NCBI GenBank assembly: GCA_040219085.1
Contig: JAVJTC010000009.1
Coordinates: 62,001 to 126,000, forward strand
Length of the DNA stretch: 64,000 bases
Origin: Acidimicrobiales bacterium
Lineage (GTDB): Bacteria > Actinomycetota > Acidimicrobiia > Acidimicrobiales > JAVJTC01
Reading direction: 5' to 3'
The notes below the pieces were generated by a model. The model was not told the DNA's origin. It saw only the letters and a program-made list of their open reading frames with translations, and made no database searches. Positions 1 to 64,000 of the stretch are shown piece after piece. Both the position numbers and the translations under genes were made by a program. Positions within the stretch are counted from its first letter, which is position 1. Each line of letters starts with the position of its first letter.

Positions 1-2
1 CC

Positions 3-668
3 CTGCGTCTCAGCGACGTGCGCAAGACCTACCCGATGGGTGACGGCTCCGAGGTGGTCGCCCTCGACCACGCCACGCTGACGGTGGCCGCGGACGAGAT
101 GGTCGCGCTCGTCGGGCCCTCGGGTTCGGGAAAGACGACGTTGTGTTCGATCGCCGGGGGCATCCTCTCCCCCACCGAAGGCAGCGTCGAGGTCGCCGGC
201 GAGGACATCTCCGGATACGGGGACCGCGCGCTGACCCGCTTCCGGCAGGAATCGGTCGGCTTCGTATTCCAGTCTGTGAATCTCGTCCCATTCCTCAACG
301 CCCGCGAGAACCTCCTCGTCGTCGACGAACTCGGCCGCCGCACCGGTCGTGCGGCGCGCGAACGGGCCGATCAACTCCTCGAGGAACTCGGGCTCAGCGA
401 CCGGGCACGCAACCTGCCCTCACAGCTGTCCGGCGGGCAACGTCAGCGGGTGGCCATCGGGCGGGCCCTGATGAACGACCCCAGCCTCGTTCTCTTCGAC
501 GAACCGACGTCCTCGCTCGACACCAGCCTCGGCGAGCAGGTCATGGAACTGATCCGCGACGAGATGCGCAGCCGTGGCATCGCCGCCATCGTGGTGACCC
601 ATGACGAGCGCATCACCGGTTACTGCGACCGCACCGTGAACATCGTCGACGGTCGTCTCGCCGCCTGA
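3..668 (+). CDS. ABC transporter ATP-binding protein, MacB/LolD type (5' end outside window)
   Basis: ATPase subunit of an ABC transporter of the MacB/LolD group, which powers efflux or lipoprotein and peptide export through an FtsX-like permease in the membrane. The visible part has Walker A (GPSGSGKTT), the signature LSGGQRQRV, Walker B (LVLFDEPTS) and the H-loop (VVTHDE), so it is nearly complete. The frame is open to the left edge (L-R-L-S-D-V-R-K-T-Y), and the family normally begins a few residues before this, so the GTG at 18 is probably not the true start. The last 47 bp, including the stop codon, recur at 1995-2041. The partner permease must lie to the left of the window. Confidence 0.92.
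   Translation: MRLSDVRKTYPMGDGSEVVALDHATLTVAADEMVALVGPSGSGKTTLCSIAGGILSPTEGSVEVAGEDISGYGDRALTRFRQESVGFVFQSVNLVPFLNARENLLVVDELGRRTGRAARERADQLLEELGLSDRARNLPSQLSGGQRQRVAIGRALMNDPSLVLFDEPTSSLDTSLGEQVMELIRDEMRSRGIAAIVVTHDERITGYCDRTVNIVDGRLAA
622..668 (+). repeat. Direct repeat, copy 1 (3' end of the ABC ATPase gene)
   Basis: 47 bp covering the last codons and the stop of the ATPase gene. It recurs at 1995-2041 with two mismatches, both at third codon positions (acc/acg and aac/aat), so both copies encode the same C-terminus C-D-R-T-V-N-I-V-D-G-R-L-A-A-stop. It looks like the left attachment-type repeat of a small island. Confidence 0.85.
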
Positions 669-707
669 GATCCCCAGATCACCTCGGCTGACCCGATCCC
701 CAAGGAC

Positions 708-713
708 TACGGT
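708..713 (+). promoter_or_regulatory. Putative leaderless -10 box TACGGT
   Basis: TACGGT ends 6 nt before the ATG at 720 and no Shine-Dalgarno sequence lies between, the arrangement expected of a leaderless transcript. Confidence 0.45.
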
Positions 714-719
714 CGATTC

Positions 720-1226
720 ATGGAGGTCGTCGACTGGGGCGCACTGGCTGCCCATCTCGGAGCACAGCGGACAGTTTCGAGCGAGGACGCCCGCCGGGCA
801 CTGTCCTTGATCGTCGGAGTTGATGCGATCAGGTCAGCTGTGGACGAGTACCTCGCCCACGGACCCGGCAGTGAACTTGCTCGCACAACGCTGCGCCTCC
901 TGCGCTCCCCCGAGGCTTCCGAGTACTGCATGGAGCAGTACCGGGCGGCTGCGCACAGCGAGCGGCGGCTCGATGCCGTGGAACTCCTCCGGGGTACCTG
1001 TGGTCCGGAGGGGTTGAGCTGTCTCGAGGAGCTTCTCCGAGACGAGTCCGATGAGGTTGCCTATTGGGCCGCGCACATCATCACCGAGCTGGCGTGGGGC
1101 GGATGGCACGACAGCGACGAGTACTCAGACGCGCTCTCCAGTGCCGAGCGCCACCCGTCCGAGAGGGTGCGAGAAGTTGCACGTGATGCCCGCAAGGCGA
1201 TCGAGCGGATGGAGGGACCACTGTGA
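720..1226 (+). CDS. Hypothetical protein with HEAT-like helical repeats
   Basis: 168-residue protein of unknown function. The sequence is alpha-helical, with repeated patterns such as LDAVELLRGTCGPEGLSCLEELL and DEVAYWAAHIITELA that resemble HEAT or PBS-lyase helical hairpins (roughly residues 80-160), a scaffold for protein binding. There is no signal peptide and no catalytic motif. It is the first gene inside the interval bounded by the 47-bp repeats and lies 64 bp before the mntA-like gene, so it is probably cargo of the same module, perhaps an immunity or accessory factor, though that is only a guess. Its base composition looks slightly less G+C rich than the flanks. Confidence 0.7.
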   Translation: MEVVDWGALAAHLGAQRTVSSEDARRALSLIVGVDAIRSAVDEYLAHGPGSELARTTLRLLRSPEASEYCMEQYRAAAHSERRLDAVELLRGTCGPEGLSCLEELLRDESDEVAYWAAHIITELAWGGWHDSDEYSDALSSAERHPSERVREVARDARKAIERMEGPL

Positions 1227-1278
1227 AACGGGCGCCTCGGGACTCGTCCGTCGGCCCGATCACGAGCCCGCACTGCCG

Positions 1279-1284
1279 TAGGCT
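1279..1284 (+). promoter_or_regulatory. Putative leaderless -10 box TAGGCT
   Basis: TAGGCT ends 6 nt before the GTG start at 1291 of the mntA-like gene. No ribosome binding site lies between them. Confidence 0.5.
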
Positions 1285-1290
1285 TGAGCC

Positions 1291-1590
1291 GTGACCTCTA
1301 CGGGCCTCGACGTCGACCTCGACCTGGTCGCAGGGATCTGCCAGCGCTTCGGTTTGGCGCGTTTGGAGGTCTTCGGATCAGTCAGTCGAGGGGAGGATCG
1401 CCCGGGCAGCGACATCGACCTGCTCTATGACCTGGCTCCTGGCGCTCGACTCGGTTGGGATATCGAGACTCTCGCTGACGAGCTGACTGAGGCTCTTGGG
1501 CGGCCGGTCGACCTGGTATCTCGCAAGGCATTGCATGAACGGCTGCGTGACGCGGTGCTGGCCGAGGCCCAGACCCTGTATGCGGCGTGA
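1291..1590 (+). CDS. mntA: MntA-type nucleotidyltransferase antitoxin
   Basis: Minimal nucleotidyltransferase of 99 residues. The family motif GSX10DXD is complete: G29-S30, ten residues, then D41-I-D43. Family knowledge: MntA antitoxins transfer AMP groups to a tyrosine in the HEPN motif of the HepT RNase and so silence it. The start is GTG, placed at the likely transcription start. The downstream hepT gene begins at 1580, inside the last codons of this one, so the two are translationally coupled in the usual antitoxin-toxin arrangement. The pair sits between 47-bp direct repeats. Confidence 0.9.
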   Translation: MTSTGLDVDLDLVAGICQRFGLARLEVFGSVSRGEDRPGSDIDLLYDLAPGARLGWDIETLADELTEALGRPVDLVSRKALHERLRDAVLAEAQTLYAA

Positions 1591-1951
1591 GCTCCTCCTT
1601 CTCGGCGAGATGATCGAGGCGGCCGAACAGGCGCAGGCCCTCGTCTCGGGCTTCGACCTCGAAGAGTTCAGCTCGGATCGCCAACGACGAGATGCGCTGC
1701 TCTGGAACTTCACCGTCCTGGGTGAGGCGGCGGCGCAGCTCGACCAGTCGGTGAAAGAACGATTCCCTGAGATCCCGTGGACACGGCCCGCCCGACTCCG
1801 CAACAGGATCATCCACGGCTATTGGTCGATCGACCTCGAGATTCTTCACACAACCGCCACCGACGTGCTCCCGGAGCTCGTCGATCAGCTGCGGACCGCG
1901 CTTGGCGTCCTCGAGGCCGATCCGGATCCCGACGACGCAGCTGCCCCATAG
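1580..1951 (+). CDS. hepT: HepT-type HEPN RNase toxin
   Basis: 123-residue all-helical HEPN protein with the complete RX4HXY motif (R74, H79, Y81 in R-N-R-I-I-H-G-Y). Arg and His form the RNase site, and the Tyr is the residue AMPylated by MntA in characterised pairs. The ATG at 1580 is preferred to the in-frame ATG at 1496, because only the later start gives a family-length protein; the 28 upstream codons lie inside mntA. Likely a tRNA or mRNA cleaving toxin used for stress response or phage defence; the target cannot be read from sequence. Confidence 0.9.
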   Translation: MRRELLLLGEMIEAAEQAQALVSGFDLEEFSSDRQRRDALLWNFTVLGEAAAQLDQSVKERFPEIPWTRPARLRNRIIHGYWSIDLEILHTTATDVLPELVDQLRTALGVLEADPDPDDAAAP

Positions 1952-1994
1952 CTGCTGAGGTCGGCGGTGGCACTGGGGCGAATGAGACGCTTTC

Positions 1995-2041
1995 ACTGCG
2001 ACCGCACGGTGAATATCGTCGACGGTCGTCTCGCCGCCTGA
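1995..2041 (+). repeat. Direct repeat, copy 2 (displaced tail of the ABC ATPase gene)
   Basis: 47 bp matching 622-668 at 45 positions, including the in-frame stop. Similarity stops abruptly on both sides. It lies 43 bp after the hepT stop in otherwise non-coding DNA. It reads as the original 3' end of the ATPase gene, left behind when an element supplied a replacement tail, so the island would span roughly 669-2041. Confidence 0.85.
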
Positions 2042-2112
2042 CGAAGCTCTGTCGCCGGTCCCGGCAATGTGTGCCCCGGGCACGTTCTTGGGAGCATCGA
2101 CCGAATGGTTGG

Positions 2113-2118
2113 TAGGTT
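2113..2118 (+). promoter_or_regulatory. Putative leaderless -10 box TAGGTT
   Basis: TAGGTT ends 6 nt before the GTG at 2125, the first gene of the DUF35/thiolase/P450/SDR operon. No Shine-Dalgarno sequence intervenes. Confidence 0.5.
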
Positions 2119-2124
2119 GCGGAC

Positions 2125-2565
2125 GTGAGCGAGAACCGGACCGACACAAGCGCCCGAGCCGCCGCAGACCCGCGGCCCTCGGTCGTGGACGAGGCCGGCG
2201 GGACGAGGATCGCCGGGGGACGCTGCACCAGTTGCGGGCACCCGATGCTCGTCGCCCCGCCGCGCTGCCCCGTGTGCGGACAGGGCCCGTTCGAGCGTGA
2301 GGAGTTCGGACCCGACGGCACCGTCTTCTCCTCGACGATCCTGTACATCCCCGTACCCGGACGTGAGCCGCCCTACGGGCTGGCCTACATCGACCTCGAC
2401 GACGGCCCGCGCCTGCTCGCCCACCTCGACGACTCCGTGACGACCGCCCTGGCACCCGGAACCCGGGTACGCCTCACGGGCATGACGCCCCACGGCGATC
2501 CGCTCGCAGCGCCCCTCGCCGGGACCACGAAACACGACGACGCAGAGGAGGCCACCGATGGCTGA
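2125..2565 (+). CDS. DUF35 (Zn-ribbon plus OB-fold) acyl-CoA-binding protein
   Basis: 146 residues. A rubredoxin-like zinc ribbon with two CXXC pairs (C34/C37 and C48/C51) is followed by an OB-fold (residues about 60-135, Y-G-L-A-Y-I-D-L onward). Family knowledge: DUF35 proteins bind acyl-CoA and form complexes with SCP2-type thiolases or aldolases, as with ChsH2 and Ltp2 in steroid side-chain breakdown. The next gene, overlapping by 8 nt, encodes such a thiolase, which supports a DUF35-thiolase complex. The substrate is unknown. Confidence 0.88.
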   Translation: MSENRTDTSARAAADPRPSVVDEAGGTRIAGGRCTSCGHPMLVAPPRCPVCGQGPFEREEFGPDGTVFSSTILYIPVPGREPPYGLAYIDLDDGPRLLAHLDDSVTTALAPGTRVRLTGMTPHGDPLAAPLAGTTKHDDAEEATDG

Positions 2566-3697
2566 TCCCGCGATCTGGGGGGTCGGAACCACGCTGTTCG
2601 GAAAGCAGCCCGACGTGCCTGCCCGTGAACTCGCGTGGCAGGCGGCCTCGGAGGCACTCGACGACGCCGGTATCGCCGCGTCGGAGGTCGATGCCGTGTT
2701 CGCCGGCACCGTGTTCGGTGACCCGGGCACCGTGACCCGCACCCTGCAACAGATCGGAATCCTCGAGGTCCCGATCATCACGATCGAGAACGCCTGCGCG
2801 AGCGGCACGTCCGCCTTCCACGAGGCGAGGGTCGCCGTCAGCCACGGGCGCTACGAGCGGGTTCTCGCGTTCGGCATCGAGACGATGACATCGGTGTTCA
2901 CCGGCGCGATCAACCCGATCGAGTCCGACCCGGAGGGCGCGCAGGGCTTCGCCATGCCGAGCATCTACGGCATGTCGGCCACCCGCTACCTCCACGAGTT
3001 CGGCGTGACCGGCGAGCAACGGGCACTCGTCTCGGTGAAGAACCACGAACACGCCGTCGGCAACCCCCGCGCCCAGCACAAGAAGACCTTCACGGTCGAG
3101 TCCGTCCTCGAGAGCCGGATGATCGCCGATCCGCTCCACCTCTTCGAGTGCTGCTCGATCGCGGATGCTGCCGCGGCAGCCATCATCGGGCCCCGGCGCG
3201 AGGGCACCGCGGGCGCACGTGACGTCCCCATCCGCTCCACGGCCCTTCGGACCGGGAAGCTGTGGGATCACCGCACCGACAAGGTCTGGGGTTGGGACAT
3301 CGTCGCGGACACCGCCCGCGACGCGTACGAGGCCGCCGGCATCGGCCCCGCCGACGTCGACATGTTCGAGGTCCACGACGCGTTCACGATCGGCGAGATC
3401 GTCACCACCGAGGCGCTCGGCCTGTGCGAACGCGGCGGCGGCGGAGAACTCGTCGAGTCCCGCCACACGTGGCTGGGCGGACCCCAGCCCGTGAACCCGT
3501 CGGGCGGCCTGCTGTCGCGGGGCCACCCACTCGGAGCGACCGGTCTCGCCCAGGTCGCCGAGATCACATGGCAGTTGCGCGGGGACGCCGGTGAACGGCA
3601 GATCGAAGGCGCCCGGATCGGCGTCGTGGAGACAATGGGTGGGGGAACCGCCGGAATCGATGGGAACGCCTGCGTCGTAGGCGTTCTGGGAGGCTGA
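2558..3697 (+). CDS. SCP2/lipid-transfer-type thiolase
   Basis: 379-residue cytosolic thiolase-fold enzyme. Nucleophilic Cys lies in E-N-A-C-A-S-G; other active-site signatures are V-H-D-A-F-T, the GHPLGATG histidine loop and a C-terminal G-N-A-C-V-V. The H-D-A-F motif and the DUF35 partner place it with SCP2/Ltp-like non-biosynthetic thiolases or retro-aldolases rather than the FadA type. It probably cleaves a 3-keto- or 3-hydroxy-acyl-CoA made by this operon, with the P450 and SDR next door supplying oxidations. The 8-nt overlap with the DUF35 gene implies translational coupling. Confidence 0.88.
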   Translation: MADPAIWGVGTTLFGKQPDVPARELAWQAASEALDDAGIAASEVDAVFAGTVFGDPGTVTRTLQQIGILEVPIITIENACASGTSAFHEARVAVSHGRYERVLAFGIETMTSVFTGAINPIESDPEGAQGFAMPSIYGMSATRYLHEFGVTGEQRALVSVKNHEHAVGNPRAQHKKTFTVESVLESRMIADPLHLFECCSIADAAAAAIIGPRREGTAGARDVPIRSTALRTGKLWDHRTDKVWGWDIVADTARDAYEAAGIGPADVDMFEVHDAFTIGEIVTTEALGLCERGGGGELVESRHTWLGGPQPVNPSGGLLSRGHPLGATGLAQVAEITWQLRGDAGERQIEGARIGVVETMGGGTAGIDGNACVVGVLGG

Positions 3698-3703
3698 GGA
3701 GAC

Positions 3704-4951
3704 ATGACCGACACGATCGCCGACGAGGGCGTCGACCTGCTCACACCCGAGCGCGTCGTCGACCCTTATCCGATTCTCGCGGAACTGCGCGAGAGCCATC
3801 CCGTCTACTTCAACCCGTTGTACAAGGCGTGGTTCATCCACCGCTACGACGACGTCATGGACGCGTTGCGCGACGAGCGCTTCTCGAGCGACCGGATCCG
3901 CCCGGTCTACGAGTACAAGCTCACCGACGCTCAGCGCGAGGAGCGTGGGCCCACCTACGAGATCCTCGGCGACTGGCTTGTCTTCCGTGACCCGCCCGAC
4001 CACACCCGCCTGCGCAAGCTCGTGAGCCGGGCCTTCACCCCCCGCGCCGTGGAGCAACTCCGCGAGCGCACCGAGATCCTCGTCGCCGAGATGGTGGCCG
4101 ACGTGGCGCCGCGCGGCGAGATAGACCTCATCCACGACTTCGCCTATCCGATCCCGGCGGTCATCATCGCCGAGATGCTCGGCGTGCCCGCCGGGGACCG
4201 CGACATGTTCAAGGACTGGTCCGACGACATCATGGTCCTCGTCTTCGGCGCCCGGGACATGGAGGGCCGACGCGAGCGCGCCCAGCAGGGCCTCGTCGAC
4301 CTTCGGGACTACCTCAGCGGCATGGTGAAACAGTTCCGCGCGGAGCCGGGCGACAACCTGATCACCGCGCTCGTCAAAGCCCAGGAGGGCGACGACGCCC
4401 TGACCGATCACGAGATCGTTTCGAACTGCGTCCTGTTCCTCTTCGGAGGGCACGAAACCACGACGAACCTGATCGGCAACGGGACCCGCGCGCTGCTGCG
4501 CCACCCCGACCAGCTGGCGAAGTTCAAGGCGAACCCTGAGATCCTCAAGTCCGCCATCGAGGAGATCCTGCGCTACGACGGACCGTCCAAGATGCAGGTC
4601 AGGATGGCCTCCGCCGACATCGAGATGCGCGGCGAGACCATTCGCGAGGGCGACATGGTCTACCTCGTGCAGGCCGCGGCCAACCACGACCCGGAGGAAT
4701 TCGAGAACCCCGAGACCTTCGACGTGACCCGCAACCCGACCGGCCAGATCGGCTTCGGGTTCGGCATCCACTTCTGCCTCGGAGCATCCATCGCCCGCCT
4801 CGAGGGGTCGATCGCGATCAACGCGCTCGTGCGGGCGTTCGACGACCTGCAGCTGGGCCCGGGCACCGAGCACTGGCACCCGACGCTCATCAGTCGGGGC
4901 ATGGAGTCACTGCCTGTCTCGTTCACGCCCGTCGAGATCCCGGCGCCGTAG
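3704..4951 (+). CDS. Cytochrome P450
   Basis: 415-residue soluble bacterial P450. The I-helix oxygen-activation motif is F-G-G-H-E-T-T, the ExxR motif is E-E-I-L-R, and the haem-binding loop F-G-F-G-I-H-F-C-L-G carries the proximal ligand Cys358. It needs ferredoxin and reductase partners, which are not encoded nearby. It starts 6 nt after the thiolase and is followed at 9 nt by an SDR, so it is co-transcribed with a degradative set. Hydroxylation of a lipid, terpenoid or steroid-like substrate is plausible, but the substrate cannot be read from sequence. Confidence 0.95.
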   Translation: MTDTIADEGVDLLTPERVVDPYPILAELRESHPVYFNPLYKAWFIHRYDDVMDALRDERFSSDRIRPVYEYKLTDAQREERGPTYEILGDWLVFRDPPDHTRLRKLVSRAFTPRAVEQLRERTEILVAEMVADVAPRGEIDLIHDFAYPIPAVIIAEMLGVPAGDRDMFKDWSDDIMVLVFGARDMEGRRERAQQGLVDLRDYLSGMVKQFRAEPGDNLITALVKAQEGDDALTDHEIVSNCVLFLFGGHETTTNLIGNGTRALLRHPDQLAKFKANPEILKSAIEEILRYDGPSKMQVRMASADIEMRGETIREGDMVYLVQAAANHDPEEFENPETFDVTRNPTGQIGFGFGIHFCLGASIARLEGSIAINALVRAFDDLQLGPGTEHWHPTLISRGMESLPVSFTPVEIPAP

Positions 4952-4960
4952 GCGGCTCCG

Positions 4961-5719
4961 ATGCTCGACAGCTTCTCTCTCGCCGGCCGCACCGTGGTCG
5001 TCACCGGTGCCTCCGGTGACATCGGCCGGGCCATCGCCCTGACGGTCGCCGACCACGGGGCCGACGTCGCCCTGCTCGCGCGCAGCGTGGACCGACTCGA
5101 GGCCGTCGCCGCCGAGGTCACGGCGAAGGGGAGGCGCGCGGCAGCCGTCCCGTGTGACGTGACCTCCTCCGAGGCGATCGCAGCGGCCGCCGAGACGGTT
5201 GCCGCCGATCTCGGCGACGTCGACGTCCTGATCAACAACGCGGGCGGAGCCCGCTTCATCGCCCCTCCGCTCGACGTCGTCGAGTCAGGGTGGTCGAAGA
5301 CGATCGCGCTCAACCTCACCGGGCCGTTCCTTCTGTCCCAGGCGTTCGGTCGCCAGATGGTCGAACGGGGCAGCGGCTCAATCATCAACGTCGGCTCGTT
5401 GTCGGGGCTGCGTCACCTGCCCGGTATGGCGGCCTACACCGCCGCCAAGGCCGGGCTCTACGGCGAGACGCGCGCCCTGGCCCGTGAGTGGGGCCCCCAC
5501 AACGTCCGTGTCAACGCCGTTGCACCGGGATTCATCGACACCTCCGCCTGGGAGAACTTCGACAAGGACGAGGTGGTCGCCGAAGCCGGGATACCCATCC
5601 CGCTGGGACGGTGGGCCACCGCCGACGAGGTCGCGCTGCCCGTCGCCTTCCTCGCGAGCGACGCCGCCAGCTACATCACCGGCATCACGATGGTGATCGA
5701 CGGCGGAATGCTCACCTGA
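4961..5719 (+). CDS. SDR family oxidoreductase
   Basis: 252-residue classical short-chain dehydrogenase/reductase. It has the cofactor motif TGASGDIG near residue 15, N-N-A-G, the catalytic Ser in V-G-S-L-S and the Y-T-A-A-K active site, and ends in the usual I-D-G-G-M-L-T. It resembles the 3-oxoacyl reductase/gluconate dehydrogenase group. As last gene of the DUF35/thiolase/P450 operon it probably oxidises the alcohol made by the P450 or a 3-hydroxyacyl-CoA. Its last 22 bp are imperfectly repeated 28 bp further on. Confidence 0.92.
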   Translation: MLDSFSLAGRTVVVTGASGDIGRAIALTVADHGADVALLARSVDRLEAVAAEVTAKGRRAAAVPCDVTSSEAIAAAAETVAADLGDVDVLINNAGGARFIAPPLDVVESGWSKTIALNLTGPFLLSQAFGRQMVERGSGSIINVGSLSGLRHLPGMAAYTAAKAGLYGETRALAREWGPHNVRVNAVAPGFIDTSAWENFDKDEVVAEAGIPIPLGRWATADEVALPVAFLASDAASYITGITMVIDGGMLT

Positions 5720-5750
5720 GTCCGCGTACGGCGGAATCCTCACGTGAGTC
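5701..5750 (+). repeat. Short tandem duplication of the SDR gene tail
   Basis: 22 bp at 5701-5722 recur at 5729-5750 with two mismatches. Both copies can be read as a G-G-(M/I)-L-T-stop tail. The 28-bp period is not a multiple of three, so the second copy is not read in the SDR frame. It fills the space between the SDR gene and the convergent gene that ends at 5751. Confidence 0.7.
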
Positions 5751-7127
5751 TCAGCTGTCGCCGGCGAAGCTCTCGATGATCGCCGCGAGTACGTCGTCGA
5801 GGGCGGCCATGCGCTCAGCGGGGGTGACACCCGACCGCACGACGACGAGGTCCAGGGTCGGTACGAGCAGCAGACGCTGACCCTCGTAGCCCAGCGCCGC
5901 GAACGTGCCGTGGCGGTCGGGGATCGTCCACCAGTGCCGGCTGAATCCCTCGTCGTCAACGACGTCATGGGCCTGAGGTCGCCGGGCGGTCTCGACCCAG
6001 TCCGTGGGGACCACCTGTCGCCCGTTCCACGATCCACCCCGCAGATGGAGCAACCCGAAGCGCGCCCAGTCACGTGCGGTGGCGCGCACCGCGGAGGACG
6101 CGACCCAGGTCCCGGCGGGGTCGAAGTCGGGCGTGGCCGTGGTCGCCCCGATCGGGTCGAAGATCCTGTCGGAGAGGAGTCGCCGCACCGCCTGCTCCCG
6201 TGAGCCGGCATCGGCGTCGGGGCCCACCAGGACCGTCGCGATCACGTCGGCGAGGACCATGGACGTTCCGCTCGAATAGTTGAAGACCGCTCCCGGTTCG
6301 TGCGCCACCGGACGCCCGGTGGCGTAGGCGGCCATGTCGCTGTGACCGCGCCCGAACAGCATCTCGACGACGTCCGAAGCGTCGCCGTCGACGTAGTCCT
6401 CGTTCCATGACAGCCCGTCACGCATCTCGAGGAGGTCTCGCACCGTGATCGCCGCCCGGGGATCGTCGGCACCGCTCCATGCCGCCACCGGCGCCGGCGC
6501 ATCGACATCGAGCACGCCGTCGGCGACGAGAACGCCGACCGCAGCGTGAAGGACGCTCTTGGCCATCGACCACGACAGGAGTGGTGTGTCGGCGTGCGTC
6601 TCGGATCCGTACCGCTCCGCGACGATGCGTCCGCGGTGAACGACCACGAGCGCTCGGGTGAGGCCCGTCGGACCGTCCACATCGGAGGCCATGAGCAGGT
6701 CGGCGAGCCCACGGAGTCCCGCGTTCGCAGCCTGATCCGCGTGGGCGACCGTCCACCCGGCGACGGGAACGTCACCGCCGACGGGTAGGGCTGGCGGATC
6801 GCCGCCCGGCAACCACGGCGGCCGGTGCAGCATCGCCCGCTCCGGGGTCACGACGATTCCCGCCTCTGTGACCCGCGCCCGACCGTCCACGAGAAGGGAG
6901 TGGCCCCGGTCCCCCACCACCGGCCACAACAACACGACGCTCGGCGAGACCGCGATGTTGGCCTCGATGCGTCCGCCGGTCGCGCAGACGAGTTCACCGT
7001 CGACGACACGGACCTCGACGTGTTTGAGATGGGGGAACGGCGAGGCGCCCGCCGAGGTCAGGAAGGCGGTGTGACCCCGGGCCTCGATGACGGCGGGGAG
7101 ATCTTCGAGGGCGACCGGAACGCTCAT
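5751..7127 (-). CDS. Fusion: flavin split-barrel (PNPOx-like) domain plus serine beta-lactamase-fold hydrolase
   Basis: 458 residues in two parts. Residues about 1-125 look like the small pyridoxamine-phosphate-oxidase-like split-barrel family, with the family pattern L-L-W-P followed by L-L-V-D-G-R-A-R-V and a closing A-M-L-H-R-P-P. Residues about 130-458 are a class C beta-lactamase/6-aminohexanoate-dimer-hydrolase fold with SxxK (S-M-A-K) and the tyrosine motif Y-S-S-G. No signal peptide is visible, so it should be cytosolic, unlike true beta-lactamases. An esterase or amidase activity is likely. The split barrel may bind flavin, F420 or haem, but no binding residue can be assigned with confidence. 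Confidence 0.82.
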   Translation of the reverse strand: MSVPVALEDLPAVIEARGHTAFLTSAGASPFPHLKHVEVRVVDGELVCATGGRIEANIAVSPSVVLLWPVVGDRGHSLLVDGRARVTEAGIVVTPERAMLHRPPWLPGGDPPALPVGGDVPVAGWTVAHADQAANAGLRGLADLLMASDVDGPTGLTRALVVVHRGRIVAERYGSETHADTPLLSWSMAKSVLHAAVGVLVADGVLDVDAPAPVAAWSGADDPRAAITVRDLLEMRDGLSWNEDYVDGDASDVVEMLFGRGHSDMAAYATGRPVAHEPGAVFNYSSGTSMVLADVIATVLVGPDADAGSREQAVRRLLSDRIFDPIGATTATPDFDPAGTWVASSAVRATARDWARFGLLHLRGGSWNGRQVVPTDWVETARRPQAHDVVDDEGFSRHWWTIPDRHGTFAALGYEGQRLLLVPTLDLVVVRSGVTPAERMAALDDVLAAIIESFAGDS

Positions 7128-7133
7128 GGGTCG

Positions 7134-7139
7134 ACGGTA
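7134..7139 (-). promoter_or_regulatory. Putative leaderless -10 box TACCGT
   Basis: On the minus strand TACCGT ends 6 nt before the ATG at 7127, without a ribosome binding site between. Confidence 0.45.
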
Positions 7140-7212
7140 TCCGCGCTGTCGGGACCGGTGAGCGGTTGCGCCCGGTTCCGCCTCGATGGTCGCCGTGTGA
7201 TGAGATCACCTC

Positions 7213-7590
7213 ATGGCACACAACGTCCTGGGTGACGAGCTCGCGGAATGTGGTCGGGACCCGTTGACCGGGTTCTACCGCAACGGTTGCTGTGACACGG
7301 GCGGCGAGGACAGCGGCGTGCACACCGTGTGCGCGGTCGTCACCGCCGAGTTCCTCGCCTTCTCGGCCTCCGCGGGCAACGACCTGTCGACGCCCAATCC
7401 CGCCTTCGGCTTCGCAGGCCTGTCGCCGGGAGACCGGTGGTGCCTGTGCGCGCCCCGCTGGGCCGAGGCTCTCGCAGCCGGGATGGCCCCGCCGGTGGTT
7501 CTCGAGGCGACCCACGCCCGCTCACTCGAGTGGATCACGCTCGACGAGCTCCGGGCTCACGAGTTCGACGGTTCCGGGGGAACCGGGTAG
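7213..7590 (+). CDS. DUF2237 family protein
   Basis: 125-residue soluble protein of the DUF2237 family. The family pattern is clear: N-V-L-G near the start, then P-L-T-G-F-Y-R-N-G-C-C, a C-A-V-V-T-A-E-F-L block, and G-D-R-W-C-L-C-A-P-R-W with conserved cysteines and tryptophan, ending in H-A-R-S-L-E. The function of this family is unknown to me. It is monocistronic and divergent from the split-barrel/beta-lactamase gene. A 5-5-5 inverted repeat (ATGAG-ATCAC-CTCAT) overlaps the start codon and could be regulatory or chance. Confidence 0.88.
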   Translation: MAHNVLGDELAECGRDPLTGFYRNGCCDTGGEDSGVHTVCAVVTAEFLAFSASAGNDLSTPNPAFGFAGLSPGDRWCLCAPRWAEALAAGMAPPVVLEATHARSLEWITLDELRAHEFDGSGGTG

Positions 7591-7626
7591 GCGAGACCGC
7601 GCCACCCACCGGCACCGCTGCGACCG

Positions 7627-8985
7627 TCACGAGGCCTCGTAGACCTCGGCATCACCGAAGAACGCATCCCAGGTGAACCAGAACTCGTTGCGGTGCGTGA
7701 CCGTGACCAGGCGCTGACCCTCCAGGTCACCGGACACGGCCAGACCGGTGAGGGTCCACACGGACCCCGTCTGGTCGTCAGTGAACGTGCCGTCGCCATT
7801 CGGTGTGAAGGTCAGGACCCGGTCGCCGAGCCGACGGTCGAACGCGATCCCGGTACCGATCTGATCCCCGTCGGCAACTGCTCCCGCGGAGAGCGCATCC
7901 GCTGTGTCGCCACCCCAGAACACCGCCACCGGGGTGTCGCCGAGCGTGTCGTTCACGACCTGCTCCACGGTTATCACGCTGAAGGGGTAGGCCTTCGCCT
8001 CTCCCGTGTCGAGGTCGACGCCGACGACGCGTTCGAGTGCGGGGAACCGGGGATCGATCGTGTCGACATCGATGAACCCCCCTATCGGCGAAGCACGCTG
8101 CGAGTAGCCCTGGTAGGGATTGGCCCCGTAGTTCGAGCCGACGCCGGTGTCACGCGACAACGAGAGGCCGTCGCCGAAGTCGGCGGCGAACTGGCCGAAC
8201 GACACGATCGCCGTGCTGACCGGCACGAGGTCAGTGCCGGCCAACTCGCCGACTATCCCCTCCCCGGTGACCTGCTGCCACAGGCTCTCCGTGACGTCGT
8301 CCCACATCACCAGGTCGCTGTTGCGCAACAGCCCGGAGGTCCCGAAGCGCAGCACCTCACCGTCCACTCGACGGTCGAAACTGAGCGCCGTGTTGCACAG
8401 CGGGCAGTAGGTGACAGCAACCGGCACGTCGCCGAAGCGGTCGTTGACCACCTCGTGGCGGGTCAGGATCGACAGGGGGTAGAAGCGCGCCTCGCCGTCG
8501 AGTTGCACGAGCGCCCCCGGCTCGACGGGCTCGAGCCACTGCGTGGCAGCGGCGACCGATTCGAACTTCGGCACGTCGATGACGCCACCGCCGACGACGT
8601 CGCGGGGATCGGGCCGCGGAATACCGACGGCGAGCGTCGCGGTGTCGATCGTGGCCCTGGCCCAGTCCGTTTCCCACGACTCACTCGCGTTGACGACCGC
8701 GGACGACCGGGCGGTCGCGTTCGCCGCGTCGACTGTGACACCCTCGTCGCTGGTCGTCGCGCCGCCCGACAGGTCGAAGGGGCGGTCGGTCTCGGTCGGC
8801 GAGAAGACTTCGCCGTCGGAAGGCTGCGCGTCAGCACCGTCGGCCGACGTGGCATCGTCAGAGCCGTCGGACGATCCGGCGTCTACCGAACCCGAGGAGA
8901 CGGCGTCGTCGGCAGTCGACGAGCATGCAGCCGCTACCACGACGATGACGAACAGAACTCCGAGCAGGCGTGGGGGTCGTCGCAT
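7627..8985 (-). CDS. DUF3179 domain lipoprotein
   Basis: 452-residue secreted lipoprotein. A signal peptide with lipobox V-A-A-A-C (residues about 17-21) is followed by an Asp/Ser/Gly-rich linker and then a DUF3179 domain (about residues 140-440). Family markers are Y-P-L-S-I-L-T-R-H-E-V-V-N-D, T-Y-C-P-L-C-N-T-A and the W-Q-Q-V-T-G-E block. The CPLC motif suggests metal or redox chemistry, but the family function is not established. It stands alone, convergent with the DUF2237 gene. Confidence 0.9.
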   Translation of the reverse strand: MRRPPRLLGVLFVIVVVAAACSSTADDAVSSGSVDAGSSDGSDDATSADGADAQPSDGEVFSPTETDRPFDLSGGATTSDEGVTVDAANATARSSAVVNASESWETDWARATIDTATLAVGIPRPDPRDVVGGGVIDVPKFESVAAATQWLEPVEPGALVQLDGEARFYPLSILTRHEVVNDRFGDVPVAVTYCPLCNTALSFDRRVDGEVLRFGTSGLLRNSDLVMWDDVTESLWQQVTGEGIVGELAGTDLVPVSTAIVSFGQFAADFGDGLSLSRDTGVGSNYGANPYQGYSQRASPIGGFIDVDTIDPRFPALERVVGVDLDTGEAKAYPFSVITVEQVVNDTLGDTPVAVFWGGDTADALSAGAVADGDQIGTGIAFDRRLGDRVLTFTPNGDGTFTDDQTGSVWTLTGLAVSGDLEGQRLVTVTHRNEFWFTWDAFFGDAEVYEAS

Positions 8986-9133
8986 GCCACATGAACCGGT
9001 ACCTCGATGGCGATATTCCGCGTTCAGCAGCCCCGGGGCCCGGGTGAACAGGCGTCGCCGCGGGCTGACGCCACGCGGACCGTGCCATTAGGGTGTTGCC
9101 ATAGCCGTCGCGACCAACAGGGGGCAATCCGTC

Positions 9134-9817
9134 ATGGTCACCGAAACCGAACTCGTCCACGAGATCGTCCTCGCGTGTCGTGGCCTGGCGGCCAACGGCT
9201 GCGACACCGGCATCGGCGGCCACGTCAGCATGCGGGGCTCCGACGGCGAGAGCTTCTACATGAACGTGTTCGATCGCACGCTCGGCGAGATCACCCACGA
9301 CGACGTCCTGCACCTCGACTTCGAGGGGAACAAGCTCGGTGGAACCCGCCCGGTCTCCGAGGGCTGGGGATTCCACGCCGACATCTACAAGATGCGGTCC
9401 GACGTCGACGCGATCGTCCACACCCACGCCTTCTGGGTCACCATGCTCGCCTCCCTCAACCGGCCGCTGAAGATGCGCCACAACCTGTGCACGCTCTTCC
9501 ACGAGAAGCAGGTGATGAGCCCCGACGACCGTTTCGAGAACATCGGGCCCGCGCTCGAAGGCGGCAACCACACGATCATCATCCCGTGGCACGGTGCGAT
9601 CACCGTCGGCGACGACCTGCACCGCACGGCGGCACGGATGGTGACGCTCGAGCGCATGGCACACATGGACGTCGAACTCGAGGGGACGGACGCACCCGAA
9701 CTGCCCGAAGAGGCCCGCCTGGGTCTGCGCAAGCTGATCGACGACGTGTCGGGCTACCTCGAGCTCACCTGGGACGTGATGGTCCGCCAGGCCGAGGAAT
9801 CACTCGCCGCGAACTGA
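9134..9817 (+). CDS. Class II aldolase/adducin family protein
   Basis: 227-residue protein of the FucA/AraD fold, a family of zinc-dependent aldolases, epimerases and decarboxylases. It has the G-G-H-V-S-M-R phosphate-loop-like motif, the H-T-H metal motif in D-A-I-V-H-T-H-A-F-W and a later W-H-G-A histidine. An AGGGGG ribosome binding site precedes the ATG at 9134. It is convergent with the MarR gene, only 1 bp separating the stops. The substrate is unknown; the family covers sugar phosphates and hydroxyacids. Confidence 0.88.
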   Translation: MVTETELVHEIVLACRGLAANGCDTGIGGHVSMRGSDGESFYMNVFDRTLGEITHDDVLHLDFEGNKLGGTRPVSEGWGFHADIYKMRSDVDAIVHTHAFWVTMLASLNRPLKMRHNLCTLFHEKQVMSPDDRFENIGPALEGGNHTIIIPWHGAITVGDDLHRTAARMVTLERMAHMDVELEGTDAPELPEEARLGLRKLIDDVSGYLELTWDVMVRQAEESLAAN

Positions 9818-9818
9818 G

Positions 9819-10337
9819 TCACACCGACGCGCGGTCGGCCTCGGCCTCGTAGTCACCTGCATCGCGGCGGAACGGGGCGAGGATCGCTTCGAGCGCTGCG
9901 ATGGCGTCGCCGTCGAGACCGGTGAGACCGAAGTCGACGGCGACGAGCACACCGGTCGCTGCGTCCATCACCTTGGATCCCGCGGGCGTTATCCGTGCCA
10001 ACGCGCTACGCCGGTCCGTGGGATGGGGAACCCGCTCCACGAACCCCTCGGCCTCGAGGCGGTCGATCGTGTTGGTCACGCTGGCCGGATGGACCATCAA
10101 CCTCTCACCGACCTTGCCGAGCGGGAGCGCCCCGTCGCGCGAGAAGTGCAACAGGACCAGGGCCTCGTACCTCGAGAAGGTCAGGTCGAGCGGCCGCAGC
10201 GCCTCGTCGATGCGCGCCATGGCGATCTGGGTGGCGCGGATGAGCGACGTGACCGCCGCCATCTCATCGGAGGCGTCCCATCCGTGCAGGCCCCACTGAC
10301 GGCGCGCCTCACGGATCGGGTCGAATGGCAACACCAT
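9819..10337 (-). CDS. MarR family transcriptional regulator
   Basis: 172-residue winged-helix regulator. The recognition helix lies in G-K-V-G-E-R-L-M-V-H-P-A-S-V-T-N-T-I-D-R, with the wing P-H-P-T-D-R-R-S at about residues 85-115. MarR proteins are dimers that release DNA on binding small ligands, often acyl-CoA or aromatic compounds. It is transcribed divergently from the acyl-CoA mutase operon, with a perfect palindrome between them, so it very probably controls both. The ATG at 10337 is preceded at 6 nt by TAGAGT, indicating a leaderless mRNA. Confidence 0.92.
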   Translation of the reverse strand: MVLPFDPIREARRQWGLHGWDASDEMAAVTSLIRATQIAMARIDEALRPLDLTFSRYEALVLLHFSRDGALPLGKVGERLMVHPASVTNTIDRLEAEGFVERVPHPTDRRSALARITPAGSKVMDAATGVLVAVDFGLTGLDGDAIAALEAILAPFRRDAGDYEAEADRASV

Positions 10338-10343
10338 GCGGGG

Positions 10344-10349
10344 ACTCTA
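10344..10349 (-). promoter_or_regulatory. Putative leaderless -10 box TAGAGT of the MarR gene
   Basis: On the minus strand TAGAGT ends 6 nt before the MarR ATG. The palindrome at 10361-10374 lies just upstream, in the -35 region, which fits autoregulation. Confidence 0.5.
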
Positions 10350-10360
10350 CTGGACAACTC

Positions 10361-10374
10361 CTTGGATGTCCAAG
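10361..10374. promoter_or_regulatory. Palindromic operator candidate CTTGGATGTCCAAG
   Basis: Perfect 6-2-6 inverted repeat in the divergent intergenic region between the MarR gene and the mutase operon. Its size and symmetry fit a MarR dimer site. TATTGT, just downstream, could be the -10 box of the mutase promoter. Confidence 0.7.
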
Positions 10375-10455
10375 TATTGTACGACTGAAGATTCGATGAC
10401 CGAATATCCCGCCGCCACCCGGCGGGCGCTCTCACAGGGGACGACAGAGGACGAG

Positions 10456-12129
10456 ATGAGCGACGAGACCACGACCGACATCACCGACGACCACGTCGAC
10501 CGCGACAGCGAGGCCTACGCACACTGGAAGGCCGCCTACGAGGCATCAGCGTTGCGCGACGCCGAGTTCGAGACGATGTCGGGCGTCGAGGTGGAACCCG
10601 TCTACGGCGAGGCGCCGTTCCCCGGCCAGTACCCCTACACACGCGGCGTGTACGCGTCGATGTACCGCTCGAAGCTCTGGACGATGCGGATGTTCGCCGG
10701 ATTCGGCACCGCCGAGGACACCAACGCACGGTTCAAGGACATTCTGCGCAACGGCGGGACCGGCCTGTCCACAGCCTTCGACATGCCCACCCTCATGGGT
10801 CGCGACAGTGACCACGAGTGGTCCCTCGGTGAGGTCGGGAAGGCCGGCGTGGCCGTGGACACCCTCGCCGACATGGAGGACCTCTTCGCCGACATCGACC
10901 TGGGTGGCGTGTCCACCTCGATGACGATCAACAGCCCCGCCAACACGATCATGGCGATGTACATCGCCGTCGGCGAGAACAACGGCGTCGAGCGCGCCAG
11001 GCTGGGCGGAACGATCCAGAACGACATCCTCAAGGAGTTCCAGGCCCAGAAGGAGTTCATCTACCCGCCCCGGCCGTCGATGCGGCTGATCACCGACCTG
11101 ATGCGCTTCACCACAGCGGAGATGCCCCGTTGGCACCCGGTGTCGATCAGCGGATACCACATCCGCGAGGCGGGTTCGACCGCCGCGCAGGAACTCGCCT
11201 TCACCCTCGCCAACGGCTTCGCCTACGTGGAGGCGGCCGTCGCTGCAGGCCTCGACGTGGACGCCTTCGCTCCCCGGCTCTCCTTCTTCTTCAACAGCCA
11301 CACCGACTTCTTCGAGGAGATCGGCAAGTTCCGCGCGGCCCGTCGGATCTGGGCCCGCTGGATGAAGGAGCGCTACGGCGCTCAGAACGAGCGCAGTCTG
11401 CTGTGCCGTTTCCACACGCAGACGGCCGGCGTCTCGCTGACCGCCCAGCAACCCGAGAACAACATCGCCAGGGTGGCCACCCAGGCACTCGCCGCAGTCC
11501 TCGGTGGAACCCAGAGCCTGCACACCGACTCCTTCGACGAGGCCCTCGCCCTGCCGACCGAGAAGTCCGCGCGCATCGCGCTTCGGACCCAGCAGATCGT
11601 CGCGGAGGAGACCGGCGTCGCCCACGTGGCCGACCCCCTCGGCGGCGCCCCCTACGTCGAGTGGATGACCGACGAGATGGAACGCCAGGCCGAGGCGATC
11701 TTCGCCCACCTCGACGAGATCGGTGACGGCTCGATCCTGGAGGGCGTCTACGCCGGGATCGACAACGGCTACTTCGCCGGAGAGATCGCCGACTCCGCCT
11801 ACCGGTTCGAGCGTGAAGTCAACGCGGGACGTCGCACCATCGTCGGCGTCAACCGATACAAGGAGGGCGGTAAGGACGAGATCCCCATCCTCTACATCGA
11901 CGAAGCCACCGAGGACATCCAGCGCAAGCGCCTCGCGGAGGTCAAGCAGTCCCGCGACGACGACGCAGCTCACCGCGCCCTCGAGCGTCTCCGCGCCGAA
12001 GCGGCCGACAGCACCATCAACCTGATGCCCGCGTTCATCGACGCCGTCAAGGCATACGTGACCGAGGGCGAGATCACCGACACGCTCGAAGCCGTGTTCG
12101 GCACCTACACCGAGACGGCGGTCATCTGA
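10456..12129 (+). CDS. B12-dependent acyl-CoA mutase, large (substrate-binding) subunit
   Basis: 557-residue TIM-barrel subunit of the methylmalonyl-CoA mutase superfamily without its own B12 domain, as in two-subunit isobutyryl-CoA-type mutases. Shared motifs include Y-P-Y-T-R-G, G-T-I-Q-N-D-I-L-K-E-F, S-I-S-G-Y-H and G-G-T-Q-S-L-H-T. Where methylmalonyl-CoA mutases read R-Q-Y-A-G-F, this one reads R-M-F-A-G-F, so the catalytic-pocket Tyr is Phe (as recalled for isobutyryl-CoA mutase) and the preceding Gln is Met. The next loop is S-T-A-F-D-M-P, lacking the Asp I recall in 2-hydroxyisobutyryl-CoA mutase. The start at 10456 follows an AGAGGA site; the upstream ATG at 10396 lacks one. Confidence 0.9.
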   Translation: MSDETTTDITDDHVDRDSEAYAHWKAAYEASALRDAEFETMSGVEVEPVYGEAPFPGQYPYTRGVYASMYRSKLWTMRMFAGFGTAEDTNARFKDILRNGGTGLSTAFDMPTLMGRDSDHEWSLGEVGKAGVAVDTLADMEDLFADIDLGGVSTSMTINSPANTIMAMYIAVGENNGVERARLGGTIQNDILKEFQAQKEFIYPPRPSMRLITDLMRFTTAEMPRWHPVSISGYHIREAGSTAAQELAFTLANGFAYVEAAVAAGLDVDAFAPRLSFFFNSHTDFFEEIGKFRAARRIWARWMKERYGAQNERSLLCRFHTQTAGVSLTAQQPENNIARVATQALAAVLGGTQSLHTDSFDEALALPTEKSARIALRTQQIVAEETGVAHVADPLGGAPYVEWMTDEMERQAEAIFAHLDEIGDGSILEGVYAGIDNGYFAGEIADSAYRFEREVNAGRRTIVGVNRYKEGGKDEIPILYIDEATEDIQRKRLAEVKQSRDDDAAHRALERLRAEAADSTINLMPAFIDAVKAYVTEGEITDTLEAVFGTYTETAVI

Positions 12130-12562
12130 TGAACGCGACGGACACCGAATCGACCGCACTGCCGACCATCGAGGGCGACCCGCCGCGGGTGATCCTCGCC
12201 AAGCTCGGCCTCGACGGCCACGACCGCGGCCTCAAGGTCGTCGCCCGGATGCTGCGCGACTCCGGCGTCGAGGTGATCTACCTCGGGCTTCGCCAGACCA
12301 CCGACACGGTGGTCGCGGCCGCCGAGCAGGAGGACGCCGACGCCATCGGCATCTCGATGCACAACGGTGGCCACATGACCCTCGGTCCCCGCATGGTCGA
12401 CGCGGTCGCGGCGGCCGGTCTGGAGATTCCCGTGATCGTCGGTGGGATCATCCCGGACCAGGACATCGCCCGCCTTCAGGACGCGGGCGTCGCCGCGGTC
12501 CTCGGACCGGGTTCGTCCGCGCGTGACGTGATCGCGGCCATCCAGGCCTCGACGGGAGAGGC

Positions 12563-12566
<4 letters not shown>
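12129..12566 (+). CDS. B12-binding subunit of the acyl-CoA mutase
   Basis: 145-residue cobalamin-binding domain with a Rossmann-like fold. The DxHxxG motif that gives the cobalt-ligating histidine is present as D-G-H-D-R-G (about residues 33-38), followed by G-I-S-M-H-N-G-G-H and V-G-G-I-I-P, which line the nucleotide tail pocket. It overlaps the large-subunit stop by one base (TGATG), as expected for co-translated mutase subunits. Together they should form an AdoCbl-dependent carbon-skeleton mutase on an acyl-CoA. Confidence 0.93.
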
Positions 12567-13563
<997 letters not shown>

Positions 13564-13567
<4 letters not shown>

Positions 13568-15354
13568 GCGACTACTCCGCACCCGTCCGTGACATGCAGT
13601 TCGTCCTCGACGAGATCGTCGACATGGACGCCCTCACCGCCCTCGACGCCTTCGCAGCGATCGACACCGAGATGCTCCCCGGGATCCTCGAGGAGGCGGG
13701 GCGGTTCTTCGCCGAGGTCGTCGCACCGATCAACAGGACCGGCGACGTCGAACACAGCGTGCGGAACGCCGACGGGTCAATCACGACGCCGACCGGCTTC
13801 ATCGACGCCTACCGCCAGTACGTCGACGCCGGCTGGGGCGCCGTGGGATTCGACCCCGAGTTCGGCGGCGGCGGCTTCCCCTGGGTCTTCGCCACGGCTC
13901 TCCAGGAGATGATGACGGCTGCGAACATGGCGTTCTCGCTGTGCCCCATGCTGACGCAGGGATCGATCCATCTGCTGACCGATCACGGCACAACCGAACA
14001 GCAGTTGCGCTGGCTCCCGAAGCTGATCACCGGTGAGTGGACGGGCACGATAAACCTGACCGAGCCCCAGGCGGGATCCGACGTCGGCGCTCTGTCCGCC
14101 AAGGCCGTCCGCCAGGAGGACGGGACGTACCGGATCACCGGCCAGAAGATCTACATCACGTGGGGGGAACACGACCTCACCGAGAACATCGTTCACCTGG
14201 TCCTCGCCCGCACGCCCGACGCGGCCCCCGGTACCAAGGGGATCTCCTGTTTCGTCGTCCCCAAATACCTCGTCAACGACGACGGCTCGCTGGGCGAGGC
14301 CAACGACATCAGCTGCGTCTCCATCGAGCACAAGATGGGCATCAACGCCAGCCCCACCTGCGTCCTGTCGTTCGGCGACTCGGGCGAGGGCGCCGTCGGT
14401 GAGATCATCGGCGACGAGGGTTCGGGCATGCGCTACATGTTCACGATGATGAACTACGCCCGCCTGGCCGTCGGCCTCGAGGGACTGGCCGTCGCCGACC
14501 GTGGCCACCAGCAGGCCCTCGAACACGCGCTCGAGCGCACCCAGGGACGTCGACCGGACACGCCGAAGGGCGAGTCCGCCGCGATCATCGAGCACCCCGA
14601 TGTCCGTCGGATGCTGCTGACCATGAAGGCATTCATCGAGGCCATGCGCTGCCTCGTGTACCTCAACGCCGAGGCGATCGACATCGCCACCCACCACCCC
14701 GACGACGCGCAGCGCCAGGCCGGCCGCGAGATGGCCGACCTGTTGACACCGCTGTCGAAGGCGTGGTGCACGGACCTCGGAACCGAGCTCACCTCGATCG
14801 CAGTGCAGGTCCATGGAGGCATGGGCTACATCGAGGAAACCGGCGCCGCCCAGCACTTCCGTGACTCGAAGATCGCCGCCATCTACGAGGGCACCAACGG
14901 CATCCAGGCGATCGACCTCGTCGGCCGCAAGCTGCCGATGCGTGACGGTGCCGTCGTAGCGGAACTGCTGGACCGCGTCGCCGCACTCGAAAGCGAACTC
15001 ACCGGCGACCTGGCAGCGCTTTGGCCACCGCTCGACGAGGCCGTGGCCGCCACCCGCGAGGCATCGGAGTGGCTACTGGCCAACGGCGGCGACGCCGCGC
15101 TGGCCGGAGCCACCCCGTACCTGCGCCTGCTCTCGACCGTCACCGGCGGCTGGCTGATGGCCCGCTCCGCCATCGCGGCCCGGGCCCGTCTCGACGAGGG
15201 CGCCACCGGCGAGGACGCGGAGTTCTACGAGGCGAAGACGGTGACGGCGCGCTTCTTCTGCGAACAGATCGTGCCGCAGGCCACCGGGCTCGTCCCGGCG
15301 ATCACCGCCGGCGCAGACCCGCTGTACGCCCTGAGCGCCACCCAACTGCGCTGA
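13564..15354 (+). CDS. Long acyl-CoA dehydrogenase (DmdC-like size class)
   Basis: 596-residue FAD-dependent acyl-CoA dehydrogenase with an extra C-terminal domain, the class that includes DmdC. Motifs: N-L-T-E-P-Q-A-G-S-D-V-G for FAD and substrate loops, Q-V-H-G-G-M-G-Y-I-E-E-T-G and the catalytic Glu in I-Y-E-G-T-N-G-I-Q. It overlaps meaB by 4 nt (ATGA), so it is the fourth gene of the mutase operon and probably desaturates the mutase product, for instance a straight-chain acyl-CoA made from a branched one. The substrate is not determined. Confidence 0.92.
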
Positions 15355-15452
15355 GAGACCGGGTAACGGACGCCGCGCCGCCCGGCCGGGGGGCGACGCG
15401 AACATGCAGGTGAGCGGCGTGTTCAACCGCTCGTTCGAATTGGACGTGCAGA

Positions 15453-15468
15453 CCTGACTAGAGTCAGG
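15453..15468. promoter_or_regulatory. Inverted repeat CCTGAC-TAGA-GTCAGG before the Liv operon
   Basis: Perfect 6-4-6 palindrome 37 bp upstream of the first permease gene. The central TAGAGT resembles the -10 boxes used elsewhere in the window, so the repeat may overlap the promoter and act as an operator. An alternative is a small hairpin in the leader. Confidence 0.45.
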
Positions 15469-15505
15469 CCCCGCACGAGGGATGGGCTAGTGGAGGGGGA
15501 TCCAC

Positions 15506-16420
15506 GTGGGAGCGGTATTCGCTGCCAACTATTTCGACCTATCGGTGAATCTCCAGCTCATCGTGGGTGGGCTGGCACTCGGTGCCATCTACTCGGTGGT
15601 CGCGTTGGGCTTCGTGCTCGTCTACAAGTCGACCGACGTCTTGAACCTCGCCCACGGCGAGTTCCTCATGCTCGGTTCGTACTTCGCGGTGACCTTCCTC
15701 GTCACTGAGAGCCTGAACTTCTTCCTCGGCACCGCGATCATCCTCGTGATCATGTTGTTCCTCGGGCTGTTGATCCACTACGGGATCATGCGCGGCATGG
15801 TCGGCCAACCTTTCTTTTCGATCGTCCTGGCGACGATCGGGATCGCAACGATCATCCGGGCCATGCTTCTCATCTTCTACGGGCCGACCGAACGCGGCCG
15901 GCTCACCGCCCTGCCCGGATCGGGAGGCAGCTGGGAGGTCAGCGGTGCCACGATCCGCCACGTCGACGTGATCATCCTCGTGATCGTCGCAGTCTGCGTC
16001 GGCGCACTGTTCGCGTTCTTCAAGTACACGAGGGTCGGCCTGCACATCCGTGCCGTGGCCGACAACCTCGAAGCCTCCGCTGCGATGGGCATCGACCCCG
16101 ACCGGGTCTATGCGATGACGTGGGCCGCCGCGCTCGCTCTCGCCGGGCTCGGTGGCGTGCTCTTCGCACACGTCACCGCCGCGATCGACCAGAACCTGGC
16201 CGCCATCGGCCTGCGCGCCTTCCCGGCGGCGGTCCTCGGTGGTCTCACATCGCTCGGCGGAGCGATCATCGGCGGTCTCGTCGTCGGTGTCATCGAACAG
16301 TTGGCCGGCGGCCACATCGGAACCAAGTGGCGGGAACCCGTCGCCTTCTCGGTGCTCTTCATCGTGTTGTTGGTCAAACCGACCGGCCTGTTCGGACGCA
16401 AGGACCTGGAGCGGGTATGA
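15506..16420 (+). CDS. livH: Branched-chain amino acid-type ABC permease LivH
   Basis: 304-residue integral membrane permease with about eight hydrophobic segments. Family markers are the N-terminal L-A-L-G-A-I-Y-S-V-V-A-L-G, N-L-A-H-G-E-F-L-M-L-G and the C-terminal K-P-T-G-L-F-G motif. It forms the heterodimeric channel with LivM. The GTG start at 15506 follows a good GGAGGGGG site. It is the first gene of a livHMFG set with 4-8 nt overlaps. Substrate class is uncertain, because Liv-type systems also carry amides, urea and aromatic or short organic acids. Confidence 0.92.
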   Translation: MGAVFAANYFDLSVNLQLIVGGLALGAIYSVVALGFVLVYKSTDVLNLAHGEFLMLGSYFAVTFLVTESLNFFLGTAIILVIMLFLGLLIHYGIMRGMVGQPFFSIVLATIGIATIIRAMLLIFYGPTERGRLTALPGSGGSWEVSGATIRHVDVIILVIVAVCVGALFAFFKYTRVGLHIRAVADNLEASAAMGIDPDRVYAMTWAAALALAGLGGVLFAHVTAAIDQNLAAIGLRAFPAAVLGGLTSLGGAIIGGLVVGVIEQLAGGHIGTKWREPVAFSVLFIVLLVKPTGLFGRKDLERV

Positions 16421-17805
16421 CCACCACCGAACCCCGACCCGATCCCGCTACCGCCGATCTGGCCGCCGCCCGGGACCAGCACTACGGCCCGCCCGGCACC
16501 GGTGGACCGGACTTCCAACCGAATGTCGTCCAACGATTCGCTCCGTTCGCCCTCGCAGTCGTGACACCGTTCGCGCTCGAAATGATTCCCGGCGACAACC
16601 CCGGGAACTGGAAGGCGTTCATCGGCCTCGCAGCACTCGTGGTCATCGGCCTGATGGCGTGGAAGTGGACACCCCGGGGCCGGCTGACCCACCGCCAGGA
16701 GATGCGCAAGTGGCGCACACCGGACCAGCGGATGCTCGCGGCCCTCACCATCTTCTTCGTGTTGGCAGCGCCGTTCATCCTCGCCTCGGACTTCTCGCCC
16801 CCGATGAACTTCCCGTGGGCGACCTGGTTCGCCGTGTTGAATCTCGTCCTGATCTTCGCCATGGGAGCGGCGGCGTTCAACCTTCTCGTCGGCTATACGG
16901 GGCAGATCTCCCTCGCCCACGTGGCCTTCCTCGTCCTCGGGACGATCATCGGTGCGCAGGTCGGGATCATCTTCGACCTGACCATCTGGGTCGCGCTCCC
17001 CACCTCTGCGGCGGCGGGGGCCCTCGTCGGGGTGATCGTCGGTCTGCCAGCACTGCGTCTACGAGGCCTCTACCTGCTCCTGGCAACACTCGGCGTGCAC
17101 TTCGTGATGTTGTTGATCTACCGCGAATACCTGCAGAGCCGCTTCGGGTTCGTCGGGATTTCGTTCCCCAAGCCGAACATCCCATCGGCTCTGCACTGGA
17201 TCCCGGGTGTGAACCCCGACGACAACGGCGAGTTCATCATCACCGGACAGTTCCGGTGGTACTGGGTGATCATGCCGATCTCGGTCGGCACGCTCTTGTT
17301 GATGTCCAACCTGGTCCGCACCAGGGAGGGACGAGCCTTCGCCGCGGTGCGTGAGCGTGACATCTCGGCGTCTCTGCTGGGCATCAACGTCGCCCGGTCC
17401 AAGCTGCTCGCATTCGCCGTCTCGTCGGCCGTGGTCACGATGTCGGGTGCGCTGGGCTCCTACTACCTGGGCGCACGGGGCGAGGACAGCTTCGATATCC
17501 AACTCGTCCTGGACTACGCGATCATCATCGTGGTCGGCGGGTTCTCGTCCATCCAGGGCGCCGTCTTCGGCTCTTTCTTCTTCTGGGTGCTGCCCGAGTG
17601 GTTCAAGTGGGCCCGTGAAGAACTGTGGGTGGTGAAGGAGATCGGGTTCCTCAGCGACTACCCGAGCGAGATCGACCTCGCCATCAAGGGCTTCCTGGTC
17701 GTCCTCGTCCTCGTGTTCAAGCCGGAGGGACTCACCGGAGTGTGGAGAAGCACCAAGTCCGGGATCACGAAGCTGTACCGCCGCACGGCGAGGAGCGGGT
17801 CATGA
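16417..17805 (+). CDS. livM: Branched-chain amino acid-type ABC permease LivM
   Basis: 462-residue membrane permease partner of LivH. The canonical LivM core starts near residue 145 (A-A-F-N-L-L-V-G-Y-T-G-Q-I-S-L-A-H) and ends in L-V-F-K-P-E-G-L. An N-terminal extension of about 100 residues contains two further hydrophobic segments. The ATG at 16417 overlaps the LivH stop by 4 nt, whereas the longer open frame upstream overlaps livH and is not coding. Confidence 0.92.
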   Translation: MTTTEPRPDPATADLAAARDQHYGPPGTGGPDFQPNVVQRFAPFALAVVTPFALEMIPGDNPGNWKAFIGLAALVVIGLMAWKWTPRGRLTHRQEMRKWRTPDQRMLAALTIFFVLAAPFILASDFSPPMNFPWATWFAVLNLVLIFAMGAAAFNLLVGYTGQISLAHVAFLVLGTIIGAQVGIIFDLTIWVALPTSAAAGALVGVIVGLPALRLRGLYLLLATLGVHFVMLLIYREYLQSRFGFVGISFPKPNIPSALHWIPGVNPDDNGEFIITGQFRWYWVIMPISVGTLLLMSNLVRTREGRAFAAVRERDISASLLGINVARSKLLAFAVSSAVVTMSGALGSYYLGARGEDSFDIQLVLDYAIIIVVGGFSSIQGAVFGSFFFWVLPEWFKWAREELWVVKEIGFLSDYPSEIDLAIKGFLVVLVLVFKPEGLTGVWRSTKSGITKLYRRTARSGS

Positions 17806-18596
17806 GCGGCGCCGGACTGACAGTGTCGGACCTGCACGTCGCCTACGGGGGCGTCACCGCGCTCCGGGGCGCGAGTATCGACGTCCCCGATGGCGGCTTC
17901 GTGTCGGTGCTGGGAGCCAACGGCGCCGGAAAGACCACCCTCGTGCGAACGGTCACAGGCGTCCTGTGGCTCCAGAAGGGCAGGGTCACCAGCGGCGAGA
18001 TCACGCTCGGGAACGAGTCGATCGTCGGCAAGAAGAGCTCGCACATCGTCAAGGCAGGCGTCGGCCAGGTCCCCGAAGGCCGGATGCTGTTCCCCCGCCT
18101 CACGGTCGAGGAGAACCTCCTCTGCGGCGCGGCCAGCGTGAAGGACCACGACCTGATCGACGAGATCCTCGAGCGGGTCTTCGAGCTGTTCCCGCCGGTG
18201 AAGCGTCTGCGCAAGCAGACCGCAGGGCTCCTGTCCGGCGGAGAGCAGCAGATGGTCGCTGTCGGACGCGCACTCATGTCGGACCCCAAACTCATCGTCT
18301 GCGACGAGCTGTCGCTGGGTCTGGCACCGAAGATCGTCGCACAGCTCTTCGAGTTGTTGACCGAGATCAACCAGGACCAGGGGGTCTCGGTCCTGGTCAT
18401 CGAACAGAACGCACGCCTCGCGCTCCAACACACGCAGTACGCCTACGTCTTCGAACTCGGTGAGGTCGTGCTCGAGGGTCCCAGCGCCGAGCTCCGCAAC
18501 GACCCGCAGGTCCAGGAGCTCTACATGGGCGGCGGCGGCGACGCGAAGGACGCCTACTCCGGCATCGTCCGCAAGGGGAGGAAGAACCGTGGGTGA
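17802..18596 (+). CDS. livF: Liv-type ABC ATPase LivF
   Basis: 264-residue ATPase. Walker A is G-A-N-G-A-G-K-T-T, the signature is L-S-G-G-E-Q-Q-M and the D-loop is S-L-G-L-A-P, the LivF hallmark. Walker B reads C-D-E-L, with Leu where most LivF proteins have Pro. The ATG overlaps the livM stop by 4 nt and livG starts 8 nt before the stop. The gene order H-M-F-G is the reverse of the common G-F order but functionally equivalent. Confidence 0.93.
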   Translation: MSGAGLTVSDLHVAYGGVTALRGASIDVPDGGFVSVLGANGAGKTTLVRTVTGVLWLQKGRVTSGEITLGNESIVGKKSSHIVKAGVGQVPEGRMLFPRLTVEENLLCGAASVKDHDLIDEILERVFELFPPVKRLRKQTAGLLSGGEQQMVAVGRALMSDPKLIVCDELSLGLAPKIVAQLFELLTEINQDQGVSVLVIEQNARLALQHTQYAYVFELGEVVLEGPSAELRNDPQVQELYMGGGGDAKDAYSGIVRKGRKNRG

Positions 18597-19386
18597 CGAC
18601 ACGATCCTCAGCGTCAAGGACCTGACCGTCCAGTTCGGTGGCGTCCGGGCCAACGACGCCATCACCTTCGACGTCGAGCGCGGCGAGCTGTTCGCTCTCA
18701 TCGGCCCGAACGGCGCCGGCAAGACGACGCTGGTCAACGCCATCTCCGGGGTGTACGTCCCCGCTGAGGAAACCGAAGTCAGGTTCACCGACGGGAAGGG
18801 CCAGACCCACGACCTGATCGGCCAACGTCCCTTCCAGATCGCCCGCCTGGGCGTCGCCCGGACGTTCCAGAACCTCGGACTGTTCCCCAGTCAGACGGTG
18901 CTGGACAACCTGATGCTCGGCCGCTACATCCACGAGAACACGGGGGCCGTGTCCGGCTCGTTCTTCAACCGCTTCGCGGTCCGCAAGGAGTTGGCGGCGC
19001 GAAAGCGGTGCGAAGAGGTCATCGAGCTGCTCGAGATCGGTCAGTACCGCTGGGAGGTCGTCGCCAACCTGCCGTACGGTGTCCAGAAGCGCATCGAACT
19101 CGGCCGCGTGCTCACGATGGAGCCGGAGTTCCTCTTCCTCGACGAGCCGATGGCGGGTATGACCGTCGAAGAGAAGCAGGACATGGTGCGCTACATGTAC
19201 GCGATCCTCGACGAGCTCGACACGACGATGCTCATCATCGAGCACGACATGGGCGTCGTGATGTCGATCGCCGAGCGCGTGATGGTGGTCGACTTCGGCA
19301 AGCGGATCGCCCTCGACGTCCCCGACGTGGTTCAGCGTGACGAGACCGTCATCGCCGCCTACCTCGGCGCCGAAGACGCCGCCTGA
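18589..19386 (+). CDS. livG: Liv-type ABC ATPase LivG
   Basis: 265-residue ATPase of the same importer. It has Walker A G-P-N-G-A-G-K-T-T, the LivG-type R-T-F-Q-N-L-G-L-F, signature L-P-Y-G-V-Q-K-R, Walker B F-L-F-L-D-E-P-M-A-G-M and a closing E-H-D-M-G-V-V-M. The GTG start at 18589 overlaps livF by 8 nt; the longer open frame upstream lies within livF. It is the last gene of the operon; the binding-protein genes that follow have their own control regions. Confidence 0.92.
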   Translation: MGDDTILSVKDLTVQFGGVRANDAITFDVERGELFALIGPNGAGKTTLVNAISGVYVPAEETEVRFTDGKGQTHDLIGQRPFQIARLGVARTFQNLGLFPSQTVLDNLMLGRYIHENTGAVSGSFFNRFAVRKELAARKRCEEVIELLEIGQYRWEVVANLPYGVQKRIELGRVLTMEPEFLFLDEPMAGMTVEEKQDMVRYMYAILDELDTTMLIIEHDMGVVMSIAERVMVVDFGKRIALDVPDVVQRDETVIAAYLGAEDAA

Positions 19387-19522
19387 GGGACCGAACCGCT
19401 CCAACGTCGCCACCCGTGCCCGGGCGAGGTCCCAGACCAGTGCCCGTTCGCCGCGTCGGCAGCGCACCGGAGTTCCGCGGCTACTGCCGCGCTGGCGAGC
19501 TGCACGACGCAGCGGCAGCGGC

Positions 19523-19528
19523 TAGCGT
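19523..19528 (+). promoter_or_regulatory. Putative -10 box TAGCGT of the first binding-protein gene
   Basis: TAGCGT sits 7 nt upstream of the palindrome at 19536-19553, so the transcription start would fall within the palindrome. The second binding-protein gene has the same layout. Confidence 0.4.
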
Positions 19529-19535
19529 GCGACAA

Positions 19536-19553
19536 GCCAAACGTCTGTTTGGT
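19536..19553. promoter_or_regulatory. Operator-like palindrome GCCAAACGTCTGTTTGGT
   Basis: Inverted repeat with arms CCAAAC and GTTTGG, upstream of the first binding-protein gene. It matches the perfect site at 21085-21102 at 15 of 18 positions and the core of the site at 55463-55480. TetR-type dimers bind sites of this form. Confidence 0.65.
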
Positions 19554-19590
19554 GGGGGAAATCGTTCACATTCCCAGGAGGGGACACCAC

Positions 19591-20937
19591 ATGGTACGAA
19601 GCAGGCTTTTTCGACTTGTCGCGATCATTTTCGCGATCTCACTGATCGCGGCCGCGTGCGGCGACGACGACGACACCTCGGCGTCGGGCGACGACGGCGC
19701 GGCATCTGACGACGGTTCGTCAGACGACGGCTCCAGCGACGACGGCGGCGAGCTGACCACCCCCTCGAACGAGGACGAGGGCGTCACCGACGACGTCATC
19801 AAGGTGGGCTGGATGGGTGACCTCACCGGCCCCACCGCCTCTTCGCAGTCGTTCAACTCCCACGGCTCCGAGGCGTACTTCGCATGTCTCAACGAGCGTG
19901 GAGGCCTGTTCGGTCGCCAGATCGAGTACCTGCCCGAGGACGACCAGTTCGGAGCCGAGGCCGCCTCGGTGAACTGGACCAAGCTCACCGAGGACGACAA
20001 GATCCTCACGCTCGTCGGAATGGGCAACTCTGCCATCACCACCCAGCTCGGTCCCGACGTGGAGCGTCTCGGCATTCCCGTGATCGGCCCGCCCCAGACG
20101 ATCGACGCCCAGCTCGACGGGACGCACTTCTTCAACAACATCGCCCACTACGGCGACTACGCCGACATGGCCGTGGCACAGATCGCCGGTGACCTCGGCG
20201 GCATCGAGAACGCCGTCGTGATGGGCTTCAGCCTCGAAGTTCCCTCGGGCCAGGAGTACGCCGCGTACGTGGAGGACTCGGTGACTGCGGCCGGCGGGAC
20301 CTACGCAGGCACACTGTTCCTCGCCCCGGGCCAGACCGAGGCGACCGCCCAGATGGTCGAGCTCGAGCAGGCAATCGAGAACGAGGGCGTGAACTACCTG
20401 ACGGTCCACGGATCGCCGGGCACGAACCTCGTTGCCGTTCAGGCCATGGCCGACGCCGGCATCACCGACATCTTCCTCACCGGCATCCACACGATGTCGT
20501 CGAACTCGGTCTGGATCGAAGGTCCCGCCGAGGTCATGGACGACCAGGCCACCGGTTTCCACACGTTCATCACGGCCAACAACGACATCGAGGCCTCGGC
20601 CGAAATGACCCGCTGCGCCGAGCTCGTGGGCTACTCGGGCGACGAGCTGGTGAACAACTTCGCCCACGGCTTCCTCAACGCCTACATCTTCGAGCAGGCG
20701 GCGATCCGTGCGGTGGAGGCCACCGGTGAGCTCACCCGTGCGACCCTGACCGATGCCCTGCGGGCCGCGCCGTTCGACACGATGGGGATCTCGTGCCCGG
20801 TCGACTGGACGACGAGCCAGCACAGCCCGTGCGGCGCGGCGTTCGTTCTGGACCCGGCCACGGGCGGAATGGTCCCGGTCGAGCCGTTCGAGTTCTACGC
20901 GCCACAGGTCGACGGCGTGTACGGCATCGACTTCTAG
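19591..20937 (+). CDS. Liv-type extracellular substrate-binding lipoprotein, copy 1
   Basis: 448-residue secreted lipoprotein, the periplasmic-binding-protein-like receptor of the Liv importer. Signal peptide with lipobox L-I-A-A-A-C, then a D/G/S linker, then a type I receptor-family domain from V-I-K-V-G-W-M-G-D-L-T-G-P to the end. The ATG at 19591 is chosen because AGGAGGGG lies 7 nt upstream; the GTG at 19549 has none. The product is closely similar to the next gene, with near-identical DNA at the 5' end. Two receptors on one transporter suggest ligands of related structure. Confidence 0.93.
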   Translation: MVRSRLFRLVAIIFAISLIAAACGDDDDTSASGDDGAASDDGSSDDGSSDDGGELTTPSNEDEGVTDDVIKVGWMGDLTGPTASSQSFNSHGSEAYFACLNERGGLFGRQIEYLPEDDQFGAEAASVNWTKLTEDDKILTLVGMGNSAITTQLGPDVERLGIPVIGPPQTIDAQLDGTHFFNNIAHYGDYADMAVAQIAGDLGGIENAVVMGFSLEVPSGQEYAAYVEDSVTAAGGTYAGTLFLAPGQTEATAQMVELEQAIENEGVNYLTVHGSPGTNLVAVQAMADAGITDIFLTGIHTMSSNSVWIEGPAEVMDDQATGFHTFITANNDIEASAEMTRCAELVGYSGDELVNNFAHGFLNAYIFEQAAIRAVEATGELTRATLTDALRAAPFDTMGISCPVDWTTSQHSPCGAAFVLDPATGGMVPVEPFEFYAPQVDGVYGIDF

Positions 20938-20986
20938 GCGAACTCGCGAGAAAGCCCTGAGCCGCCCCCCCGGGGTGGTGACCTGG

Positions 20987-21017
20987 AGGGCGGGCCGGAC
21001 ACGTTCCGGTCCGCCCT
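20987..21017 (+). terminator. Hairpin terminator after binding protein 1
   Basis: 13-bp arms (AGGGCGGGCCGGA and TCCGGTCCGCCCT) pair with one mismatch around a 5-nt loop, followed by TTCTC. It lies 50 bp after the stop and before the next operator, consistent with separate transcription of the two receptor genes. Confidence 0.7.
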
Positions 21018-21069
21018 TCTCGCGCCCCGGCGTGACCCTGCCCGCGTCCGGGAAGCCGCCGTACGCCGC

Positions 21070-21075
21070 TAGTCT
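21070..21075 (+). promoter_or_regulatory. Putative -10 box TAGTCT of the second binding-protein gene
   Basis: TAGTCT lies 9 nt before the perfect palindrome at 21085-21102, mirroring the promoter layout of the first receptor gene. Confidence 0.4.
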
Positions 21076-21084
21076 CACCTCGTC

Positions 21085-21102
21085 ACCAAACGGACGTTTG
21101 GT
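21085..21102. promoter_or_regulatory. Operator-like palindrome ACCAAACGGACGTTTGGT
   Basis: Perfect 8-2-8 inverted repeat about 40 bp before the second receptor gene, at the inferred transcription start. Best example of a motif seen three times in the window. Confidence 0.75.
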
Positions 21103-21140
21103 GGGGGATATTCATTCACACTTCCCAGGAGGGGACATCT

Positions 21141-22559
21141 ATGCGACGTAGCAGACTGCTGCGACTTCTTGCGATCATCTTCGCGATCTCACTCATCGCT
21201 GCCGCATGCGGCGACGACGACGACACGTCGGCGTCGGGCGACGACGGGGCGGCATCTGACGACGGTTCGTCAGACGACGGCTCCAGCGACGACGGTGCAG
21301 CCAGCGACGACGGCTCAGCCCCGTCCGACGACGGCGAAGAGCCGATGGACGACGGCGAAGAGCCGATGGACGACGTGACCGTCCCCTCCAACGAGGACGA
21401 GGGAATCACCGACGACGTGATCAAGGTCGGCTGGATGGGTGACCTCACCGGTCCCACCGCCTCGGCCCAGTCGTTCAACTCGCACGGCTCACAGGCCTAC
21501 TTCGAGTGTCTCAACGAGCGTGGCGGCGTGCTCGGTCGCCAGATCGAGTTCATCGCGGAGGACGACCAGTTCTCCCTCGAGAACGCGACGGTCAACTGGA
21601 CCAAGCTCACCGAGGACGACAAGATCCTCGCCCTCGTCGGCATGGGCAACTCCGCCATCACGACCGCACTCGCGCCTGAGGTCGAGGCGCTCGGCATCCC
21701 CGTGATCGGACCGCCCCAGACGATCGACGCCCAGTTCCTCGGCGATCAGTTCTTCAACAACATCGCCCACTACGGCGACCAGGGTGACATCGCCGCCGGT
21801 CAGATCGCGGCCGACGTCGGTGGCCTCGAGAACGCCGTCGTCACCGGCATCAGCCTCGAGGTCCCCTCGGGCCAGGAGTTCGCCACGTACGTCCAGGCAT
21901 CGGTCGAAGCCGGTGGCGGTACCTACACCGGCACGCTCTTCATCGCCCCGGGTGCCTCCGAGGCGACCGCTCAGATGGTCGAGCTGCAGCAGGCGATCGA
22001 TGAGCTGGGCACGAACTACGTGACCCTGCACGGTTCGCCGGGCTCGGCGCTCGTCGTCCTCCAGGCCATGTCCGACGCGGGCATCACCGACATCCCGGTC
22101 ATCGGTATCCACGGCGTGGCAGGCAACTCCGTCTTCACCGAAGGGCCGGCCGACGTGACCGACCAGACCTTCGGCATTCACTCGTTCGTCACCGCGAACA
22201 ACGACACCGAAGGCGCCGCCGAGATGACCCGTTGCGCAGCGCTCGCGGGCTACGAGGGTGAGGAACTCATCCTCAACTTCGCCCACGGCTACCTCAACGG
22301 CTACATCTTCGAGCAGGCCATCCTTCGTGCGGCTGAAGCCGACGGCGAGGTCACCCGCGAGGGCCTGACCGAGGCGCTCAAGGGTCAGTTCGACACGATG
22401 GGGCTGTCGTGCCCGATCGACTGGTCCGAGAGCCAGCACAGCCCGTGCGGCGCTCCGTTCCAGCTCGACCCCGCCACGGGCGGCATGGTGCAGGCCAACC
22501 CCTTCGAGTTCTACGCACCGCAGCTCGACGGCGTGTACGGCCTCGAGTTCACCCAGTGA
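21141..22559 (+). CDS. Liv-type extracellular substrate-binding lipoprotein, copy 2
   Basis: 472-residue lipoprotein paralogous to the previous gene. The lipobox is L-I-A-A-A-C, followed by a longer acidic linker that includes a duplicated G-E-E-P-M-D-D unit, then the same receptor domain (V-I-K-V-G-W-M-G-D-L-T-G-P). The ATG at 21141 follows AGGAGGGG. It ends in the same H-S-P-C-G-A and D-P-A-T-G-G-M-V blocks as copy 1. A recent tandem duplication followed by divergence of the ligand pocket is the simplest reading. Confidence 0.93.
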   Translation: MRRSRLLRLLAIIFAISLIAAACGDDDDTSASGDDGAASDDGSSDDGSSDDGAASDDGSAPSDDGEEPMDDGEEPMDDVTVPSNEDEGITDDVIKVGWMGDLTGPTASAQSFNSHGSQAYFECLNERGGVLGRQIEFIAEDDQFSLENATVNWTKLTEDDKILALVGMGNSAITTALAPEVEALGIPVIGPPQTIDAQFLGDQFFNNIAHYGDQGDIAAGQIAADVGGLENAVVTGISLEVPSGQEFATYVQASVEAGGGTYTGTLFIAPGASEATAQMVELQQAIDELGTNYVTLHGSPGSALVVLQAMSDAGITDIPVIGIHGVAGNSVFTEGPADVTDQTFGIHSFVTANNDTEGAAEMTRCAALAGYEGEELILNFAHGYLNGYIFEQAILRAAEADGEVTREGLTEALKGQFDTMGLSCPIDWSESQHSPCGAPFQLDPATGGMVQANPFEFYAPQLDGVYGLEFTQ

Positions 22560-22579
22560 TCTGAGTCACTGACCTACAG

Positions 22580-22609
22580 AAAGGGCGGGGCCTGCGGGCC
22601 CCGCCCTTT
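22580..22609 (+). terminator. Strong hairpin terminator after binding protein 2
   Basis: Perfect 13-bp stem (AAAGGGCGGGGCC with GGCCCCGCCCTTT) and TGCG loop, 20 bp after the stop codon. It ends the Liv region and also faces the convergent SDR gene, so it may act in both directions. Confidence 0.85.
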
Positions 22610-22652
22610 CTCGTTCGCGGCGAGCCACGGACCCGCACGCCCTCCGGACGAC

Positions 22653-23468
22653 TCAGGCGGTGCTCAGGCCCCCGTCGACGGTGAGGATCGTGCCGGTGGT
22701 CCAATCGGCTGCGTCGGAGGCGAGGTAGAGCGCGGCCTGAGCGATGTGGTCGACGGTGCCGAGACGTCCGAGCGGGTATCGCTGCTCGGACGCCGCCACC
22801 ACGGCGTCGAAGTCGGGGCGCCCGTCGGCCCCGCCCGATCCGGAGGCGAAGCCGCCGGCGACCTCCCACGTCTTGCGGACGAGCGGCGTCGGGACCGTCC
22901 CGGGGCAGATCGCGTTGACCCTCACGTTGTCCGGGCCGTAGTCGACGGCCATCTGTTTCGTCAGACCGATCACCCCGGCCTTGGCCGCTGCGTACGAGGC
23001 GATCCCGGGAACCCCGATGACTCCGCCCACGCTGGCCTGGTTGACGATCGATCCGCCACCCGCCGCGATCATGTGGGGGAGCACCGCCTTGGAGCACAGC
23101 CACACACCCGTCAGGTTCACGGCGATGACCCGGTCCCACTGCGCCACCGAGATGTCACCGGCGCGCCCCGGCCCCGCGATCCCGGCGTTCGCGTAGATCA
23201 CCGTGGGCGGACCGAAGGCGTCGACGGTGGCCGCGGCCATCGCCTCGGTGTCCGCCTCCGACGACACGTCCGCGCTGATCGCGACAGCCGAACCCCCGGC
23301 GGCGGTGATCGCGTCGGCGGTCTGCGCGGCGGCCCCACCGTCGAGATCCACGCAGGCGACCGACGCCCCCTCGGCTGCGAACAACTCGGCCGACGCCCGT
23401 CCCAATCCCGACCCGGCACCGGTCACGATCGCCACCTTGCCGGCCAGTCTTCCTCTGTCATCTGTCAT
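22653..23468 (-). CDS. SDR family oxidoreductase
   Basis: 271-residue classical SDR with T-G-A-G-S-G-L-G, N-A-G, Y-A-A-A-K and a terminal V-D-G-G-L-S-T. An insertion of about 15 residues, rich in Gly (G-G-F-A-S-G-S-G-G-A-D-G), sits before the substrate loop. The ATG at 23468 is preferred over the longer open frame because the Rossmann motif then starts near residue 10 and a TAGATT box lies 7 nt upstream. It is divergent from the EamA gene. Substrate unknown. Confidence 0.88.
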   Translation of the reverse strand: MTDDRGRLAGKVAIVTGAGSGLGRASAELFAAEGASVACVDLDGGAAAQTADAITAAGGSAVAISADVSSEADTEAMAAATVDAFGPPTVIYANAGIAGPGRAGDISVAQWDRVIAVNLTGVWLCSKAVLPHMIAAGGGSIVNQASVGGVIGVPGIASYAAAKAGVIGLTKQMAVDYGPDNVRVNAICPGTVPTPLVRKTWEVAGGFASGSGGADGRPDFDAVVAASEQRYPLGRLGTVDHIAQAALYLASDAADWTTGTILTVDGGLSTA

Positions 23469-23475
23469 GGGTCGA

Positions 23476-23481
23476 AATCTA
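23476..23481 (-). promoter_or_regulatory. Putative leaderless -10 box TAGATT
   Basis: On the minus strand TAGATT ends 7 nt before the SDR ATG at 23468 with no Shine-Dalgarno sequence. Confidence 0.5.
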
Positions 23482-23519
23482 GCCGCCGGCCCGCAACCTG
23501 TCTGAGTCCGACAGTTTGC

Positions 23520-23525
23520 TAGGGT
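23520..23525 (+). promoter_or_regulatory. Putative leaderless -10 box TAGGGT
   Basis: TAGGGT ends 7 nt before the ATG at 23533 (4 nt before the GTG at 23530), favouring the ATG. An imperfect inverted repeat CTGTC-n7-GACAG (23498-23514) lies just upstream. Confidence 0.5.
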
Positions 23526-23532
23526 CGACGTG

Positions 23533-24486
23533 ATGCAGAAGTTCCTGCTCCATCTGTCACTGGCAGCCACAGCGGCCATGTGGGGCATGGTCTTCGTGGC
23601 GATCGCGAAGGTCCGTCCCTACGTGGACTCCCTCCAGCTGACGACCATCCGGTTCACCCTGATCGGACTCGTCTTCCTCGTCCTGATGGCGCTGCGCGCC
23701 GAGACGAGGCCCAAACTCGACCGGTCGGACCTGCCCCGGCTGTTCCTCGTCGGCGTCATCGCCGTCCCCGTCACGCAGATCCCCATCGTCTACGGCCAGA
23801 AGTTCCTCTCGCCGCCTCTCGTCTCGGTCATCGTCTCGACGGCGCCGGCGTTCACGGCGGTCTTCGCCGTGATGCTGCTCTCGGAACGTTTCCGGGGCCG
23901 CCAGATCCTCGGCTTCCTCGTCGCCCTGTCGGGCGCCAGCGTCGTGATCCTCGCAGGCAGCGGCGATGCGGCCATCACCGTCGACGACCCCCTGAGCGCG
24001 ACTCTCACCCTGGCGACCCCGATCGGCTGGGCCCTCTACACCGTGATGTCGAAGCCGATGTCGGGCCGGTTCCCGCCGATCACCGGGGTCGGAATCGTCC
24101 TCGTCGCAGGGATGATCACGATGATCCCGCTCATGCCTCACGCCGCGCGGGGACTCGACGACATGCCCGCGGCCGCCTGGGGTTGGATGATCTACCTCGT
24201 GATCGGCGGGACCGTCGTCCCGTACCTGCTGTGGTTCAAGGCACTCACGAAACTCACGGCCAGCCAGACCTCGGCCTACATGTTCGCCGTGCCCTTCGCG
24301 GCTCTCGGGGCCTCGTGGCTCATCCTCGACATCGTGCCGGAGCCGATCGCGCTGCTGGGCGGCGGACTCATCATCGTCGGCGTGGTGATGACCCAGATCG
24401 CCGCCGGAACGAACCCCCGACCACCGACCACCGACCCGGCGGGCGGAACCCCTACGTCGACGCAGGAAAAGGGCGCACCCGTCTGA
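23533..24486 (+). CDS. EamA/DMT-family transporter
   Basis: 317-residue membrane protein with ten hydrophobic segments in two EamA repeats. The first repeat begins A-A-T-A-A-M-W-G-M-V-F-V and the second near T-P-I-G-W-A-L-Y-T-V-M-S-K-P. The family exports metabolites such as amino acids and nucleosides; the substrate cannot be predicted. ATG at 23533 is chosen over the adjacent GTG because of the promoter spacing. The hydrophilic tail after the last helix is about 25 residues. Confidence 0.9.
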   Translation: MQKFLLHLSLAATAAMWGMVFVAIAKVRPYVDSLQLTTIRFTLIGLVFLVLMALRAETRPKLDRSDLPRLFLVGVIAVPVTQIPIVYGQKFLSPPLVSVIVSTAPAFTAVFAVMLLSERFRGRQILGFLVALSGASVVILAGSGDAAITVDDPLSATLTLATPIGWALYTVMSKPMSGRFPPITGVGIVLVAGMITMIPLMPHAARGLDDMPAAAWGWMIYLVIGGTVVPYLLWFKALTKLTASQTSAYMFAVPFAALGASWLILDIVPEPIALLGGGLIIVGVVMTQIAAGTNPRPPTTDPAGGTPTSTQEKGAPV

Positions 24487-24564
24487 GACTGCTACCCCGG
24501 AGCCTGAGGGCCTAACGTAGGGCGATGTCGCCCCACGAGCCGCGCAGACAGCACCGGGAGAACG

Positions 24565-25461
24565 ATGACTGATACCGAGGGCGTCGTGTCGACGACGCGA
24601 TTCGCCGACCTACTCGATCTCGCGAAGGTCGACGACGACACCTGGCTCGGATTCAGCCTCCCGTACCCGTGGGGGCGGATCTACGGCGGACAGGTCATGG
24701 CCCAGGCCCTCTGGGCGGCGTGGGAGACCATCGACGTCGACGTCCTCCCGCATTCCCTGCACGCCTACTTCATCCTCCCCGGCGACCTGAGCGAACCGGT
24801 CCGCTACGAGGTCGATCGACTGCGCGACGGGCGGTCCTTCGTCACGCGCCGCGTCGTCGCCCGCCAGTCCGACGGAGCAATTCTCAACCTCTCCGCCTCC
24901 TTCCACGTCGACGAGGGCGGCACGGAGATCCAGGGCGCGACGATGCCGACCGACGTCGACCCACCCGATGCGGTGGAGAGCTCGTCCTGGCTGCCGGTTC
25001 TCGACCGGCGCTCGGTCGACGATCCGCTCGCGTCCGCCAACGAGCGCTCGTGGTTCAAGGTCGAAGGCGAGATGCCCGAGGACCCGTGTGCGCACGCGTG
25101 CGCACACGTCTTCCTCTCCGACTCGCTGCCCACCAGAGCCGTACTGGGACTTCAACCCGCCTGGAACCCGGCCCGCCCACTGGACCACCCCTACGTGGCC
25201 GCGAGTCTCGATCACTCGATGTGGTTCCACCGCCCTCAGCGGGGTGACGCGTGGACGCTGCACGACGTGGAGGCGGAGACGTTCGTCAGCGCTCGGGGTC
25301 TGACCACGGGTCGCCTCTACAGCCGCGACGGACTTCTGGTGGCATCGAGCGCCCAGCAGGTCCTCGTACGGACCCGCCGTGCACCCACGCCCGAAGGCGC
25401 CGCTGGTGAGGGCTCGGGCGGCAACCGACTCCACCAGGGGTCACCGCGCACACGCGGCTGA
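24565..25461 (+). CDS. tesB: TesB-type acyl-CoA thioesterase II
   Basis: 298-residue double hot-dog thioesterase that hydrolyses acyl-CoA to free acid and CoA. The first hot-dog carries the typical G-G-Q-V-M-A-Q-A-L and H-S-L-H-A-Y-F-I-L-P-G-D blocks. The second has S-L-D-H-S-M-W-F-H, with the catalytic Asp, then T-T-G-R-L-Y-S-R-D-G-L-L-V-A-S and the C-terminal Q-Q catalytic region. The start follows a GGGAGA site. It is a single gene between the EamA gene and the convergent DUF6285/APH pair. Confidence 0.92.
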   Translation: MTDTEGVVSTTRFADLLDLAKVDDDTWLGFSLPYPWGRIYGGQVMAQALWAAWETIDVDVLPHSLHAYFILPGDLSEPVRYEVDRLRDGRSFVTRRVVARQSDGAILNLSASFHVDEGGTEIQGATMPTDVDPPDAVESSSWLPVLDRRSVDDPLASANERSWFKVEGEMPEDPCAHACAHVFLSDSLPTRAVLGLQPAWNPARPLDHPYVAASLDHSMWFHRPQRGDAWTLHDVEAETFVSARGLTTGRLYSRDGLLVASSAQQVLVRTRRAPTPEGAAGEGSGGNRLHQGSPRTRG

Positions 25462-25471
25462 CCCTCTGGCG

Positions 25472-25834
25472 TCAGCGTCGCTCGACGTAGCGGGGATTGG
25501 CTACCGCGAGGCGGGCGTCGACCACCGCCCGCACGACGGCGATCACCTCGGGATCGTCGATACGCACCGATCGGCCACGGATCGCCGACGCCAGGGCCGC
25601 CTCGTCGGCGTACCCGAGCGTCTCGAGCTCGTGGGAGACCGCGGCCGCCTGCTCGGCGCCGGTGGCCATCTCACGCTCCACCTGACCGAGCACGTTGTTC
25701 ACCACCCTCACCATGAAGGCGTCCCGGCCGTCGAGTTTCGGTGCGAGCTCACGGGTCAGCCACTCCTGCGTGGCCTCGATCAGCTCCGCCGACGACGGCA
25801 GGCCGTGGAGGTCCTCGGGCGTCACCGCACCCAC
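25472..25834 (-). CDS. DUF6285 domain protein
   Basis: About 120-residue helical protein of the DUF6285 type: L-I-E-A-T-Q-E-W-L-T-R-E-L-A-P-K-L-D-G-R, then a V-N-N-V-L-G-Q-V-E-R-E region. Such proteins usually lie beside APH-like kinases and acyl-CoA dehydrogenases, as here; the function is not known. The start is uncertain. GTG at 25834 is chosen because it follows the APH stop by 31 nt; a GTG three codons on, or an upstream start overlapping the kinase gene, is possible. Confidence 0.72.
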   Translation of the reverse strand: MGAVTPEDLHGLPSSAELIEATQEWLTRELAPKLDGRDAFMVRVVNNVLGQVEREMATGAEQAAAVSHELETLGYADEAALASAIRGRSVRIDDPEVIAVVRAVVDARLAVANPRYVERR

Positions 25835-25865
25835 CCCCCGCTGGACATCCGGCGACGACCAGGGC

Positions 25866-26849
25866 TCATGTGACCAGCTCCAGGATCTCGTACTCGTTCT
25901 CACAGATCCGCCGGCCGATGGCAGCGAGCTCGACCGATCGCGTCTCGCCCGAACGGTGACGTCCGGCCTGTTGCATGCAGATCACGCCCCAGCGCAGCGT
26001 GCCGTAGACCTCCCACCACGCCAGCCGCTCGAGATCCATCTCGCGCCCCCCGGCCGCCCGGTAGGCACCGAGGAGCTCTTCGCGCGAGCCGATTCCGGCG
26101 ACGGGGTCCGCCCCGCCGAACCGCCAGGCGCGTACGCACAACCAGGCGAGATCCTCCGCCGGATCGCCCCGGTGGGCGAGCTCCCAGTCCAGGATGGCGC
26201 TCAGGCCCGCCTCGGCGACGATGAGGTTGCCCAGGCGGAAGTCGCCGTGCACCAGTGTCGGCTCCACCGGGTCGGGGCGGTTGTCCTCGAGCCACACGAA
26301 ACCCATCTCGAAGGCCGCCCGCGGCTGGTCGAACCCGTCGTAGCGCGCACGTAGATCCGCGACCGGGTCGTCGAGATCCACCAGATCGAGGTCCCCGACC
26401 TCGACGGAGTGGATGACCGCCAGTTCCCTCCCACACTGCCCGACGAGACGCTCGCGAGCCGTTGCGAACTCGTCGTCGCGGAGGATCCGGCGGGCGATGG
26501 TCTCGCCGGCCACCGCGCGGGTCAGGATCCAGGGCCCGCCGAGGCCGTCATTGTCGCCGGACCCGACGAACCCGGGAACTGTGACGCCGGCTGCGTCGGC
26601 CCGCTCCAGCAGCGCAGCTTCGGCAGGCGTATCGACGATGGCGAGCGCATCCGCGCCGACACTCACCTGGACGACCAGCGGCGTGCGTTCCCCATCGGCG
26701 CTGATCGCGTCGAAGATCAACGTACGTCGCGACGCCCCCGCGGTGAGTTGGACGACACCGTCGACGGACTCCGCGTCGAGCCCGGATGCGGTGGTCACCG
26801 CCAGCAGGGCCGACAGGAGCTGGTCGTCGGTGTCGGCTGGATCCTTCAC
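25866..26849 (-). CDS. APH-family phosphotransferase (acyl-CoA-metabolism type)
   Basis: 327-residue kinase-fold protein. The catalytic loop is H-G-D-F-R-L-G-N and the metal loop I-L-D-W-E-L-A-H-R-G-D-P; the lysine-bearing N-lobe is less clear (S-R-R-T-L-I-F). This matches the APH-like group that occurs with acyl-CoA dehydrogenases (ACAD10/11-like in eukaryotes), which phosphorylate hydroxyacyl groups, rather than antibiotic kinases. The GTG at 26849 is chosen because the longer open frame reads into the divergent VOC gene. It is followed by the DUF6285 gene in the same operon. Confidence 0.85.
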   Translation of the reverse strand: MKDPADTDDQLLSALLAVTTASGLDAESVDGVVQLTAGASRRTLIFDAISADGERTPLVVQVSVGADALAIVDTPAEAALLERADAAGVTVPGFVGSGDNDGLGGPWILTRAVAGETIARRILRDDEFATARERLVGQCGRELAVIHSVEVGDLDLVDLDDPVADLRARYDGFDQPRAAFEMGFVWLEDNRPDPVEPTLVHGDFRLGNLIVAEAGLSAILDWELAHRGDPAEDLAWLCVRAWRFGGADPVAGIGSREELLGAYRAAGGREMDLERLAWWEVYGTLRWGVICMQQAGRHRSGETRSVELAAIGRRICENEYEILELVT

Positions 26850-26905
26850 TACTCCAGCGTCCCATGTGCGCCGGGGCGCCCACCACTCGGCCGCCCGGCC
26901 CCGAG

Positions 26906-26911
26906 TAGGTT
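26906..26911 (+). promoter_or_regulatory. Putative leaderless -10 box TAGGTT
   Basis: TAGGTT ends 7 nt before the GTG start at 26919 of the VOC gene, with no ribosome binding site between. Confidence 0.5.
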
Positions 26912-26918
26912 CTGGCAT

Positions 26919-27443
26919 GTGACCCGACCCGCCAACGGCACCCCCGTGCAGATCGCCTACGTCGTGGACGACGTGCGCGCCGCCGCGACGCGCTGGGCCG
27001 CCGAGGAGGGGGCCGGCCCGTTCTTCGTACGTGACCACATCCCGGTCACCGAGGTCGTGCACCGCGGCCACCTGGCCGCCTTCGACCACAGTTCGGCCTG
27101 TGGCCAGTGGGGCGACCTGATGCTCGAACTCGTGGTCGACCACGGTGACGGCCCCTCGGCCGTGCGGGACATGTTCGCCCCCGGGCGCTACGGACTACAC
27201 CACATGGCCCTCTTCTGCGACGACGTCGGCGCCGAGGCGGCCCGGCTGGAGGCTGCCGGCCATCCGGTTGCACAGACCGCCCTCGCCTGGGGACAGACGC
27301 GCTTCACGTTCGTCGACACGACCGCGACCCGGGGCCACATGATCGAGCTGTACGAGCCCAGCGATCGCCTCCTCGACTTCTACGCGATGGTTGCCGACGC
27401 AGCAGCCGGCTGGGACGGCGGCGACCCCGTGCGCGAGCTGTGA
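26919..27443 (+). CDS. VOC (glyoxalase/bleomycin-resistance fold) protein
   Basis: 174-residue protein with the vicinal-oxygen-chelate fold, resembling methylmalonyl-CoA epimerase or ring-cleavage-like members. Two beta-alpha-beta units are visible: V-Q-I-A-Y-V-V-D-D-V-R-A-A and G-L-H-H-M-A-L-F-C-D-D-V, with candidate metal ligands His in the second unit and the terminal Glu in H-M-I-E-L-Y-E. The longer open frame upstream is antisense to the APH gene. It lies 52 bp before an acyl-CoA dehydrogenase gene and may act on the same CoA ester. Confidence 0.82.
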   Translation: MTRPANGTPVQIAYVVDDVRAAATRWAAEEGAGPFFVRDHIPVTEVVHRGHLAAFDHSSACGQWGDLMLELVVDHGDGPSAVRDMFAPGRYGLHHMALFCDDVGAEAARLEAAGHPVAQTALAWGQTRFTFVDTTATRGHMIELYEPSDRLLDFYAMVADAAAGWDGGDPVREL

Positions 27444-27495
27444 CGCAGTCGCGCACGGCCAGCGCAGGACAGACCCCGGACATGGAGACGACCAC

Positions 27496-28641
27496 GTGAG
27501 ACGCCGGCTCTACGACAACGACCACGAGCAGTTCAGGGCGGCGTTCCGGACCTTCCTGGAGCGCAACGCCGTCCCCCACGCCGACGAGTGGGAGGAACGC
27601 GGGACCGTCGACCGCGGTTACTGGCACGAGGCCGGCAAGGCGGGCTTCATCGGCTTCGAGGCACCCGTGGAGCACGGTGGACTGGCGATCCGCGACTTCC
27701 GCTACAACGCCGTCATCACCGAGGAGATCGTCCGATCGGGCGTCAACGGCGACGCCTTCACGATGGCCAATGACATCCTCGCCCCCTACCTGATCGAGGT
27801 CACCGACGAGGCCCAGGCGCAGCGGTGGCTCCCCGGTTTCGTCAGCGGAGAGCTCATCGCGGCGCTCGCGCTCAGCGAGCCGGGAGGGGGTTCGGACCTC
27901 GCCGCTCTCGCCTCCACGGGGACGTGGCACGGCGACCGCATCGTCATCAACGGATCGAAGACCTTCATCACGAGCGGCGCCACGGCCGACCTCGCCCTCG
28001 TGCTGGTCCGCACGGGCGAAGCCGATGGTCGCGGGATGACCCTCGTCGCCGTCGAAGCCGACACCCCGGGCTTCACGAGAGGCGCACCGATGCACAAGAT
28101 CGGCCGCCGCGCCCAGGACACCGCGGAGCTGTTCTTCACCGACTGCGAGGTTCCCGCTTCCAACGTCCTCGGCGAGCCGGGTGAGGGCTTCCGCCTCGTC
28201 ATGCGGAACCTCGCCCGCGAGCGGCTCTCGATCGCGGTGAACGGGGTGTGCGTGGCACGACGGGCCCTCGACTTGACCCTCGACCACACCCGTGAACGCA
28301 AGACTTTCGGTAAGCGCCTCGTGGACCATCAGAGCGTCCGCCACGCCGTCGCGGAGATGCACACCGCCATCGAGGTCACCCAGAGTCACATCGACCGCTG
28401 CATCGTCGCACTCGACGCCGGTGAGCTCACCGCGGTGGACGCCGCGGCGGCCAAGTTCCACGCCACCGAACTCGAGTTCGCCACAGCGGACCGCTGCCTG
28501 CAGCTCTTCGGTGGCTACGGCTACATCGAGGAGTATCCGATCGCGCGGCTCTGGCGCGACGCCCGGGTCACCCGCATCTACGGTGGGGCCAACGAGATAA
28601 TGCGCGAGATCGTGGGGCGCGACATCGCCGGCAGACCATGA
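27496..28641 (+). CDS. Acyl-CoA dehydrogenase
   Basis: 381-residue FAD enzyme forming trans-2-enoyl-CoA. Motifs: A-L-S-E-P-G-G-G-S-D-L-A, F-I-T-S-G, Q-L-F-G-G-Y-G-Y-I-E-E-Y-P and the closing I-Y-G-G-A-N-E-I-M-R-E-I. Gly replaces the Glu of the Y-E-G-T motif, while a Glu is present in R-E-R-L-S-I-A, the position of the catalytic base in long-chain and isovaleryl-type enzymes. The GTG at 27496 is the first in-frame start that gives the family length. It overlaps the following SDR gene by 4 nt. Confidence 0.9.
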   Translation: MRRRLYDNDHEQFRAAFRTFLERNAVPHADEWEERGTVDRGYWHEAGKAGFIGFEAPVEHGGLAIRDFRYNAVITEEIVRSGVNGDAFTMANDILAPYLIEVTDEAQAQRWLPGFVSGELIAALALSEPGGGSDLAALASTGTWHGDRIVINGSKTFITSGATADLALVLVRTGEADGRGMTLVAVEADTPGFTRGAPMHKIGRRAQDTAELFFTDCEVPASNVLGEPGEGFRLVMRNLARERLSIAVNGVCVARRALDLTLDHTRERKTFGKRLVDHQSVRHAVAEMHTAIEVTQSHIDRCIVALDAGELTAVDAAAAKFHATELEFATADRCLQLFGGYGYIEEYPIARLWRDARVTRIYGGANEIMREIVGRDIAGRP

Positions 28642-29414
28642 CCGGGCCGTCGCCATCCACCCCCCTGCCGGACCTGACCGGACAGGTCGCGCTCGTCACC
28701 GGCACGACGTCGGGACTCGGGCGCCGCTTCGCTGAGATCCTGGCTGGCCACGGCGCGACGGTCGTGCTCACGGGCCGACGGGCCGACCGCCTCGAGACGA
28801 TGGCCACCGAGTTGCGGGCCGCCGGTCACAGCTGCATGCCGCTTCCGCTCGACGTCACGGACGCTGCGTCGCTACCCGCTGCGGTCGACCGGATCCGCGA
28901 TGAACTCGGCATGGTCACGATCCTCGTCAACAACGCCGGGATCCCCGACGCCCGGCTCGCGCACACCATGCCGCTCGATCTCATCGACCGCGTACTGGAC
29001 ACGAACCTGCGGGCTCCGTACGTCCTGTCGTGTGCCGTGGCGCGTGGTCTCATCGAGTCCGACCGTCCGGGCCGGATCGTCAACATCTCCTCGATGTTCG
29101 CCCGCACCTACGCCGATGCCGGGGCATCGCTGTACTCGGTCACCAAGGCCGGCGTGGTCCGCATGACCGAGGTACTCGCCGTCGAGTGGGCGCGGCACCG
29201 GATCAACGTGAACTGCATCATGGCCGGAGCGGTGGCCACCGAGATGCTCGACGGCATGATCGAACGGGTCGGCGACCCTTCCGAGGGCTTTCCCCGAAAG
29301 CGCCTCATGACCCCCGCCCAGATCGACTCGACGCTGCTCTACCTCGTGTCGCCGGACTCGGAGGCGGTCACGGGCGCGACCATCGCCGTCGACGACGGCC
29401 AGTACGCCCGCTGA
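28638..29414 (+). CDS. SDR family oxidoreductase
   Basis: 258-residue SDR with T-G-T-T-S-G-L-G, N-N-A-G-I, the catalytic Ser in N-I-S-S-M, Y-S-V-T-K and terminal V-D-D-G-Q. It is translationally coupled (ATGA) to the acyl-CoA dehydrogenase and resembles FabG-like 3-hydroxyacyl or gluconate dehydrogenases. It is likely to act downstream in the same pathway. The opposing NTF2-like gene ends 19 bp after its stop. Confidence 0.9.
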   Translation: MTGPSPSTPLPDLTGQVALVTGTTSGLGRRFAEILAGHGATVVLTGRRADRLETMATELRAAGHSCMPLPLDVTDAASLPAAVDRIRDELGMVTILVNNAGIPDARLAHTMPLDLIDRVLDTNLRAPYVLSCAVARGLIESDRPGRIVNISSMFARTYADAGASLYSVTKAGVVRMTEVLAVEWARHRINVNCIMAGAVATEMLDGMIERVGDPSEGFPRKRLMTPAQIDSTLLYLVSPDSEAVTGATIAVDDGQYAR

Positions 29415-29433
29415 GGGATCGGGCGGGGATCGT

Positions 29434-30252
29434 TCAGCCGGCTCCGGCGGAGAGGCGCTTGTCGAGCCCGAGGCGGTCGGTGATGACCCGGGCGGTCACG
29501 ATGCCCCCGGTCACCGTGCCGATCCCCGAGAAGTAGTGGAGGACCTCGGTGCCGACGGCATCGTCCTGCCCGTCGAGACCGCCCACGTAGACACCCCGCC
29601 AGGTGGCGTGGAAGCCGAATTTCGTGCCGGCGCTGAACAGGTCGTCGACGGTGACGTCGGTCACGTCGATACGCGGCTGCTTCGAACCGGGAGCGTGCCC
29701 GCGATCGTCGACGACGATCCCCTCGCCGTCGAGGCGTCCCTCCTCGAGCCACCGACGCGCTGCCGCCTCGGTTCCCGCGTCGGCCGGCACAGCGGGAACC
29801 ACCCACGGGTCCAGCGCCGGTGGGTCGAGCGGTGTCGGTACGCCGGAGCTCAACTGGAGGCGACGGGCGAAGTAGTCCTGCTCCACCCAGTTCTCGAGGA
29901 GGCGCGCTCCGTCCCAGTCATAGACGCCGATGCCGCTCCAGGATGCGGTGTTCCCGTCGAAGCGGTTCGATGCGCCGTGCTCGGAGAAGTGCAGGGCGAG
30001 GCGGTCACCGTTCGAGACGACGTCGTGCGCCACGATCCCGAGATACGGGAACTGCCGGTACTGCGCGGCGACGGCGGGCTTGTACGCGTCGTCGCGGCCC
30101 CGGACGTCGTGTCCGCCCATGTGGAGGCAGTACCCGGGATCCATGATCTCGTCACACACCGACGCGTCGTGGGTGTTCGTGTACTCGACCACGTACCGCC
30201 ACATGAGGGCGACGAAGGGGTCGGCCGCCAGTTCACCGGGTCCGTCGGCCAT
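29434..30252 (-). CDS. SnoaL/NTF2-like protein with two tandem domains
   Basis: 272 residues with two cone-shaped SnoaL-like domains. The first (about 10-130) carries W-R-Y-V-V-E-Y-T-N-T-H-D, typical of SnoaL polyketide cyclases and NTF2-like hydrolases; the second (about 165-265) has T-K-F-G-F-H-A-T-W-R-G-V-Y-V-G-G-L. Most family members have one domain, so this is a duplication within one chain. The ATG at 30252 is chosen because the enoyl-CoA hydratase gene ends 3 bp upstream at 30255. Activity unknown. Confidence 0.82.
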   Translation of the reverse strand: MADGPGELAADPFVALMWRYVVEYTNTHDASVCDEIMDPGYCLHMGGHDVRGRDDAYKPAVAAQYRQFPYLGIVAHDVVSNGDRLALHFSEHGASNRFDGNTASWSGIGVYDWDGARLLENWVEQDYFARRLQLSSGVPTPLDPPALDPWVVPAVPADAGTEAAARRWLEEGRLDGEGIVVDDRGHAPGSKQPRIDVTDVTVDDLFSAGTKFGFHATWRGVYVGGLDGQDDAVGTEVLHYFSGIGTVTGGIVTARVITDRLGLDKRLSAGAG

Positions 30253-30254
30253 CG

Positions 30255-31040
30255 TCAGCGTCCCTCGTAGCGGGGCGGGCGCTTCTCCTGGAAGGCGACC
30301 ACACCCTCGTCGGCGTCCTCGGTGGACTGCAACATCGCGATGGCGTCCACGGAGCTCAGGTAGCGGGTGTTCAGGCCGCCGTTGATCGCCGCCTTCGCTG
30401 TCGCCAGCGCGATCGGAGCGGACTGCCCTATGCGTTCGCCCAGGGCGAGTGCCCGTTCGTGCAGCTCTGCGTGGGGCACGACCTCCTGAACGAGGCCGAT
30501 CCGCTCGGCGCGTGCAGCGTCGAGGTGCTCGCCCGTGTAGACGAGGTAGCGGGCCCAGCCGGCGCCGAGGTGGTCGAGGAGGCGGTAGACGCCGAATCCC
30601 GGAGCGAGACCGATACGCGCCTCGGGCACGCCGAATCGGGCCTGGTCGGATGCGATGATCACGTCGCACGCCAGCGAGAGCTCGAGCCCACCACCGAAGG
30701 CGATCCCGTTCACAGCGGCGATGACGGGCTTGGAGCACTGTTCCACCGCCTGGAACGTCCTCATGCAGTCCAGGATGAAGTCCCGCCGGTCGCCGACGGT
30801 CTCCAGAGCCAGGTATCCGTGGATGTCGCCCCCCGCCGAGAAGGCGCGGTCGCCGTCGCCGGTGATCACGACCGTGCGGACCGAACTGTCCGCCTCGGCC
30901 TCCGTCAGGGCGTCGCGAAGCGCCGCCCAGAACGTCCGTCGCTGTGCGTTCATCCGGCGGTCGGCCATCATCGTGACGACCATCACGGACCCTTCGCGCC
31001 CGACGGTGATGTCGGGATCGGTCCCGTCGGTCTCGGTCAT
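30255..31040 (-). CDS. Enoyl-CoA hydratase/isomerase
   Basis: 261-residue crotonase-fold protein. Oxyanion-hole motifs are A-F-S-A-G-G-D-I and I-A-F-G-G-G-L-E-L. The catalytic region shows P-E-A-R-I-G-L-A-P-G-F-G, where one of the hydratase Glu residues is not obvious, so isomerase or hydrolase activity is possible. It overlaps the stop of the carboxyltransferase gene by 4 nt and is co-transcribed with it. The C-terminus (F-Q-E-K-R-P-P-R-Y-E-G) is the standard hydratase end. Confidence 0.9.
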   Translation of the reverse strand: MTETDGTDPDITVGREGSVMVVTMMADRRMNAQRRTFWAALRDALTEAEADSSVRTVVITGDGDRAFSAGGDIHGYLALETVGDRRDFILDCMRTFQAVEQCSKPVIAAVNGIAFGGGLELSLACDVIIASDQARFGVPEARIGLAPGFGVYRLLDHLGAGWARYLVYTGEHLDAARAERIGLVQEVVPHAELHERALALGERIGQSAPIALATAKAAINGGLNTRYLSSVDAIAMLQSTEDADEGVVAFQEKRPPRYEGR

Positions 31041-32635
31041 CGCCTCGTCTCCCTCACTCGTCCGGAGGATCCCCACGCCACCTCGAAGCTGCGAGCCACC
31101 ACCCGCCGGGTCTGCGCCGGGTCTATGACGTCGTCGAGGTGGAAGTTGGCGGCAGCTTCCCAGGGTTGGGATTCGTCGTGCCACTCGCGCTCGAGCTCCG
31201 CGTGGGCGGCGTCGAAGGCCTCCTGCCCCCCGTCGGCCATGGCCTGTTCGAGGACCCGGCGGTGAACCGCGGCGATACCCACCTCCGGCGCCATGAAACC
31301 CAGCTCCGCGCTCGGCCAGGCGTAGACGAAGTCCGGCCGCGTCGGGCGGCCGCCCAGAGCGAAGTGCCCGCCCCCGTACGCCTTGCGGATGACGACGGTG
31401 ACCTTGGGGACGGAGGCCCGGGCGATGCGCGCGGTCACGGTCTCGTAGGCGTGGAGGATCCCGCCTCTCTCGGCATCGGTCCCGATCAGGAGCCCCGGCA
31501 CGTCCTGGAGGAACAACAGGGGCAGGTTGAACGTGTCGCAGATGTCGACGAACGCGGCCTCTTTGGCGAGCGCCGACGGGTCGAGCGCACCGGCTCCCTC
31601 CAGGGGTTGGCTGGCGACGACACCGACGGGCTGGCCTTCGATCCGGGCGAGGAAGCAGACCACCGCGGGGCCCCACCGGTGCCCCCACGGGAGGATCGAG
31701 TCACCGTCGACGATGCTGGCCACCACGGCGTGCATGTCGTAGCCGCGTCGTGGATCTGAGGGGACGAGACCGGCGATGGCGGCCGGGTCGGTGGCGGGTT
31801 CACGGGGCACCGCGAGCGGTGCCGCGTGCGCCTCGGTCGGGGGCATGAAGGACAGGAACGCGGCCAGAGCCTCGAAGGCGTCGTCTTCGGCCTCGACCGT
31901 GAGATGGACGTTGCCGGCGGTCTCGGCCAGTTCCGGCCCGGCAAGCGATCCGTGGTCGACCTTCTCGCCGATCGCCCGGCCGACGACGGAGGGTCCCGAC
32001 AGGGCACACGACCCGGCCTCGATCATGACGACGAAGTGGGAGGTCGAGGCGTGCAGGGCGGCATCGCCGTAGCTCGGCCCGAGCACCGCTGCGGCCCGCG
32101 GCACGTGGGGCACACCGGGCGGGGATTCGAGGAAGGTCCGGAAGTCCAACGGCAGACCTGAGAACCGCCAACCCATGACGTCGGGCATACGACCACCGTC
32201 GGCATCGCACAGGTAGACGATGGGCGTTCCCGCGCGCTGGGCCATCTCGATCAGCCGTCCCTGCTTGCGCATGCTCACGGGGGCCGTCGTGCCGGCGAGG
32301 ATCGTCGAGTCGATGCCGATCAGCGCCACCTCCCGGCCGTCGATGCGTGCATAGCCCGTGACCACGGCATCAGCGGGAACGGGCTTGTCCCGACGGAACT
32401 CGGGCTCTGCGAGAAGGCCGACCTCGTGCCAGGTTCCGGGGTCCACGAGCCGCTCGACGCGTTCACGCACCGTCAGCCGGCCCGACTCGCGGTGCCTCGC
32501 GATTCCGGCCGGACCGCCCATCGCGAGCGCGATCTCGCGCCGGCGCGTCAGTTCCGCCATCGCCGGGTCGACGTCGGGTGACGATGCGTCCCCCGAGGTC
32601 ACAGCCACATCGTTTCGGAGTGCTTCATCGGTCAT
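31037..32635 (-). CDS. Acyl-CoA carboxylase beta subunit (carboxyltransferase)
   Basis: 532-residue carboxyltransferase with two crotonase-like halves, as in PccB or AccD. Visible blocks include M-G-G-P-A-G-I-A-R-H, F-L-Q-D-V-P-G-L-L-I-G and R-K-A-Y-G-G-G-H-F-A-L-G-G. It transfers CO2 from biotin to an acyl-CoA, for example propionyl-, isovaleryl- or geranyl-type CoA. ATG at 32635 is preferred to the TTG two codons earlier. It is divergent from the biotin-carrying alpha subunit at 32777 with a shared control region, so the two should be co-regulated. Confidence 0.9.
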   Translation of the reverse strand: MTDEALRNDVAVTSGDASSPDVDPAMAELTRRREIALAMGGPAGIARHRESGRLTVRERVERLVDPGTWHEVGLLAEPEFRRDKPVPADAVVTGYARIDGREVALIGIDSTILAGTTAPVSMRKQGRLIEMAQRAGTPIVYLCDADGGRMPDVMGWRFSGLPLDFRTFLESPPGVPHVPRAAAVLGPSYGDAALHASTSHFVVMIEAGSCALSGPSVVGRAIGEKVDHGSLAGPELAETAGNVHLTVEAEDDAFEALAAFLSFMPPTEAHAAPLAVPREPATDPAAIAGLVPSDPRRGYDMHAVVASIVDGDSILPWGHRWGPAVVCFLARIEGQPVGVVASQPLEGAGALDPSALAKEAAFVDICDTFNLPLLFLQDVPGLLIGTDAERGGILHAYETVTARIARASVPKVTVVIRKAYGGGHFALGGRPTRPDFVYAWPSAELGFMAPEVGIAAVHRRVLEQAMADGGQEAFDAAHAELEREWHDESQPWEAAANFHLDDVIDPAQTRRVVARSFEVAWGSSGRVRETRR

Positions 32636-32718
32636 GTCCAACCCATCGTGTGGAGCGCACGGCCCAGCGACGGCGGCCGCACCCTGCGCGTACCGCGGAT
32701 GTGACGCTGCGCCCGTTA

Positions 32719-32738
32719 CTTACTGACCGTATAGTAAG
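32719..32738. promoter_or_regulatory. Operator-like palindrome CTTACTGACCGTATAGTAAG
   Basis: Inverted repeat with perfect 6-bp arms CTTACT and AGTAAG around an 8-bp centre, in the region between the divergent carboxylase subunit genes. A TetR gene ends the alpha-subunit operon and is the natural candidate to bind here. Confidence 0.65.
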
Positions 32739-32776
32739 CACCGGGTGACACGTCCACAAGTGAGAGGGGACCGCAC

Positions 32777-34555
32777 ATGATCGAGTCGCTACTCGTCGCC
32801 AACCGCGGCGAGATCGCCGTACGGATCGTGCGCGCCTGCCGAGACCTCGGCATCGAGTCGATCGTGGCCCACAGCGACCTCGACGCCGACTCCCCCGCCG
32901 TGCGACTCGCAGACCGCGCCGTGGCGGTCGGCGACGGCTCCCCCCGGCCCTACCTCGACGGCGCGGCCCTGATCACGGCCGCGCTGGACACCGGCGCGGG
33001 CGCGATCCACCCTGGCTACGGCTTCCTCGCGGAGAACGCCCCTTTCGCGGAGATGGTGGAGGCGGCCGGCCTTGCGTTCGTCGGGCCGGCGGCGGCGACG
33101 ATGGCGCTTCTCGGCGACAAGCTCTCGGGCCGCGACGTCGCCGAACGCGCGGGCCTGCCCGTGCTCCGGGGCCACCCGTTGGGGGGCGCCTCGACGGTCG
33201 ACGCACCGGTGCTCGAGTCGATCGGCCTACCCGTGCTGGTCAAGGCGGCCTTCGGGGGTGGCGGGCGTGGCATGCGGCGGGCGGACTCGGCCGCGGAGCT
33301 CGATGGCGCCATAGAGGCGGCCCGACGCGAGAGTGCCGTCGCCTTCGGCCGTGACGAGATCTACATCGAACGCCTCGTCGATCGACCCCGCCACGTGGAG
33401 GTCCAGATCTTCGGCGATCCCGACGGCCGGGTCTTCCATCTGGGCACCCGGGACTGCACCATCCAGCGGCGCCACCAGAAGCTCATCGAGGAGGCCCCGG
33501 CGGCGCACCTCCCCGCCGACGTCGAGGAACGGATGCTCACGGGCGCGGTGGCCCTCGCCACCGAGGTCGGCTACCGGGGGGCGGGCACCGTCGAGTTCCT
33601 GTTCGACCCCGTGAGCGGGGAGTTCTTCTTCCTCGAGGTCAACGCACGCCTGCAGGTCGAACACCCCGTGACCGAGCTCGTCACGGGGGTGGACCTCGTG
33701 CGGGCCCAACTCGTCGTCGCCGGCGGCGAGGCGTCCGGACTCGACCAGGACGCCATAGCCGTACGCGGCCACGCGATCGAGGCCCGGATCCTGGCCGAGG
33801 ACCCCGCCGCGGGGTTCCAGCCGGCCACGGGCCTGATCTCGCGCCTGACCCTGCCGTCGGGACCGTGGGTGCGCGTCGAGTCAGGCGTCGCCCCAGGCTC
33901 CGAGGTCACCGCCCACTACGACTCGCTGCTTCTGAAGGTCTGTGCACTCGGAGAGGACCGTCCGACGGCGATCGCCCGACTCCGACGGGCCCTGCGCGAA
34001 CTCGAGGTGGTCGGGGTGCCCACGACCGCCGCGTTCATCGACGCGGTTCTCGGATCCCCACCGTTCTCAGAGCTGAGCTGTTGGACGGGGGCCATCGACG
34101 CCGGTGAGATCCGGGTGCCGTCGGACGGGCCGACCGGGACGGTCGAGGTGTCGCCCGCGGCCTCGGCCGTGGCCGGCAGCGGCGAAGCCCCGACCGAGAG
34201 GATCGCCACGATCAACATCGGCTCGAGTGACCTCCACATCGCCATCCCCGTACGCGGCTCGACGAAGCGGACCGCCGAGATGACCCGAACTCGGCGGGAA
34301 CGTTCCGGAGGCCGATCGGAGGGAGCCGCCACCCGCGGCGCGGTCGCGCCGATGGACGCCGTACTGCTCCACTACCTCGTCGCCGTCGGTGACAGCGTGG
34401 AGGGTGGCGCCACCGTGGCCGTGGTCGAGTCGATGAAGCTCGAGACCCACATCACGGCCGACCGCGCCGGTGTGGTCACGAACCTCCACTTCGCCGAGGG
34501 CGACCTCGTGCGACGTGGCGACGTGCTCGTCGACGTCGCGGAGCCCGAGGTGTGA
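32777..34555 (+). CDS. Acyl-CoA carboxylase alpha subunit (biotin carboxylase plus BCCP)
   Basis: 592 residues. The biotin carboxylase domain (1 to about 445) shows the start L-V-A-N-R-G-E-I-A-V-R-I, the glycine-rich ATP loop G-G-G-G-R-G-M-R, H-V-E-V-Q-I-F-G-D and F-L-E-V-N-A-R-L-Q-V-E-H. A short linker leads to the biotinyl domain with V-E-S-M-K-L-E, the target lysine being K554. It is about 70 residues shorter than typical PCC/MCC alpha chains, the loss falling in the linker (BT) domain. GAGAGGGGA precedes the ATG at 32777. Partner of the divergent beta subunit. Confidence 0.92.
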   Translation: MIESLLVANRGEIAVRIVRACRDLGIESIVAHSDLDADSPAVRLADRAVAVGDGSPRPYLDGAALITAALDTGAGAIHPGYGFLAENAPFAEMVEAAGLAFVGPAAATMALLGDKLSGRDVAERAGLPVLRGHPLGGASTVDAPVLESIGLPVLVKAAFGGGGRGMRRADSAAELDGAIEAARRESAVAFGRDEIYIERLVDRPRHVEVQIFGDPDGRVFHLGTRDCTIQRRHQKLIEEAPAAHLPADVEERMLTGAVALATEVGYRGAGTVEFLFDPVSGEFFFLEVNARLQVEHPVTELVTGVDLVRAQLVVAGGEASGLDQDAIAVRGHAIEARILAEDPAAGFQPATGLISRLTLPSGPWVRVESGVAPGSEVTAHYDSLLLKVCALGEDRPTAIARLRRALRELEVVGVPTTAAFIDAVLGSPPFSELSCWTGAIDAGEIRVPSDGPTGTVEVSPAASAVAGSGEAPTERIATINIGSSDLHIAIPVRGSTKRTAEMTRTRRERSGGRSEGAATRGAVAPMDAVLLHYLVAVGDSVEGGATVAVVESMKLETHITADRAGVVTNLHFAEGDLVRRGDVLVDVAEPEV

Positions 34556-35163
34556 GCACCCGAACCGACGGAACAGACACGCGCCCCGGGCTCCGGGCCG
34601 AACGGCGCGGCGAACTGCTCGACGTCGCCCTCCGCCTCTTCTACGAGAAGGGCTACGAACGGACGAGCCTGCAGGACATCGCCTCGGAGATGGGGTTCAC
34701 GAAGGCTGCGATCTACTACTACGCCGACAGCAAGGAGGAGCTGCTCGTCGACATCTACCGACGCATCGTCGAGCCTGCGATCACCTCCGCGCGTGAGATC
34801 GCCGACGGGCCCGGGTCCGGGGCGGAGCGCTTCACACGGCTGGTCGAGACACACCTGCGGGTGTTCCTCGCCAACGTCGAGGCGAACGCCGTGTTCGAGA
34901 TCCAACGCGACGGGCTCTCCCCCGCCGCGGCCGAGACCGTCCGGCGACACGGTCGGGAGTACGGGTCGATTCTCAGCACGGTCTACTCCGAGGGCGTCGC
35001 CGACGGATCACTGCGCAGAGCCGACCCGAAGGTGACCGTCAACGCCGTGCTCGGGCTGTGCAACTCGGTGCACCGCTGGTTCGATCCCCGTGGGGCGCGG
35101 ACCGTGGACGAGCTGGTGGCGGAACTGACCGACCTCATCGGTGTGGGCATCGACCGCCGCTGA
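34552..35163 (+). CDS. TetR family transcriptional regulator
   Basis: 203-residue regulator. The N-terminal helix-turn-helix (L-Q-D-I-A-S-E-M-G-F-T-K-A-A-I-Y-Y-Y) is followed by an all-helical ligand domain of TetR_C type. The GTG start overlaps the carboxylase alpha stop by 4 nt, so it is co-expressed with the enzyme it probably controls, by binding the palindrome at 32719-32738. The ligand is likely the acyl-CoA substrate or product. It is also a candidate, though a weaker one, for the CCAAACG-type sites elsewhere. Confidence 0.9.
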   Translation: MSTRTDGTDTRPGLRAERRGELLDVALRLFYEKGYERTSLQDIASEMGFTKAAIYYYADSKEELLVDIYRRIVEPAITSAREIADGPGSGAERFTRLVETHLRVFLANVEANAVFEIQRDGLSPAAAETVRRHGREYGSILSTVYSEGVADGSLRRADPKVTVNAVLGLCNSVHRWFDPRGARTVDELVAELTDLIGVGIDRR

Positions 35164-35205
35164 CACCGACAGCAGGTCGAGGCACGGCCGTCGGCGACGC
35201 TGGAC

Positions 35206-36117
35206 TCAGCCCCGCGCGGCTTCGAGGATCGGCCGGCACCGCTGCGGAACGGCGAGCCACGAGGCCGCGCTGTCGACCTCGTCCCAGAAGTTCGCCTCCA
35301 CGATGACCTCGGCGAAGCCGGCCCGGCGGGCCTCGGCGGTGACGGCGGCGATCCGCCCCACGGCGTCGGCCGGGGAGTCGGCCTCGTGGGGAAGCTGCAG
35401 GAACGTGCGGAAGTGGACGGTCAACGGCGCCATTCCCGCGGGCCGGTCCCCGTTCATCTCGGCGACCTTCTCCGCCGCGGCGTCGACGGTCCAGCCTGCG
35501 GGGTTCCACCCGTCGAAGCGGCGCTGGGTCCGCTCGATACCGGCGCCGGACCACATCCCGGAGATGAGCGGCGGCCGCGGCGACTGGACGGGCTTCGGTC
35601 GCACGACCGACTTCGGCACCTCGACGTAGGGACCGTGGTGCTCGACGGGGTCCTCGCCCCAGCACGCGAGCAGCGCGTCCAGGAAGTCGTCGAAGCGACG
35701 GCCCCGGGTGGCGACATCGGTTCCCGCGGCAACATGTTCCTCGGCGTTCCAGCCGACACCGAGTCCCACGTCGAGGCGCCCACCCGAGAGGAGGTCGACC
35801 GTCGCGAGGCTCTGGGCCAGCGGGGCCGGCCAATGGTTGCCGGCGACGAGGACGCTGGTACCCAACCGCGGCGTCGTGGTCCACGCGGCGGCAGCGGCGA
35901 GCAACTCGGTGGGTCCGAGCACGGACCTGTAGGGCTCGGGCACCGTGGAGCCGGAGCGGCCGCCGTACGGGCGCTGCGGCTCCAACGGGTAGAGGAAGTG
36001 ATCCTGGACCCAGAGGCTGTCGAAACCGATCTCCTCCGCGGACTCACAGAAACCCCGGACGACGTCAGCCGTCACGTGGGAGCCGAGCTGGGGCAGACAG
36101 AGACCGACACGCGTCAC
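35206..36117 (-). CDS. LLM-class (F420-dependent type) oxidoreductase
   Basis: 303-residue luciferase-like monooxygenase fold. Diagnostic blocks are V-G-L-C-L-P-Q-L-G at the start, D-S-L-W-V-Q-D-H, the G-R-L-D-V-G-L-G-V-G-W loop and R-P-K-P-V-Q-S-P-R-P-P. Enzymes of this actinobacterial subgroup use F420 or FMN; the sequence alone does not tell which. GTG at 36117 is chosen because the family starts here and a TATCGT box lies 6 nt upstream. It is divergent from the acyl-CoA ligase gene. Confidence 0.87.
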   Translation of the reverse strand: MTRVGLCLPQLGSHVTADVVRGFCESAEEIGFDSLWVQDHFLYPLEPQRPYGGRSGSTVPEPYRSVLGPTELLAAAAAWTTTPRLGTSVLVAGNHWPAPLAQSLATVDLLSGGRLDVGLGVGWNAEEHVAAGTDVATRGRRFDDFLDALLACWGEDPVEHHGPYVEVPKSVVRPKPVQSPRPPLISGMWSGAGIERTQRRFDGWNPAGWTVDAAAEKVAEMNGDRPAGMAPLTVHFRTFLQLPHEADSPADAVGRIAAVTAEARRAGFAEVIVEANFWDEVDSAASWLAVPQRCRPILEAARG

Positions 36118-36123
36118 AGCCGT

Positions 36124-36129
36124 ACGATA
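36124..36129 (-). promoter_or_regulatory. Putative leaderless -10 box TATCGT
   Basis: On the minus strand TATCGT ends 6 nt before the GTG at 36117. Confidence 0.45.
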
Positions 36130-36201
36130 GATGTCGGCACAGCGGAGCGCAGGCAGCCGGGGGGCGCCTGCCCACCACAGGGGGACGGCGCGCTGACACT
36201 C

Positions 36202-37851
36202 GTGTATGCCGACATCTGGGAGGCACTGGCGGACACGATCGGTGACGCCCCCGCCGTGACCCACGGAGCGCGCGAGCTGACCTGGAGTCGGTGGGAGAAC
36301 AGGTCCGCACGCCTGGCGGCCTTTCTCGCAGCCAACGGCGTCGGACGTGACGACCGCGTGGCGCTCTACCTCCACAACTCACCCGAGTACCTCGAGGCCC
36401 ACTTCGCCTGCTTCAAGTCACGCTCGGTCCCCGTGAACGTGAATTTCCGCTACCGCCCCGACGAACTGGCCCACGTGCTGCTCGACGCCGACGCACGCGC
36501 CGTCGTCTACGACGCGACCCTCGCCCCGGTCGTCGCCGACGTGGTCGAACGGGTGCCGGGCATCCGGGCACTGATCGAGGTCGACACGCTCGGCGAGCCG
36601 ACCGCCTCGGCGAGCGTCGGGGGAGCCGTCGCCTACGAAGAGGCTCTCACCGCCGATCCCGCACCTCGGATCGGTCGCGACCGCGACGACCTCTACATGA
36701 TCTACACCGGCGGAACGACCGGCGTACCCAAGGGTGTCGTCTACTCGATGGGCTCGTTCACCGACTGGCTCGGCGGCGTGGCCGCGATGACTCTCGGTGT
36801 GACGCCCTTCGACTCCGTCGACGACGTTGTGTCGGCCGTGTCAGCCGTCGAGCCCGACCGGATTCCACGCTCGCTGCCCGTCTGTCCCCTGATGCACGGC
36901 ACCGGGATCTGGCTGGGGGCCGTCGTCCCGCTGACCTGCGGTGGTGTCGTCCATCTCCTCAGATCCCACAGCTTCGAAGCCGCCGAGGCGTGGCGCGTGG
37001 TCGCCGAGAAGGGCGCGAACCGAATCGTGCTCGTCGGGGATTCGTTCGCCCGCCCACTCCTGCGCGAGCTCGCAGCTGCCCGGGAGCGGGGCGAGCCCTA
37101 CGACACGACGAGCCTGGCAGCGGTGATCTCCTCGGGGGCGATGCTCTCGGCCGAGGTCAGTAGGGACTTCATAGAGGCCGTTCCAGGCCTCGTCGTACTC
37201 GATGTCCTGGGAGCGTCCGAGGGCGGTATCGGCTCGGCGGTCGCCGCCGCCGGCGCGCCGCGCCGGGCGGGCGAGTTCACCCCACTCGAAGGGACCCGCG
37301 TCTTCGACGACACCGACACACCTCTGGAACCGGGATCGGACCAGATCGGTTGGGTGGGTCGCTCCGGCCCCGACGTCCCCCTGCGCTACCACAACGACCC
37401 CGAAAAGTCGGCCCGTACCTTTCGCACGATCGACGGGGTGCGCTACGCGTTCGCGGGAGACCTCGCGACCGTCGGGGCCGACGGCTCGATCACCCTGCTC
37501 GGCCGGGGCTCCAACGTGATCAACACCGGCGGCGAGAAGGTCTTCGCCGAGGAGGTCGAGGAGACCCTCAAGAGCCATCCCGCAGTGGACGATGCGCTCG
37601 TCGTGGGTATGGCGGACGACCGCTTCGGCGAGACCGTGGCCGCCGTGCTCGCCCGCTCCCCCACGGCGGGCGCAGCGATGAGCGACGACGAACTCGTGAC
37701 GCTCGCCACATCGCACGTCCACGGCCGCCTTGCCGGCTTCAAGACACCGCGTAGGGTCCTTGTCGTGGATCGCGTCCCCAGGGCCGCCAACGGCAAGGCC
37801 GACTACGCAACGGTCCGCGCACTCCTCGAACCGACCGGAGACTCCGAATGA
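36202..37851 (+). CDS. Acyl-CoA synthetase (AMP-forming)
   Basis: 549-residue ANL-family ligase that activates a carboxylic acid to its CoA ester via an acyl-adenylate. It has the P-loop Y-T-G-G-T-T-G-V-P-K-G, the A5-type region (L-D-V-L-G-A-S-E-G), the hinge G-D-L-A-T-V-G and G-R-G-S-N-V-I-N-T-G-G-E-K-V, and the catalytic lysine motif P-R-A-A-N-G-K-A-D-Y. The GTG at 36202 is the best-placed start; upstream open sequence is antisense to the LLM gene. It overlaps the next acyl-CoA dehydrogenase by 4 nt, an activation-plus-oxidation pair. Confidence 0.9.
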   Translation: MYADIWEALADTIGDAPAVTHGARELTWSRWENRSARLAAFLAANGVGRDDRVALYLHNSPEYLEAHFACFKSRSVPVNVNFRYRPDELAHVLLDADARAVVYDATLAPVVADVVERVPGIRALIEVDTLGEPTASASVGGAVAYEEALTADPAPRIGRDRDDLYMIYTGGTTGVPKGVVYSMGSFTDWLGGVAAMTLGVTPFDSVDDVVSAVSAVEPDRIPRSLPVCPLMHGTGIWLGAVVPLTCGGVVHLLRSHSFEAAEAWRVVAEKGANRIVLVGDSFARPLLRELAAARERGEPYDTTSLAAVISSGAMLSAEVSRDFIEAVPGLVVLDVLGASEGGIGSAVAAAGAPRRAGEFTPLEGTRVFDDTDTPLEPGSDQIGWVGRSGPDVPLRYHNDPEKSARTFRTIDGVRYAFAGDLATVGADGSITLLGRGSNVINTGGEKVFAEEVEETLKSHPAVDDALVVGMADDRFGETVAAVLARSPTAGAAMSDDELVTLATSHVHGRLAGFKTPRRVLVVDRVPRAANGKADYATVRALLEPTGDSE

Positions 37852-39020
37852 TCGACTTCAGCCCCGAACCCGGCGACCTGGAGCTGGCCCGCCGCACCGC
37901 GACGTTCGTACGGGATCAGGTCGTTCCCTACGAGTCGGATCCCCGGTGGGGTGAACACGGCCCCACCGACGAGCTCAAGAACGAACTCGTCGCTCTGGCC
38001 GGAGCCGAGGGCCTCCTGTCCCCTCACGTCGCCGAGCGCTACGGCGGTCACGGACTCAGCCACGTCGGCCGCGCGATCGTCTTCGAGGAGGCGGGTTGGT
38101 CGATGCTCGGACCGATCGCCCTCAACATCGCCGCCCCCGACGAGGGCAACGCCCATCTGCTCGAGCACGTCGGCACCGACGAGCAGAAACAACGGTGGCT
38201 CACCCCCCTCGCCGCCGGCGAGATACGAACGTTCTTCGCCATGACCGAACCCTCCCCGGGGGCCGGCTCGGATCCCTCGATGCTCGCGAGCACCGTGCAC
38301 AGCGACGGGGACGAACTCGTCTTCAACGGTCACAAGTGGCTGATAACGGGCGCACCGGGTGCCGCTGTCGGCATCGTGATGGCCCGCGACGACGAATTCG
38401 ACGGCGCCACCATGGCCCTCGTTCCCTCCGACACCCCCGGGATCACGATCGACCGCGTGCTCGACACGCTCGACAGCTCCTTCACCGGTGGCCACGCCGA
38501 GATGACCTTCACCGACGTCCGGGTCCCCGCATCCACGGTGCTCGGCGAACGCGGCGAGGGGTTCCGCTACGCGCAGGTGCGGCTCGCGCCCGCCCGTCTC
38601 ACCCACTGCATGCGCTGGCTCGGCGCCGCCCGACGCGCTCACGACACCGCCGCCCGCTACGCAGCCGAACGCGAGGCCTTCGGAGTCACCCTCGGGGCCC
38701 ACGAGGGCGTGAGCTTCATGCTCGCCGACAACGAGATGGACATCAGAACCGCGCGGCTGCACATCCTCCACACGGCATGGATGCTGGACCGCGGTGAGCG
38801 GGCCGGCAAAGCCTCGTCCATGGCCAAGACGGTCTGCGCCGAGGCGATCTGGCGGGTCGTCGACCGCAGCATGCAGATCCTCGGGGGCAGGGGCGTCACG
38901 TCGGACACACCCGTGGAGCGGATCTTCCGTGACGTGCGGGCGTTCCGCATCTACGACGGCCCCTCCGAGGTCCACCGCTGGTCCATCGGCCGGCGGGTGC
39001 TGCGGGACCTCGACCGTTGA
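37848..39020 (+). CDS. Acyl-CoA dehydrogenase, ACAD10/11-like
   Basis: 390-residue FAD enzyme. M-T-E-P-S-P-G-A-G-S-D-P and K-W-L-I-T-G are the FAD and substrate loops. The C-terminal active-site segment reads I-Y-D-G-P-S-E-V-H-R, with Asp where medium-chain enzymes have Glu, the pattern of ACAD10/11 proteins that act on modified (hydroxylated or phosphorylated) acyl-CoA. An APH-like kinase at 25866-26849 could supply such a substrate, though it is 11 kb away. Coupled by ATGA overlap to the ligase gene. Confidence 0.9.
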   Translation: MIDFSPEPGDLELARRTATFVRDQVVPYESDPRWGEHGPTDELKNELVALAGAEGLLSPHVAERYGGHGLSHVGRAIVFEEAGWSMLGPIALNIAAPDEGNAHLLEHVGTDEQKQRWLTPLAAGEIRTFFAMTEPSPGAGSDPSMLASTVHSDGDELVFNGHKWLITGAPGAAVGIVMARDDEFDGATMALVPSDTPGITIDRVLDTLDSSFTGGHAEMTFTDVRVPASTVLGERGEGFRYAQVRLAPARLTHCMRWLGAARRAHDTAARYAAEREAFGVTLGAHEGVSFMLADNEMDIRTARLHILHTAWMLDRGERAGKASSMAKTVCAEAIWRVVDRSMQILGGRGVTSDTPVERIFRDVRAFRIYDGPSEVHRWSIGRRVLRDLDR

Positions 39021-39069
39021 GCGGAGCGAACCGCGCCGCCGCCCTCCGACCCGCACCGGGCACGCTGGC

Positions 39070-39075
39070 TACGAT
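39070..39075 (+). promoter_or_regulatory. Putative leaderless -10 box TACGAT
   Basis: TACGAT ends 6 nt before the GTG at 39082, with no ribosome binding site between. Confidence 0.5.
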
Positions 39076-39081
39076 CGCACC

Positions 39082-39576
39082 GTGATTCCCACCGACGCCG
39101 ACACCGCCTGGCTCCTCGACCGCACGCGCATCGTCGAGACCGTCTACCGCTACGCGACGGGCATCGACCTGCGGGACTGGGAGCTGTACCGGTCGATCTT
39201 CGCCGAGCAGGTCACCATGGACTTCTCGTCGTGGAACGGTCGACCGCCCGTCACGCTGGACGCCGACGAGTGGGTCGCCGACGTGGTCCCGTTGTTCGAG
39301 GGACTCGACGCCACACAGCACACGCTGAGCCAGCCGATCGTGGAGATCGACGGCGACCGGGCCACCTGCACCGTCTACATGAAGGCCGAACACTTCCTGT
39401 GGAACGACCGCGGTGACGACTGGCACTCCCTCGGGGGCTACTACACGGACACGCTCGTGCGCACCGACGCGGGTTGGCGCATCGACGGCGTCACCTTGAC
39501 CGTGCTGTGGAACAAGGGCAATCGCGGCGTACTGCAACTGGCTCGGGAGCGCACAGCGAAGCGCGCCGTCGAGTGA
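39082..39576 (+). CDS. SnoaL-like (NTF2-fold) protein
   Basis: 164-residue single-domain SnoaL_4-type protein. The N-terminal R-T-R-I-V-E-T-V-Y-R-Y-A-T-G-I-D and the Y-R-S-I-F-A-E segment are typical; Asp and His in the pocket (D-A-T-Q-H-T-L-S) suggest a hydrolase, isomerase or lyase. The GTG at 39082 fits both the fold and the promoter; the longer open frame runs through the preceding dehydrogenase gene. Separate from, but near, the acyl-CoA activation genes. Confidence 0.85.
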   Translation: MIPTDADTAWLLDRTRIVETVYRYATGIDLRDWELYRSIFAEQVTMDFSSWNGRPPVTLDADEWVADVVPLFEGLDATQHTLSQPIVEIDGDRATCTVYMKAEHFLWNDRGDDWHSLGGYYTDTLVRTDAGWRIDGVTLTVLWNKGNRGVLQLARERTAKRAVE

Positions 39577-39625
39577 TGCCGACCGTCGGCTCCGGGGACC
39601 ACAGACGTCGACATCTGGGCGTCGG

Positions 39626-40597
39626 GTGACGGCCCGGCCGTTCCGTTTCGCCGTCCAGTCGGGGGGTACCGACACCCCGGACGCGTGGCGTGACCTCGCC
39701 CGACGGGCCGAGCAACTCGGATACTCGACGTTGGCCGTCGCAGACCACTACATCGGCCCCGGCCCCGCGCTCGAGGCCGCTAACCACCCGGTCCAGCAGC
39801 TGGCGGCGATCCCGGCGATGACGGTTGCCGCCGAGGCGACCACGGACCTGTCGGTCGCCTGCCGTGTCCTGAGCACCGGCTATCACAACGCCGTCGTGGC
39901 GGCGAAGGAACTCGCCTCGATCGACTGGTTCTCCGGGGGCCGCGTCGAGGTCGGTCTCGGCGCGGGCTGGGTCTCGTCGGAGTACGAAGCGATGGGAGTG
40001 CCCTTCGAGCGGGCCGGGCGGCGCGTCGACCGCCTCATCGAGTTCACCTCCGTCCTGCGGGCGTGTTTCGCGGGCGGGCCCGTCGACGAGAACGGCGAGA
40101 TCGTCTCGGCCTCGGGATTCACAGCCGTGCCCGAGCCACCGCACGGTCGGCCGCCCCTGATGATCGGTGGTGGCTCGCCACGCGTTCTGCGGTTCGCCGG
40201 AGGCGTCGCGGACACCGTGTCGGTGAACTTCGACAACTCCTCGGGCCGGATCGGCGCCGAGGGCATGGCCAGCGGGGCAGCCGAAGCCACGGCCGCCAAG
40301 ATCGCCTGGGTGCGTGACGGTGCCGGAGACCGCTTCGCCGACATCGAGCTCGAAGTCGGCGCCTACTTCACGGCGGTGACCGGCGATCCGCAGCGTGCGC
40401 TCGACCGCATCGCCACGACGGTCGGCGTCGCGCCGGAACTGCTCGACGGGAACCCCCACGTCCTGGTCGGTTCCGCTGAGGAGATCGTCGACACGTTGCT
40501 CGCTCGCCGCGAACAGCACGGGTTCTCCTACGTCACAGTCGACGACCGGGTCATGGAGGCCTTCGCTCCGGTCGTCGCCGCTCTCGCCGGACGCTGA
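39626..40597 (+). CDS. LLM-class (F420-dependent type) oxidoreductase
   Basis: 323-residue luciferase-like fold of the subgroup starting R-P-F-R-F-A-V-Q-S. Further blocks are L-A-V-A-D-H-Y-I-G-P, the R-V-E-V-G-L-G-A-G-W loop and P-P-L-M-I-G-G-G-S-P-R-V-L. Probably F420-dependent in an actinobacterium; the substrate is unknown. GTG start, 49 bp after the SnoaL gene and on the same strand. Confidence 0.87.
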   Translation: MTARPFRFAVQSGGTDTPDAWRDLARRAEQLGYSTLAVADHYIGPGPALEAANHPVQQLAAIPAMTVAAEATTDLSVACRVLSTGYHNAVVAAKELASIDWFSGGRVEVGLGAGWVSSEYEAMGVPFERAGRRVDRLIEFTSVLRACFAGGPVDENGEIVSASGFTAVPEPPHGRPPLMIGGGSPRVLRFAGGVADTVSVNFDNSSGRIGAEGMASGAAEATAAKIAWVRDGAGDRFADIELEVGAYFTAVTGDPQRALDRIATTVGVAPELLDGNPHVLVGSAEEIVDTLLARREQHGFSYVTVDDRVMEAFAPVVAALAGR

Positions 40598-40618
40598 GCG
40601 ACGGGACCGGGCCGGCGG

Positions 40619-42076
40619 CTACCAGTCGGCGGCGATGTACTGGGTCTCGAGGTAGGCGTCGAGGCCTTCGGTGCCGCCTTCGCGGGCGAGGCCGGACTGC
40701 TTGAGGCCCCCGAATGGCGCGGCGGGGTCCGACATGAGCCCGCGGTTGACACCGACCATGCCGGCCTCGATGCGCTCCGCGATGTTCAGTCCCCGCGCGA
40801 GGTCACCGGTGAAGACGTAGGCGGCGAGCCCGAAGGGGGTGTCGTTCGCCGCGGCGACAGCCTCGTCGTCGGAGGTGAACGTGACGATTGGCGCGACCGG
40901 CCCGAAGATCTCCTCGCCCAGGATCGGCGAACCGGCCTCCACCCCCGAGATGACCGTCGGCGCGTAGAACCAGCCCCGCTCGCCGACCCGGTTCCCGCCG
41001 GTGCGGATGGTTCCGCCGGCGTCGACCGCCGACGCGACGAGTTCCTCGACCTTGTCGCGCGTCGCCTGATCCACGAGAGGCCCCACCTCCACCCCCTCTG
41101 CCAGACCCGGACCGACCTTCTGGGCCGCCATCGCGGCGGTCAGCTCCTCGGTGAAGGCGCCTGCGACAGCCTCGTGGACGTAGATCCGGTTGGCCGCGGT
41201 GCACGCCTCCCCGGCGTTGCGCATCTTGGCGACCATCGCCCCCGCGACGGCGAGGTCGATATCGGCGTCGTCGAACACCACCAACGGCGCGTTGCCGCCG
41301 AGTTCCATCGAGCAGTTCACGACCCGCCTCGCCGCCTGTTCCAACAGGATCCGGCCAACCTCGGTGGACCCCGTGAACGACAACTTCCGCACCCTGTCAT
41401 CGGCCAACGCCGCCGCCACCGGTGCCCCCGCCGACGCGGTCGTGACGATGTTCACGACACCGTCGGGCACACCCGCCTCCACCAGCAGCCGCCCCACATA
41501 GTTCGCCGTCAACGGTGTCAACTTCGCCGGCTTGAGCACCACCGTGCAACCCGCCGCGAGCGCCGGACCGATCTTGCGGGTCGCCATCGCCGCAGGAAAG
41601 TTCCACGGTGTCACCATCAGCGCCACACCGACCGGCCTGCGGTTGGTCAGGATCCGCTTGTCGCCGGCAGGCGCGCGCCCCGACTGGCCGTGAACGTGCG
41701 CAGCGAGCTCCGAGAACCACCGCAGGAACTCCGCCGCGTACCGAACCTCCCCCACGGCATCGGTGTAAGCCTTGCCGTTCTCGAGGACCATGACCGTCGC
41801 GATCTCGTCGACCTGCTCGATCATCGCCTCGTACGCCCGCCGCAACACCTCGGCCCTGTCGCGCGGTGACGTCGCCGCCCAGGCAGGCCCCGCGTCGTGA
41901 GCAGCCGCCACCGCGGCCAACATGTCCGACTCGTCGCCCGCGGCGACCTCGACGAACGCCTCGGCCGTCGAGGGATCCTCCACCTCCAGCACGCCCGCCG
42001 AACCGGCGACCCATTCGCCGCCGATCAACAGGCCCGTCGGCACACGGCCCGCCACCCGGTTCCACGCTTCACTCAT
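40619..42076 (-). CDS. NAD(P)-dependent aldehyde dehydrogenase, succinate-semialdehyde type
   Basis: 485-residue aldehyde dehydrogenase. Cofactor and active-site motifs are T-P-W-N-F-P, F-T-G-S-T-E-V-G, the Glu in M-E-L-G-G-N-A-P and the nucleophile in G-E-A-C-T-A-A-N-R. The set best matches GabD-like enzymes that oxidise short semialdehydes to acids. It overlaps the upstream iron alcohol dehydrogenase gene by 8 nt, so alcohol to aldehyde to acid oxidation in sequence is likely (a 4-hydroxybutyrate-type route is one possibility). Confidence 0.92.
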   Translation of the reverse strand: MSEAWNRVAGRVPTGLLIGGEWVAGSAGVLEVEDPSTAEAFVEVAAGDESDMLAAVAAAHDAGPAWAATSPRDRAEVLRRAYEAMIEQVDEIATVMVLENGKAYTDAVGEVRYAAEFLRWFSELAAHVHGQSGRAPAGDKRILTNRRPVGVALMVTPWNFPAAMATRKIGPALAAGCTVVLKPAKLTPLTANYVGRLLVEAGVPDGVVNIVTTASAGAPVAAALADDRVRKLSFTGSTEVGRILLEQAARRVVNCSMELGGNAPLVVFDDADIDLAVAGAMVAKMRNAGEACTAANRIYVHEAVAGAFTEELTAAMAAQKVGPGLAEGVEVGPLVDQATRDKVEELVASAVDAGGTIRTGGNRVGERGWFYAPTVISGVEAGSPILGEEIFGPVAPIVTFTSDDEAVAAANDTPFGLAAYVFTGDLARGLNIAERIEAGMVGVNRGLMSDPAAPFGGLKQSGLAREGGTEGLDAYLETQYIAADW

Positions 42077-43160
42077 GAGCTCTCGTCCGTCCTCTCAGGC
42101 TTCCGGCCCCGGGGGCCTTCCCCGACAGCGCGTCGTCCAGCATCATCATGATCCCGTCGACCGTGGGAGGCCGGGGATTGGCGGCCGCCTCCCCGACGAT
42201 GCGCTCTGCGGCGGGGCCGACCCCGTCAGGGGGCATGCCGATCTCGGCCAGCGATACCGGAGCTCCGATCGCCCGGGCGAGATCGAAGAGGGCACCGGCG
42301 GCGTCGCCGCCGAGCACGTCACTCATCCGCCCGTACTCGTCGTGGATCGCAGGGCGGGTGTAGGCGAGCGCGTGCGGCAGGACGGCGGCGTTCATGTCGC
42401 CGTGGTTCAGCCCGAACATCCCCCCGAGGACGTGGCAGGTCCTGTGGTGCAGCGCCGTGCCCGCCACGGCGAGCGAGCACCCCGCGAGGTACGCGCCGTA
42501 CAGGGCCGACGTCCGGGCGTCGACGTCGTCGGGGCGCGCCACGACGGCGGGAAGCGCCCCCGCGAGCGCACTGATGCCCTCGAGCGCCAGCAGTGAGATG
42601 ACAGGGTTCGCCCCCGGCGCGTAGAGCGCTTCGACACAGTGGGCGAGCGCGTTCATCCCGCTCGGGCCGGCGACACCCGGGGGCAGGCTCAGGGTGAGCT
42701 CCGGGTCGTAGACGACGACGTCGGGCTGCACACGCGGGTCCCGTCCCGTCTTCTTGTGACCGTCCGCGGTCATCCCCCAGATGGGCGTCATCTCCGAACC
42801 GGAGTACGTGGTCGGCACCGCCACCTGCATCACGCCGGGGTCGAGAGCGACGGCCTTGCCGAAACCGATGGCAGAGCCTCCACCCACGGTCACGACGAGA
42901 TCGGCGCGCGCCTCGGTGACGATCTCGCGTAACGCTGACACCTTCTGGACCGGCACGTGTTGGGCGACGTCGGAGAAGCGCCCGGCGAAGCCATCGCCGA
43001 GGCCCGCCACGATCCCCTCGACCGTCGCGTCGTCCCGGGAACTCGCGACCACGACGACCGATGAGGCACCGAGAGCGTCGACCTCCTCCGGGATCCGACG
43101 GCGCGCCCCGACCCCGAAGACGACCCGTCCGCCGAGCGCGTCGTAGGTGAAGTCGCGCAC
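42069..43160 (-). CDS. Iron-containing alcohol dehydrogenase / maleylacetate reductase family
   Basis: 363-residue group III dehydrogenase. NAD(P) loop V-G-G-G-S-A-I-G-F-G-K; metal ligands are expected in N-A-L-A-H-C-V-E-A-L, L-H-H-R-T-C-H-V-L-G-G and N-H-G-D-M-N-A-A-V-L-P-H. The sequence leans towards maleylacetate reductase rather than simple alcohol dehydrogenases. It begins at a GTG 16 bp after the metY-like gene and runs into the aldehyde dehydrogenase gene. Confidence 0.87.
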   Translation of the reverse strand: MRDFTYDALGGRVVFGVGARRRIPEEVDALGASSVVVVASSRDDATVEGIVAGLGDGFAGRFSDVAQHVPVQKVSALREIVTEARADLVVTVGGGSAIGFGKAVALDPGVMQVAVPTTYSGSEMTPIWGMTADGHKKTGRDPRVQPDVVVYDPELTLSLPPGVAGPSGMNALAHCVEALYAPGANPVISLLALEGISALAGALPAVVARPDDVDARTSALYGAYLAGCSLAVAGTALHHRTCHVLGGMFGLNHGDMNAAVLPHALAYTRPAIHDEYGRMSDVLGGDAAGALFDLARAIGAPVSLAEIGMPPDGVGPAAERIVGEAAANPRPPTVDGIMMMLDDALSGKAPGAGSLRGRTRAHE

Positions 43161-43176
43161 CGCCGGCCGCGCCGGC

Positions 43177-44493
43177 TCAGACCGCGGCGGCCGCTGCGAA
43201 TCCGCGGTCGAGGTCGGCGAGGATGTCGTCGATCGTCTCGATTCCGACCGAGAGGCGGACGAGGCCGGGCTCCACACCCGTCGAGGCCTGTTCCTCCGGG
43301 GTCAGTTGAGAGTGCGTCGTCGAGGCGGGATGGATCACCAGCGAGCGCACATCGCCGATGTTCGCCACGTGACTGTGCAGGGTCACGCCGTCGACGAAGG
43401 CCCTGCCGGCGTCGAGGCCGCCCTTGATGATGAACGCAGGGACCGAGCCGTAACCCTTGCCACCCCCGAGTTCGGTCATCCGCTGGTGCCACCGGCTCGA
43501 CGGCAGACCCGCGAACTGGACCCGCTCGACCTGATCGTGACCGTCGAGGTACGCAGCGACCGCCATCGCGTTGGAGAAGTGGCGCTCCATGCGCAGGCTC
43601 AGGGTCTCGAGTCCCTGCAGGAACAGGAAGGCATTCTGCGGGGCGATCGCCGGTCCGATGTCCCGCAGCATCTGGACCCGCGCCTTGAGGATGAAACATC
43701 CGTGCCCGAGTGCCGGCCAGTACGCCAGGCCGTGGTAGCTGGGGTCGGGCTCGATGAAGTTCGGGAAGCGGCCGCTCTCGCCGAAGTCGAAGGACCCCCC
43801 GTCGACGATGCAACCGCCGATGGAGGTGCCGTGACCACCGATGAACTTGGTCATCGAGTGGACCACGAAGTCGGCGCCGTGGGCGAGCGGGTTGATCAGG
43901 TAGGGGGTGGGGATGGTGTTGTCGACCATGAGCGGAATGCCCGACTCGTGGGCGACACCGGCGACACCGGCGATGTCGAGGCAGTCGTTCTTCGGGTTTC
44001 CGGACACCTCCGCGTAGAAGCACTTGGTGTTGTCGCGGATCTGCGAACGCCACTGGTCGAGGTCGTCGGCGTCGTCGACGAAGGTCACCTCGATGCCGAG
44101 CTTGGGCAGCGTGTAGTGGAAGAGGTTGTAGGTGCCGCCGTACAACGACGACGACGAGACGATGTGATCGCCGGCCTCGCACAGCGTCAACAGTGCGAGG
44201 GTCTCGGCGGCCTGGCCGGACGCCACCGCGAGCGCCCCGGGGATCCCGATGGCCGTCGTGCATCCACCTTCCAGTGCGGACAGACGGGCTTCGAGAGCAC
44301 CCTGGGTCGGGTTCATGATCCGGGTGTAGATGTTGCCGACCTCGGCGAGGGCGAAGAGGTTGGCCGCGTGCTCGGAGTCACGGAACGAGAAGGACGTGGT
44401 CTGGTAGATCGGGACCGCACGGGCCCCGGTCGATGCGTCCGGGTCACCCCCGACATGGACCTGCCTGGTCTCGAATCCCCACTCGTCACTCAT
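43177..44493 (-). CDS. metY: O-acetylhomoserine sulfhydrylase-type PLP enzyme
   Basis: 438-residue Cys/Met-metabolism PLP protein. The PLP lysine is in H-S-M-T-K-F-I-G-G-H-G-T-S, with upstream blocks Y-T-R-I-M-N-P-T and S-S-S-L-Y-G-G-T-Y-N-L-F. Its length and these blocks indicate MetY, which makes homocysteine from O-acetylhomoserine and sulfide. A GAGGTGG site precedes the ATG, and TAGTCT about 40 nt upstream could be the -10 box. Neighbourhood with oxidoreductases is unusual: no metX-like gene is adjacent. Confidence 0.9.
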   Translation of the reverse strand: MSDEWGFETRQVHVGGDPDASTGARAVPIYQTTSFSFRDSEHAANLFALAEVGNIYTRIMNPTQGALEARLSALEGGCTTAIGIPGALAVASGQAAETLALLTLCEAGDHIVSSSSLYGGTYNLFHYTLPKLGIEVTFVDDADDLDQWRSQIRDNTKCFYAEVSGNPKNDCLDIAGVAGVAHESGIPLMVDNTIPTPYLINPLAHGADFVVHSMTKFIGGHGTSIGGCIVDGGSFDFGESGRFPNFIEPDPSYHGLAYWPALGHGCFILKARVQMLRDIGPAIAPQNAFLFLQGLETLSLRMERHFSNAMAVAAYLDGHDQVERVQFAGLPSSRWHQRMTELGGGKGYGSVPAFIIKGGLDAGRAFVDGVTLHSHVANIGDVRSLVIHPASTTHSQLTPEEQASTGVEPGLVRLSVGIETIDDILADLDRGFAAAAAV

Positions 44494-44647
44494 CGCGCCA
44501 CCTCGTGTCTTCTGCCAGAGAGGATCAGACTAATGGATGCACCCGTCGACGACCCCAGGAGCGCCGTCGGGACCTTCTACCCTGCGCGGCCGTCGGACAG
44601 GGCGATAGGAAGGACGATGTGACCCCCGTGCACGCCGGTCGCTGGTG

Positions 44648-45169
44648 ATGGACACCTTCCTCGCGCTCCTGGCGCTCGCGTCGCTGCTCGGCGCGGCCGT
44701 CGTCATCGCCGTGATCGTCGCCCCGTCGCTACGCGGATGGCTTCCCGACATCGGCGCCGTCGCCGTGCCTCTCGCCACGCTCGTCGCCGTCGCGGCCACC
44801 GTGGGTTCGCTCTATCTGTCCGAGGCCCGGGACTTCGTCCCGTGTGAGTTCTGCTGGTACCAGCGCATCGCGATGTACCCGCTCGGTGTGGTCCTCGCCG
44901 TCGCGGCCATCCGACGGCGCCATGACGTGATCTTCACGGCCCTGCCTCTCGCGACCGTGGGAGCGGGCCTGTCCATCTACCATTACCAGCTACAGCTCTT
45001 CCCCGAGCAGGGCTCGTCGTGTTCGGCGGTCACTCCGTGCACCGGCAAGTGGGTGGAGGAGTTCGGATTCGTGACGATCCCGTTCATGGCGCTCGCGGGT
45101 TTCGTCTTCGTCGGTGCGCTCGTCGTCGCCGACCACATCTCCGCACGTGGCGCCTTGGAGCAGACATGA
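44648..45169 (+). CDS. DsbB-type disulfide-generating membrane protein
   Basis: 173-residue four-helix membrane protein. Two redox pairs are present: C-E-F-C just before W-Y-Q-R, and the second-loop pair C-S-A-V-T-P-C, both expected outside the membrane. DsbB passes electrons from a thioredoxin-like partner to quinone. The ATG at 44648 is taken rather than the GTG one codon earlier. The ATGA overlap with a TlpA-like gene gives a complete oxidative-folding pair. Many actinobacteria use VKOR instead, so DsbB here is less common. Confidence 0.9.
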   Translation: MDTFLALLALASLLGAAVVIAVIVAPSLRGWLPDIGAVAVPLATLVAVAATVGSLYLSEARDFVPCEFCWYQRIAMYPLGVVLAVAAIRRRHDVIFTALPLATVGAGLSIYHYQLQLFPEQGSSCSAVTPCTGKWVEEFGFVTIPFMALAGFVFVGALVVADHISARGALEQT

Positions 45170-45873
45170 GCAACAGAACCGCCGGAACCACACGCCGCTC
45201 GGGACGGCCCATACCGCCTCGGCCTGGCACGACGCCGGCGCAGGCGCCGGGATCCCGTGGTCGCATCATCTGGATAGGCATCGCAGCGGTGATCCTCATC
45301 GCCGCGGTCGTCGCCATCGCCGTCGCCGCCTCGGGTGGCGACGACGATGGCGGCGCCACCGCCGACGGGATCGAGACGGGCGGGGTCGAGGCCATCGGGG
45401 ATCCGCTCCCGACCTTCGTGGACCCGGTGGACGATCCGGCCATCGGCTCCGAGGCACCGCTCGTCTCCGCAGCGACGTTCGACGGGGACCGCGTCGCCAT
45501 CGACGGCGAGTCCGGTGCTCGCATCTTCGGGTTCTTCGCCCACTGGTGTCCGGTCTGCCAGAGGGAACTGCCCCGGATCGTCGACTATCTGGACACCACC
45601 GGCCTTCCCGACGAGGTGGACCTCTGGGCCGTCTCCACCGGCGTGGATCCTTCCCGAGGCAACTACCCGCCGAGCGCGTGGTTCGCCGCCGAAGGCTACG
45701 ACCTCCCGGTTCTGATGGACTCTTCGACCGGCCAACTCGCAACCGCCCTCGGTCTTCGGAACTACCCCTACTTCGTGGTCGTCAACGCCGACAACGAGAT
45801 CGCGTTCCGGATCTCGGGCGAACTCACGACCGAGCAGTTCGACCAACTGGTCGAGATCGCCCAGCAGGGCTGA
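45166..45873 (+). CDS. Membrane-anchored thioredoxin-like (TlpA/ResA-type) protein
   Basis: 235 residues: a basic, Pro-rich N-terminus, one transmembrane anchor (about residues 34-55), a D/G-rich linker, then a thioredoxin fold with the redox motif W-C-P-V-C-Q and cis-proline region N-Y-P-Y-F-V-V-V. It is translationally coupled to dsbB, so it is most likely its extracytoplasmic oxidase or reductase partner. Start at the ATG overlapping the dsbB stop. Confidence 0.9.
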   Translation: MSNRTAGTTRRSGRPIPPRPGTTPAQAPGSRGRIIWIGIAAVILIAAVVAIAVAASGGDDDGGATADGIETGGVEAIGDPLPTFVDPVDDPAIGSEAPLVSAATFDGDRVAIDGESGARIFGFFAHWCPVCQRELPRIVDYLDTTGLPDEVDLWAVSTGVDPSRGNYPPSAWFAAEGYDLPVLMDSSTGQLATALGLRNYPYFVVVNADNEIAFRISGELTTEQFDQLVEIAQQG

Positions 45874-45952
45874 CCCCACCGGAACCGGAGACGGACGGGA
45901 TTGAGATCCCTGCGGGCATCGGCAACAGTGGTCCCCGGGGGAAGGGGATCAG

Positions 45953-46933
45953 ATGGAACTGGACTACTCCACGATCGATCCGGTGCTGCTCGCGGGCATG
46001 GCCGACATGCCGCCGGGGGTCGAGGACCTGACCCGGGACAGCGTCGTGGCGGTGCGCGAGGCGCGCGCCGATTTCTTCCAGCCGGAGGTCGGGTCCGCCG
46101 TGACGGCCGTCGAGAGGACGGTCGGCCGCGAGTCGGGTGACATCAGGGTCATCGTCTACGGGGCGCCCGACGACACCACTCGTCCCGGGCTGTTGTGGAT
46201 CCACGGCGGGGGCTACGTCATCGGCACCGCCGAAGACGACCGGGCGCGCCTCATCGCCGAGGAGGTGGGCTGTCGGGTTGTCTCCGTCGACTACCGGTTG
46301 GCCCCGGAGCACCCCTTCCCGGCCGGCGTCGAGGACTGCCACGCGGCGCTGCTGTGGATGGCCGAGAACTCGTCGGATCTGGCCATTGACCCCGACCGCA
46401 TCGCGATCGGCGGACAGAGCGGCGGCGGCGGGCTGGCGGCGGGACTGGCTCTGTGGAACCGGGACCGTGGGGGTCCGCGTCCGGTTCTCCAGCTCCTGCT
46501 GTACCCGATGATCGACAACCTCCATGACACGCCCTCCGGCAGGATCGTCAACCACCCGGTCTGGAATCGCGAGACGTCGTTGCGTGCCTGGGAGATGTAC
46601 CTCGATGGAACCCCGGGCCACGAAGCGTCCGGGTATGCGGCCGCGACCCGTGCCCGGGACCTCGCCGACCTGCCGCCCGCCTACATCTGTGTCGGGACGG
46701 CTGACCTCTTCAGGGACGAGGACATCGACTACGCACGACGCCTCCTCGACGCCGGCGTGCCGACCGAGCTCGCCGTCTTTCCCGGCATCTACCACGGTTC
46801 CGATCTGTTCGTCCCCGACGCGGCCGTCAGCCGGCGTCTCCGACACAGCTTCCTGAGGGCGCTGGCCGACGCGTTCGATCAGACCGACGGGGCCGATTCG
46901 CCGACAGGACCGATCGATACGGAGGAGCCATGA
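45953..46933 (+). CDS. Alpha/beta hydrolase, hormone-sensitive-lipase family
   Basis: 326-residue esterase. It has the oxyanion-hole motif H-G-G-G-Y-V-I-G, the nucleophile elbow G-Q-S-G-G (Ser near 158), and the catalytic His in G-I-Y-H-G-S-D; Asp is likely in G-T-A-D-L-F-R-D-E-D. GGGG-rich sequence upstream of the ATG at 45953 serves as ribosome binding site. The stop overlaps the start of a 29-codon ORF. Acts on short-chain esters by family; physiological substrate unknown. Confidence 0.9.
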   Translation: MELDYSTIDPVLLAGMADMPPGVEDLTRDSVVAVREARADFFQPEVGSAVTAVERTVGRESGDIRVIVYGAPDDTTRPGLLWIHGGGYVIGTAEDDRARLIAEEVGCRVVSVDYRLAPEHPFPAGVEDCHAALLWMAENSSDLAIDPDRIAIGGQSGGGGLAAGLALWNRDRGGPRPVLQLLLYPMIDNLHDTPSGRIVNHPVWNRETSLRAWEMYLDGTPGHEASGYAAATRARDLADLPPAYICVGTADLFRDEDIDYARRLLDAGVPTELAVFPGIYHGSDLFVPDAAVSRRLRHSFLRALADAFDQTDGADSPTGPIDTEEP

Positions 46934-47019
46934 ACCAGGTGGCGACGACCACGGCCACCCACGATGCGAAGAACATCGGCCCCAGCCGTTACCGCGAGGT
47001 CATGGTTGAGATGAAGTAA
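46930..47019 (+). CDS. Small ORF (29 residues) coupled to the esterase gene
   Basis: 29 codons starting at an ATG that overlaps the esterase stop by 4 nt and is preceded by GGAGGAG, an unusually good ribosome binding site, and ended by TAA. The product (M-N-Q-V-A-T-T-T at the start, R-E-V-M-V-E-M-K at the end) matches no peptide family I recognise and has no Cys. It may be a real microprotein or peptide, or the 5' remnant of a lost downstream gene. Confidence 0.5.
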   Translation: MNQVATTTATHDAKNIGPSRYREVMVEMK

Positions 47020-47037
47020 CCACGGGCGCAGACCGCG

Positions 47038-48291
47038 TCAGGCCACCTCGAGCACGACCGGCAGGGAGTCGATCCCCCGTATCAGCAGATGTGGACCGTG
47101 TTCCACCTCCACACCGGGCGCGAGAGCGATCCGCGAGGTGGCCTCGAGCAGCCGTGCGAATGCGATCTGCATCTCGGACCGGGCGAGCGCCGCACCGATA
47201 CAGAAGTGGAGTCCGCCCCCGAAGGCGAGATGGTCACGGGGGTTCGCGCGGACGGGGTCGAGGTGTGCCGGAGCGTCGTAGTGACCTTCATCGCGGTTGG
47301 CCGAGCCGTAGCGCAACATCACCACGGCACCCTCGGGAATCGTGACGCCGCCCAGGGTCGCCTCGGCTGCCATCACGCGCCACATCCCCTGGATGGGCGC
47401 CTCCAGCCGGAGTATCTCCTCGACGAAGCCCTCGAGGGAAGCGGGTTCAGCCCGCAGGTCGCGCTGGAGGTCCCCGTCGGTGGCGAGACGCCAGATTCCC
47501 GACGCGATGCCGTTGGTGGTCGTCTCGTTCCCCGCGACGAGCAGTTGTTGGAGCATCATCAACAGCTCGGCGTCGTCGAGTGGGCGGTCGTCCACGGTCT
47601 CGGCATGCACGAGGTCCGACAGCATGTCGTCTGCGGGCACCGAGCGCCGTTCTCCGATCCGTTCGTGGAAATAGTGCTGGAAGGCGACGCAGGCCCGGGC
47701 CGCGTCGATCTGCTGTTCGGGCGTGGCGAGACGACTCAGTTCGTTGACGACGGCGCGGCTCCACTGCGAGAAAAGGGCGAGATCGTCACGTGAGACGCCG
47801 AGTTGGTCCGCGATGACGATCATCGGAAGCGGCGCCGCGTATGCGCTGACGATGTCGACGGGGCTCGCGGCACTCAACACGTCCGCCAACAGCGTTCTGG
47901 CGGTCTCGTCGATCCCGGCTGCCATGCCGTCGACGCGTCGCGGCGTGAAAGCCTTGGACACCAACGAACGGAACCGGCGGTGCTCGGGGGGGTCCGTCGT
48001 GAACAGGGTGTCGACCGGCGCCCATCCCTCCGCGAGGATCTCGAGCGCCTCGGCCGGCAGCCGATCCCGGCTCCGGATGATGCGACCGAAGCGGTTGGAG
48101 AAGACCTCGGGGCGTCTGAGCGCGTCCTGGACGTCGTCGTAGCGGCTCACGACCCAGATGTCGTCCACGGGCTCGTGGTAGACGGGCGCCTCGGCCCGCA
48201 GCCGTGAGTCGACGTCGAAGGGACAGACGAGGTGCTCGGCCGACAACGGACGGGCGCCATCGGTGGCCGGCCCGGTGGTCTCGTCGTTCAT
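47038..48291 (-). CDS. Cytochrome P450
   Basis: 417-residue bacterial P450. I-helix A-G-N-E-T-T, ExxR in E-E-I-L-R, haem loop A-F-G-G-G-L-H-F-C-I-G with Cys364 as ligand. GGAAGG lies just upstream of the ATG at 48291. It is not in an operon with redox partners. It differs clearly from the P450 at 3704-4951 (A-G-N rather than G-G-H in the I-helix), so they should act on different substrates. Confidence 0.95.
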   Translation of the reverse strand: MNDETTGPATDGARPLSAEHLVCPFDVDSRLRAEAPVYHEPVDDIWVVSRYDDVQDALRRPEVFSNRFGRIIRSRDRLPAEALEILAEGWAPVDTLFTTDPPEHRRFRSLVSKAFTPRRVDGMAAGIDETARTLLADVLSAASPVDIVSAYAAPLPMIVIADQLGVSRDDLALFSQWSRAVVNELSRLATPEQQIDAARACVAFQHYFHERIGERRSVPADDMLSDLVHAETVDDRPLDDAELLMMLQQLLVAGNETTTNGIASGIWRLATDGDLQRDLRAEPASLEGFVEEILRLEAPIQGMWRVMAAEATLGGVTIPEGAVVMLRYGSANRDEGHYDAPAHLDPVRANPRDHLAFGGGLHFCIGAALARSEMQIAFARLLEATSRIALAPGVEVEHGPHLLIRGIDSLPVVLEVA

Positions 48292-48380
48292 CGTCGCCTT
48301 CCGTCACCGCACATCCGGCGCAACCGTACGCGGCTGGTGTCGGCCACCACCACTCGGGCTCGCCGTGATCGGAGAGGCCG

Positions 48381-51074
48381 TCAGTTCACACCGGCGTGCG
48401 GAGCGGCCGACGGGCCGAGGAGCTCTGCCAGCCTGGCTCCCGGCACCGGCATCCCGAAGTGGAATCCCTGTATGAAGTCGCAACCCAGGTCCCTCACCAC
48501 CGCAGCCTGTGACGCGGTCTCGACCCCCTCGATCACTATCTCGAGGTCGAGGAGGTGGGCCGTGTCGATGACGAGACCCACGATCGACCGGTCGTCCGTG
48601 TCGAGGGTCGCGACGAAGCTCTGGTCGAGCTTCAAGATGTCGAGCGGCAACGTCCGAAGATGTGCGAGCGAGGTGTAGCCGGTCCCGAAATCGTCGATCG
48701 CGACCCGCACCCCGAGCGCGCGTACCGCGTCGAGGTCCGCCGCGACGTCCCGGAGGTCGTCGAGGAGTGCACTCTCGGTGACCTCCACGACCAACAGCGC
48801 CGGGTCCACATCAGAACCCGCCAGCGCCGCCTCCACGTCAGAGGGCAGTGTCCCACCCCGCAGATGCCGCCCCGACACGTTGATCGACAGAGCCAGATCA
48901 CCGAGGACCGGGACACCCCGCCAGTTGCGCAGCTGCTCGACCGCTGATGCGATCACCCAGCGGTCGATATCGATGACGAGATCGGACCGCTCGGCGAAAT
49001 CGATGAAGTCCGCGGGCGCGACGAGGCCCCGCTCCGGGTGCTCCCAGCGGATCAGGGCCTCGACCCCGACCGGGCGGGCGTCGGCGGCGGCGACTATCGG
49101 CTGGTAGTGGAGAACGAACTGGTCGCCGTCGAGGGCCTCACGAACCTCGCGGTCCAGGTCCGACTCACGCGACGCCTGTTGGCGCATGTGATCGTCGCAG
49201 ACCTCCGTGCGGTCTCTGCCCCGCTCCTTCGCCAGGTAGACGGCGAGGTCGGCGTCCCGGATCAACTCGTCGGCGGTGAACCGACCGGCCTGCGACACCG
49301 CGACCCCGATGCTGATCGTCGGCTCGATGACCCCGGCGGGCGTCGACACCGGTTTGGTGACAGAGGTGCGGATTCGCTCGGCCAGAACATAGGCATCGTC
49401 GACATCGGTCACGGGCTCCGCGACGACGAGGAACTCGTCACCGCCGAGACGCCCGACCAGGTCTCCGCCGCGAACAGCCTCACCGAGACGCTGCGCGACG
49501 GTCCTCAACAGTGCATCCCCGGCCGGGTGGCCGTGGATGTCGTTCACCGACTTGAAGCCGTCCACGTCGACGAAGAAGGCCGCCAGCGTCGCATCGGAAC
49601 GTGCGGTACGGGCGACGGCCTGCTCGAGGTGGTCGATGACGGCTCGCCGATTGGGAACACCGGTGAGGCCGTCGTGGGCGGCCTGGTGGCTGAGGCGGCG
49701 GCGGTACTCCTCCCGTTCGGCAAGCGAGACCCGCAGCCGCTCCACGGCCGCCTGCAGGGAGGAGCCGAAGTGCCCCTTGGCCTCGACGTCGAACACGGGG
49801 TCGTCGAGTGACCCGACCGCGAGTGCGTCGGCCTGGCGCTCACCGAGGCGGAGATTGTCGACAGCCTCGGCGAGGGCATGGCCGACCGAGCGGACCTCCC
49901 GAGGTCCACTCAGCGGAACCTGGTGAGCCAGGTCGCCCCGTCTCAGCGAGTCGGCGGCGTCCGACAGCAGCCTGAGCGGCCGTACGATCGCCCGCGCCGT
50001 AGCCAACGTCACCGAGACGGTGATCAGACCGATGATCGTCGCCACGGCCATCACCCACCAGGCGGTTGCCCTCGCCGAGGATGCGGCCGAGTCAACGAAG
50101 TCCAACACGTCGACGCCGGCGGTGACCACGAGGTCGACATGGGAATCCGCGCCGATGCCGGCGGCGGCGAAGCTCGTCCCCAGGCGGGTGAGATCCTCCG
50201 GGGAGATGGACGTGGCTCCCACCTCGACCATCATGGTGGTGTCGGTGAGACCGTCTCCGTCGTACACGTCAGCGAGAAGCTCCTCGACCTCTGCAAGAAA
50301 GAGGCCTACGTTCGGATCCGCCGGAAGGGCGTCGAACACGGCCGCTGTCCGCGAACCGTCCACTGAGAGTGCCTCCACCCGCTTCCCGGCGTTGTCGTAC
50401 GCCGTAGCCTCGAGCGCCAGCTCGGACAACGGATCCTCCACGATCCCCAGCTCACCGAGCGCTATCGAGAAGAACGCTCCGACCTGACCCGTGAACGAGG
50501 CCCGCATCGACGCCGTCGCCTCGACCACCAGCGCCGCATCGACCAGGCCCTCGGCACTGTCGACCCCCGCCGCATCGGTCAGGACACGTCGCATCTCGAG
50601 CTGACTCCGGGCGGCGACGAAGTTGCGGAGCTGCTCGTATGCATCGGCGAGCTCGTCGGGCATCAGGTCAGCCCGTCTCGCCTCGCCCAGCTGTGCTCGC
50701 AGGGCGACGGCGAACTCGCTGTCGTCGATCCGATCAGCGAGACCGTCGAGTCCCTGCCGCGCTTCATCGAGCGCGGCAGGTAGGTCGAAGCCGACGAATG
50801 CCGACAACAAGGGTGGAGCGATCCCGAGCGACTCGGCGAGTCCGGCCGCCTGAGCCCAGGTCTGCTCCTGGTCGACCGCCGCCTCGAGGTTGACGAACAG
50901 CACAGCCCTGTCGGTGGAGCTGGCAAGGTCCTGCGCGGCGGAACTCGCGTCCATGGCGGCGATGGTCCGGGACAACGCCAACCACGTCAGCCCCACCAAC
51001 GGCACGAGCGCGAGACAGACGAGAAGGGTGCCTACGCGTGGGCGTCGACCCACGCCGCGTCCGCCGCGGAACAT
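48381..51074 (-). CDS. Membrane GGDEF-EAL protein (cyclic di-GMP turnover)
   Basis: 897 residues. Two transmembrane segments (about 17-36 and 345-367) enclose a helical extracytoplasmic sensor of about 300 residues, perhaps NIT-like. A HAMP segment follows, then GGDEF (intact G-G-D-E-F, with the RxxD inhibitory site R-G-G-D five residues before it) and EAL (intact E-A-L, D-D-F-G-T-G-Y-T-S-L, Q-G-F-H-F-G). Both synthase and phosphodiesterase sites look complete, so direction of activity probably depends on the sensor. Monocistronic. Confidence 0.92.
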   Translation of the reverse strand: MFRGGRGVGRRPRVGTLLVCLALVPLVGLTWLALSRTIAAMDASSAAQDLASSTDRAVLFVNLEAAVDQEQTWAQAAGLAESLGIAPPLLSAFVGFDLPAALDEARQGLDGLADRIDDSEFAVALRAQLGEARRADLMPDELADAYEQLRNFVAARSQLEMRRVLTDAAGVDSAEGLVDAALVVEATASMRASFTGQVGAFFSIALGELGIVEDPLSELALEATAYDNAGKRVEALSVDGSRTAAVFDALPADPNVGLFLAEVEELLADVYDGDGLTDTTMMVEVGATSISPEDLTRLGTSFAAAGIGADSHVDLVVTAGVDVLDFVDSAASSARATAWWVMAVATIIGLITVSVTLATARAIVRPLRLLSDAADSLRRGDLAHQVPLSGPREVRSVGHALAEAVDNLRLGERQADALAVGSLDDPVFDVEAKGHFGSSLQAAVERLRVSLAEREEYRRRLSHQAAHDGLTGVPNRRAVIDHLEQAVARTARSDATLAAFFVDVDGFKSVNDIHGHPAGDALLRTVAQRLGEAVRGGDLVGRLGGDEFLVVAEPVTDVDDAYVLAERIRTSVTKPVSTPAGVIEPTISIGVAVSQAGRFTADELIRDADLAVYLAKERGRDRTEVCDDHMRQQASRESDLDREVREALDGDQFVLHYQPIVAAADARPVGVEALIRWEHPERGLVAPADFIDFAERSDLVIDIDRWVIASAVEQLRNWRGVPVLGDLALSINVSGRHLRGGTLPSDVEAALAGSDVDPALLVVEVTESALLDDLRDVAADLDAVRALGVRVAIDDFGTGYTSLAHLRTLPLDILKLDQSFVATLDTDDRSIVGLVIDTAHLLDLEIVIEGVETASQAAVVRDLGCDFIQGFHFGMPVPGARLAELLGPSAAPHAGVN

Positions 51075-51152
51075 GGGGTCTTCATCGGCACCCCACCCCC
51101 GAACCTGAGCACGGTGGTTCGCTCTTCGGCCGGGCCGTTCGCCCGGCCTACC

Positions 51153-51920
51153 TCAGCCGCGGGGGCGCCCGAGGAACCGGTCGACGAGTTCTGCTGTCTC
51201 GTTCGTGCCGAAGAGCAGAGCCGTCGTCTCCACCGCGGCGACGAGCCCCGCGTCAGTGTCTCGGTTCAGGAGATGCTTGGCTGACCTCAGCGCGGAGGCC
51301 GGGTTCGCGGCCGCGGCGGCCGCCAACTCGTGGGCGCGGTCCAGAAGCGCATCGGCCGCCACGATCTCCTGGACGACGCCGATCTCCCGGGCCGTCGCGA
51401 CATCGATCACCTCGGCTGTCGACACCAGCCTCCAGGTCCACGCGGCACCCATCTTCCGTTCGCCCTTCACGATCCCGAATCCGGGCACGAGACCGTGCGC
51501 GGATTCGCGGAATCCGAACGTCGCGTGCTCCGCGGCGATCGTGTAGTCCACGGCGCAGAGGATCTCGAGCCCGCCGCCGTGGGCGATCCCGTTCACGGCG
51601 GCGATGACGGGAACCCCGGCCCGCTCGACCGCATGGAACGCGTCGAACACCACCCGCACGTGCGCCCGGGCGGCGTCGACGTCGAGTGTCAGGGCGGGAA
51701 ACGTGGCGATGTCGCCACCGGCGGAGAAAGCACGGCCCTCCCCGGCCAACACGACGACCCGGATGGACGGCTCGTGGGTCACGTGGTCCATCACGTCGAT
51801 GAGCTCGTCGAAGAACAACCTGTCCATCGCGTTGAGCTTGTCGGGCCGGTCGATGACGAGGTCCACGACGCCGTCACCGACCTCGTCGATCCGGAACCGC
51901 TCCCACGACCGAGAGCTCAT
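51153..51920 (-). CDS. Enoyl-CoA hydratase/isomerase
   Basis: 255-residue crotonase. Oxyanion motifs A-F-S-A-G-G-D-I and I-A-H-G-G-G-L-E-I. The second active-site segment reads R-E-S-A-H-G-L-V-P-G-F-G, so the standard hydratase Glu pair is not complete and a hydrolase or isomerase role is possible, as for EchA20-like ring-opening hydrolases. Last gene of the CoA-transferase operon, coupled to the SDR gene by ATGA. Confidence 0.88.
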   Translation of the reverse strand: MSSRSWERFRIDEVGDGVVDLVIDRPDKLNAMDRLFFDELIDVMDHVTHEPSIRVVVLAGEGRAFSAGGDIATFPALTLDVDAARAHVRVVFDAFHAVERAGVPVIAAVNGIAHGGGLEILCAVDYTIAAEHATFGFRESAHGLVPGFGIVKGERKMGAAWTWRLVSTAEVIDVATAREIGVVQEIVAADALLDRAHELAAAAAANPASALRSAKHLLNRDTDAGLVAAVETTALLFGTNETAELVDRFLGRPRG

Positions 51921-52690
51921 CGCGGTGACATCCGCAGCGCCGCGTCGAGCCGCACGACATCGCCGTTGAGGAAGGTGTTCTCCATGAAATGGGCGACGAG
52001 ACCTGCGAGGTCGGCGGGAGCGCCGAGGCGCTTGGGGAAGACGTTCTGCTCGGCCAGGCCCTCGATCATCTCGTCGGAGAGGGTCGCCAGCATGGGGGTG
52101 TGCATCGTCCCCGGGCAGATCGTCATGACCCGGATGCCCCACGATGCGAGGTCACGGGCCAGCGGCAGCGTGAGGCCGATCACGCCACCTTTCGACGCGG
52201 CGTAGGACATCTGACCGACCTGCCCCTCGATGCCGGCGATCGATGCCAGATTGACGATGAGGCCCCGCTCGCCCTCGTCAGAGGGCTCGTTGCGCGCCAT
52301 GACGGGCACGATGTTGCGGACCACGTCGAACAGCCCGACGAGGTTGACGTCCACGTGGGCGCGGAAGTGTTCGAGCGGGTGGACCTCGCCGTCGCGCCTC
52401 AACATCCGCTTGGCCGAGCTGATGCCGGCACAGCTGACCAGGAGATCGACCCGGCCGAAGGCCTCTCCCGCCGCCTCGGCTGCAGCTGTGACCTGTGCGG
52501 GGTCGGTGATGTCGACCGGCACGAAACGCACCGTGTCCTCGCCCAGTTCGGCGACGAGGTCCGCCCCCTTCGACGACGGCAGGTCGAAGATGATCCCCTT
52601 GCCGCCGCTCGCGGCGAGCATCCTGATCACCCCCTCGCCCAGACCCGAGGCCCCTCCGGTGACGACTCCGACTGCTCCCTGCACCAACAT
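51917..52690 (-). CDS. SDR, 3-hydroxyacyl-CoA dehydrogenase type 2-like
   Basis: 257-residue SDR with T-G-G-A-S-G-L-G, catalytic Ser in N-L-A-S-I-A, and Y-A-A-S-K. The segments P-V-D-I-T-D and G-I-E-G-Q-V-G-Q-M-S-Y and the end pattern G-D-V-V-R-L-D-A-A-L-R are typical of HSD17B10/3-hydroxy-2-methylbutyryl-CoA dehydrogenases. It would oxidise the product of the hydratase encoded next to it. Part of the 51153-55451 operon. Confidence 0.9.
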   Translation of the reverse strand: MLVQGAVGVVTGGASGLGEGVIRMLAASGGKGIIFDLPSSKGADLVAELGEDTVRFVPVDITDPAQVTAAAEAAGEAFGRVDLLVSCAGISSAKRMLRRDGEVHPLEHFRAHVDVNLVGLFDVVRNIVPVMARNEPSDEGERGLIVNLASIAGIEGQVGQMSYAASKGGVIGLTLPLARDLASWGIRVMTICPGTMHTPMLATLSDEMIEGLAEQNVFPKRLGAPADLAGLVAHFMENTFLNGDVVRLDAALRMSPR

Positions 52691-52739
52691 CGCTACTCCC
52701 GTCCCGCCGCGTCGGACGCGGCACTCGTTGCTGTGCCGT

Positions 52740-53750
52740 CTAGTCGACGGCGATGACTTCGGCCCCGAAACGGGCGATTGCCTCCAGCGTGGCTTCGTGG
52801 CCCGGTCCCCCCGGGTGGCGCATCCGCAGCGCCATGTAGTCCGCCCCGGTCACCGCCTCCCACTCGGCGACCGTCGCGCGGATCTCGTCACCCGAGCCGA
52901 AAAGGAACCGCCCCGGTGCGAGCCTCTCGAAGGTGAAGTCCGCCCTGTCGACGACCTCGTCGACCCACGGTTCGAACACCTTCCGGTAGACGCCGACGTT
53001 GTAATAGAGGCGATGGACTGCGAGGGCGTGCGGACCCCAGTCTCGTGCGCACTGCTCCGCGGAGTCGCCGATCCACGCTTCGCGGAACAGGGCTACCGAG
53101 TGGGGTCGACCGAGGTCGTCGGCGGCAGCCCGGTAGTGGTCGGCGAGCCGTCCCACCGTCTGCGCGTCACGTTGGGGGTCACAGATCCAACGGTCGGCCC
53201 ACCGGCCTGCCCGCTCGAGCCCCGCCCGGGCGTGCGAACCCATCCAGATCTCGGGGCGGGGATCGCTGTAGGGCGAGGGCGTGACGTGACCGGCGACGTC
53301 ATAGAAGCGCCCGTGGTGCTCGAAGGGCTCGCCGGACAGGCACCCCTGGAGAACCTCCAGGACCTCTTCTACGATCGCCGGGCGCTCGTCGCGGTCCATG
53401 CCGTAGAGGGCGAAGTCCGGTTCCTGGTGCCCGATCCCGAGCCCGCAGATGACACGACCGCGGCTGATCCAATCCAGCATCAACAGATCCTCGGCCAGAC
53501 GCACCGGATGGTGCAGCGGGCCGGCCAGCACGGCGGCACCGAAACGGATCGTCGAGGTGGCCTGTAGCAGGGCCGCGCCGAGGAGATACGGCGAGATGAG
53601 CGCGCCGCCCCGGGCCTGATGGAACTCGGGGAGGAAGACGGCGTCGAATCCCGCCGCCTCCGCCGCCTGCGTCTCCTCCACGAGCTCGTCGAAGAGCTGG
53701 TCCAGCGGCACGCCGATCGCCTGGATCGGCAGGATCAGTCCGTAGCGCAC
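52740..53750 (-). CDS. LLM-class (F420-dependent type) oxidoreductase
   Basis: 336-residue luciferase-like protein: Y-G-L-I-L-P-I-Q at the start, F-D-A-V-F-L-P-E-F-H, then R-V-I-C-G-L-G-I-G-H. GTG at 53750 is the first in-frame start at family length and lies 13 bp after the CoA-transferase beta stop. In steroid-degrading actinobacteria a flavin enzyme (IpdC) sits in the comparable position but belongs to another fold, so the analogy is only in context. Confidence 0.86.
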   Translation of the reverse strand: MRYGLILPIQAIGVPLDQLFDELVEETQAAEAAGFDAVFLPEFHQARGGALISPYLLGAALLQATSTIRFGAAVLAGPLHHPVRLAEDLLMLDWISRGRVICGLGIGHQEPDFALYGMDRDERPAIVEEVLEVLQGCLSGEPFEHHGRFYDVAGHVTPSPYSDPRPEIWMGSHARAGLERAGRWADRWICDPQRDAQTVGRLADHYRAAADDLGRPHSVALFREAWIGDSAEQCARDWGPHALAVHRLYYNVGVYRKVFEPWVDEVVDRADFTFERLAPGRFLFGSGDEIRATVAEWEAVTGADYMALRMRHPGGPGHEATLEAIARFGAEVIAVD

Positions 53751-53763
53751 GCCCGGAGCGCTC

Positions 53764-54567
53764 TCAGAACTCGCGCCTGCGGGCCCCGGTCGGATCGACC
53801 TCGGTCCGCAGGATGTGCAGCTCCTCGGCACTGGGCTGCGCCGTCACGGCGATCTCGCCGTCGCTCGGCGCTATCTCGAAGCCGGTCGCCTCGCGCACCT
53901 GCTCCTCGGTGACGCCCGGATGCAGACTCTTGATACGCATCCGCTTCGAGTCGGGGTCGAAGTCGAAGACACACATGTTGGTGATGCACAGCTGGGGCCC
54001 GCCGGGCAATCCGAGGCGCTCGCGGTGGTCGCCGCCGTCGCCCCAGCCGATCCCTGACCTGAAGTCGAGGTTCTCGATGAAGGTCCGCGAATCGTGCGTC
54101 GAGCTCCACAGGTAGATACGCGGGATCATGCAGCCGAGATCGGCCATGCCGCCACCACCGGGGAGGCGGACCTTGGGCGAGTCGTAGGGCCCGATCACCG
54201 TGTTGTTGACGTTGCCGTACGCGTCCATCTGGGCACCGCGGAAGGCGAAGGTGTTGTAGCGCCGACCCTGGGACCAGGTCCAGAAGTCGAACGGTGAGTT
54301 CGACAACATCGCGGCGCCACCCCACAGCGAGTCCGACAGAGTCGACTCGCCGATCTCAGCCGGGTCGGCGTCGATCGCGATCGACGATGCCGCCCACACG
54401 AGATCGGGCGCGTGGGTCCGGCGGGCGAGCAGGTAGGCGCACACCGGGATGAACGACACGGCGCCGTTGAAGGCCTTCGTGTCGTTGGGCAGCGCCCGTG
54501 AGAACGTGACGACCATCAACTCGTCGATGGTGCAGTCGTAGCCGGGAACCTCGGGGATCTCGCTCAT
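53764..54567 (-). CDS. CoA-transferase-family beta subunit (IpdB-like)
   Basis: 267 residues of the glutaconate CoA-transferase B/IpdB type. Blocks: D-E-L-M-V-V-T-F-S-R-A-L, F-R-G-A-Q-M-D-A-Y-G-N-V-N-N-T, L-P-G-G-G-G-M-A-D-L-G. The beta chain in this family supplies part of the acyl-CoA site. It overlaps the alpha gene by 4 nt. In the IpdAB subgroup the pair acts as a ring-opening hydrolase of a bicyclic CoA ester, not as a transferase; which applies here is open. Confidence 0.87.
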   Translation of the reverse strand: MSEIPEVPGYDCTIDELMVVTFSRALPNDTKAFNGAVSFIPVCAYLLARRTHAPDLVWAASSIAIDADPAEIGESTLSDSLWGGAAMLSNSPFDFWTWSQGRRYNTFAFRGAQMDAYGNVNNTVIGPYDSPKVRLPGGGGMADLGCMIPRIYLWSSTHDSRTFIENLDFRSGIGWGDGGDHRERLGLPGGPQLCITNMCVFDFDPDSKRMRIKSLHPGVTEEQVREATGFEIAPSDGEIAVTAQPSAEELHILRTEVDPTGARRREF

Positions 54568-55451
54568 GCCCGTCCCTCCGTGGTCAACAGTGCCGCCGCC
54601 CCGCCGTTGGCGTCGAGGAAGTCCTCCCAGGTCTCGGGCGCCACCACCCGCTCAGTGAAGAAGGTCCGGAAAGCTTCAGGATCGCGCGACGCCTTCGAAT
54701 ACTCGAGGAAGAACGGCGAGTGGTGTCTGTAGTCGGGGAAGCAGGAAGTGGGGAACGCTCCGTGGGTGGCCGGGGCCACGGAGTCCACCATGAAGCGGGG
54801 ATAGGTCGTCTTCTCGGGTTCGTCGGTGAAGGTCCGGTGCGGGACCATCCGCTCGACGGTCACGATCGTCCGGTCGGCGGCGTTGACGATCTCGGAGTCC
54901 ATCCATACGAGCTTCGGCAGTACACGGACGTTGCCGGCGTCGTCGGCCTCGTGGGCGTGCACGAGGGAGATGTCGATCGGCAGGCGGGTGCACGCGACGT
55001 AGCGCTCACCGGTCGCCTCGTCGACCTCCTCGCGGATCGTGCCCGACTCGGTGTGGAGCCCCAACACGTCGGTGCCCAGACCCGCCTTCGTGGGCATGAA
55101 CGGCAACTGGTAGGCCTGCGCCTGACAGCGCGCGATCAACAGGTGCTCGGAGTACTCCTCGATGGCGACAGCGCCGGACTGCACCGCATGGCGGAAGTTG
55201 GGTGCGAGGCCGAGCCCTTCGAAGGAGATCAGCCCGCTCAGCACGCGCGACACGCATCCGCCGGCGACCAGCCAGTCCACGGGCATCCCCGCGACGATGG
55301 CGACCAGCGTGAGATCGCGCTTCTCCTGCCGGACGAGTTCGCGCACGAGTGCCATGGGTGCGCTGTTCATCGACAGGCCCCCCAGTGCGATCGTGGCTCC
55401 GTCCGGCACCGACTCGGCTGCTTCAGCCAGGGTGGTTACCTTGGAAGACAT
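54564..55451 (-). CDS. CoA-transferase-family alpha subunit (IpdA-like)
   Basis: 295 residues of the glutaconate CoA-transferase A/IpdA type: P-D-G-A-T-I-A-L-G-G-L-S at the N-terminus, V-L-S-G-L-I-S-F-E-G-L, and R-C-Q-A-Q-A-Y-Q-L-P-F-M-P-T-K-A-G-L-G-T-D. It forms a heterodimer or heterotetramer with the next gene product. It is first in a five-gene minus-strand operon. TAGGCC 6 nt before the ATG may be the -10 of a leaderless promoter, and the palindrome at 55463-55480 abuts it. Confidence 0.88.
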   Translation of the reverse strand: MSSKVTTLAEAAESVPDGATIALGGLSMNSAPMALVRELVRQEKRDLTLVAIVAGMPVDWLVAGGCVSRVLSGLISFEGLGLAPNFRHAVQSGAVAIEEYSEHLLIARCQAQAYQLPFMPTKAGLGTDVLGLHTESGTIREEVDEATGERYVACTRLPIDISLVHAHEADDAGNVRVLPKLVWMDSEIVNAADRTIVTVERMVPHRTFTDEPEKTTYPRFMVDSVAPATHGAFPTSCFPDYRHHSPFFLEYSKASRDPEAFRTFFTERVVAPETWEDFLDANGGAAALLTTEGRA

Positions 55452-55462
55452 GGCCTAGGCCT

Positions 55463-55480
55463 ACCAAACGATCGTTTGTC
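55463..55480. promoter_or_regulatory. Operator-like palindrome ACCAAACGATCGTTTGTC
   Basis: Perfect 14-bp core CAAACGATCGTTTG, 12 bp upstream of the CoA-transferase start and in the intergenic region shared with the divergent conserved gene and selenoprotein. It agrees with the 21085 site at both AAACG/CGTTT half-sites. Confidence 0.7.
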
Positions 55481-55571
55481 GGGGCAACAAGCGCCCGGTA
55501 CGTTCAGGACCGGGAGCGCCTCGCGAGCTGCGATGCGCGGCGGCGTCCACAGCGCACAGGGGGAAGACACC

Positions 55572-56647
55572 GTGGCAGAGCTGACATCGGAGAGGGTCAC
55601 CTTCGACGAGGGCGACATGCTCGAGGAGTTCCACGCCAGGGGATGGACCGACGGCCTCCCGTCGTCGCGCCCACCCCCAAACGCGTCGAGGCGATGCTCT
55701 CGCATGCGGGACTCGACCCCGATGCCGTGATCGGGGTCGTCACGGACCGTGACCGTGAACTCACCGCCGAGAAAGCGGCCATCAACGCCGTGCTGGCGGG
55801 GTGCCTGCCGATCCATTTCCCCGTCGTCGTCGCCGGGCTGTCCGCGATGATGGATGACGCGTTCAACGCCCACACCGTGATGACCTCCACCGGCGGTGCC
55901 GCCCTGTGCCTGGTTGTCTCGGGCCCCGTGGTCGAGGAGATCGGGATCAAGGCCACCCACAACGTGCTCGGCCCCGGCAACCGGGCCAACGCCTCGATCG
56001 GTCGTGCACTGCGCCTCGTCGCACGCAACGTCTTCGGCGCCCGCACGGGTGAGATGGACGCGAGTTCGTTCGGCAACCCCGGCAAGTTCACGATGTGCAT
56101 CGGCGAGAACCAGCCCTACGGAGACTGGGAGCGGCTACGCGACGAGTTCGGCTACGGGTCCGACGAGTCGTGCGTGATGATCATGGGAACCGAGGGCCCC
56201 CACCAGATCGCCAACCTCACCCAGGGCGATCCCGACGCCCTGTGCCGGATGTACGCGGCCGCCATGAACACCCCGTCCACGCTGTGTGCCGGTCGGCGCT
56301 CCCAGGTCATCGTGCTGCTCGGCCCGGAGCACGGGGGCGCGATCGCGGAAGCGGGTTGGAGCCGTCAGAAGGTCCGCGAGACGGTCGCGCACCACGCCCG
56401 CCTCTCAGCGGAGCAACTCGAGGCCGCCGGCATCAAGGTCGACACCTCCAGTTCCATCCCGATGGTTCCCGACGACGACGGGCTGTTCCCCCGGGTCGGA
56501 AGCCCCGATGACATCTTCCTGGTGACCGCGGGGGGCCACGGCGCCGGCTGGTCGGCCTACATCCCCGCCTGGGCACCACCCAACAACTCGGCCGCGGCCC
56601 ATCGCCGCGTCATGCCACCCGGGCAGGGTCTTCCGGTCGTCGGCTAG
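55572..56647 (+). pseudogene. Conserved protein paired with UGSC-type selenoproteins; one-base frameshift near 55660
   Basis: The start is GTG with AGGGGGA upstream; frame 1 gives M-A-E-L-T-S-E-R-V through G-W-T-D-G-L-P. The natural continuation V-V-A-P-T-P-K-R-V-E-A-M-L is found in the -1 frame and stays open to the TAG at 56645. Adding one C to the CCC run at 55658-55660 restores a single 358-residue protein. The family (T-D-G-L-P-V-V-P-P-T-P-like) has no function known to me but is recalled next to UGSC proteins. No slippery heptamer is visible, so a true mutation or an assembly error is likelier than programmed shifting. Confidence 0.78.
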
Positions 56648-56690
56648 CATTGAATTCGACGACGTCCTCGAGACGTCACAGGGGGTTGCG

Positions 56691-57227
56691 ATGAGCACCA
56701 TCACCGTGTTGTCACCGGAGTACGAGACGGTCACGACGTCCGTCTCGATGGCTCCGCGCCGCCGTCCAGCCGAGGGCGAAGAGTGGACGATCACACTCAT
56801 CGACAACGGCAAGTCGAACGCGAAGACCATCTTGACGATGCTCGCCGACCGCCTGACCGAGCGGCTGCCGATCACCCGGGTGGACATCCACTCCAAGCCC
56901 GCGGCGGGCAAGCCGATCGACCGCGACACGGCCGAGATGTTCGCGGCCCGTTCCCACCTGGTGATCTCCGGGGTGGGTGACTGAGGCGCCTGCACCGCGT
57001 GCAGTTTGCACGACGCCGTCCAGATCGAAGCCCTGGGAATCCCCGCCGCCCTGATCATCACTGAGCCGTTCATTCCGGTCGTGGCGTCTTTCGCCCCGAC
57101 CCTCGGTATGGAGTCCTACCCGACCAACGTGTTGCCCCACCCGGTGGGGACGCTCGACGACGATGCCCTCCAGAAGTTGGTCGAGGGCATCGTGGATCAG
57201 GTGGAACAGAACCTCATCAGCACCTGA
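56691..57227 (+). CDS. Probable selenoprotein of the UGSC family (TGA at 56982-56984 read as selenocysteine)
   Basis: 178 residues when the in-frame TGA is read as Sec98. The N-terminal half (S-T-I-T-V-L-S-P, then T-I-T-L-I-D-N-G-K-S-N-A) and C-terminal half (H-D-A-V-Q-I-E-A-L-G-I-P, then E-P-F-I-P-V, ending at TGA 57225) are in the same frame and belong to one fold. They join at G-V-G-D-U-G-A-C-T-A-C-S, where UGSC proteins have G-D-U-G-S-C-T-S-C-S. Stopping at TGA would give a 97-residue stub lacking the redox centre. Sec98, Cys101 and Cys104 suggest redox or reductive chemistry. A SECIS-like hairpin follows directly. AGGGGGT serves as ribosome binding site. Confidence 0.88.
56982..57017 (+). 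promoter_or_regulatory. SECIS-like element (UGA plus hairpin)
   Basis: Starting at the TGA, GGCG (56985-56988) can pair with CGCC (57014-57017), and above it CGUGCA (56998-57003) pairs perfectly with UGCACG (57007-57012) around a GUU loop. The loop G is 20 nt after the UGA, close to the spacing recalled for E. coli fdhF, where GGUC sits on a GCA/UGC stem. A competing stem CUGCAC/GUGCAG (56990-57004) is possible. Confidence 0.7.
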
Positions 57228-57276
57228 GGCGGACCGACACGGTTTCCGGTCGCCGGGCGTTGGACCGCCGGGCCAC

Positions 57277-58467
57277 TCAGTCGTCGCGTAGCGAGGTGCC
57301 GTCGACGTCGTCGTAGCGCGCGACGCCGATCAGTGCGAGCGTCCGCACGACGTCGGCCTTGAAGATGTCCAGCATCTTCGTGACGCCGCCTTCGCCGCCG
57401 GCACACAGTCCCCAGAACCAGGGCCGTCCGCCCATGGTGGCCGAAGCCCCGAGGGCCTTGGCCTTCACTATGTCCTCGCCGCGCCGCACGCCACCGTCGA
57501 GGATCACCTCGGCGCGGTCACCGACCACGTCGACGACCTCCGGGAGCACCTCGAGCGCACCGGGCACGGAATCGAGTTGCCGTCCGCCGTGATTCGAGAC
57601 GATCACGCCGTCGGCCCCATGATCGACGGCGTGCTTGGCGTCGGCGGCGGTCATGACGCCCTTCACCAGCAACGGGCCGTCCCACATGCGCCGCAGCTCT
57701 GAGAGGTCCGCCCAGGTCTTGGTGGGATCGTTGAGCTCACGGTCCACGTAGACGCCGACCGATGCCACGTCCACGTCGCCCTCGACCACGTCGGTGAGGC
57801 TGCCGAAGTTGATATCGGGACCGGTCAGCAGGTGGTACAGCCACCACCACCGCCACGAGGTGTCGAGGGCTCCCCGCAGTCGGATCTGCGGAGGGAGGGT
57901 CATGCCGTTGCGGAAGTCCCGCTCGCGCTTGCCCACGGCCGGCACGTCGATGGTCAACACCAGCGCCTCGTACCCCGACCGCTTCGCCCGGTCGACGAGG
58001 GACTTGACCACCTCGGGGCTCTTCCAGAGGTAGAGCTGGAACCAGACCGGTCCGGTCGCGACGTCGGCGATCTCCTCCATCGAGTAGCTCGAGCCGGTGC
58101 TCACGACGAAGACCGTGCCGGCCTTCCCGGCGGCGCGGGCGGTGGCCAGTTCACCCTCGCGGTGCACGAGCCGGGCGAGGCCTGCCGGGCCGCAGATGAA
58201 CGGGACGTCGAGTTGGTGATCGAAGACCTTCGTCGAGATGTCACGGCCGGAGACGTCGGAGAGAAATCGTGGTGCCCAACGGACCTGCTCGAAGGCGGTC
58301 CGGTTGGCGCGCAGGGTGACCTCGCCGTCGGCACCGCCGGCGACGAAGTCGTAGATCATCTTCGGCAGCCGCCGCTTCGCGACCTTCTCGAAGTCGCCGT
58401 AGCTGTTGAGACGATCGAGGCCCTGCGGGCCGAGCCGGATCATCCCGGCGAGATCGGAAACCTTCAT
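57277..58467 (-). CDS. FMN-dependent alpha-hydroxy-acid dehydrogenase (LldD-like)
   Basis: 396-residue TIM-barrel FMN enzyme of the L-lactate dehydrogenase/glycolate oxidase family. The N-terminal pattern K-M-I-Y-D-F-V-A-G-G-A-D-G-E-V-T replaces the usual F-D-Y; the catalytic His/Arg pair is in S-N-H-G-G-R-Q-L-D and FMN-phosphate binding in L-D-G-G-V-R-R-G. The ATG at 58467 lies 32 bp after the PanE-like stop, so the two form an operon. It may oxidise a 2-hydroxy acid related to the reductase product; mycofactocin-type electron acceptors are not encoded here. Confidence 0.9.
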   Translation of the reverse strand: MKVSDLAGMIRLGPQGLDRLNSYGDFEKVAKRRLPKMIYDFVAGGADGEVTLRANRTAFEQVRWAPRFLSDVSGRDISTKVFDHQLDVPFICGPAGLARLVHREGELATARAAGKAGTVFVVSTGSSYSMEEIADVATGPVWFQLYLWKSPEVVKSLVDRAKRSGYEALVLTIDVPAVGKRERDFRNGMTLPPQIRLRGALDTSWRWWWLYHLLTGPDINFGSLTDVVEGDVDVASVGVYVDRELNDPTKTWADLSELRRMWDGPLLVKGVMTAADAKHAVDHGADGVIVSNHGGRQLDSVPGALEVLPEVVDVVGDRAEVILDGGVRRGEDIVKAKALGASATMGGRPWFWGLCAGGEGGVTKMLDIFKADVVRTLALIGVARYDDVDGTSLRDD

Positions 58468-58498
58468 CGTCGTGTTCCTCCTCGGGACATCGGAGTCC

Positions 58499-59494
58499 TC
58501 ACAGTTCGCGGCCGATCTCGGCGCGGATCTGCGTGTCGACACCCGTCATCAGCCGGGCGACGGTACGCAGCGCCGGGACCGCCAGTTCGTGGCGGTCGGC
58601 GACGGCGAGCAGGTCGTTGTAGACCGCGTCGATCTCGAGCGGGCGGCGTCGCTCGATCGACTGCAGAGCGGAGACCTTCATGTCGGTCTGGCCGGCGTCG
58701 ACGAGGTGCTGACCCACCGACGTGAGCCGCGCACGCGCGTCCGCTCGCGACAGTCGCACGAGCGAACCCGCCTGGAGGGGGCCCGGCATGTCCACCATGG
58801 AGATCCCTTCGGCGGCTGCGATGGCGGCCCCGTCGAGGGCCACGTCCAGGAAGGCGTCACATGTCTCGGTCGTCATGAGCATCCGGAAGTAGTCCATACG
58901 GGTCAGGCCCTGCACGCCCATCGCCGCGGCGGCGAGCACGCCTTTGGACCACAAGACGTCGACGATGTCGTCGCGGACCTCGGTCTGACACGGAAGGATG
59001 GCCGCGATCTCGGCGGCTGCACCCGGACGGGTCGTGTCGAGGTCACCGAGGTACGTGGAGCCGGTGAAGGTGTGGGACGCGACGCCGGGCTCTTCGAGCG
59101 TGCCACCGACCATCGACACGCATCCGACTGCGGCTTCGCCGAATCGCTCGACGAGCGGATCAGCCTGGGCGACGCCGTTCTGTATCGAGAACGCGAGCGA
59201 GGGGCCCCCGGTGTAGTCGCCCAGCAGACCCGCGACGTCGAAGTTCTTCGCGGCGACGAGGACCATGTCGGCGTCGGGCGCGTCCGCAGCGGCGTCGACC
59301 GCCCCCATCGCGACGACGCGCTCAGCGCCGTCGAGGGTCCGGAACCGCAGTCCGCCGGCCGCCACGGCTTCGGCATGCGCCGTCCGTGCGACGATCGTGA
59401 CGTCGTGACCGGCGTCGGCCAGCCAAGCTGCGTAGACCGAACCGAGTGATCCTGCACCGAGCACAACGACCGAGCGTGATGTTGGCTCTTCCAC
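58499..59494 (-). CDS. Ketopantoate reductase (PanE/ApbA) family protein
   Basis: 331 residues. NADP loop G-A-G-S-L-G-S-V-Y-A near residue 12, N-G-V-A-Q for the hinge, catalytic Lys in W-S-K-G-V-L, and the C-terminal S-I-E-R-R-R-P-L-E-I-D that binds substrate. The usual Asn four residues after the catalytic Lys is not evident, so the substrate may be another 2-keto acid rather than 2-dehydropantoate. First gene of a two-gene operon with the FMN dehydrogenase. Confidence 0.88.
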   Translation of the reverse strand: MEEPTSRSVVVLGAGSLGSVYAAWLADAGHDVTIVARTAHAEAVAAGGLRFRTLDGAERVVAMGAVDAAADAPDADMVLVAAKNFDVAGLLGDYTGGPSLAFSIQNGVAQADPLVERFGEAAVGCVSMVGGTLEEPGVASHTFTGSTYLGDLDTTRPGAAAEIAAILPCQTEVRDDIVDVLWSKGVLAAAAMGVQGLTRMDYFRMLMTTETCDAFLDVALDGAAIAAAEGISMVDMPGPLQAGSLVRLSRADARARLTSVGQHLVDAGQTDMKVSALQSIERRRPLEIDAVYNDLLAVADRHELAVPALRTVARLMTGVDTQIRAEIGREL

Positions 59495-59552
59495 GTGTGT
59501 CCCCCTTGGCGGGCGACACTACCGCCCTGGGACACTCCGGTTCGAAACGCCC

Positions 59553-59951
59553 CTATTCGAATACCACCCGCTCGCGCAACCAGCGAGCGAACTCGCCCTC
59601 GTCGATGTTTCCGGCCGCGACAGCGAGCATTGCGCTCTCCGCATCGTCCACATCGAGAGACTCGGGCTCCCACCGCCCCCCGTTGAGGTCGATGAACATG
59701 ACCAGCGCGGCCCACGCGGCCCGCTTGTTCCCATCCGGAAGCGGGTGGTTCCGCGCCAAGCGCCAGCAGAGGACTGCTGCCTTGTCGACGATGTCGGGGT
59801 AGAACTCCTCCTCACCGAAGCCCGCACCGGGGGCGTGGAGCGCGGAATCAGCGAGGTCGATGCGGCTTGACTTCGCCAGCGCCCATGCCGGCACCCCGGT
59901 GACCTGCTCGGCCAACCAGAGGTACTCGGCCAGCCCTAGATAGCGGGTCAC
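59553..59951 (-). CDS. doc: Doc-type Fic-domain toxin
   Basis: 132-residue Fic/Doc protein. The active motif H-P-L-P-D-G-N-K-R (His69 to Arg77) keeps the catalytic His, the anion loop and Arg. Family knowledge: Doc is a kinase that phosphorylates EF-Tu; related Fic proteins AMPylate. The ATG overlaps the antitoxin stop by 4 nt (59948-59951), giving the usual antitoxin-first operon. Length is normal for Doc. Confidence 0.9.
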   Translation of the reverse strand: MTRYLGLAEYLWLAEQVTGVPAWALAKSSRIDLADSALHAPGAGFGEEEFYPDIVDKAAVLCWRLARNHPLPDGNKRAAWAALVMFIDLNGGRWEPESLDVDDAESAMLAVAAGNIDEGEFARWLRERVVFE

Positions 59952-60157
59952 TTCGCAAGGCGGTCGAGCAACTCCTTGTCCCGCTCGAGAAGGCGTATCG
60001 CGCGAGATGTGAAGTCCTTGTCGGCTCGAACCCGATCGATCTCCCGAGTGAGGGAATCGACGATCAGCTGATTGACACTCGTCCCGCGTACCCGCGCAAC
60101 GGCCTCGGCCTCGTCAGCGAGCTCCTCGGGTAGCCGAACCGTTGTCTGCTTCGTCAT
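59948..60157 (-). CDS. Ribbon-helix-helix antitoxin of the Doc pair
   Basis: 69-residue protein with an N-terminal ribbon-helix-helix fold (K-Q-T-T-V-R-L-P-E-E-L-A-D-E-A and G-T-S-V-N-Q-L-I) and a charged C-terminal helix that should cover the toxin. It replaces the Phd-type antitoxin often found with Doc. ATG at 60157 is chosen as the start of the fold; an upstream in-frame extension cannot be excluded. A perfect palindrome lies 7 nt upstream. Confidence 0.87.
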   Translation of the reverse strand: MTKQTTVRLPEELADEAEAVARVRGTSVNQLIVDSLTREIDRVRADKDFTSRAIRLLERDKELLDRLAK

Positions 60158-60164
60158 GAGGGCA

Positions 60165-60180
60165 TGATATCTCGATATCA
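60165..60180. promoter_or_regulatory. Palindromic operator TGATATCTCGATATCA
   Basis: Perfect 7-2-7 inverted repeat just upstream of the antitoxin start. Its AT-rich arms stand out in this GC-rich region. It is the natural autoregulatory site for the ribbon-helix-helix protein, and its TATC cores may overlap the -10 box. Confidence 0.75.
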
Positions 60181-60183
60181 GGA

Positions 60184-60309
60184 CTACGCCAGTCGAATCG
60201 GGCGCATCATGCAGACCGCCTGGGGGATGTCCACCCACCGGCCCCACGGCGCCGCGTCGACGAAGCCCTCCCGCCGGTAGGCCGCAACGGCCTCGGGCTG
60301 GCGGTCCCG
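60184..60309 (-). pseudogene. C-terminal remnant of a GNAT acetyltransferase
   Basis: A frame of about 41 codons reads Q-P-E-A-V-A-A-Y-R-R-E-G-F-V-D-A-A-P-W-G and then A-V-C-M-M-R-P-I to a stop. This is the typical last beta-alpha unit of GNAT enzymes (A-x-x-L-Y-R-R-x-G-F). An in-frame stop (60310-60312) closes it upstream and no N-terminal half is visible. The rest of 60310-60556 shows no convincing gene or RNA in either strand. Confidence 0.5.
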
Positions 60310-60556
60310 TCAGAGGGCGCCCGGCCCCGCTGTGCGGTCTCAGGCGTAGCAGCAGGATCGTAACCATTCACGGTGGGTGAAGTCTGCCCACACGTCCCGT
60401 TCCCGCCGATGCGTCCCCATGCGCCCACGCGCAACAGTCGAACGGCTCCGGGCTCAGTGCGACCACAACCCACTCCAGGCACTTCCGCCGGAGGCGGTGG
60501 CTATCGGCTCCGGCAGGCGACGGTTCTGAGATCATGGCGAACCCGGGGCGGGAACG

Positions 60557-60603
60557 AGGCTCGTGCCGACGGGCCAGGGGGAGGAACCGGTCGGCACGAG
60601 CCT
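60557..60603 (-). terminator. Long hairpin after the ABC importer operon
   Basis: Two perfect 14-bp arms (AGGCTCGTGCCGAC at 60557-60570 and GTCGGCACGAGCCT at 60590-60603) around a 19-nt loop, 4 bp after the stop of the minus-strand binding-protein gene. No T-run follows on either strand, so it could terminate with help or protect the mRNA end. Confidence 0.6.
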
Positions 60604-60607
60604 GCGA

Positions 60608-61819
60608 TCAGCTACTGAAGCAGGCGGCCTCAACGGCCGCCGCAGTAGACTCGGCGGTCGGCACCCAAGGGCTCGCTGCATCGAGGTTGTCCTCGGTGAT
60701 GAGGACGAGTGGCGGCGAGCAGAGGACCTGATCGGGTTCCACCCCATTGCGGACGTAGTCGACGAGGCGGACCAGAGCCATCTGGGCTTCCTGCGCCGGG
60801 GACCAACCAACGGTGGCGGCGATCTGACCGGACTCGACCGCCGCGAGACCCTCAGGCGAGCCGTTCATCGAGACCACAGTGATCTGGTCGCTCAGCCCTG
60901 CGGCCTCGATCGCCTGGATCGCCCCGATGGCCATGTCCTCGTTGTTGACCCAGACACCGACCAGGTCCGGATTCGCCGTGATGATGTCCTCCATGACCGT
61001 GACAGCCTCGGCTCGACTCCAGTTCGCACTGATCTCAGCGACGATCTCGAGGTCGGAGTTGGAGGCGACGCCTTCCTGCCACCCGGCCGTATAACCCTCG
61101 ACATCGCCTCGGCCCAGTGCGCCCTGGATCATGGCGACCTCTCCGGACTCGATGTTGTCCGCCATCCAGGTGCCGGCGATTCGCCCGACATCCTCGACGC
61201 CGGCCTGAACGAAGACGACTCCCTGATCTTCGAGCTCGGGCGCGTACCCGTAGAGAACTGCAGTCGGCACACCGGCATCATTGGCAGCGTTCAGCGTCGC
61301 TTCCTCGGAGGCCCGGGTCACCGAGAAGACCACGAGACCGTCGATATCCTGCGTCAGCGCATCCTCCACGTTGGCGATTTCGGTCTCCGCGTCCAAGTCG
61401 CTGTTCAAGACGATGAGTTCGACACCCAGTTCATCCGCGAGGAGCTCTGTTCCGTCGACGCCGCTCTGGTAGTAGTCGAACGATCCTGTCTGGATGTATG
61501 CGATTTTCAGCGGGTCCGCTGTCGCACCATCGTCACCCGACGACCCGTCATCGGACGCAGCACCATCATCACCCGACGACCCGTCATCGGACGCCGCACC
61601 ATCATCACCCGACGACCCGTCATCGGACGCCGCACCATCGTCACCCGACGACCCGTCATCGGACGCAGCACCATCATCACCCGACGACCCGTCATCGGAC
61701 GCCGCACCATCGTCGCTGGATGCAGTGTCGTCGTCATCCCCACAGGCCGCTGCCAGCATGGCGAACATGACAACGATCCCGATTAGGATCATTATTGTTG
61801 GGTTCTTTCTATTTTTCAT
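60608..61819 (-). CDS. Sugar-type ABC importer substrate-binding lipoprotein
   Basis: 403-residue lipoprotein of the ribose-binding (periplasmic binding protein 4) class. Signal peptide with lipobox L-A-A-A-C; linker of five 12-residue repeats (D-D-G-A-A-S-D-D-G-S-S-G); receptor domain from L-K-I-A-Y-I-Q-T-G to A-A-C-F-S-S. Binding-site features include I-D-G-L-V-V-F-S-V and N-N-E-D-M-A-I-G-A. It is last in the order ATPase, permease, binding protein. The region just upstream (61780-61870) is noticeably AT-rich, unlike the surroundings. Confidence 0.92.
   Translation of the reverse strand: MKNRKNPTIMILIGIVVMFAMLAAACGDDDDTASSDDGAASDDGSSGDDGAASDDGSSGDDGAASDDGSSGDDGAASDDGSSGDDGAASDDGSSGDDGATADPLKIAYIQTGSFDYYQSGVDGTELLADELGVELIVLNSDLDAETEIANVEDALTQDIDGLVVFSVTRASEEATLNAANDAGVPTAVLYGYAPELEDQGVVFVQAGVEDVGRIAGTWMADNIESGEVAMIQGALGRGDVEGYTAGWQEGVASNSDLEIVAEISANWSRAEAVTVMEDIITANPDLVGVWVNNEDMAIGAIQAIEAAGLSDQITVVSMNGSPEGLAAVESGQIAATVGWSPAQEAQMALVRLVDYVRNGVEPDQVLCSPPLVLITEDNLDAASPWVPTAESTAAAVEAACFSS
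61525..61704. repeat. 36-bp tandem repeat, five units, inside the binding-protein gene
   Basis: Five contiguous 36-bp units (starting 61525, 61561, 61597, 61633, 61669) differ at only a few positions and encode the 12-residue acidic linker repeat. The near identity at DNA level, silent sites included, implies recent expansion by slippage. Copy number may vary between strains. Confidence 0.92.
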
Positions 61820-61869
61820 TGCCTAATCTCCCTCTCTTGGTTCTGGAACTGAGCGAAAATCTTGGGCGC

Positions 61870-62904
61870 CTAGGTGCGGCTGCGCTGGGACATGACCGCC
61901 ACGACGACGACTGATCCCTCGATGACGTCCTGCCACGCGGACTCGATCCCGAGCAGGTTGAGGCTGTTGGAGATGACCCCGAGCAACAGAACGCCGATCA
62001 GCGTCCCCCCGACCCCACCTCGGCCCCCGGCGAGCGGTGTACCTCCGACGGCCACGGCTGCGATCGCCCGCAGCTCCAAGCCGTCGCCCATGAAGGCACT
62101 GGCCGAGGAGATGCGGCTCGTCAACAGGAGAGCGGCCACCCCGACCAGCAATCCGTTCACCGCGTACAGGGCGATCTTCTGGCGCCGGACACGGACCCCG
62201 GCCAGCTCAGCGGCGGTGCTGTTTCCACCGATGGCGTAGAGCCGCCGCCCGAAAACGGTGTACCGGAGGACCAGAGCGACGAGAATCAGTGCACCGATCG
62301 CAAACCAGACCGGGTTCGCCAATCCGAGCGACTGGTTCGATGCGAACCGGTTGAACCCCTGAGGGAGTCCAGAGATGGGGAGGCCATCGGTTATCCGAAC
62401 GGCGATTCCGCGTAACAAGATGCCGACGCCGAGTGTGACGATGAATGGGTGGGATCTGCTGTACGCAGCGAGTACGCCGTTCGTGGCTCCGATCGTCGTA
62501 GAGAGCGCGAGCGCCGTGATGATGGCAAGAAACACGCTTCCGCCGTCGTTCATCATCTCGGCCGCCACGACACCGACCAGCGATGCCATGGCCCCAACCG
62601 AGAGGTCGATGCCACCGGAGACCATCAGGAGGGTCATCCCCGATGCCACGATCGCGAGGACAGCTGACTGCAAGAGAACGTTTCGGATGTTCCCGGCCGT
62701 GAGGAAACGATCGGAGCGGATCGCCGTGAAGACGACTATCGCGACGAGAACCACCGTGACGGATGCGACAGCAGAGTTTCGGCGTGCCCACCGCGCAATC
62801 ACGGCGGACCAACCCGTGGCCTCAGAACCCTCGGAGCGTCGTTCGTCGGGCGCCAGGGCGCCGTCGGCCACCGGTGATTCAGGCCTGTCTTGAAGCTCAG
62901 CCAC
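61870..62904 (-). CDS. Sugar-type ABC permease (RbsC/BPD_transp_2 family)
   Basis: 344-residue membrane permease with eight or more hydrophobic segments and a hydrophilic N-terminus of about 40 residues. Family motifs are G-M-T-L-L-M-V-S-G-G-I-D-L-S-V-G, the cytoplasmic G-G-N-S-T-A-A-E-L-A-G-V and G-G-R-G-G-V-G-G-T-L-I-G. The GTG at 62904 overlaps the ATPase stop by 8 nt. It pairs with the RbsA-like ATPase and the receptor encoded next. Confidence 0.92.
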   Translation of the reverse strand: MAELQDRPESPVADGALAPDERRSEGSEATGWSAVIARWARRNSAVASVTVVLVAIVVFTAIRSDRFLTAGNIRNVLLQSAVLAIVASGMTLLMVSGGIDLSVGAMASLVGVVAAEMMNDGGSVFLAIITALALSTTIGATNGVLAAYSRSHPFIVTLGVGILLRGIAVRITDGLPISGLPQGFNRFASNQSLGLANPVWFAIGALILVALVLRYTVFGRRLYAIGGNSTAAELAGVRVRRQKIALYAVNGLLVGVAALLLTSRISSASAFMGDGLELRAIAAVAVGGTPLAGGRGGVGGTLIGVLLLGVISNSLNLLGIESAWQDVIEGSVVVVAVMSQRSRT

Positions 62905-64000
62905 CAGTGCGCTCCTTCGTGTCACCCCGGGTTGCCGCTGCAACGATGGCGACATGGTCGAACGGTGGCTGGAAGTCCGCCACAACCGTTCCCCGGCTCA
63001 TCACGGTGATCACGTCGCAATACTCCAGCAGTTCCTCCAGATCCGAACTGATCACGAGGACGGCGACCCCGGCCGCGACGCGCTCGCGGATTTGTCGGTG
63101 GATCTCCGATTTTGCGCCGATGTCCACGCCACGGGTGGGCTCATCGACCACCAGGACCCGGTCCGCCACGGCGATCGCCCTACCGAGAACGAGCTTTTGC
63201 TGATTCCCGCCACTGAACGACGAGCCGGGCTGCCGGGGAGCCCGCGGCCGAAGGTCGAGGCGCTCCATCAGATCCGTCGAAGCTCCGAGCTCGCGGCGAT
63301 GCGTGATCCAACCGGCGGCCCCAGACGGTGGCCGCGACGCTGTGAGGTTGTAAGCGGCAGTCATCATCGCGAAGACGCCGGCGTTCTTGCGGTCCTCGGG
63401 CACCATCATGACGCCATGTCGACCTGCGGCGTGAGGTGAGCTCGGCGAGTACCTCGCGCCGTCGAGTGTCATCGATCCGCTGTCCAGCGCCTCCAACCCG
63501 ACGAGCAGACGTGCGAGTCGCGTACGCCCAGCACCCACGATGCCGAAGACCCCGTGCACCTCGCCTTTGCGCAGCTCGAGGTCGACGTCGTCGAGCCTTT
63601 GGCCCCGTGAGGACACACCAGCGAGGACCATGACCTCCTCACCCCGACGACCAAGGGCCGAGCGTGCTTCGGGACGATCGAGGTGCCGTCCCGCGATGAG
63701 CTCGACGAGTGCGTCCTCGTCCAGTTCGTGGATCGCGCGATCGGTCACGAGCTCGCCGTCCCGCAGGACGGCGACGCGATCACACACCGCGAAGATCTCT
63801 TCTAGGCGATGCGACACGTAGACGATGCCGACACCTTCGGCCGCGAGACGGCGAATCAGATCGAAGAGGACTTCGGTCTCTCCGGGACCGAGAGCGGCCG
63901 TGGGCTCGTCGAAGAACGCGACGGCCTCGCCCTGAGCGAGGGCCCTTGCGATCTCGACCTGTTGCCGCAGGGCCGGCGACAGATCTCCCACGGACGTATC
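62897..64000 (-). CDS. Sugar-type ABC ATPase, two-domain RbsA/MglA class (5' end outside window)
   Basis: The visible 368 codons hold the end of the first nucleotide-binding domain (Walker B A-F-F-D-E-P-T-A-A-L, then Y-V-S-H-R-L-E-E-I) and the whole second domain. In the first domain the signature reads L-S-P-A-L-R-Q, lacking the canonical LSGGQ glycines. The second has the degenerate P-loop G-I-V-G-A-G-R-T-R, the signature F-S-G-G-N-Q-Q-K and Walker B L-V-V-D-E-P-T-R-G-V-D. The frame is open to base 64000, so the start lies beyond. Drives import with the adjacent permease and receptor. Confidence 0.9.
   Translation of the reverse strand, partial: DTSVGDLSPALRQQVEIARALAQGEAVAFFDEPTAALGPGETEVLFDLIRRLAAEGVGIVYVSHRLEEIFAVCDRVAVLRDGELVTDRAIHELDEDALVELIAGRHLDRPEARSALGRRGEEVMVLAGVSSRGQRLDDVDLELRKGEVHGVFGIVGAGRTRLARLLVGLEALDSGSMTLDGARYSPSSPHAAGRHGVMMVPEDRKNAGVFAMMTAAYNLTASRPPSGAAGWITHRRELGASTDLMERLDLRPRAPRQPGSSFSGGNQQKLVLGRAIAVADRVLVVDEPTRGVDIGAKSEIHRQIRERVAAGVAVLVISSDLEELLEYCDVITVMSRGTVVADFQPPFDHVAIVAAATRGDTKERTGG

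Follow-up and report, generated by a model that had tools for sequence, protein, structure and literature searches.

A UGSC-family selenoprotein gene and its conserved upstream partner gene in Acidimicrobiales

Within the 64,000-nucleotide stretch of Acidimicrobiales DNA analysed here (the window), the forward-strand frame at positions 56691–57227 is, judged by sequence comparison, a true selenoprotein gene of the known UGSC family, and it carries the motif of a subfamily of its own. Its product would have 178 residues including selenocysteine (Sec), which is near certain to occupy residue 98, and the family match, the orthologues and the alignment described below all support this assignment. 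It is also very probable that two things hold jointly, namely that UGA 98 is recoded to Sec and that the gene is functionally linked to a partner gene lying directly upstream. While the UGSC family itself is already known, the obligate partner and the relation to glycine reductase protein B (GrdB) would be new to a specialist.

The gene starts at an ATG (56691) preceded by a GGGGG-rich ribosome-binding stretch and ends at a TGA stop (57225–57227), and the sole interruption of the frame is the TGA of codon 98 (56982–56984, forward strand), exactly as described in an earlier reading made from the letters alone (the sequence-only reading). The same reading had correctly placed this TGA at the centre of the conserved motif GDUGACTACS, which holds the tetrapeptide U98-G-A-C101, and it had proposed that the two halves form a single protein. 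Comparison of the read-through product with the Pfam UGSC family (PF24696) gave 147.5 bits, above the gathering score of 25 bits for the whole domain, over residues 6–175 and profile positions 2–170 of 172; since this match spans the TGA, both halves do belong to one protein. As had been foreseen, a standard gene call reports a 97-residue stub (56691–56984). The NCBIfam equivalog model NF041046 (UGSC_fam) scored 122 bits, 3 below its curated cut-off of 125, so that the equivalog name is not assigned automatically, and the PF24696 membership stands. The half after the TGA has diverged no more at nonsynonymous sites (pN 0.29) than the half before it (pN 0.33), a comparison that is coarse because synonymous sites are near saturation. 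This divergence, the 35 orthologous loci with the same TGA and the hairpin after it, both described below, place the read-through frame far beyond chance. A search of viral contigs found no relative of the locus, and no Rfam family was detected within the window at the gathering threshold.

UGSC genes occur in 150 of 298 genomes of the same order, nearly always with exactly one in-frame TGA. Among the 48 read in detail, the Sec position is encoded by TGA in 38, by TGC or TGT in 10 and by nothing else, so that residue 98 of the aligned relatives is either U or C and the earlier picture of a family with both Sec and Cys forms proved right; none of the relatives examined has a real stop at this point. 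In an alignment of 58 UGSC rows, residue 98 (C/U), G99, C101, D108 and G116 are invariant. The window protein shares with the described family (PF24696, NF041046; PMC2398784) its length, the whole-domain match, the Sec/Cys site, a downstream SECIS element and a UxxC motif with Sec or Cys in first place, the last being a recorded family feature (PMC2398784 Table 2). It differs in having UGAC-TAC rather than UGSC-[TS]SC as its motif, and in its identity of at most about 40% to the other UGSC types sampled. The signature given for the family in the sequence-only reading, G-D-U-G-S-C-T-S-C-S, exists as one variant, but most members in the sampled order read [GA]D-U/C-G-S-C-[ST]-x-x-S. The accompanying observation that Ser has become Ala twice was accurate, and the double-Ala form turned out to be a distinct subfamily.

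An alignment of seven diverse UGSC members was too variable for a contig scan, and the subfamily was therefore sought with a DNA pattern for GDUGAC[TS]AC across 84,980 species genomes. This returned 37 matches, of which 35 are true orthologues with TGA in the same codon and both halves kept; the other two (L075 and L086) are chance matches with no UGSC frame around them. The orthologous loci are mostly titled Acidimicrobiia or Acidimicrobiales, Candidatus Microthrix being among them. Two records titled Bifidobacterium breve (L079) and Planctomycetaceae (L104) hold a locus of Acidimicrobiia type and are probably mislabelled metagenome-assembled genomes. The window and its 35 orthologues thus carry UGAC, a substitution within the family, in place of the literal UGSC tetrapeptide, and because all 35 loci share the double Ala it is a stable mark, which by these comparisons defines an Acidimicrobiia subfamily. 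The source genome also encodes a second UGSC paralogue (L020, G000:C38:51950-52447) of the ADUGSCTSCS type on another contig, with a TGA, a SECIS hairpin and a partner of its own.

A bacterial SECIS-type hairpin lies inside the reading frame at 56998–57012 (forward strand), where a 6-bp stem (CGTGCA/TGCACG) is formed by 56998–57003 with 57007–57012 around a GTT loop. It begins 13 nt past the TGA, and its loop, GUU in the RNA, is GUN across the set; a small apical loop with a G in a hairpin just after the UGA is a feature of bacterial SECIS elements (PMC1088965), and both are seen here. Every one of the 28 distinct orthologous sequences forms the complete six-pair stem, whereas 1000 redraws of synonymous codons produced it in a mean of 4.5% and a maximum of 21% of sequences. 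Full pairing was also found in 97% of 33 other Sec-UGSC genes and in none of ten Cys forms. Moreover, across 17 diverse Sec genes, compensatory changes have occurred at four of the six pairs with 100% of cells paired, and the covariation score of 0.471 was reached by none of 500 shuffles and by no slid version. Folded by itself, the window hairpin shows no unusual stability (z about 0.2–0.4), and 4.4% of synonymous versions would form it by chance, so that the case for the hairpin rests on the set of relatives.

The genes needed for Sec insertion are present in the source genome (3.77 Mb in 45 contigs, 96% complete). The search for selA, selB, selC and selD proposed in the sequence-only reading recovered all four: a tRNA-Sec with anticodon TCA (64.9 bits), selA (382.8 bits) adjoined by selB (283.8 bits), and selD (341.5 bits). 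The RF01852 model used for tRNA-Sec also matches ordinary tRNAs, one tRNA-Ser and two tRNA-Gly scoring above its cut-off, and the true tRNA-Sec was told apart from these with ARAGORN. The selD gene (L018, G000:C17) is a selenoprotein gene as well, with an in-frame TGA in GUACK. Over the 298 genomes, selA accompanies UGSC in 138 of 150 positive genomes and occurs in 41 of 148 negative ones (Fisher p 2.8e-32), and the 12 exceptions are mostly accounted for. Five of them (G053, G154, G179, G245 and G254) have only a Cys-form UGSC and no tRNA-Sec; G241, G260, G062 and G196 have a TGA-containing UGSC plus tRNA-Sec; G001 and G169, also with TGA, are assemblies 83–84% complete in more than 500 contigs; and G018 has tRNA-Sec and a weak, partial UGSC match in which codon 98 was unread. 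The loci of G241 and G260 (L021 and L053), from one genus, combine a TGA-containing UGSC gene, the hairpin and tRNA-Sec with the absence of a partner and of any TIGR00474 selA match; a divergent selA or missing contigs are possible explanations.

Could the TGA nonetheless be a real stop, arising from a sequencing error or marking a pseudogene, with the downstream frame a mere relic? The neighbouring partner frame is broken in the assembly, and regional error or decay is thereby conceivable. The probability of this reading is nonetheless very slight, as the 35 orthologous loci and almost every UGSC gene of the order share the TGA, the half downstream of this codon is conserved, a covarying hairpin follows it, and the genome has the Sec machinery. 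UGA is read as Trp in some lineages, and codon 98 might by a change of code or by generic read-through specify Trp or some other residue; such a reading is barely conceivable, given that the homologues without TGA all have Cys at this residue, that the gene's own terminator is TGA, and that Sec machinery and SECIS hairpin are both at hand.

The partner gene (55572–56647, forward strand, start GTG 55572) belongs to an uncharacterised family and lies directly upstream of UGSC in the same direction. In the assembly its frame is broken near 55656–55661, after the first 30 codons, through either an assembly error or decay; in the relatives it is intact in one frame. It adjoins UGSC in 34 of the 35 orthologous loci (downstream in one of them), the last being cut off by the end of the sequence, and in 42 of the 48 loci read in detail, across all subfamilies, with two of the remaining six ending at a contig edge. 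When profiles of both families were searched in the genomes, 146 contained both, four UGSC only, two the partner only and 146 neither (p 9e-78). This near-identical phylogenetic profile, along with the side-by-side arrangement in the main subfamilies, shows that partner and UGSC belong together functionally. The partner family has no sequence match in Pfam, NCBIfam or the PDB and no similarity to the GrdE/PrdA models or to any solved fold, and hhalign of the partner against GrdB returned nothing. Its structure model has a pLDDT of 81, and the fold candidates suggested by Foldseek/VIA (class I fumarase, encapsulin and Toblerone-fold enzymes) were set aside as too weak, with a best Z of 6.4. An apparent partner-UGSC fusion in three loci was rejected on account of a stop codon between the two; a fusion of UGSC to a domain named Unknown_1 has been recorded by Zhang and Gladyshev (PMC2398784). 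The L079 partner is longer by about 80 residues at its C-terminus, and this added segment contains a CAEC motif.

Profile comparison reveals a distant homology between UGSC and the Sec domain at the C-terminus of protein B of the glycine, sarcosine and betaine reductases. At E ≤ 1, the glycine reductase protein B model TIGR01917 matches 42 of 58 UGSC members (best 1.5e-6), the sarcosine reductase model 33 of 58 (best 6e-6) and the general protein B model TIGR01918 22 of 58 (best 5.7e-7). The window protein itself scores 17.3 and 12.5 bits with TIGR01917 and TIGR01918, below the curated cut-offs. Nine GrdB-type genes with TGA were found in the same order, and hhalign of UGSC against eight GrdB-type proteins of the order placed Sec98 on the GrdB Sec (E 1.4e-5, probability 80%), the similarity being weak and confined to the C-terminal half. 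Shared with GrdB/GrdF/GrdH (TIGR01917, TIGR01918, NF040794, NF040795) are U-x5-C, a Glu and Gly-Ile-Pro in register, a C-terminal P-x-G stretch, and the alignment of Sec with Sec. Unlike these proteins of about 430 residues, UGSC members have 170–180 residues (178 in the window) and lack the N-terminal part, possess UxxC, score far below the family cut-offs and have another partner protein. D-proline reductase PrdB is likewise a short Sec protein with UxxC, and its model TIGR04483 weakly matches 5 of 58 UGSC members, but the genes beside UGSC include no pyruvoyl partner like PrdA. AlphaFold2 gave a confident model for the window protein (pLDDT 95.3), in which strand and helix alternate in five units and the third helix begins at U98. 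The structures most like it are alpha/beta domains of the flavodoxin, receiver and similar kinds. Among the structural matches listed, none with a thioredoxin fold was conspicuous, where absence does not exclude one. The predicted fold is flavodoxin/receiver-like, and its strand-helix alternation speaks against a thioredoxin-like topology.

On the other side of the partner, and divergent from it, lies a reverse-strand operon with genes for CoA-transferase subunits A (54564–55451, glutaconate CoA-transferase/IpdA-like) and B (53764–54567, glutaconate CoA-transferase/IpdB-like), as well as for a luciferase-like oxidoreductase, a short-chain dehydrogenase/reductase (SDR) and an enoyl-CoA hydratase. 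Both CoA-transferase subunits are similar to glutaconate CoA-transferase and to the mycobacterial IpdAB-type entries 6co6/6con. The intergenic region (55452–55571), presumably shared by the two transcription units, contains at 55465–55478 a perfect 14-bp palindrome, CAAACGATCGTTTG, of which no other perfect copy occurs in the window; ACCAACCGGTTGGT stands at the equivalent site in L078 and L092. Possibly, CAAACGATCGTTTG is a TetR-type operator. Elsewhere in the window, positions 60608–61819 (reverse strand) encode a protein of the periplasmic sugar-binding type (Peripla_BP_4), whose N-terminal part carries a long repeat made of SSGDDGAASDDG units.

These neighbours bear on what the pair may do. 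One might read partner and UGSC as specific to the degradation of CoA esters by the divergent genes, in line with the shared promoter region and its palindrome and with the CoA-transferase pair, which stands beside the partner not only in the window but also in 8 of 35 orthologous loci (61–82% identity); in addition, a close SDR occurs in three loci, and FMN-dehydrogenase and ketopantoate-reductase-like genes in three. Such neighbours are missing from most orthologous loci in the DNA available, while the partner is kept nearly everywhere, and a dedicated CoA-ester role for the pair is rather unlikely. The tie to CoA-ester catabolism drawn in the sequence-only reading is thus plausible for this lineage and does not extend to the family in general. 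It is less probable still, and distinctly unlikely, that UGSC is a thiol/selenol oxidoreductase of thioredoxin fold engaged in general redox defence. Standing at the N-terminus of a helix, its UxxC is similar to the CxxC of redox sites, and a likely Trx-like fold was proposed for UGSC in the 2008 Global Ocean Sampling paper (PMC2398784), but the fivefold strand-helix alternation of the AlphaFold2 model departs from the thioredoxin order, and the earlier fold is not supported by that model. The homology to GrdB and a dependence on the partner that is unusually strict for a general redox protein argue in the same direction.

It is tempting, if tentative, to suggest instead that the pair is a previously undescribed reductase or lyase carrying selenium chemistry of the GrdB/PrdB type outside Stickland fermentation, in actinobacteria, the pyruvoyl subunit being replaced by a partner whose fold is unrecognised. 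By analogy, UGSC and its partner could conceivably be the two subunits of a selenoenzyme operating in the manner of D-proline reductase or glycine reductase, a proposal we would put at somewhat less than probable. The template would be the chemistry of PrdB, since UGSC has a Sec, an invariant C101 in UxxC and a homologous domain. According to the mechanism put forward for PrdB, its Sec attacks the alpha carbon of a substrate held by the pyruvoyl subunit, whereupon a Cys of PrdB opens the selenoether and the resulting selenide-sulphide is re-reduced (PMC3091704). In UGSC, by the sequence evidence above, UGA 98 is decoded as Sec by the tRNA-Sec, SelA, SelB and SelD of the genome under the direction of the SECIS-type hairpin. 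With the PrdB chemistry transferred to the pair, Sec98, at the helix N-terminus of a flavodoxin-like domain, would be the nucleophile and Cys101 of the UxxC motif the resolving thiol, and a cellular thiol system would re-reduce the oxidised selenenyl-sulfide. Binding and activation of the substrate would fall to the partner, which would stand in for the pyruvoyl subunit (PrdA/GrdE). In the lineage of the window, this substrate may be one of the intermediates formed when CoA esters or organic acids are broken down.

With 255 sequences, UGSC is among the most frequent selenoprotein families of the Global Ocean Sampling data (PMC2398784 Table 2), and natural Cys versions occur in lineages without Sec machinery. 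For a common selenoprotein family whose function has stayed unassigned since 2008, the partner gene offers a concrete handle. Together with the kinship to the Sec domain of glycine reductase, the revised predicted fold and the Cys versions, this obligate partner makes the function of UGSC testable.
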